Virus record (IMG/VR): IMGVR_UViG_3300048828_000275
Location: 1-23,052 of that record
DNA length: 23,052 nucleotides
Strand: one strand, 5' to 3'
Origin: a virus
Shown: piece by piece, positions 1 to 23,052 of the stretch
Layout: each line of letters opens with the position of its first letter
How positions within the stretch are numbered: position 1 is the stretch's first letter
The notes under the pieces: generated by a model
What the model saw: the letters and a program-made list of their open reading frames with translations, nothing else
What the model was told of the DNA's origin: nothing
The model's database searches: none
Translations under genes and position numbers: made by a program

Positions 1-236
1 CTATTAATACACTCCTCTATAGGTGTATTATTAAAATGGGCAATACTAGTTAACACTACAACCATATCACCAACAGCATCTTTTACTTCTTCCGGATCGT
101 TTTTTAATATTGCTTCTGCTAGCTCACCGGCTTCTTCCATTAATTTAATATACTGGGTTTTGATATCCCCTTTGTCGTATATTCCTCGGCCGTATGCCCA
201 ATCGCGTATTTTACCAAATTCGTCTGTTAGTCTCAT
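1..236 (-). CDS. MazG-like nucleotide pyrophosphohydrolase (C-terminus cut by window edge)
   Basis: The first 78 residues are present; the rest lies beyond base 1. The visible part starts MRLTDEFGKIRDWAYGRG and contains KLMEEAGELAEAI followed by DAVGDMVVVLTSIA. These are the two acidic helix motifs (ExxE and ExxD/DxxD type) that bind magnesium in all-alpha MazG-type NTP pyrophosphatases, which cut (d)NTPs to (d)NMP and pyrophosphate. The start ATG overlaps the stop of the upstream thymidylate-synthase-like gene as ATGA, so the two are translationally coupled. Phages use such enzymes to reshape nucleotide pools; members include dCTP- and dUTP-cleaving enzymes. The substrate here cannot be read from sequence, but the neighbour suggests dCTP as one candidate (inference). 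Confidence 0.8.
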   Translation of the reverse strand, partial: MRLTDEFGKIRDWAYGRGIYDKGDIKTQYIKLMEEAGELAEAILKNDPEEVKDAVGDMVVVLTSIAHFNNTPIEECIN

Positions 237-985
237 ATTGTAAAGTTTGTTTTAATAAATTTATTTGTTGTGTAATCTGTTAAAGAATAATTATCGTAAT
301 CACCTAATAATTCTGGCAGCTCATATATTTCGTTATCTAAGTATTGCTCTACACTATTTACTTGATTATTGTATATATGCGCATCGGCTAAGTTTAACCC
401 TAGTATACTAGGTTTTAAATTTGTTTCTTTTGCTATGGTATATAAAAATAGTGCACCTACAATTATATCATAAGGTAAGCCCAGAAAAACATCACTACTT
501 CTAAAGTGCATTACCATATTTAATGTATTACCTGTTCGTACAAAATTAAACTGTGTATAGCAGCAAGGTATTACTTGTTTATTTAAGTCGCAGGGATTCC
601 ATAAAGTAATAACAGCTCTTCTCGTATTATTATTTATTTCTTCTATAACATACTTAACCTGGTCAAATATCTCATCAAAAGATTTTACTTGATATCCGTA
701 CACTCTACCTAAATCTTCTTTGCCATACCCATTCCACCATTTTACATTACAGTCGTTTAAATATTTAATATCAGTTCTCCCCTCGTATATCCATTTAAAC
801 TCTGCTAGGCCTTTATCAAAATATATTTTTTTACCTGTAAGCACTGGAAAACCTTTTTGTAAGTCTATATTAATACTTTTATTAAATAGCTTATACGTAT
901 CTATACCTGTTCTATTTTCAGTTGATAAACCTTCCCGCAATATTTCTACAAGAAGCTTCCTATAATCTCTTTCAAATTTACTCAT
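233..985 (-). CDS. Thymidylate-synthase-fold enzyme, probable deoxycytidylate (hydroxy)methylase
   Basis: This 250-aa protein has the thymidylate synthase fold: NRTG at 24-27 (phosphate-binding Arg25), VYGYQ near 95-99, RR at 122-123, the active-site stretch IPCCYTQF with probable catalytic Cys141, RSSDVFLGLPYD at 162-173 and DAHIYNN at 201-207. In thymidylate synthase the last residue of the LGxPFN motif is the Asn that reads uracil; here it is Asp173. Asp at this place is the hallmark of T4 deoxycytidylate hydroxymethylase, and changing that Asn to Asp is known to switch thymidylate synthase towards dCMP. The usual PCH is PCC and the usual GxQWR lacks its WR. I infer a dCMP-modifying enzyme; hydroxymethyl versus methyl transfer cannot be told. 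It overlaps the upstream gene by 8 bases and the downstream one by 4. A divergent thymidylate synthase remains possible. Confidence 0.75.
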   Translation of the reverse strand: MSKFERDYRKLLVEILREGLSTENRTGIDTYKLFNKSINIDLQKGFPVLTGKKIYFDKGLAEFKWIYEGRTDIKYLNDCNVKWWNGYGKEDLGRVYGYQVKSFDEIFDQVKYVIEEINNNTRRAVITLWNPCDLNKQVIPCCYTQFNFVRTGNTLNMVMHFRSSDVFLGLPYDIIVGALFLYTIAKETNLKPSILGLNLADAHIYNNQVNSVEQYLDNEIYELPELLGDYDNYSLTDYTTNKFIKTNFTI

Positions 986-1238
986 TGCTATAATTATTTA
1001 ATGCAGCTATATATGCCACGGCGTCTAATAATGTATCCTCTTTTAAATTGTATGCCATTCTACTAATTTTTAATGCTATCATACATTTATAAAAGTCTTC
1101 TGTAGTAATAACTTTATTGCACAGCTCTGAAGCTACAATAGCCGCTTTTTCCATTGACTTATCAAATGGGCCGTACTGGCGTTCTTTTTCTTCAGCGCGC
1201 TCATTAATTATTTCATTTGCTTTATTTAAAATATTCAT
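978..1238 (-). CDS. DUF6378-like small phage protein, nucleotide-metabolism neighbourhood
   Basis: This 86-aa protein has the pattern RQYGPFDKSMEKAA ... ITTEDFYKCMIALKISRMA ... DTLLDAVAYIAALN. It matches from memory the phage DUF6378 family, whose members read like E..YGD....F.....W...... ITP.DVA.MM...K.SR......DS..DAAGY.AL. The family is all-helical and reminiscent of MazG-type folds, but no activity is established to my knowledge. It sits directly upstream of the thymidylate-synthase-fold gene, overlapping it by 8 bases, and overlaps the gene before it by 17 bases, so it belongs to the same tightly packed operon. A role in dNTP handling is inference from position only. Confidence 0.65.
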   Translation of the reverse strand: MNILNKANEIINERAEEKERQYGPFDKSMEKAAIVASELCNKVITTEDFYKCMIALKISRMAYNLKEDTLLDAVAYIAALNNYSNE

Positions 1239-1431
1239 ACAACTCGTTTTGATTTTGTATTTGCCACTCTGCTATAATTTGTTCATACTCGTAAGCGTTA
1301 AGCCTACGATTAAGCTCTATCTGGCAGTCTCTAGGATATCCGTCTAGGTATAGATCGGAGTTAGCGATAACCTTCTCTAAGGCTTCGCTCGACATATTTC
1401 GTACGTCGTAAGGGATAGGATTGTCTTGCAT
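1222..1431 (-). CDS. Small hypothetical protein (69 aa)
   Basis: I do not recognise this protein. It is 69 aa, polar, with no signal peptide, membrane segment or cysteine pair apart from one Cys. It starts MQDNPIPYDVRNMSSEALEKV and the second half is Glu/Gln/Tyr-rich and probably helical (RRLNAYEYEQIIAEWQ). The ATG follows TAATA, the AT-rich leader shared by many starts in this genome, and the 3' end overlaps the next gene by 17 bases, which supports it being real. A 49-base gap separates it from the next upstream ORF. Confidence 0.6.
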   Translation of the reverse strand: MQDNPIPYDVRNMSSEALEKVIANSDLYLDGYPRDCQIELNRRLNAYEYEQIIAEWQIQNQNELYEYFK

Positions 1432-1480
1432 ATTATTTAGTTTATTATACTGCTAATATACAAGATATTTTATTAATAAG

Positions 1481-1618
1481 CTACTCCTTATTAACTTTTT
1501 TTTCTTCTTCTATCTTTTCTATTCGTAAAAGTATAGATACTATTATCTTTTCTAGGTTCTCGATACGGTTATTAATATCAACTAAGATCTTATCTTTTCT
1601 AGTTACTCTTGCTTTCAT
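1481..1618 (-). CDS. Small coiled-coil protein (45 aa)
   Basis: A 45-aa reading frame runs from ATG at 1618 to TAG at 1481, beginning MKARVTRKDKILVDIN and ending KKVNKE. Hydrophobic residues recur every three to four positions (I, L, V, I, L, I, I, I, L, L, I), separated by Lys and Glu, so most of it should form one amphipathic or coiled-coil helix. It overlaps the end of the upstream MazG-like gene by 20 bases and fills what would otherwise be a gap of about 170 bases. Codon choice matches the neighbours. Function unknown. Confidence 0.5.
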   Translation of the reverse strand: MKARVTRKDKILVDINNRIENLEKIIVSILLRIEKIEEEKKVNKE

Positions 1619-1880
1619 ATCTTTTTCTTATAGCTTCTATATATAGGGTAGCGTCCATTAACTCTTCTTGTAAGTGTACTAAGAACTCGTAAAAGTCCTG
1701 CGGACTATCCTCTAGAGTAGTTCCGTACTTTTCTATACCTACCTTACTTCTTTTATCGTAGAGACTTTTAACGTCTTCTACTACTTTATCTTTCTTAGTT
1801 TCTCCGGTATGGTTCGTAGAATATCCTTGATTCTCGAAGTACTTAGTTACGCTATCGCTCATCTTATAAAGAATCTCCAT
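1599..1880 (-). CDS. MazG-like all-alpha pyrophosphohydrolase domain protein (93 aa)
   Basis: The C-terminal half reads RSKVGIEKYGTTLEDS, then HLQEELMDATLYIEAIRKR. This combination (RxxxGxxKYGTTL, then a HxQEExxDAxxYxxA helix) is a recurrent phage domain related to MazG-type nucleotide pyrophosphatases; the EELMD motif would supply metal ligands. The first 30 residues are polar and not recognised. An internal Met at residue 7 is an alternative start. It is one of two MazG-like proteins in the window; the other is at the left edge beside the thymidylate-synthase-fold gene. Substrate unknown. Confidence 0.6.
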   Translation of the reverse strand: MEILYKMSDSVTKYFENQGYSTNHTGETKKDKVVEDVKSLYDKRSKVGIEKYGTTLEDSPQDFYEFLVHLQEELMDATLYIEAIRKRYESKSN

Positions 1881-1941
1881 AATTTAACAATAAAAAACTC
1901 TACTACCCTAAAGAGGATATATCCTACTATTAACTTCTGTA

Positions 1942-2274
1942 TCATAATCCTAGCTCTTTTCCTTTACGTAGTATCTTTAACTCTTTCTCTAGCTCCTCTA
2001 TCTTAATAGTAGCCTCTCTCGCTTTACGTACCGCTCTCTGCTCTCTAGATCTATAATCCTCTAGGGCTAAATGAAAAGTACCCTTCTCTACTATTAGCTT
2101 AGTCGATAATAGACTTACCTCTACTAGAGAGTCTTTTACTTCGCTTAGTCTTTCGTTATCCGGTTTCTTTTTATACCAGTCAAATATAGTCTCTTGTAAT
2201 ACTAAGAGAGCCGAGTTTAGTCTTAGGTCTTCTAGGTTATCTAGTTTCTTCTGGTAGTTATATTTCTTAGTCAT
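1942..2274 (-). CDS. Hypothetical coiled-coil protein (110 aa)
   Basis: This 110-aa protein is not recognised. It is highly charged and almost certainly helical: a central DNERLSEVKDSLVEVSLLSTKLIVEK stretch is followed by a basic SREQRAVRKAREATIKIEELEKELKIL segment, a likely coiled coil from about residue 75 to 105. No membrane segment or cysteine is present. It starts with ATG overlapping the stop of the upstream nuclease-like gene (ATGA). A structural or accessory DNA-metabolism role would be only a guess from its neighbours. Confidence 0.6.
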   Translation of the reverse strand: MTKKYNYQKKLDNLEDLRLNSALLVLQETIFDWYKKKPDNERLSEVKDSLVEVSLLSTKLIVEKGTFHLALEDYRSREQRAVRKAREATIKIEELEKELKILRKGKELGL

Positions 2275-2651
2275 AATATTTCTGCTTCTATTACCGGGAG
2301 GAGAGCTATCTCTTTAGGTACTCTATTATTATTACTAAAGGTAGTAGTTTTTTTTAAATATTTAACCTCCCAGACGGGATCAACCTCAAATAAATTAAAC
2401 CTATAAACTCCTTTAGGAGTAGAATTGATATACATAGGTATATCGAAATTATCGTAAGCCTTTAATAAAAGAGCTTTGTATTTAGCCTTCTCTATAATTA
2501 ATGTATCGTAATGGGTCGCTCTACATTTTAATTCTATACGATGGGTAGTATTAGGAGAGTAGCAGTCCCATTTAGAGAACTGCTTTTTGCTTTTAACTAG
2601 GTCGGGGTAACAACAACCTACTAGATAGTTAAAAAGATCTTCTTCCTTCAC
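2271..2651 (-). CDS. PD-(D/E)XK-like nuclease superfamily protein (126 aa)
   Basis: Residues 26-44 read SKWDCYSPN...IELKCR, giving the D-x10-ExK pattern (Asp29, Glu40, Lys42) of PD-(D/E)XK enzymes on two predicted beta strands, followed by an amphipathic helix with EKAKYKALL. At 126 aa it is a minimal single-domain protein, similar in size to small phage resolvase-like or Cas4/VRR-like nucleases, though I cannot name the subfamily. The start codon is GTG, overlapping the upstream stop as TAGTG; no in-frame ATG exists before residue 73, so GTG is the only sensible start. It may act in recombination or DNA processing together with the ERF and NinG proteins further along (inference). Confidence 0.6.
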   Translation of the reverse strand: MKEEDLFNYLVGCCYPDLVKSKKQFSKWDCYSPNTTHRIELKCRATHYDTLIIEKAKYKALLLKAYDNFDIPMYINSTPKGVYRFNLFEVDPVWEVKYLKKTTTFSNNNRVPKEIALLPVIEAEIL

Positions 2652-3073
2652 TATTTATATTCGTTATATAAAGCTACTAGCTTAGACCATACCTCGGCTT
2701 TAAAGGCGCAGGAGCTACACCCCTCTACTCTAGTTCTAAATACCCTCTCGAATATCTTTATAAATTTATTTTGGTCTTCCGGAGGGAATCTATTTTGCCT
2801 AGACTCTATAGTAGTATGAATAAGATTAAACTCCTCCTCTAAAAAACATTCCGGCTTCTCGTATCTAAATTTCTCGTTTAGTTTCTTCTTACGCTCCTCG
2901 CAACCGCAGTCTTTCTCTAGTTTCTGGAAGACGGTATCTACTACCTTCTTAATACCGGTAGCCTTAGTAATTTTTTCTACGGTATCTCCCAAGCCTTCGC
3001 TTCCTTCCCCGTGTTTCTTAACCCATTCCTTGTAGGCTTTAGTCCTCTTGTCTTTCGGTTCTAATTCGCTCAT
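2651..3073 (-). CDS. Conserved flavobacterial-phage protein with Cys pairs (GLGDTVEKIT/CGCEER type)
   Basis: The 140-aa protein holds GLGDTVEKITKATGIKKVVD (27-46) and then DCGCEERKKKLN (55-66), a signature I recognise in proteins of flavobacterial phages and prophages but without known function. Cys56 and Cys58 together with Cys119 and Cys122 (GCSSC) could form a four-Cys zinc site; Cys76 is an extra. The N-terminus is strongly basic (EPKDKRTKAYKEWVKKH), compatible with nucleic-acid or protein contact. It overlaps the sigma factor gene by 35 bases and the nuclease-like gene by one, so it is read from the same message. Confidence 0.6.
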   Translation of the reverse strand: MSELEPKDKRTKAYKEWVKKHGEGSEGLGDTVEKITKATGIKKVVDTVFQKLEKDCGCEERKKKLNEKFRYEKPECFLEEEFNLIHTTIESRQNRFPPEDQNKFIKIFERVFRTRVEGCSSCAFKAEVWSKLVALYNEYK

Positions 3074-3635
3074 AATCTTGATTTTTATAATCTATGTAAT
3101 CCTCGTTATACTTTTCTCTTAGTTTATTCTTAGCGTTTTTAAGAGTATGGAATATGCTAACGAAACTTATACCCGTCTCTCTAGCGATACCTCTTATACT
3201 TAGATCGCTATCCCGGTAGAGTTTAAATAGCTTCTTATTATACCAGTGCCAAGTCTCTATCTCTTCGTCTATAAGCAGACATATATTATTATACGCTTCC
3301 TGCTCTAGGATAAAGTCCTCTACCTCTAGTTGTAGGTTATTCTCTTCGTCGTCTATATATACCTTAATTATCTTTTTCTTTTTATTAAAGTACTGGTAGA
3401 GTACGCTTCTTAAAGTAAAGAACATATAACCCTCGGCGATCCTTTCGTTTTTAATAACCTTCTCGGGCTTAGCGTATTTATATAAAACAATATAAGCTTC
3501 CATTACTAAATCTTCCGCATAATCGTATTCACCGAAGCTTTCGATTATCTTAATCCATTTCTTATGATCTTTATAAGCGTACTTTAACCAGTCGGAGCTT
3601 CCCATACTACTGTAATTGCTATTATAAATATACAT
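3039..3635 (-). CDS. Phage RNA polymerase sigma-70-like factor
   Basis: The 198-aa protein has the two-domain plan of small sigma factors. A region 2-like helical part, EDLVMEAYIVLYKYAK (41-56) followed by EGYMFFTLRSVLYQYF, resembles the core-binding part, and a region 4-like helix-turn-helix covers about 139-172 (LYRDSDLSIRGIARETGIS...LKNAKNKL). Region 4 would read a -35-type element. It probably redirects host RNA polymerase to phage late or middle promoters (inference). The start is uncertain: ATG at 3635 gives a 52-base overlap with the upstream membrane-protein gene, while ATG at 3605 (residue 11) gives 22 bases, closer to the overlaps elsewhere. A non-sigma HTH protein is less likely because both regions are present. 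Confidence 0.7.
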   Translation of the reverse strand: MYIYNSNYSSMGSSDWLKYAYKDHKKWIKIIESFGEYDYAEDLVMEAYIVLYKYAKPEKVIKNERIAEGYMFFTLRSVLYQYFNKKKKIIKVYIDDEENNLQLEVEDFILEQEAYNNICLLIDEEIETWHWYNKKLFKLYRDSDLSIRGIARETGISFVSIFHTLKNAKNKLREKYNEDYIDYKNQDYERIRTERQED

Positions 3636-3802
3636 ACTTGTATAGTATGCTCTGTAATTCCCTCTTCGAAATCCGTCTTAGAGTGTAACGCTCCTACCAT
3701 AGACCCTACTATAGGACTTACGTAAACCTCTGCGTTTACTATATAGCTAATAATATACGCTAATAAGGTTAAGACGATAAGAACTATAATAAGATTAGTC
3801 AT
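3584..3802 (-). CDS. Small two-pass membrane protein (72 aa)
   Basis: The 72-aa protein begins MTNLIIVLIVLTLLAYIISYIV, a strong membrane segment, and has a second hydrophobic stretch near 55-68 (VCIFIIAITVVWEA). The middle (NAEVYVSPIVGSMVGALHSKTDFEEG) would form the loop. I know no homologue. It lies one base from the helicase-like gene and overlaps the sigma factor gene, so it belongs to the early/metabolic operon rather than the lysis group. Superinfection exclusion or host membrane takeover are possibilities without direct evidence. Confidence 0.5.
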   Translation of the reverse strand: MTNLIIVLIVLTLLAYIISYIVNAEVYVSPIVGSMVGALHSKTDFEEGITEHTIQVCIFIIAITVVWEAPTG

Positions 3803-3803
3803 A

Positions 3804-4715
3804 TTAAAAAGGTATTTTTTCTTCTGTAGTTTTATATTCTATAACGTCTTTTCCTATATGTTCGAATCCTACGTTATTTAATTTCATTCTAAGCCTTATA
3901 GGCTCTTCGTGCGGTGTACATCTGCCGCCGGTCTCCGTTTCTTTGACCTTCAGCACGTGGAGTTCCGTAAACATCCATTCTGTTTTATGCGACGACATTC
4001 TATGTACGCAAAAGACGTCGTCAGCCCGGTTACCCCATTTACCTCCACCTTCTACTTGAGCCATAGATAACGGCTGAGGTAGACCTTCGTACTCGTGTCC
4101 TTTCGGGTAGGGCTTTCTTAGAGCTTCCGTTACTCCGTGAGCGTTTACGAATATAGTTACGTTATTCTTTTTAGCGAATAATCTAAACTCCGTCGCTACG
4201 TGGTAATCATAGTCGTGGCTTCCTAAAGACTCATTTAACTTTTTATCCTTAGATAAGCTATTATACGGATCTATAAGTAGAGCGTCGTAATCCCAAGCGT
4301 CTTTAATACTTTCCGCTTCGTTAAGAACGTCTTTATAAGTTACTAGGTCGTTTACCTCTATAAGCTTAAAATAAGTATCGCACCATTTTACAGCGTTATC
4401 TATCTCTTCGTCGTTAGCCATCTGTATAGGCTTATTCATTTTAAACTCTATTATCTTTCTTACTATAGAATGAGAAGTATTCTCGCTACTCCAGATAAGA
4501 AATCTAAGCTTATGCTTTATAGCCCAGACCGTAAAAAGATAACTTATTATCGTAGTTTTGCCCACATTTGCGTGTCCTATTAGCATATTAAAATTGCCGG
4601 GCTTATACCTTAGATACTCGTCGATTTGAGGTATACCTATCTTTAAGCCTTCTTTAACTCTTCCGTATTTTATATCTAAAATCCCTTTTTTAATGTTTGA
4701 TATATTAGCTACCAT
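3804..4715 (-). CDS. DnaB/RecA-type ATPase, helicase domain without primase
   Basis: The 303-aa protein is a single RecA-fold motor. Walker A is GHANVGKTT at 47-55; Walker B is ALLIDP at 145-150; VTIFVNAH at 186-193 matches the H3 strand of replicative helicases, and the MAQVEGGGKWGNRADD loop (218-233) followed by VFCVHR matches the DNA-binding/H4 region. The N-terminal DnaB helical domain and any primase or zinc domain are missing, giving a size similar to other short phage SF4 motors. It would hydrolyse ATP to unwind or move along DNA at the phage fork. The start ATG overlaps the stop of the 49-aa upstream gene by one base (TAATG). A RadA/Sak4-like recombination ATPase is the main alternative. 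Confidence 0.7.
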   Translation of the reverse strand: MVANISNIKKGILDIKYGRVKEGLKIGIPQIDEYLRYKPGNFNMLIGHANVGKTTIISYLFTVWAIKHKLRFLIWSSENTSHSIVRKIIEFKMNKPIQMANDEEIDNAVKWCDTYFKLIEVNDLVTYKDVLNEAESIKDAWDYDALLIDPYNSLSKDKKLNESLGSHDYDYHVATEFRLFAKKNNVTIFVNAHGVTEALRKPYPKGHEYEGLPQPLSMAQVEGGGKWGNRADDVFCVHRMSSHKTEWMFTELHVLKVKETETGGRCTPHEEPIRLRMKLNNVGFEHIGKDVIEYKTTEEKIPF

Positions 4716-4864
4716 TATCCTTTTATTGGTGTTATTCCGTATTTAAACTTCTGTTGTATAGAATTATGCCTAGGCTCTATATAGTATCCTACGATAGGAT
4801 TTACCTTATAATTCCAAAAATCTATAGGCATCTTCTCGCCTATCTTTAAATCTTTTATCTTCAT
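4715..4864 (-). CDS. Small hypothetical protein (49 aa)
   Basis: A 49-aa frame starts at ATG 4864 and ends in TAA that shares a base with the ATG of the helicase-like gene. It begins MKIKDLKIGEKMPIDFW and ends KYGITPIKG. The protein is basic and rich in Pro/Tyr/Trp, with no membrane segment. It fills the 150 bases between the SSB-like gene's terminator and the helicase gene. The terminator at 4870-4898 lies only six bases upstream of its start, so its transcription must come from readthrough or a promoter I could not identify. Function unknown. Confidence 0.5.
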   Translation of the reverse strand: MKIKDLKIGEKMPIDFWNYKVNPIVGYYIEPRHNSIQQKFKYGITPIKG

Positions 4865-4869
4865 AAATA

Positions 4870-4898
4870 TAAAAAAAAGGGAGACGTTAATCTCCCCT
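4870..4898 (-). terminator. Rho-independent terminator after SSB-like gene
   Basis: On the minus strand GGGAGA, a six-base loop TTAACG and TCTCCC form a perfect six-pair stem, followed at once by eight T. It lies 8 bases past the stop of the DUF3127 gene and just before the 49-aa gene, so it should end or attenuate the SSB/ERF message. Confidence 0.85.
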
Positions 4899-4905
4899 TA
4901 GTTAA

Positions 4906-5235
4906 TTAAAACGGCATATCGTCCGCTACTACCGCTCTATCCGGGTTCTGCGTTCCGTTACTTACTTCCGCTACTAGGCTATTAATCTTCCATCCATCGA
5001 TAGAAACAAACCATTTATTATTTCCTTTCCATTCTCTACCTCTTATATTAATGGCTATCTCTACGTCGTCTCCTTCTTTATAAGAGCCTAGTAGCTCAAT
5101 CTTTTTATTAGTAAACTCTACCGGGATTTCCTGCGGATACTCCTCCTTAGTTCTTACTATTACCGTCTTCTTCGAAAATTTCTCTGAAATGTTCTCCTGA
5201 TCTAAGATCTTTAATAATGTTCCTTTGACTTGCAT
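4906..5235 (-). CDS. DUF3127 single-stranded DNA-binding-like protein
   Basis: This 109-aa protein fits the DUF3127 family of Bacteroidota, an OB-fold related to single-stranded DNA-binding proteins. The beta-rich core MQVKGTLLKILDQE ... KKTVIVRTKEEYPQEIPVEF ... GDDVEIAINIRGREW ... WFVSIDGWKI covers residues 1-87. A flexible tail then ends in the acidic tip DDMPF, like the DDIPF tail by which bacterial SSB recruits partner proteins. It probably coats phage single-stranded DNA during replication and annealing. The ERF gene lies 59 bases upstream in the same direction, as expected for an SSB/annealase pair. A terminator follows directly. Confidence 0.8.
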   Translation of the reverse strand: MQVKGTLLKILDQENISEKFSKKTVIVRTKEEYPQEIPVEFTNKKIELLGSYKEGDDVEIAINIRGREWKGNNKWFVSIDGWKINSLVAEVSNGTQNPDRAVVADDMPF

Positions 5236-5294
5236 AAATTTCTATTTTATAATTATTATAGTTAGTTTTTAAATATACTCCTTTTATTCGACAA

Positions 5295-5816
5295 TTAAAG
5301 CCCGTTAAGCTCATTCTCTACCTCCTTACTAAGGCGGTACTTAATTAGTACGTCCTTTACAGAATAGTTACCGCTCTTAATAGCCTTTACTACTTTATTA
5401 TAGCTAGTAGTACCTCTATTTAACCAAGGAAGCTCCTTATTAGGAGTAGAAGCTCCCCTAGCTAAGTTACCGTCGTCGTCTATAGCCTGTAAGCCTAATA
5501 AACTAGCGAGAGTATATCTTCTATAGTAAGTAATAGCCGAGCCTATTTTCTGGGGGTCGCTTATCTCTGGTAGTTTAAGAGCTGATATTACTCCTCCCGT
5601 TCCGTCTATACAGATTATCTTAGTATATACCGTATCCTCCTCTATAGGCTGTAAGAGAAGTAAGCGGTACTTTTTAAGTAACGGCTGTAGCTGCTTGATT
5701 AAAGAATTTACGTCGAAGTATTTCGACTTGTAGAACGGGTTACTAGTATCTTTACTAATAGTACCGATCTCTTGTTGTAGCTTAAAAAGCTTTTCGTTTA
5801 CGTTTGTTTCTTTCAT
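5295..5816 (-). CDS. erf: ERF-family single-strand annealing protein
   Basis: The 173-aa protein carries the ERF superfamily core: NPFYKSKYFDVNSLIKQLQPLLKK near 26-49 and the strongly conserved GSAITYYRRYTLASLLGL...DDDGN at 92-117. ERF proteins anneal complementary single strands in phage recombination and genome circularisation. The C-terminal 50 residues (LPWLNRG ... VLIKYRLSKEVENEL) form a linker plus small helical tail, as in other members. The DUF3127 SSB-like gene is immediately downstream and a NinG-like nuclease gene upstream beyond a terminator, together a recombination module. The gene starts after TAAATAAT. Its promoter should lie between 5817 and 5860 but I see no clear one. Confidence 0.85.
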   Translation of the reverse strand: MKETNVNEKLFKLQQEIGTISKDTSNPFYKSKYFDVNSLIKQLQPLLKKYRLLLLQPIEEDTVYTKIICIDGTGGVISALKLPEISDPQKIGSAITYYRRYTLASLLGLQAIDDDGNLARGASTPNKELPWLNRGTTSYNKVVKAIKSGNYSVKDVLIKYRLSKEVENELNGL

Positions 5817-5860
5817 ATTATTTAGATTTATAACGCTAAGGTAGTAATAATTTTCGGAAT

Positions 5861-5889
5861 AAAAAAAGAGGTAGCTTTTCGGCTACCCC
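5861..5889 (-). terminator. Rho-independent terminator after NinG-like gene
   Basis: On the minus strand GGTAGC, loop CGAAAA and GCTACC form a six-pair stem (5887-5882 with 5875-5870) followed after TC by TTTTTTT. It lies between the NinG-like gene, whose stop is at 5931, and the ERF gene, so it ends the message coming from the promoter near 6600. Confidence 0.8.
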
Positions 5890-5930
5890 TCTTCCTACTA
5901 AATAATAAACAAAACAATTAAAAAAGGATT

Positions 5931-6329
5931 TTAAAAATATTTTTTTAGTTTAATAGTATAGGTCTCTATTAGTTCTTCGATTTCGTTCGAAGTAAATTTA
6001 GTAATTTCTTGGCTCTTTTCGTATAGCTTTTGCGATAAATCTTTGCCTAAATACAAAGAATATTTATACTGCTCTCCGGATCTATATACGTTACACGCTA
6101 CGCATTGAGGTTTTACGTTATCTAATTCCCATCTGGTTGAGTAATGTTTCCTACTTATGAAGTGTCCCGCTTGAATGCCTCCGGTCTTCCAGTGACCTTT
6201 CTTACCGCAAGTAACGCAAGTACAGTAACCCCTATCGTCTGCGTTAGATAGTCTTACGTACTGACTAAATACAGTATCTAGCTTTTTAATAAGCTTAGAC
6301 CTTGTCGGTTTTTTAGAGTTCTTAGGCAT
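5931..6329 (-). CDS. ninG: NinG/Rap-like recombination nuclease
   Basis: Using the ATG at 6329 this is a 132-aa protein matching the lambda NinG (Rap) family: CTCVTCGKKGHW (36-47), then AGHFISRKHYSTRW (54-67) and a CVAC pair (76-79) in KPQCVACNVYRSG. The paired cysteines bind zinc and the GHF..R.H region resembles an HNH-type active site. NinG/Rap resolves branched recombination intermediates such as D-loops and Holliday junctions. A longer frame begins with TTG at 6347 but would overlap the upstream stop; the ATG seven bases after that stop is preferred. The N-terminus is very basic (MPKNSKKPTRSK). It works plausibly with the ERF and SSB-like proteins downstream. Confidence 0.82.
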   Translation of the reverse strand: MPKNSKKPTRSKLIKKLDTVFSQYVRLSNADDRGYCTCVTCGKKGHWKTGGIQAGHFISRKHYSTRWELDNVKPQCVACNVYRSGEQYKYSLYLGKDLSQKLYEKSQEITKFTSNEIEELIETYTIKLKKYF

Positions 6330-6336
6330 CGTCTTT

Positions 6337-6573
6337 TTAGGTATCAATAGCTTTTAGTAATATCTTACCAGAAGCTTCGTCTATTAATGCTACTCTAGTA
6401 TAAATAAATTTAGAAATTTCTTTTATTTCTTCTTTTTCTTCCTTAGAAGAATCTATTCCTAGATTAGTATAAAGATCGCAATCTAATTTTAGTAGTAAGT
6501 CAGTTCTCTCTTTAATACTTTTAGCGAAGTCGATTGCTATCGCTTCCGCTTTCTCTTTTAGTTTATCTTTCAT
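6337..6573 (-). CDS. Small helical hypothetical protein (78 aa)
   Basis: The protein starts MKDKLKEKAEAIAIDFAKSI and is charged and helical throughout, with no recognisable domain. The frame can be extended to a GTG at 6588, but that GTG belongs to a GTGGAGG ribosome-binding sequence and lies at the predicted transcription start, so ATG 6573 is chosen. It is the first gene of a short unit (this gene, NinG-like gene, terminator) and its stop lies seven bases before the NinG ATG. A role with NinG is possible from linkage only. Confidence 0.6.
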   Translation of the reverse strand: MKDKLKEKAEAIAIDFAKSIKERTDLLLKLDCDLYTNLGIDSSKEEKEEIKEISKFIYTRVALIDEASGKILLKAIDT

Positions 6574-6600
6574 ATTATTAGCCTCCACCCACCAAAGGTA
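6573..6600 (-). promoter_or_regulatory. Bacteroidota-type promoter -7 box and GGAGG ribosome-binding site
   Basis: On the minus strand TACCTTTG (6600-6593) matches the Bacteroidota -7 consensus TANNTTTG. It is followed 5 bases on by GGAGG and then ATG at 6573. The upstream -33 TTTG element is not clear; TTTA about 20 bases further up is the nearest match in an A/T-rich stretch. The box lies in one of the few real intergenic gaps, between the holin gene and a new unit. Confidence 0.45.
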
Positions 6601-6643
6601 GTTTATTTTTTTTAAAAATGTAAAGTAAATTAAAAAGTAATTA

Positions 6644-7066
6644 TTAACGGTGCTTGTTATTTCCCATTATCTTTTCAGCCCCTCGGCTCCCGAAATACCC
6701 TATAAAGACTATTGTTAATAATTCTTTTACTACGTCTAACTCTTCTATCTGTAGATACCAGCCAATAACAAAGGCAACGGTTAAGAAGACTAAAGTAATA
6801 GGTCTGACGTTCTGGGCTAACCAAGAGCTGCTTCTAGAGTCCGCTACCCATCTTTTAGTAATACCGTCAAATTCGTGTATTTCTTGATCTAGCTTTTTTA
6901 AGGCTATCTGTTTATCTTCATCTGTAAGCTCACTACCGCCGATAAGAGCGCGTACGACACCGCCAACGGGACTATCATTAGCAAGACTGCCAACAACTGC
7001 AGGAATCTTAGAAAGTAAGAATTGACCAACTTTAGTATCTTTAAATTTCTTTTTTTTATCTGCCAT
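6644..7066 (-). CDS. 3TM-type phage holin
   Basis: The 140-aa protein starts with a basic, cytoplasmic-looking segment (MADKKKKFKDTKVGQFL). A small Gly/Ala/Val-rich segment PAVVGSLANDSPVGGVVRALIGG follows, then an acidic amphipathic part, and two clear membrane helices at about 88-106 (ITLVFLTVAFVIGWYL) and 112-128 (VVKELLTIVFIGYFG). The WVADSRSSSWLAQNVRPIT motif before the first helix is typical of the 3TM holin family. Such holins permeabilise the inner membrane and time lysis. It directly follows the M15 endolysin gene, 23 bases apart. Genes after it belong to another unit with its own probable promoter. Confidence 0.75.
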   Translation of the reverse strand: MADKKKKFKDTKVGQFLLSKIPAVVGSLANDSPVGGVVRALIGGSELTDEDKQIALKKLDQEIHEFDGITKRWVADSRSSSWLAQNVRPITLVFLTVAFVIGWYLQIEELDVVKELLTIVFIGYFGSRGAEKIMGNNKHR

Positions 7067-7089
7067 AGCATAACGTATTCCCGGAAGTT

Positions 7090-7443
7090 CTAGTAGAGCC
7101 AGATAACGTTATCGTCTTTTTCCGGATCGTTATCCACGTGTATAAATGTCTCTCCGATACCGAATCTATTAAAGCCAGCTGTTCGTAAGGAGTCGATAAT
7201 AACGCTCCTCGTTCTAGAGTCGGTACAATGAATATCGACGGCGTAACCGTAGCAATGTGAGGAGTATTTACTGCCTCCAATATAGGCGTTGTGCGATTTA
7301 CTTCTAAAGCCTGAATTAATCCTAAAAGGAATCCCAGCGAGAGACCTAGCATCGTCGAGCATACGTAAGGTCGTCTCTTGCATATATTTACCGCTTCCCG
7401 GATCGTCTGGCGAATCAAATTCAGATAGTTCAAAGTGTAACAT
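7090..7443 (-). CDS. M15-family peptidase endolysin
   Basis: The 117-aa protein is a compact zinc peptidase of the M15_3/VanY-like class, which cuts the peptide part of peptidoglycan. SGFRSKSHNAYIGG (44-57) and SSHCYGYAVDIH (61-72) give His63 and Asp70 in the SxHxxGxAxDI pattern, and FIHVDND supplies the third ligand His102. There is no signal peptide or membrane segment, so release through the holin is expected. Its start is one base beyond the stop of the upstream membrane protein. The whole domain is present and of normal length for phage M15_3 endolysins. Confidence 0.88.
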   Translation of the reverse strand: MLHFELSEFDSPDDPGSGKYMQETTLRMLDDARSLAGIPFRINSGFRSKSHNAYIGGSKYSSHCYGYAVDIHCTDSRTRSVIIDSLRTAGFNRFGIGETFIHVDNDPEKDDNVIWLY

Positions 7444-7444
7444 A

Positions 7445-7789
7445 TTATTTATTTAAAATAGACTTAAACGCTTCGCTTCCTGCGTTAATAATTTCCTTCT
7501 GTAAGGTTATCATCTGTGCCTCGTAAGCATCTTTTTGTTCTACTAGTGCGTCAATATGCTTCTGTTGGCTTTCTACCTTACTTTGTAATTGGTTTACTTC
7601 GTCAGGATTGCGCCCTATGATAGCATAGATAACAACTGATAAACTTCCTACAATCATTCCTACGATAGACACAATAATATCTTTGTTTTCTCTAGGAATA
7701 GAATTATTAGCTAAATATAACAATAATAAAATTACTAGAACAAAAATACCTGCTGCTCCTGAATAGTGTATAAGATCCTTCTTTTTCAT
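7445..7789 (-). CDS. Membrane protein with C-terminal coiled coil, lysis group
   Basis: The 114-aa protein has two membrane helices, about 10-27 (SGAAGIFVLVILLLLYLA) and 37-58 (DIIVSIVGMIVGSLSVVIYAII). A heptad-like coiled coil follows from about 64 to 105 (EVNQLQSKVESQQKHIDALVEQKDAYEAQ). It lies between a 48-aa membrane protein and the endolysin, overlapping the former as ATGA. The layout suggests a lysis accessory: a second holin/antiholin, or a spanin-like protein if the coiled coil faces the periplasm. Topology cannot be settled from sequence. Codon choice here is mixed, unlike the CTA/GTA/TCT-heavy core genes. Confidence 0.6.
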   Translation of the reverse strand: MKKKDLIHYSGAAGIFVLVILLLLYLANNSIPRENKDIIVSIVGMIVGSLSVVIYAIIGRNPDEVNQLQSKVESQQKHIDALVEQKDAYEAQMITLQKEIINAGSEAFKSILNK

Positions 7790-7932
7790 TTAATCTGCTT
7801 ATAGATTTTAGTTATGGTATAGATTATGGTTAATATTAAAACGACCGTTTGTAGTTGCGTATTTATATTAGGCAAACTACTAAATACTACTGCTCCTATA
7901 TTCAATCCGTATATTCTTAAATCTTGTATCAT
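7786..7932 (-). CDS. Small membrane protein, holin-like (48 aa)
   Basis: A 48-aa frame runs from ATG 7932 to TGA 7786, beginning MIQDLRIYGLNIGAVVFSSL and ending KIYKQIK. A moderately hydrophobic first half (LNIGAVVFSSL) is followed by a strong membrane helix TVVLILTIIYTI and a basic tail, a layout seen in small holin-like proteins of Bacteroidota phages. Both ends are coupled to neighbours: TAATG with the LamG gene before it and ATGA with the membrane protein after it, strong evidence that it is a gene although short. Confidence 0.6.
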   Translation of the reverse strand: MIQDLRIYGLNIGAVVFSSLPNINTQLQTVVLILTIIYTITKIYKQIK

Positions 7933-8636
7933 TATATTTCGTTTGCCAATGCACTTATTTCGCCCGAAGTTAATTCTCTATTATATAAACGTACTTGGTC
8001 TATAAGCCCATCGCTATAAATTTTCGTAGCGTACCTTAATAAACCGATAGTGCCTTTAGTAGCAGTATCATAGTCGGGGTAAGTAATCCAAGAAGTGTTT
8101 GTACCGCTTCCAGCTGTTTGATATGTAACTGTTTGCTTGACACCATCTAAGTATATTTCTCGGTCAGTAGATGTAAGCTGACAAAATATGTGCTTCCATT
8201 GAGTGCTAGGAGAAACACTTGCGTATGCAAAAGACTGGTTTAAAAAACTACCATTTCTTGTAGCTACATATATTCTACCTAAATCAGCTAACCAACCAAA
8301 ATACCAATAATCACTTAAATTAGAAGAGCTTGAAATACTTAAAGGAAAAACACGACTTGTCGATGTGTCTAACTTTACCCAAGCGCTTACTGCTTTTATA
8401 GTATCAGAATCATTAAAAGGAGAACCTGAAGGTAAATCTATATATTTGTTTCCATTCCCGTCTAAGGCTTGACCAAACTGACCTGTGGGGTATGTTGTAC
8501 CTGATACTGCCGTTCCGTTATAGTTGCCTGTTTCGTCATTGGCATTTCCATCTAACTTGTAATGCGCTAATAAACCATCAGTAGGTATTCCATCGCCTGA
8601 TGGTTGAGAAACAAATAGTCTTTTATTTAATCCCAT
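7932..8636 (-). CDS. LamG/concanavalin-like fold protein, probable receptor-binding or fibre tip
   Basis: The 234-aa protein contains a single LamG-type jelly roll from about residue 22 to 232. It opens with DGLLAHYKLDGNANDETG, goes through SAWVKLD, WKHIFCQLTSTDREIYLDGV, and ends GLIDQVRLYNRELTSGEISAL; that last motif (DxVRIYNRALSxxEI) is diagnostic of the LamG_3 family. These domains bind glycans, so it is a good candidate for host surface recognition at the end of the fibre operon. There is no signal peptide, as expected for a virion protein. Codon use is more mixed than in core genes, suggesting exchange, as is common for receptor-binding proteins. Confidence 0.75.
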   Translation of the reverse strand: MGLNKRLFVSQPSGDGIPTDGLLAHYKLDGNANDETGNYNGTAVSGTTYPTGQFGQALDGNGNKYIDLPSGSPFNDSDTIKAVSAWVKLDTSTSRVFPLSISSSSNLSDYWYFGWLADLGRIYVATRNGSFLNQSFAYASVSPSTQWKHIFCQLTSTDREIYLDGVKQTVTYQTAGSGTNTSWITYPDYDTATKGTIGLLRYATKIYSDGLIDQVRLYNRELTSGEISALANEI

Positions 8637-8637
8637 A

Positions 8638-9102
8638 TTAATAAGTTATATCATACGACATTACTTGCGCCTTTGTCGTCTTGGCGTTTATAGCTGTTTC
8701 GTGGTTAGTGCAAGAAGTTCGTATAGCGTCTCTTTCAGTTGTTATCTCACTAGGGATTGCTGTACTTTTTTCTGCTTTTCTTGTAACATACCAATCAGTT
8801 GTAGACAATTCATCGTTAGCTAATATCTTAGCTTCTTTTATACGCTGTATTTTTAGTTCCGCTAATGTTTCAGTCCAAGTAAGATTGTTTACAGGATATG
8901 TAAATTGACTGTTAGCTGAATCAAAATAAATGTCTCCTAACTCCTTAATTCGAACATCATAAGTAGGTGTTACTACATCGTAAAAACCGTGTCCTTCTAA
9001 ATCGCTATCCGATAGTAAATCAAAACCTGCTATAATAGTTCCGTATGACTTAGGTACTGTATTGTAAACTTTTATAGTTCCGTTATAATCTTTTGCCTTC
9101 AT
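8638..9102 (-). CDS. Tail fibre-associated protein with assembly-chaperone-like C-terminus
   Basis: The 154-aa protein has a beta-type N-terminus (GTIKVYNTVPKSYGTIIAGFDLL) with a middle part reminiscent of short host-exposed domains. The helical C-terminus, LKIQRIKEAKILANDELSTTDWYVTRKAEKSTAIPSE...RDAIR (about 84-130), resembles phage tail fibre assembly proteins, where a xxTDWYxxRxxE...xIPxExxxxRxxIR motif recurs. It is one base from the LamG gene and from the fibre protein upstream. I infer a role in fibre assembly or fibre structure; the exact family is not certain. Confidence 0.5.
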   Translation of the reverse strand: MKAKDYNGTIKVYNTVPKSYGTIIAGFDLLSDSDLEGHGFYDVVTPTYDVRIKELGDIYFDSANSQFTYPVNNLTWTETLAELKIQRIKEAKILANDELSTTDWYVTRKAEKSTAIPSEITTERDAIRTSCTNHETAINAKTTKAQVMSYDITY

Positions 9103-9103
9103 A

Positions 9104-9586
9104 TTATGGTGTTGTATCTGTTTCGTATTTATTTATGCTATAAACTAACTTAGCTGCACTATCCGTATCATCTAAACAGATAACTTGAATTATGTTAGTT
9201 TCGGCAGTATCTAAATCTGTAGATCCTACTTTACTTATAGTAGAAGTTGTAAAATCATCTGCTAAAGTTATTACTGCGCTGGTTAAAGTACCGGATAAAA
9301 TTACATCGATAGATTGTCCTAACTTCATATTTTGTATCGTTAGTGTAGCAGTAGTAATATTACCCGTTAAAAGGAAAGTACTTGCTGCCGAAGCGTCTAA
9401 ATTTTGACTTCCCGTTGAGCTACTTGTAGCTTTAGCGGTATATCTATTCTCTAGTCTATCGTGCGTAACGAAGTTATCTCCATAAATTTCTGTTGTCATA
9501 GCGTTTACTGCTACGAAGGCATCTCTTAGGGTGTCCCCGGTACCGTCGTTTGCGCTAGTTCCTACGTTTATATTAGTTCTTGCCAT
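9104..9586 (-). CDS. Tail fibre-like structural protein
   Basis: The 160-aa protein begins MARTNINVGTSANDGTGDTL followed by RDAFVAVNAMTTEIY. This NIGTxxNDGTGDxLRxAFxxxN motif is a frequent N-terminal virion-attachment motif of phage fibre and structural proteins. The remainder is Thr/Ser-rich beta structure (TFLLTGNITTATLTIQNMKLGQ, VITLADDFTTSTISKVG), typical of fibre shafts or adhesin-like domains. It is transcribed between a 63-aa protein and the probable fibre assembly protein with one-base spacing on each side. No enzymatic motif is seen. Confidence 0.65.
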   Translation of the reverse strand: MARTNINVGTSANDGTGDTLRDAFVAVNAMTTEIYGDNFVTHDRLENRYTAKATSSSTGSQNLDASAASTFLLTGNITTATLTIQNMKLGQSIDVILSGTLTSAVITLADDFTTSTISKVGSTDLDTAETNIIQVICLDDTDSAAKLVYSINKYETDTTP

Positions 9587-9587
9587 T

Positions 9588-9779
9588 TTATATTAGTGTT
9601 TGGTCTACTGTTATTTCTGTTGTATCTGCTTTATATAATATACTATCTACGGATAGCTCTAGTACGTCTTCTAACCAGCAAGCCGGTGCTGAAGCGTGAG
9701 GTATAGCGTCCGTGGTGTCGTTTGTATCGCCCCATTCGGTAGCACAATAAATTTTCCCCCAGTTAATACTATTTGCCAT
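9588..9779 (-). CDS. Small structural protein of fibre operon (63 aa)
   Basis: The 63-aa protein starts MANSINWGKIYCATEWGDTN, a NWGKIYCxTxWGD motif that I have seen in other flavobacterial phage virion proteins but cannot assign. The rest is acidic (CWLEDVLELSVDSILYKAD). It has two cysteines and no membrane segment. Position one base before the fibre-like gene suggests that it is part of the tail or fibre; function is not known. Confidence 0.5.
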   Translation of the reverse strand: MANSINWGKIYCATEWGDTNDTTDAIPHASAPACWLEDVLELSVDSILYKADTTEITVDQTLI

Positions 9780-9888
9780 ATCTATATAATAACTTTTTTT
9801 GTATTTTGTTATCTAACTTACTAAGGAAGGATTCTAATTTTTTAATATTTCCCTCTTTAGGTTTATAATCTTTATTTAAAGCACCCAT
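9769..9888 (-). CDS. Possible very small protein (39 aa)
   Basis: A 39-aa frame from ATG 9888 to TAG 9769 starts MGALNKDYKPKEGNIKKLES and ends KKLLYRYGK. It is basic and helical. It overlaps the end of the DUF6712-like gene by 13 bases and the start of the 63-aa gene by 11, the packing typical of this genome, and fills the otherwise empty 96 bases between them. No homologue is known to me, so its reality rests on packing. Confidence 0.42.
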   Translation of the reverse strand: MGALNKDYKPKEGNIKKLESFLSKLDNKIQKKLLYRYGK

Positions 9889-10379
9889 CCCTCGAAGCTT
9901 GCGTCCTTATCCGGGTATACATCGCTATCGTTATTACTATAATACTCCGAGAATTTACTCGAAGCGTTAAAGCTCATATAAGAGATAAAGCGATCCGTAT
10001 AATATTGAGCCGTGTCTCTCTCTTTTTCTATAAGATAGTCTATATCTTCTTTAGATAAACTCTCTCCCGTCTCGCTCGTATGCTTATATACTCCTTTATT
10101 AGAGATAGTAATAGAAGCGAAGGGTAGGTATTCTACCATAGCCCAGTGTATTAGCATAGGCTTTATATAGTCGTTTACTAAATTAAGGTAGTCTCCGGTT
10201 AGAGTACTCCCGGTAATCTTAGTCTGTATAGCTTCTAGTAGATCCGTTCCTAGATAATTCTGTATATGCTTATCCTGGGCAATCTTTATAAACTGTATAA
10301 ACTGATCCGTGTCTACGTTACCGTTTAAAGCGGTATATTTTACGATATCTTTTCTCGATATAAGTAATGCTTCTGCCAT
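9876..10379 (-). CDS. DUF6712-like head completion/connector protein
   Basis: The 167-aa helical protein matches from memory the DUF6712 family of Bacteroidota phages: LISRKDIVKYTALNGNVD (6-23), FIQFIKIAQDKHIQNYLGTDLLE, YIKPMLIHWAMVEYLPFA, NKGVYKHTSETGESLS, then LIEKERDTAQYYTDRFISYMSF and a C-terminal EGWVL. The fold plan of packed helices plus a hairpin resembles head-tail connector adaptors, so it probably sits under the portal. Its ATG shares one base with the portal stop, consistent with equal coupling to the portal. Function is inferred from location. Confidence 0.72.
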   Translation of the reverse strand: MAEALLISRKDIVKYTALNGNVDTDQFIQFIKIAQDKHIQNYLGTDLLEAIQTKITGSTLTGDYLNLVNDYIKPMLIHWAMVEYLPFASITISNKGVYKHTSETGESLSKEDIDYLIEKERDTAQYYTDRFISYMSFNASSKFSEYYSNNDSDVYPDKDASFEGWVL

Positions 10380-12154
10380 TATTTCCTAGGGTTTTTATAT
10401 CCTCTATCTTTTCTATCTATTGGTCTTTGGCTAACGATAGAAGGCTCGTCTGTTAAAGAAGGGTCTTTTATTCCCTCTTTAGCTTTTTCGCTTTTATAAG
10501 AGGGCTTTGCGTTAGGGCTATTAGGATCTGGTTTTATACCTCCTTTAAAAATATATGTTTTTCTCAACCAAAAATGGTGGCAGTTAGCACCGCCTTTATA
10601 TAGGAAAATATTATAACTGCTTTCTCCTTTCGCTGCTAGTTCGCTATTAGCTCTACTTTCTTTATTTAAGTCTTCTTTTCTATATATCTTACTTCTAGCT
10701 ACCATCTTTTTACAGAAATCTCTAGAGTTATTAGATACCGCTAGAGGAGCGTACTGGTATCTTACTAAGTACTTTTTACCGCTTTCGCTCTCTCCGTCTA
10801 GGTCGCTTTTAGCGTTAGCTCTACTAGGTACTACGGAAGCTAAGGAGAGCATCTTATCTAAGGCTTCTTCCTGGTCGTAGTCTACGGCTCTCTCGTCGAA
10901 TAACTCCCAGCCGTTTTCTAGTAGTTCGTCTTCTGATTCTCCGAAAGCTTCTAACTCTTTTAATAGTTCTTCGTCGTCGAAGTCTTCTTCTTTAGAAAGC
11001 TTTACTCCGGTCTCTTCTTCTCGAGCTTCGTCTGTAATAGCGTTATCCGTTTCGATAAATTCTAACGGCTGAAGCGTTTTAAAGTATAATTTAAGGCTTA
11101 TCCCGTTTACCGCTAGTATATCGTCGATAGCGTCTATTATAAGGTCTTGATAAGGCTTAATAGTAATATTCTGAAATAGTAAAGAAGCCGTTTTAATCTC
11201 GTCGGCGTTATTACCTAGCCCGTTATTCCCGGATCTAATACCTAAGAGTAAAGGCGAAGTGATTCTATGCGCTACCATTAGCTTATTAGAGCATTCGTTA
11301 GATAAGTACTCGTAATGAGCCGGGGCGTCGTTTAGAGGTACGTCGTCTATAGTAGTCTTAGCGTCTGCGTTATTATTAAACGCTACGATAACCTTTTCTC
11401 CTCTAGCTCCGGTAAGTTTATTTAGAACTTCGTTTTTTACTTGTAGCTGTTTCTCTCTATCTGGGACTCCGTTGTTGAAATTAATTATTTTAGTGCCCGA
11501 GAAGCCAGACTTAACGTCGTTTATAAGATAATCCGCTACTTCGCTCTCTAGCTCGGCATAACATAAAGCTCCTTGATAATCTACCGGGCAGTAATAATCG
11601 TAACCCGAAACGTATTTTTTAATAATCTTAACTTCCGGCTCTCTTCCGTTACCAAATCCGAAAGCTGCGATTCTCTTAGGCTTAGAATTAGGCTTAATTT
11701 TCCCCCAGTCGTGGAAGTAATAATAAGCTTCTATTTCTCCTTCTTCGTTACATTTTTCCGCTCTTAGAGTCTGTCTCGGGAAATGCTCCGATTTAAATAC
11801 TCTTCCGTCCTTATATAGGACCTGAAAGGAAGCTTCTCCTAAGAGTTTTAAGTCTAAGGATACCTTACGTAAGCAATTATTAGAAAAGATAGATTTAAGA
11901 GCCGCATACTCATCCGTCTTAGAAGAAGAGTCTAGAGCGTCTAGTCCTTTTCCGTAGATAAGGTTACTAATACCGTTTATAATAGCGTTCTGGGTAGTAC
12001 TTCCCGTAAATAAGTCTATAAGGTACTGATAATAGTTATTATCTTCCCCGTAGGCTACCCAGTCTTTACGTTTATCCTCTACTACTTTAGGCTTATTATA
12101 CGTAGATAAGTTTACTACGTGAATATTTGATTTACTCGTTTGATTTCGTGCCAT
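10379..12154 (-). CDS. Portal protein with Cys/His-bearing C-terminal extension
   Basis: The 591-aa protein fits a phage portal: an N-terminal wing (WVAYGEDNNYYQYLIDLFTGS, 32-52; NAIINGISNLIYGKGL), a beta/crown part with HFPRQTLRAEK, and a stem region with ITSPLLLGIRSGNNGLGNNADEIKTASLLFQ (298-328). It forms the DNA entry ring at one capsid vertex. After about 375 comes an acidic linker and then an unusual domain (461-540) with KYLVRYQYAPLAV, NSRDFCKKMVA and GGANCHHFW; related sequences follow portal-type proteins in other flavobacterial phages. The last 50 residues are Pro/Lys-rich. Terminase is not next to it, which is unusual. Confidence 0.75.
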   Translation of the reverse strand: MARNQTSKSNIHVVNLSTYNKPKVVEDKRKDWVAYGEDNNYYQYLIDLFTGSTTQNAIINGISNLIYGKGLDALDSSSKTDEYAALKSIFSNNCLRKVSLDLKLLGEASFQVLYKDGRVFKSEHFPRQTLRAEKCNEEGEIEAYYYFHDWGKIKPNSKPKRIAAFGFGNGREPEVKIIKKYVSGYDYYCPVDYQGALCYAELESEVADYLINDVKSGFSGTKIINFNNGVPDREKQLQVKNEVLNKLTGARGEKVIVAFNNNADAKTTIDDVPLNDAPAHYEYLSNECSNKLMVAHRITSPLLLGIRSGNNGLGNNADEIKTASLLFQNITIKPYQDLIIDAIDDILAVNGISLKLYFKTLQPLEFIETDNAITDEAREEETGVKLSKEEDFDDEELLKELEAFGESEDELLENGWELFDERAVDYDQEEALDKMLSLASVVPSRANAKSDLDGESESGKKYLVRYQYAPLAVSNNSRDFCKKMVARSKIYRKEDLNKESRANSELAAKGESSYNIFLYKGGANCHHFWLRKTYIFKGGIKPDPNSPNAKPSYKSEKAKEGIKDPSLTDEPSIVSQRPIDRKDRGYKNPRK

Positions 12155-12495
12155 TATAATACTATAAATTCGTTATCGCTAGTCCTTTCCGTATATGCGT
12201 TATTATTTATACTATACGTCGATACGGTCTGGTTAGTACAATATATCTTATCTCTATACACGACCTTAGAGCCGTCTTTTATTTCTAGGGTATAGGTACT
12301 ATCCTCTTTTAAAGAAAACGTATTAGAATAGCTATAATAGTAGTCTATCGCCGTGAAAGAGGTAGCTGTATCGTTAAACGCTTCCGTATTCTTTAATTCG
12401 TCTTTAATTATAATAGTATAAGTCGTACCCGAAGTATATTCTCTAGGAATAAAATTAAAGGTTTGACTACTATTACTCTCTTCTAGGATTATCAT
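12154..12495 (-). CDS. Small beta-rich virion protein (113 aa)
   Basis: The 113-aa protein begins MIILEESNSSQTFNFIPREYTSG and is alternating beta strand and Tyr/Thr/Ser-rich turns (FSLKEDSTYTLEIKDGSKVVYRDKIYC). Similar short proteins starting MIIL.... IPRE lie next to portal or capsid genes in Bacteroidota phages, but their role is not established to my knowledge. It may be a head decoration or a tail completion protein. The stop overlaps the portal ATG (TAATG). A terminator 37 bases upstream separates it from the tail tube gene. Confidence 0.5.
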   Translation of the reverse strand: MIILEESNSSQTFNFIPREYTSGTTYTIIIKDELKNTEAFNDTATSFTAIDYYYSYSNTFSLKEDSTYTLEIKDGSKVVYRDKIYCTNQTVSTYSINNNAYTERTSDNEFIVL

Positions 12496-12531
12496 ATATA
12501 TATAATAAATAAAAGAGGATTTTGTTAAAAT

Positions 12532-12559
12532 AAAAAAGGGTAACCGCTAAGCTACCCTT
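12532..12559 (-). terminator. Rho-independent terminator after tail tube gene
   Basis: On the minus strand AGGGTA ... TACCCT forms a six-pair stem with a loop that can hold a further GC pair, followed by TTTTTT and more A/T. It lies between the probable tail tube gene (stop at 12582) and the 113-aa gene. Confidence 0.72.
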
Positions 12560-12581
12560 CTCTAAAATCTAAATACTAATC

Positions 12582-13130
12582 TTAAGCGTTAGTACCTTCC
12601 GTAACGGTTACGGTGGCACTCGCCATTCCGGCGTAAGGATCAGCAGTCGTTGGGCTATCTAAGAAAGCAGCTGGGCTAGTCTCTTGAGCCGTAAAGGTTA
12701 AAGTATATCCGTTAAGATCACCAAGGGCAGTTCCGGTAGCAATTGTACCTCCCGATAAATCCGCTCCCTGCTCTTCTCCCATAAGGAATACGTTACCGTT
12801 ATAGTCTTCTACTGCGATATGCGGACGACCGTAAGCTAAAAGCTTCACCTCTTTATGGTCTTCTTTCGATAGTTTCTTAAGAGTAATACTTAAGGTCTGC
12901 TCGAAGAAAGTCGTTCCGTTCTCTCTAGAAGAGTTAATAGTTTGCTCGAAGGAATTAGTTCCTTTAAGCTCGTATTTAAAAGCGGTAAAAGTACCCGTAA
13001 GATCCGTAATCTGTTCGTCGGTCTTAGAGATAGTACCTAAATCGCCATAATCTGTAAAGTAAACCGCCTTAATGCCTCCTACTGCATCTAAGCAAGCTTC
13101 TTTTCTTCCACGTGTTAAGTCACAAGCCAT
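12582..13130 (-). CDS. Probable major tail tube protein
   Basis: The 182-aa protein starts MACDLTRGRKEACLDAVGGI with KAVYF following, a very characteristic sequence in flavobacterial phages. The core is beta-rich (AFKYELKGTNSFEQTIN, TFFEQTLSITLKKLSKEDHKE, LLAYGRPHIAVEDYNGNVFLMG), and a final Ala/Thr-rich tail ends EGTNA. Abundant, tube-forming virion proteins of this size and style are common; its own terminator on each side suggests strong independent expression. Tube identity is inferred; a major capsid decoration or other major structural protein is the alternative. It lies between the capsid and portal genes, which is not the usual place for a tube gene. Confidence 0.55.
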   Translation of the reverse strand: MACDLTRGRKEACLDAVGGIKAVYFTDYGDLGTISKTDEQITDLTGTFTAFKYELKGTNSFEQTINSSRENGTTFFEQTLSITLKKLSKEDHKEVKLLAYGRPHIAVEDYNGNVFLMGEEQGADLSGGTIATGTALGDLNGYTLTFTAQETSPAAFLDSPTTADPYAGMASATVTVTEGTNA

Positions 13131-13149
13131 TTGTTATTTTTTTTATATT

Positions 13150-13184
13150 AAAAAAGGGTAGGCAGATACTAGACCACCTACCCC
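13150..13184 (-). terminator. Rho-independent terminator after major capsid gene
   Basis: On the minus strand GGGTAGG and CCTACCC pair perfectly over seven bases (13183-13177 with 13162-13156) around a 14-base loop, followed by TTTTTT. It lies between the major capsid gene (stop at 13208) and the tail tube gene, so it may set the ratio of capsid to downstream messages. Confidence 0.85.
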
Positions 13185-13207
13185 TTTCTAGTTAGTTAAT
13201 TACTTTC

Positions 13208-14161
13208 TTAGTTAGCAGAGTTAGCGATTCCGTAAGTTACTACGTCTTCGATAACACCTACCTGCGCTCCAGCTGTGAATTTCATCACTACTCGAACGTT
13301 ATCTGATCCGTCTAAGTCAGCCATATCTAAAACCTTCACTTCGTTATGGTCAGCCAATAATCCGGTGCCGAAGAAGAGATTGTCTTTAGTAGTAGCGATA
13401 GCGTCATTATCAGCCAATCCGTTTGCTACGAAGAGTTTTACTCCATCGAAGCTTAAAGATCCGTTATTGAACCATTGAGTTCCTTGAGCGTTTGTACCTG
13501 CAGCACCTAATCCGCTTGCTCCAAATCCGCCCAATGCTCTTACATAAGCTCTAGCGATGTTTTGAGAAACGTAGATAAATAATCCCTCGTTACCGTATAA
13601 AGTTGAAGGAATTGCGTCAACGATAGAACCTAGCTCTGTAATTACATTGCCAGCATTTACGGTAGTACCAGCGATCTCTTGAGCTGCCGGTAAAGCTGCA
13701 TCTGTAGAAACGATTTTAGTAATCCCGTCAAACTGTCCATTTGTAGCGGTATCTCCAGCCCATAAAGACTTCTCTGTACGCTCGGCTACTTTAGCAGCTA
13801 CGTGAGAGATTAAGTAATCGCTAAAAGCAGGAGCTAAGCTATCGTGAGCAGAAACACCCATAGACATTGCTTCCCAATCCGAAATAAAGTCATTTTTACA
13901 TAACTGTAAATTTACTTGTTGGTATTCTGGTTGTAGAATACGCTCTGTCAATGTAATAGTAGATGTAGCCGAAAAGTCGCAAGTAGCGTCTTTAACGATA
14001 TCGTCACTAGCTAGTTTTTTGATTACTTCTTTAAATTTTACATTTGGTTTAATCGTAACTCCTCCAGCTTCTAGAGTAGATCCGCTTAATAACGCTGCCG
14101 AGATGTACTGTCCAGCCGACTCACCTGCGTATGATGTTGTAATTGATGTAGTTGTTGCCAT
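13208..14161 (-). CDS. Major capsid protein, HK97-like
   Basis: The 317-aa protein has the features of an HK97-fold capsid subunit: a soluble Ala/Gly/Thr-rich chain, an N-arm, an E-loop-like part around ILQPEYQQVNLQLCKNDFISDWEAM (77-101), P-domain helix LISHVAAKVAERTEKSLWAGD (117-137) and a C-terminal beta segment with VRVVMKFTAGAQVGVIEDVVTYG. Preceding genes are an acidic scaffold-like protein, virion proteins and an XkdF-like protease, the expected capsid set. The length suits a capsid of moderate size. The C-terminal half includes typical GGFGASGLGAAGTNAQG flexible regions. Codons are more varied than in neighbouring genes. Confidence 0.85.
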   Translation of the reverse strand: MATTTSITTSYAGESAGQYISAALLSGSTLEAGGVTIKPNVKFKEVIKKLASDDIVKDATCDFSATSTITLTERILQPEYQQVNLQLCKNDFISDWEAMSMGVSAHDSLAPAFSDYLISHVAAKVAERTEKSLWAGDTATNGQFDGITKIVSTDAALPAAQEIAGTTVNAGNVITELGSIVDAIPSTLYGNEGLFIYVSQNIARAYVRALGGFGASGLGAAGTNAQGTQWFNNGSLSFDGVKLFVANGLADNDAIATTKDNLFFGTGLLADHNEVKVLDMADLDGSDNVRVVMKFTAGAQVGVIEDVVTYGIANSAN

Positions 14162-14173
14162 TTTTATTAATTA

Positions 14174-14767
14174 TTATTTTTTTACGATTTTTGCTAAGAC
14201 TCTATCTAGAGTAGTCTCTGCTCTTTTCTGAGAGTATAAGAAAACTGACTTATCCTCTTCGGTCTCCGGGTTATGGTTTACTTTCTCGATAGCGGAAAGC
14301 TCTTCCTTAACTTCTTCGACGATATCTTCTACTGCTTCTTCCGCTTTTTCTTCTGCGCTCATTTCTTCTTTAGGCTCGAGCATAGATTTAATCTCTTCGA
14401 CCATTTCTCGGATCTCGGATAATTCGGCTTTAGTAGCGTATTCCATTTCTTCTTTTTCTTCTTCGAGTTCGGTCTCTATCTCTTCGGCTTCTACTTCCTC
14501 TTCGGAAGCCTCTCCGATAGAAGCGATAATACCTTCCTCTTGTACGACTAAGGCTTGACCGTCTTCTAGTTTATAGTCACCTACGGGTAAAGCTACCTTC
14601 TCGTCTTCTGTAACGATAAAGACTTCTTTACCTGCTACCATTTCTTCGGCTTCGATTACCGTACCGTTCTCTAAAGTCGCTTGCGCTAACTCTACAGCTA
14701 CTTCTTCGGCTTTAACTTCTACAGATAGAAGCTCTTTAGCCTTGCTTAAAATTTCTGTTGCGTTCAT
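14174..14767 (-). CDS. Acidic scaffold-like capsid assembly protein
   Basis: The 197-aa protein is strongly acidic. A beta-type segment (about 30-85, LENGTVIEAEEMVAGKEVFIV ... KLEDGQALVVQEEG) is followed by an extreme Glu-rich helical region from 88 to 108, a coiled-coil-like helix (ELSEIREMVEEIKSML, 115-130), another acidic helix and a basic C-terminus (KRAETTLDRVLAKIVKK). A basic tail after a charged coiled coil fits phage scaffolds that bind capsid subunits. It sits directly upstream of the major capsid gene by 12 bases, the usual place. The same beta motif recurs in capsid assembly proteins of other Bacteroidota phages. Confidence 0.68.
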   Translation of the reverse strand: MNATEILSKAKELLSVEVKAEEVAVELAQATLENGTVIEAEEMVAGKEVFIVTEDEKVALPVGDYKLEDGQALVVQEEGIIASIGEASEEEVEAEEIETELEEEKEEMEYATKAELSEIREMVEEIKSMLEPKEEMSAEEKAEEAVEDIVEEVKEELSAIEKVNHNPETEEDKSVFLYSQKRAETTLDRVLAKIVKK

Positions 14768-14831
14768 ATATATGTTAATTAATCTCGAGTTATATTATAT
14801 ATAATAAGATATATACTCTTTTGTTACGTTT

Positions 14832-16136
14832 TTAAGTGCAGGATGTATATCCGGTAACTCCGGAAGTAGTAGTGGTTATAGTAAAGTCTGCGCTTCTAAG
14901 CGTTGCCGAAGGCTCTACTAGAAAACCAGGAGAGTGTCCCGTCTGACATAGTATAGGTTCGCCAAATATTGGCAATTCCCCTATTAAAGTTCCGTGTCCT
15001 TGTACTATACGGTAAGAACCAAATCCCGTTCCGCCATATCCGCAATGGTTTGTTTGGCTTCCTGCTCTACCTTGTACTATATAAACCTCATCGCTCATAG
15101 TTGGTACGTCTGCGCTTCCTAGGTGTATAAATTCTATGTTAATTAAGGCGTCGTTAGTTTGTAAACTACACGCTTGAGAATGCGAAAGTGATTGACCTAA
15201 AGCGTATCCATATTCGTCTTGCTGATATCTAACCCAGAACGATTTAACTGCCGACTGCGTTACCGTCTTACTACAAGCTAAAGTAGCTCCCGTATTACTA
15301 TATCCAGAAGGTACGGTTACGTTAATAGTAATAGTTCTAGACGTATCCGTATTAACGTGCCCACTAAATGAAGTAGGGCTTATACTCGCTACCGTTCCTA
15401 TATCTACGCTAGGAGTAGTAATAGCTCCTTTAAAGTCTACCGCTAATCCCGTAAAAGTAATATCGCTACAAGCTAAAGTCGGCTGACTTCCCGGCTGTGT
15501 AGCCGTCGTTGTACAAGCTAAGGTCGCTCCAGCGTTAGAATATCCACTAGGCACTGTAACGTCTACGGATAAGGTTCTTAAAGTATCTACCTCCGGATCG
15601 CTAAAACTAGCTGGAGAGGTAGCCGAGATAGTACCTATATCTATCGTAGGTAAGGTTATTACTCCGTCGTAGCTTACGGCGAAACCAGTAAAGGTTATAT
15701 CGGAGCAAGATAAGGTAGATAATACTGGGGCTGACTGTATAGCCGTAGTAGTACATACTATTTCTTCGGTTGCGTTACTATATCCCGAGGGTACGGTAAT
15801 AGTTACCGATAAAGTTCTAGAAGTGTCTTCCGTTACCGAAGTAAAAGAAGCAGGACTAGTAGAAGCTATAGTACCTATATTAGTAGTAGGTAAAGTAATT
15901 ACTCCTTGATCCGATACGGAGAATCCGGACAGTATTAAACCAGTACAGTTTAAAGGACTTAATCCGTTTACGCTATATACGTCTTCGCTTCCGTCTACGA
16001 AGACTATAGTACTAGATCCTCCTCCGGTTAGTCCTCCGATTCCTTGCGAGTTACCGTCGCAACAGTCTATTCTATAAGTACCGTCTGCGCATTGGCATCC
16101 TCTTCGTCCGCTCTTAGGGTAGGGAGTTCTTTCCAT
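14832..16136 (-). CDS. Virion protein with three 80-residue beta repeats
   Basis: The 434-aa protein opens with a Cys cluster (GCQCADGTYRIDCCDGN, 13-29) then a Gly-rich linker. Three repeats of about 80 residues follow at 62-139, 142-219 and 221-295. Each has a Cys early in the repeat (NC, SC, AC), then ITLP(T) or ITTP, DIGTI or DIGTV, SPASF/SPTSF, RTLS, PSGYSN and a second Cys; PSGYSN recurs exactly every 80 residues (116, 196, 276). The pairing of early and late Cys hints at one disulphide per repeat, or a stacked beta domain. The C-terminal 130 residues are a different, Gly/Thr-rich region with CGYGGTGFGSYRIVQGHG. It is not identified; a decoration or tail adhesin-type protein is likely. 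Confidence 0.6.
   Translation of the reverse strand: MERTPYPKSGRRGCQCADGTYRIDCCDGNSQGIGGLTGGGSSTIVFVDGSEDVYSVNGLSPLNCTGLILSGFSVSDQGVITLPTTNIGTIASTSPASFTSVTEDTSRTLSVTITVPSGYSNATEEIVCTTTAIQSAPVLSTLSCSDITFTGFAVSYDGVITLPTIDIGTISATSPASFSDPEVDTLRTLSVDVTVPSGYSNAGATLACTTTATQPGSQPTLACSDITFTGLAVDFKGAITTPSVDIGTVASISPTSFSGHVNTDTSRTITINVTVPSGYSNTGATLACSKTVTQSAVKSFWVRYQQDEYGYALGQSLSHSQACSLQTNDALINIEFIHLGSADVPTMSDEVYIVQGRAGSQTNHCGYGGTGFGSYRIVQGHGTLIGELPIFGEPILCQTGHSPGFLVEPSATLRSADFTITTTTSGVTGYTSCT
15252..15953 (-). repeat. Three tandem 240-bp coding repeats
   Basis: This is the DNA of repeats 1 to 3 in the 434-aa protein, about 80 codons each. The conserved PSGYSN lies at residues 116, 196 and 276, exactly 240 bases apart. 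The DNA copies are diverged in third positions, so the duplication is old rather than recent. Confidence 0.75.
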
Positions 16137-16768
16137 TAGCTTAAACTAGCGTTTTGAGTTCTTTGTATAAAGTATATTATATCCCATATTTCAGCCGTCC
16201 CTCCGTGGGACTGTATTTTTAACTCTACGCCGTCAGCTATAAAGCTAGAATCTGCATAGTATTGTACTAAAATATGCTCGTTTTGTTCTACGTCGTTACC
16301 TTTATGAAATACTACTACGCCAGATACTCTTTCTATATCCCCTGCGCCTACTAGCCTCCAATCTAAATGCGTCTGGTTAGCGTTAGGAGCTTCCGCTTTA
16401 AATACAAAAGTAAAGATATAAGCGTCGTTAGTATTTTCGGCTATTATTTTTTTAGAAGTACTATTATAAAAATCTAGAGAAGTATGGCTTCTTACTACGT
16501 TATTAGCATTATTAGGCATTACTACCTCTACTTGGTCGGTAAGTGATAACTTATTAGAAGACGTATACTCGCTATCGTCGTATCTAGTCCATCCTAAAGA
16601 CTTAACTCCTCCCTGGGGGTATACGATTACGTTATTATCTCCGTGACCCATATAGAGAGCTTCGTTAGTATGAAGCATCGCGCCGTCTTCTATATTTACG
16701 CTATCGACCTCATTTTGGTCTGTATGCTGTACGTGTACTTTATACGAAGTATTTTTAGTAGTAGCCAT
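16136..16768 (-). CDS. Virion protein of unknown role (210 aa)
   Basis: The 210-aa protein is beta-rich (MATTKNTSYKVHVQHTD, AYIFTFVFKAEA, VSGVVVFHKG, HILVQYYADS, VELKIQSHGGTAEIWDIIYFIQRT) with no signal peptide or membrane segment. I do not recognise it. It shares one base with the start of the repeat protein (TAATG) and lies two bases after the protease gene, so it is made with capsid proteins. A jelly-roll decoration protein is plausible but not shown. Confidence 0.55.
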   Translation of the reverse strand: MATTKNTSYKVHVQHTDQNEVDSVNIEDGAMLHTNEALYMGHGDNNVIVYPQGGVKSLGWTRYDDSEYTSSNKLSLTDQVEVVMPNNANNVVRSHTSLDFYNSTSKKIIAENTNDAYIFTFVFKAEAPNANQTHLDWRLVGAGDIERVSGVVVFHKGNDVEQNEHILVQYYADSSFIADGVELKIQSHGGTAEIWDIIYFIQRTQNASLS

Positions 16769-16769
16769 A

Positions 16770-17777
16770 TTAGTCTATCGGTACGCAGTTAGGCACTTTC
16801 TTTCCGTTCTTCATTTTATAACCTATCATCTCGTAGCCGTCGTAGCAAGGAGCTTTAAGGTTTTCTTCTAAAAGGTCTAGTTCTCTAAGTTTAGATCCCG
16901 CCCATCTTAGACCGGCTTTACCGCCCCATAATAGATAAGAGATAGTACCGCAGGCTTCGTTGTCTCCTTCGTCGTAGTATTCACTAGCTCGACTTAGGTA
17001 GGAGAACATCCTTTTTATCGTTTCGACACTTACGGCATTTCCTTGCGCAAGTTGCTGGGCACGTACTTTCCCTACCTGCGTTGCGCATTTGTTGTTTACT
17101 TTCTCGTTTAATTCTATTCCTCTTTTAGCGTTATTACTTACGGCTTCCGGGTAGTCTGCGTAAGACTCAAGCTCTGTACCAGAAAGTACGGTCTTTAATT
17201 CTTCTAGTAAAAAATCTTCTTCTACTGATTCCCATTTTGATAGTTCGTTAGGTTCGTTTGGTCTTTCGGCTTTATCGGCAAAGTATCCTTCAATGGAGAA
17301 TCCTTTTACCTTACCGGTCTTTACGTAGTTATTCCATACGTCGTCGTTTAGTACTTTCATAGAAAGCATCCAAGTACCCAAAGGTACGTCCATTCCGTAT
17401 AGAGTAGTCTTATCTTTATCTTTATCTTCTACTATCCAAGACTCTACAGCTACTAGTCCGGTTAGGGGTAGTTCGTGTTCTAGAGTAGATTTATTATAGT
17501 TTCCTTTTATAAAGAATAGCTCCGAAGCCTTTCTTACCGTTTCTCTAGAGAAGTAGATATAGTACTCCTGCTCCTCGTTACGTCTATATATCGGTTTATT
17601 AGGAATAAGAGCTGCTCCCATTAAGATCCTCTTTTCTTTGTTTACTTCCGCAAACTTAAACTCCGTAGATTTAAGAGCTATAAAATCTTCTTCTATGGCA
17701 GGGTTCTCCACTATTGATACTGCTTCTATTCCTGATACTTCGTCGCTTTCGTCTATAAATAATTCTATAATATCCAT
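16770..17777 (-). CDS. XkdF-like prohead protease with extra C-terminal domains
   Basis: Residues 1-175 fit the XkdF-type capsid maturation protease: MDIIELFIDESDEVSGIEAVSIVENPAIEEDF, then His101 in LEHELPLTGLV, VESWIVEDKDKD, PLGTWMLSMKVLNDDVWNNY and Ser161 in VKGFSIEGYF; His and Ser are the likely catalytic pair. It would cut scaffold and capsid proteins. A second domain covers about 208-300 (YPEAVSNNAKRGIELNEKVNNKCATQVGKVRAQQLAQG ... YLSRASEYYDEG ... ACGTISYLLWGGKAGLRWA), and the tail ends PCYDGYEMIGYKMKNGKKVPNCVPID. Similar appended domains occur in other Bacteroidota phage proteases. The gene lies between the tape measure and the virion proteins. Confidence 0.75.
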   Translation of the reverse strand: MDIIELFIDESDEVSGIEAVSIVENPAIEEDFIALKSTEFKFAEVNKEKRILMGAALIPNKPIYRRNEEQEYYIYFSRETVRKASELFFIKGNYNKSTLEHELPLTGLVAVESWIVEDKDKDKTTLYGMDVPLGTWMLSMKVLNDDVWNNYVKTGKVKGFSIEGYFADKAERPNEPNELSKWESVEEDFLLEELKTVLSGTELESYADYPEAVSNNAKRGIELNEKVNNKCATQVGKVRAQQLAQGNAVSVETIKRMFSYLSRASEYYDEGDNEACGTISYLLWGGKAGLRWAGSKLRELDLLEENLKAPCYDGYEMIGYKMKNGKKVPNCVPID

Positions 17778-17807
17778 ATATTAAATAATAAGATTTCTTC
17801 TTTTTTG

Positions 17808-19391
17808 TTATCCTAGAGAAGCCGACTCTACGATATTTCTATCTAATCCTTGAGCGGTAGTAACGTCGTTAGATACTACGTAAGCTTTTACGGGTTTATC
17901 TTCTTTTCCGGCTACCGTCTGCGCTAACTGACTCTCTGGAGCTGCTCCTACTACGTTAAACGCTGGAGGCTGTTGAGGTGCTCCCCCTCTCGAAGCTCCG
18001 GCTGGTGCTCCTCCTCCTTTAGCAGGCTTAGGTACGGCTAGTATAGATTTAATCTGTACTGCGCTAAATGCTCCCGCTATTCCCGCTTGTATAAACGGAT
18101 AAGCCGGAAATACGGTTGTGATAGGAGAATTACTTGCAGTAGTAAAAGCGTTCTGTACCCCTTCTATACCCGAGATAGTAGCGGAAGCTAGAGCTGCAGC
18201 TTTTCCTATCGCTGATCCTTCTCCTGCTAAGGCGGTTATTGCAGCTAATCCTTGTTTTGCTTGGTCTACTTTTGCATTTGCTACTGCTTCGTTTAAAGCT
18301 TTCTCGTCATCTGCGTCTTTCTTTTTTCTAGCTTGTAACTTTTTTAGACTTTCTGCGACGTTCTCGTTACTTCCTAGAGTCATTTCTTCTCTACGGGTAA
18401 CGGATTTCTGTAGCTCGTCGTCTAATCCTTTACGTAATTCAGCGAATCCGTCTAGCTCGGCTTGTCTTTCCGCTGCTCTTTTATCCATATCGGCTTGTCT
18501 AAGCCCGGATATCTGCGAGTAAAACTCTCTTTTTACCGCTAGAGATTGGTTTTCTAAGGATATTACGTCCGCTTGTAACTGCGCCTCTTCGTCTAAATCT
18601 TCTTTCGTAGACTTACTTAAAGAATTTTCTGCTATTTTAATATCTAACTTCTCTTGTGCTAAGGCTACTTGTCTAGAGTTTATCTCTGACTCGATAGCGG
18701 CTGCTTGTTCTAAGAATTTAATTCGCTCGTCGCTAGTAAATTTATCTACTTGAGCTGCTTTAGTTCTCAGCTTTTCTAATCTTCCAGATGCCCTTTCTCT
18801 ATCTACTAGTAAGTCTCTTTCTTTCTTAGCTACTTCGGCTATACGATCTGCTAACTCTCCGGCTAGTTTTATTTCTTTAGTAGTCTCCTCTCCAAAGTTT
18901 TTTACGCTTTCTTTAAATTCGTCAAAGGCGATCTTAGCAGCGTCAAAATTTCCTGATAGTACTTCGGATATAACTTTTCCAAAATTAGAAACTAGATCTC
19001 CTAAATTACCTATAACAACTCCGAAAGTCTTCATAGCTTTCGTTAGTTTATTCTGTCCTTCTTCGCTACTCTGGAAGTAAGTTACTAAAGAGCCAACAGC
19101 TATTACTAGTAATCCTATACCTGTAGAAGCTATAGCTACCTTTAGTCCTTTAAATCCAGAGGAGAGTCCTTTAACTCCTCCTAGGAAGTTTTTAAATCCA
19201 GAGATAGCTCCTCCGGTCATATTATCTAATATTCCCGTAAGTCCTGCGGTCTCTTCCGCTAAGTCTTCCGTTGCTTCTTTAGCATCTATAGTAGCGTCCT
19301 TAACTCCCTCTATTCCTTTTACGGTTTTCGCTATATCTTTTTGAGAAGCTCCTGCTTCTATTTCCATAGATACTACTATCTTTTCTGCCAT
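17808..19391 (-). CDS. Tape measure-like tail protein (short)
   Basis: The 527-aa protein is Ala/Lys/Glu-rich and mostly helical, with a hydrophobic segment at about 85-106 (VAIASTGIGLLVIAVGSLVTYF) after GFKGLK, the typical opening of tape measure proteins. Long coiled coils follow (170-380, LAGELADRIAEVAKKERDLLVDRERASGRLEKL ...), a second apolar region near 390-460 and a Pro/Gly/Ala-rich tail (PAKGGGAPAGASRGGAPQQPP). It would set tail length and help DNA pass the membrane. At 527 residues the tail would be short. The two tail chaperones with a frameshift that usually precede it are not seen; only a 50-aa frame is there. Confidence 0.7.
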   Translation of the reverse strand: MAEKIVVSMEIEAGASQKDIAKTVKGIEGVKDATIDAKEATEDLAEETAGLTGILDNMTGGAISGFKNFLGGVKGLSSGFKGLKVAIASTGIGLLVIAVGSLVTYFQSSEEGQNKLTKAMKTFGVVIGNLGDLVSNFGKVISEVLSGNFDAAKIAFDEFKESVKNFGEETTKEIKLAGELADRIAEVAKKERDLLVDRERASGRLEKLRTKAAQVDKFTSDERIKFLEQAAAIESEINSRQVALAQEKLDIKIAENSLSKSTKEDLDEEAQLQADVISLENQSLAVKREFYSQISGLRQADMDKRAAERQAELDGFAELRKGLDDELQKSVTRREEMTLGSNENVAESLKKLQARKKKDADDEKALNEAVANAKVDQAKQGLAAITALAGEGSAIGKAAALASATISGIEGVQNAFTTASNSPITTVFPAYPFIQAGIAGAFSAVQIKSILAVPKPAKGGGAPAGASRGGAPQQPPAFNVVGAAPESQLAQTVAGKEDKPVKAYVVSNDVTTAQGLDRNIVESASLG

Positions 19392-19528
19392 CTCTCTAGT
19401 TTTACTAGTTTATATCCTTCTTTAATCGTTTCCGGGAGTTTATTACCCCCTAGAGCTATATAGGTATAGTCTCCTACTACCTCTTCTTTCTTAGCTATCT
19501 TTAATAATTCTAATATATTTCCTATCAT
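19376..19528 (-). CDS. Small hypothetical protein between hub and tape measure (50 aa)
   Basis: A 50-aa frame from ATG 19528 to TAG 19376 starts MIGNILELLKIAKKEEVVGD and ends LVKLERWQKR. The stop of the tail hub-like gene overlaps its start (ATGA) and its 3' end overlaps the tape measure start by 16 bases, so it is packed like a real gene. It is basic, with one amphipathic helix at the start, and not recognised. Its position directly before the tape measure is where tail assembly chaperones are usually coded. Confidence 0.58.
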   Translation of the reverse strand: MIGNILELLKIAKKEEVVGDYTYIALGGNKLPETIKEGYKLVKLERWQKR

Positions 19529-21669
19529 ATCGTACCTGTCCAGTCTACCGTTACTTTATTACTATCGCAGGTAATGTATTTTTTATCTACCGTATCCGCG
19601 AAGTACTTATCTTGCTCTTCTATTACCGTATCTCTTACTTCGTTTATAAGCTCTAGGTTACTTAACCCGGTACTTAGATCCGTAGTAATAGTATTTATCT
19701 TATAGAGTCTATCGTATATTATAAATCTATCCGCTAGAGTAAAGTTAAGGAGTACTCTAAGAGGTAGATAAGCTTTAAACTTACTTAGTCTTCTATTCTT
19801 TTTAAAAGTATCCCCTATATAAGAATCGTAATAAGTCTTATATAAAGTACTCTCGAATACAATACCAGCGTATTCGTTTACTTCCGCTTTAAAGTTAAGG
19901 TTCTGACTCTCTGTAATACTTACGCTATTAGACGGGATATAGTAGTCGTTTATAACCTCCTTACTAGAAGAGGTCTTTACTATTCCTATATCCGTTCCGT
20001 TAGTAATCTTAACGGCGTAAAATAAAAGAGGCTCTCCTAAGTATGTCTCTTGTTTTATATCTACTGACCAACCCCATTGGGCGTCTGTATAAGTTCCATT
20101 CGTATCTATTAGTCTTTCGAATTTATGATGCTCGAAAGGTAACTCTAAGGTATAGGTATCACCCTCTACTACGGTAAGCCCTTCGTAGTTTTCTTCTCCC
20201 CAAGTAAAGCCGAATAACTCTTTATGGTTCTCGCTAAAGAAGCTCTCCGTTCCTTTATAAGAGAATCGTATCCTTCTATAAGGCATAAGATTATCTATAG
20301 TAGATTCCGTATTATCTAGATAAGAGGTTATATCGTAAGTATTTTCGCTCTGTCTATAGAACTCGTCTAAGGGCTTTACTACTATCTGACCGCTATCGTC
20401 CTGAAAAGCGGTTAAGTTAAACATCTTAAATAATCCGGTAATAAGGTCTAATACTCTTACCTCCGGAGTCTGTAGAGCTATCTCGAAATTAGCTTGGGTA
20501 GTTACCGTAGCGTTACCGAAGAAAGTTACTGTTCTATTATTAACCCCTACCCATTGGTCGTTCATATAATTACAACGAATCTCTAGCTGAAAGTCAGCAC
20601 TAGACTCTGACTCGAAGAAAATTCTATAAGTACCGTTAGGGAATTTTTCTCTAAAATCGGTAGATCCTAGCTCTATATTACCGTTAGCTCCGTCTACCCT
20701 AGTATGTTCTTCTCCGTCTACCTCTACTATTACGTTGTAATTAGTAGCGTCGGTACTTACTTTAATTAAGTACTGTTGTGCGTCTCTATCGTTATCTTCT
20801 TTTCTAAACTTAAAAGTTTTATTCGTTATAAAGTCTCTCCAGAAGTCTTTATCATTGTTAGTTCCTTGTAGTATTTGCTTAAATCCACTAGCTTGGCTTC
20901 TTATCTTATCCTCTTCTAAGATACCTCCCTCTTTTCTATGTAGCCATAGGTATAGATTATAGAAGCTAGGGTTACTAGCGTTAAAGAAGTCCCCGCTAAA
21001 TCTTAGATTATACTTCTTTTCTATAGCTTTTATAAGGGCGTAAACTCTTACGGCAGGCTTTAGCTGTTCGTACTTAGCCCCTTGTATAACTCCGGTAGCA
21101 TTATGTAGGTTACCGCTTTGAGACTCCGGAGCAGAACTATCGTAATAGAGTCTCTGGCTATGAGTTATTAAAGGAATTATAACTGCGTCTGGGTAGTTTA
21201 CCCCGTCTATAGTTACGTCTAATCCGTCCTGCAGGTAGTTTATTACGTTAGTAGAGTTATACTCGAAATTAAAATCGTAGAGAACGTCTAAAGCTCCTAG
21301 CTTATCGTCGCTTAGAAGATCCTTCATATTTATAGTATCTCCGAAAAAGGTAACTCTATAAGTATGCGCCTTACCTCCTTTTATACTAGCTCCCTCTAGT
21401 TTTATCTTACCCTTCTTAAATAGCTGATGGTTAAGGTATATCTCTGCGCTCTTCTTAGTACCGGCGTCGAATCCTACTATACTATAGTTATAGAAATGCT
21501 TAAAGATTTTATTATTAATCTTAGACGCAGGTACGTTAAAGGTTTTAGAGAAGTCGGTAAATATCTTAGATATGTCCCTTACGTTCTGTATCGTCTGGGT
21601 TAAAGATACTGACTCATCTTCGAAAAGCTCTATAGCTTCTCCCTCTACGTATAGTTGTAGTTTTAGCAT
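19525..21669 (-). CDS. Tail hub-like or baseplate-type protein
   Basis: The 714-aa protein starts MLKLQLYVEGEAIELFEDES, then VSLTQTIQNVRDISKIFTDFSKTFNVPASKINNKIF, a region shared with large tail proteins of flavobacterial phages. The rest alternates strands and helices (PAVRVYALIKAIEKKYNLRFSGDFF, RVLDLITGLFKMFNLTAFQDDSGQIVVKPLDEFY, MPYRRIRFSYKGTESFF) and ends with a strand-rich part that includes DLSTGLSNLELINEVRD. This plan resembles gp27/Tal-like hub proteins at the tail tip. Thickened Asp/Tyr content and no signal peptide fit a virion protein. Enzymatic motifs for wall cutting are absent. Confidence 0.55.
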   Translation of the reverse strand: MLKLQLYVEGEAIELFEDESVSLTQTIQNVRDISKIFTDFSKTFNVPASKINNKIFKHFYNYSIVGFDAGTKKSAEIYLNHQLFKKGKIKLEGASIKGGKAHTYRVTFFGDTINMKDLLSDDKLGALDVLYDFNFEYNSTNVINYLQDGLDVTIDGVNYPDAVIIPLITHSQRLYYDSSAPESQSGNLHNATGVIQGAKYEQLKPAVRVYALIKAIEKKYNLRFSGDFFNASNPSFYNLYLWLHRKEGGILEEDKIRSQASGFKQILQGTNNDKDFWRDFITNKTFKFRKEDNDRDAQQYLIKVSTDATNYNVIVEVDGEEHTRVDGANGNIELGSTDFREKFPNGTYRIFFESESSADFQLEIRCNYMNDQWVGVNNRTVTFFGNATVTTQANFEIALQTPEVRVLDLITGLFKMFNLTAFQDDSGQIVVKPLDEFYRQSENTYDITSYLDNTESTIDNLMPYRRIRFSYKGTESFFSENHKELFGFTWGEENYEGLTVVEGDTYTLELPFEHHKFERLIDTNGTYTDAQWGWSVDIKQETYLGEPLLFYAVKITNGTDIGIVKTSSSKEVINDYYIPSNSVSITESQNLNFKAEVNEYAGIVFESTLYKTYYDSYIGDTFKKNRRLSKFKAYLPLRVLLNFTLADRFIIYDRLYKINTITTDLSTGLSNLELINEVRDTVIEEQDKYFADTVDKKYITCDSNKVTVDWTGTI

Positions 21670-22659
21670 CTATCTAATATTATTAATCTTACTAAAGGCA
21701 AACTCGAAGTCTACGGTATAGTTAATAGTCTTATCGTTTAGCCCGGTCTTATAGGTTAAGGATTTCGTCTTAGGTAGAATAGGCAAGGTTTTATTTTCCC
21801 ATCTTATCCATACGTTCTCCGATAGTAGAAGCTCTTCTATCGCTTCGTTATACTCTTCTCCTACGAATCCGGTATTTAAACTTATACTCTTTCTAGAGTC
21901 TACGTTATATCTATTCTCTTGTCCTTTATAAGTAGGGTATGTAACCGAAGTAGTATTAATAGTATTTACTTTATACTTCTCGTCCGATACGCTCATAGAC
22001 TCTACCGCTTTCTTAAAGAAGTAGATATCCTCGTAAGCTCCGTGCTTATTTACGAAGGTTACTTTATAAGGAGTGTATTTAGGTTCGCAGATACGCTTAA
22101 TGGTTACCGTTTTTAATAGAGTAGTATCGTCTGTATCGTATACTCTAATACTCGTAGCCGAAGCAGGGATAGTTAAATACTGTATCTTCTGGTTACTATT
22201 TCCGTTATCCGTTATCTGCGTATCCGTAGAGTCGATAGTTACCTTACCTACTCCCTCGGCGAATATCGGAAACTTACCGGTAGTATTCTCGGGTAGATAA
22301 ATAGTATTAACCGATATAAGAGCGTTATCGCTCCCTTGAGGGTTTATACCTTCTTCGAAATATCCGTATCCGTCTAAGGCTACATAATGGTTAGTAACCG
22401 GGCTACCCGAAGCGAACTCGTTTCCGTCTGTATCGAAAAGGTTAGTAACGGCGGTAACCCATTTAGCAGAGCTAGTATAGTCGTTATTAAAGTCGTGTTC
22501 TATAAAGTCTCTTACTAGATCGCTTATCTCGAATAAGATATTGTCCTGCCCGGATATCCTACTCTTAGAAAGCTGGTATCTAAGATTACTAGCGGATTGA
22601 CTTCCTGAAGTTCCGTCGTATATATATAAGTTAAGTACTGCTCTATCTAAAGTCGGCAT
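21670..22659 (-). CDS. Tail-associated structural protein (329 aa)
   Basis: The 329-aa protein is beta-rich: MPTLDRAVLNLYIYDGTSGS, LSKSRISGQDNILFEISDLVRDFIEHDF, NHYVALDGYGYFEEGI, YKVTFVNKHGAYEDIYFFKKAVES, and a C-terminal KTLPILPKTKSLTYKT ... YTVDFEFAFSKINNIR. The plan of an N-terminal strand domain with a long final sheet is like distal tail or hub proteins, but no family is certain. It directly adjoins the hub-like gene and lies downstream of a partial gene with related Cys modules. No enzymatic motif is seen. Confidence 0.55.
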   Translation of the reverse strand: MPTLDRAVLNLYIYDGTSGSQSASNLRYQLSKSRISGQDNILFEISDLVRDFIEHDFNNDYTSSAKWVTAVTNLFDTDGNEFASGSPVTNHYVALDGYGYFEEGINPQGSDNALISVNTIYLPENTTGKFPIFAEGVGKVTIDSTDTQITDNGNSNQKIQYLTIPASATSIRVYDTDDTTLLKTVTIKRICEPKYTPYKVTFVNKHGAYEDIYFFKKAVESMSVSDEKYKVNTINTTSVTYPTYKGQENRYNVDSRKSISLNTGFVGEEYNEAIEELLLSENVWIRWENKTLPILPKTKSLTYKTGLNDKTINYTVDFEFAFSKINNIR

Positions 22660-22711
22660 AATTAATTACTATTTAGTTCTATAAAAAAAGGGCTTCTAGT
22701 TTTTATTCTCA

Positions 22712-23052
22712 TCACGTACAGTTAGTATTTTGGTTTATAGCGTAGGCTAAGTTAAGAGTTCCCATTACCGTCGGTACTGTCCCGGTATATACGCAGATCA
22801 CTTGGTTAGTCGCAGCCGGTACGTAAAGAGTCGTATTAGTATTACTACAATCTTGATAATTTACGAAAGCTTGATCTGTCGGGTGGGGGTTTCTTACCTG
22901 CCAGTTTTTACAGTTATTATCTACTGTAGGAGTTCCTTCCTGCGTTACTTGTACTACGCATCCTATTTCTGAACTAGTCTCGCTAGGCGGTCTATGAGTA
23001 GCCGAGTTATAAGTTACGAATACCGTTACGTTATGTACCGTATCTTCTTCTA
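22712..23052 (-). CDS. Partial Cys-bearing virion protein, C-terminal end only
   Basis: Only the last 112 residues are in the window; the start lies beyond 23052. They begin EEDTVHNVTVFVTYNS and end NLAYAINQNTNCT. A module from about residue 48 to 88 has Cys, a W three residues on (CKNWQV), RNPHPTD, then NYQDC and ICVYTG. A C..(W/Y)...N...(Y)xDC....C pattern is seen in tail proteins of Bacteroidota phages, and this gene lies just before two tail genes. The stop TGA is at 22714-22712. The identity of the full protein is not known. Confidence 0.6.
   Translation of the reverse strand, partial: EEDTVHNVTVFVTYNSATHRPPSETSSEIGCVVQVTQEGTPTVDNNCKNWQVRNPHPTDQAFVNYQDCSNTNTTLYVPAATNQVICVYTGTVPTVMGTLNLAYAINQNTNCT

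Follow-up and report, generated by a model that had tools for sequence, protein, structure and literature searches.

Cytosine-specific members of the thymidylate synthase (TS) family are already known. In the Xanthomonas phage XP12, which belongs to the same genus as AXL1, all cytosine is replaced by 5-methylcytosine (PMC9206674); AXL1 was used here as the stand-in for the XP12 enzyme. A change of Asn to Asp at position 177 switches TS from dUMP to dCMP and yields 5-methyl-dCMP, according to the mutants cited in PMC8670742 (positions 83, 143, 147 and 177 are numbered as in TS, residues of the query by its own sequence). In the MetaGPA study, positions 177 and 147 best separated the TSs of cytosine-modified from those of unmodified contigs, Asp177 and loss of His147 being tied to the modified ones; the TS co-occurred with PRA-PH, and the cytosine-modification TSs also with hmC carbamoyltransferases and a deaminase (PMC8670742). 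For T4 dCMP hydroxymethylase (gp42, dCH), which is without the C-terminal tail of TS, a signature of Asp145, three residues ahead of the Cys, plus Ser94 has been proposed (PMC6400193). Preference for ribonucleotides in MilA follows Ala176 and Lys133 (PMC5175136).

The gene described below lies at one end of the window, the whole 23,052-nucleotide stretch of viral DNA that was analysed. Coordinates of all features are collected in table 1.

Fold and active-site register

The 250-aa protein matched the PF00303 (thymidylate synthase) profile with an E-value of 1e-60 and 205.6 bits, against a cut-off of 24.3. Its AlphaFold2 model (pLDDT 94.6) superposed on ThyA structures over 246 residues with a Z-score of 35.6 and an rmsd of 1.1 A, which is the full TS fold, so that profile and fold both place it in the family; the superposition reached the very end of the closing tail, with I250 lying on I264 of ThyA. 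T4 dCH was absent among the 50 structural matches listed for the model. Pfam, PHROG and NCBIfam alike name the gene product thymidylate synthase, as the first-pass annotation had predicted for most pipelines.

That annotation had also placed the Asp of an LGLPYD motif, residue 173, at Asn177 of E. coli ThyA, and both the phmmer and the MAFFT alignments agreed. In these alignments the segment from W129 to RSSD165 ran against TS with no gaps, and Cys142 is therefore assigned as the nucleophile (Cys146), with Cys141 at Pro145, Tyr143 at His147 and Ile139 at Leu143 of ThyA. The earlier equation of Cys141 with Cys146, and the reading of the motif as PCC in place of PCH, were each shifted by one residue: the motif is PCC-Y, with Tyr143 at the His147 site. 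Cys141 was rejected as nucleophile, since it would require an indel within an otherwise gapless segment. Two further deviations were seen as first described, namely Phe161 at the position of TS Gln165 ahead of RSSD, and V-K where WR would follow GYQ.

The remaining catalytic set of TS is kept: Cys142 (Cys146), Glu62 (Glu58), Arg122/123 (Arg126/127), Arg162 (Arg166), Ser163 (Ser167), Asp165 (Asp169), His203 (His207) and Tyr205 (Tyr209). Trp83 of TS is replaced by Tyr or Phe in the query clade. The Asn177 and His147 of a canonical dUMP enzyme are replaced by Asp173 and Tyr143; the closing tail and the hydrophobic residue at position 143, as in canonical ThyA, are retained. Several relatives end exactly in IKAPLAI, compared with IKAPVAI in ThyA, and the residue three before Cys142 is Leu or Ile across the clade, as in TS.

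Table 1. Coordinates of the features discussed; positions refer to the window unless a contig or locus is named.
Feature	Position	Strand	Remarks
TS-family gene (predicted dCMP C5-methylase)	985-233	minus	intact ORF, 250 aa
Asp173 codon (E. coli ThyA Asn177, pyrimidine discriminator)	467..469	minus	phmmer and MAFFT alignments
Cys141-Cys142-Tyr143 codons (Cys142 = nucleophile Cys146; Tyr143 replaces His147)	557..565	minus	gapless alignment W129-D165
Ile139 codon (E. coli ThyA Leu143, T4 dCH Asp145; methyl-versus-hydroxymethyl signature position)	569..571	minus	Leu in 63, Ile in 2 of 65 aligned sequences
C-terminal tail IKTNFTI (TS closing tail IKAPVAI)	236..256	minus	alignment and structural superposition
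MazG/PRA-PH pyrophosphatase gene	3..236	minus	PF03819, E 8e-7; PF01503, E 9e-6; cut by window end
Complete MazG/PRA-PH gene	L001:4588-4890		100 aa
DUF6378 gene	978..1238	minus	86 aa; PF19905, E 9e-14; overlaps TS start by 8 nt
Gene for 198-aa protein	3039-3635	minus	weak match to phrog_1740 (RNA polymerase sigma-factor family), E 7e-8
MazG fusions, examples	L006:2674-3420, L011:10755-11513, L046:8539-9288		about 36 more
Patescibacteria Asp177 TS, examples	L318:6001-6693, L334:6001-6699		loci L317-L390
Deaminase near Asp177 TS	L334:5507-5860, L352:5492-5839, L317:7546-7908	minus, minus, plus
Annotated 'ThyA' with Asp177	L248:489-1325		cyanophage S-TIM5
Annotated 'ThyA' with Asp177	L249:501-1412		Microbacterium phage Arroyo

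Conservation and gene neighbourhood

Viral contigs were scanned with six peptide probes, none of which contains Asp173, and 65 loci were returned; the query and 64 full-length viral loci were aligned (65 sequences). Asp173, Cys141, Cys142, Tyr143, Phe161 and Tyr172 were invariant, and Asp173 remained so as identity among the probe-found relatives dropped to 57%. An independent contig (L001), which is 100% identical, is the same phage recovered from a different sample, and it runs 2.2 kb beyond the window end. Given this identity and the invariance in 64 relatives, Asp173 is not a chance or read error. A broader scan with LPYD patterns matched 406 contigs, which were confirmed as relatives. Thirteen phage records, one of them the window, had exactly one PF00303 gene apiece. 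The portal protein of the phage is closest to those of Nonlabens phages P12024S/L (35%), which suggests a marine flavobacterial host.

The MazG/PRA-PH gene lies downstream of the TS gene and overlaps its stop by 4 nt. At 58 of 67 loci it is the next gene after TS, 32 of these 58 having the 4-nt overlap, and the motif EEAGELAEA...EEVKDAVGD is intact in the window gene and in 59 of 60 loci. The DUF6378 gene immediately precedes TS at 60 of the 67 loci. Its PHROG label, 'phosphofructokinase', is not credible for a protein of 86 aa; Foldseek returned no match and the AlphaFold2 model was poor (pLDDT 64), and conserved E/K/R and D residues in this helical protein hint at a nucleotide pyrophosphatase-like role.

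Modification genes were searched for among the 36 proteins of the window and L001 using Pfam and PHROG (best 25 of 57 PHROG families), and no further DNA-modification gene was found within that scope; DHFR, nucleotide kinase, glycosyltransferase and carbamoyltransferase genes were likewise not found in the window and L001. A search of 18 records of the query clade, which may be incomplete, gave no dCMP deaminase.

Two further features of the neighbourhood were recorded. In 39 relatives out of 60, the MazG domain is preceded in one fusion protein by an N-terminal part of about 150 aa, which weakly matches GIY-YIG-type families (MUG113 and T5orf172; best E 7e-5). T4 EndoII is also a GIY-YIG enzyme and is annotated as degrading cytosine-containing DNA, so a link of the fusion to attack on unmodified DNA is possible. 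The 198-aa protein, judged from its weak sigma-factor match, may be a phage sigma-like regulator conserved in the lineage.

Substrate, product and alternative readings

The best explanation, and one that we hold to be marginally probable, is that the gene encodes a TS-family dCMP C5-methylase supplying cytosine-modified phage DNA. The MazG/PRA-PH partner, perhaps together with DUF6378, would hydrolyse dCTP to dCMP. The enzyme would bind dCMP through Asp173, Cys142 would attack C6, and a one-carbon unit from 5,10-methylene-tetrahydrofolate would be added at C5. Since the enzyme retains the TS closing tail as well as a hydrophobic residue at the Leu/Ile position, the intermediate would then be reduced to 5-methyl-dCMP by transfer of a hydride. 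Kinases of the host would convert this to 5-methyl-dCTP, which could replace much or all of the cytosine in the phage DNA and shield it from host nucleases, as in XP12. As the phage genes read included neither a DHFR nor a detectable dCMP deaminase or nucleotide kinase, recycling of dihydrofolate and phosphorylation of 5-methyl-dCMP would fall to the host.

Specificity for dCMP is well supported as a prediction. The query has all three features associated by MetaGPA with cytosine modification (Asp at 177, a residue other than His at 147, and linkage to PRA-PH), and it is on the residues, their clade-wide conservation and this association that the dCMP half of the original label, dCMP (hydroxy)methylase, stood. 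A MilA-type CMP enzyme was rejected: the query has Ser163 and Arg122, the deoxyribonucleotide type, which makes dCMP, not CMP, the expected substrate. Modified cytosine in the virion DNA would follow from this reading.

The 'hydroxy' half fared less well. A dCMP hydroxymethylase, in which water would capture the exocyclic methylene to give 5-hydroxymethyl-dCMP and DNA with hmC or a further decorated base as in T4, is regarded as unlikely. It would account for an active site that, like that of T4 gp42, is altered and has Asp at the discriminating position (177/179), for Tyr/Phe in place of Trp at position 83, and for the co-occurrence of MetaGPA TSs with hmC carbamoyltransferases; no glycosyl- or carbamoyltransferase, however, is among the window genes. 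The proposed signature is also missing. SPO1 gp29, a second such phage enzyme, annotated as a dUMP hydroxymethylase, has Asp three residues ahead of the Cys as does T4 gp42, whereas the query has Ile139 there (Leu/Ile in the clade), has Arg94/Val95 where Ser94 of T4 would call for Ser/Thr, and keeps the tail that T4 gp42 lacks. Leu/Ile at 143, the missing Ser94 counterpart and the retained tail together favour methyl over hydroxymethyl, and Asp173 with the non-acidic Ile139 is the combination expected of a dCMP methylase of the XP12 or TS N177D type. On these residues 5-methyl-dCMP is the more likely product; it is put forward as a prediction, since the signature was calibrated on two hydroxymethylases only (T4 gp42 and SPO1 gp29), and Trp83 and His147 are both changed in the query.

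An alternative supply of dTMP, in which 5-methyl-dCMP would be converted by a host dCMP deaminase and no modified base would be needed in the DNA, is rated as distinctly improbable for the phage. It draws on phage S28C10, the enzyme of which is 55% identical and has an adjacent dCMP deaminase, and on the Patescibacteria described below; it is opposed by the lack of a deaminase in the 18 possibly incomplete clade records and by the association of phage Asp177 with modified cytosine (PMC8670742).

A scan of bacterial genomes identified chromosomal Asp177 TS homologues in Patescibacteria. In 30 of 30 such genomes, which as drafts may miss genes, the Asp177 TS was the only PF00303 gene and no ThyX was found. 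A PF00383 deaminase was present in all 30 (29 over the cut-off) and DHFR in 29, each lying no more than 6 kb from the TS in 28 genomes. The deaminase is of a distinct family with an unusual zinc motif (HSE/HAE ... GHWWACxxCW). Among 145 genomes sampled from the phylum, which are related to one another and so are not 145 independent tests, close homologues (E < 1e-40) occurred in 5 of 6 known Asp177-TS genomes and in 0 of 139 others (next best 5e-10); 38 of 42 TSs read from this sample have Asn177. The arrangement suggests a route from dCMP to 5-methyl-dCMP to dTMP, methylation coming first and deamination later. That some Patescibacteria have an Asp177 enzyme as their sole detected TS means that the residue alone does not imply modified DNA. 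No paper was found on this case or on deamination of 5-methyl-dCMP to dTMP.

An ordinary dUMP TS that tolerates Asp at 177 is very improbable: the fold, Leu/Ile143, the tail and the name given by every library are TS-like, but neither Asp177 nor Tyr147 varies within a clade that is itself divergent, the ordinary TSs aligned, canonical ThyA and T4 Td among them, have Asn177 and His147, most of the Patescibacteria TSs read also have Asn177, and the N177D mutants cited in PMC8670742 switch to dCMP.

Phylogeny and comparison with known systems

The query clade was supported at 100/100. In the best tree it grouped with the XP12-like phage and Patescibacteria clades, all with Asp177, apart from the Asn177 TSs and from T4 gp42; support for the grouping (93/76) is not firm. 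Close kinship to T4 gp42, which falls in a separate clade, received no support. It is conceivable, if doubtful, that the Asp177 homologues are one old dCMP-methylase lineage put to two uses, cytosine replacement in phages and a dTMP route through a neighbouring dedicated deaminase in Patescibacteria. Two annotated 'ThyA' proteins with Asp177, from cyanophage S-TIM5 and Microbacterium phage Arroyo, lie on otherwise unrelated long branches, so that the genomes of annotated phages may conceal more TSs of the cytosine type.

If the favoured dCMP methylase reading is correct, a large lineage of marine phages (65 contigs by query-specific probes, 406 by broader patterns) has cytosine-modified DNA that is masked by the standard annotation 'thymidylate synthase', with a bearing on restriction sensitivity, on the reading of viromes by EM-seq or bisulfite and on host defence. 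The combination of positions 177, 143 and 147 with the tail gives a testable rule for dUMP versus dCMP as substrate and methyl versus hydroxymethyl as product, and the alternative dTMP pathway is open to direct test in Patescibacteria.

Of the described systems, MilA/BcmA CMP hydroxymethylases share with the query the TS family and Asp at the cytosine position, but MilA has Lys133 and Ala176 where the query has Arg122 and Ser163. T4 gp42 likewise shares the family and the discriminating Asp, and differs in having the Asp145/Ser94 pair where the query has none, in its missing tail, in lacking Leu/Ile143 and in its clade. The MetaGPA cytosine-modification TSs, compared by description, agree in Asp177, non-His147 and co-occurrence with PRA-PH, whereas their carbamoyltransferase and deaminase were not found in the query clade. 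The closest annotated relative is 'thyA' of phage S28C10 (AP013540, Votkovvirus), with PCCY and LPYD; that phage belongs to another lineage (Autographiviridae), and PRA-PH, kinase and dCMP deaminase genes are adjacent. The LPYD-type TS of AXL1 (AXL1_63) has PRA-PH and dCMP deaminase genes at its flanks and DHFR next; of these, DHFR and the deaminase were not found in the query clade. The two enzymes are 27% identical, and AXL1_63 has Asn at 143, Pro at 147 and a shortened tail, unlike the query. Shared with this XP12/Bosavirus type are Asp177 in LPYD, a Tyr96-type YGY, a residue other than Gln165 before RSSD and the adjacent PRA-PH gene. The kind of system is thus known from XP12 and MetaGPA; the marine lineage and its active-site combination of PCC-Y, Leu/Ile143, Asp177 and tail appear undescribed in the literature searched.
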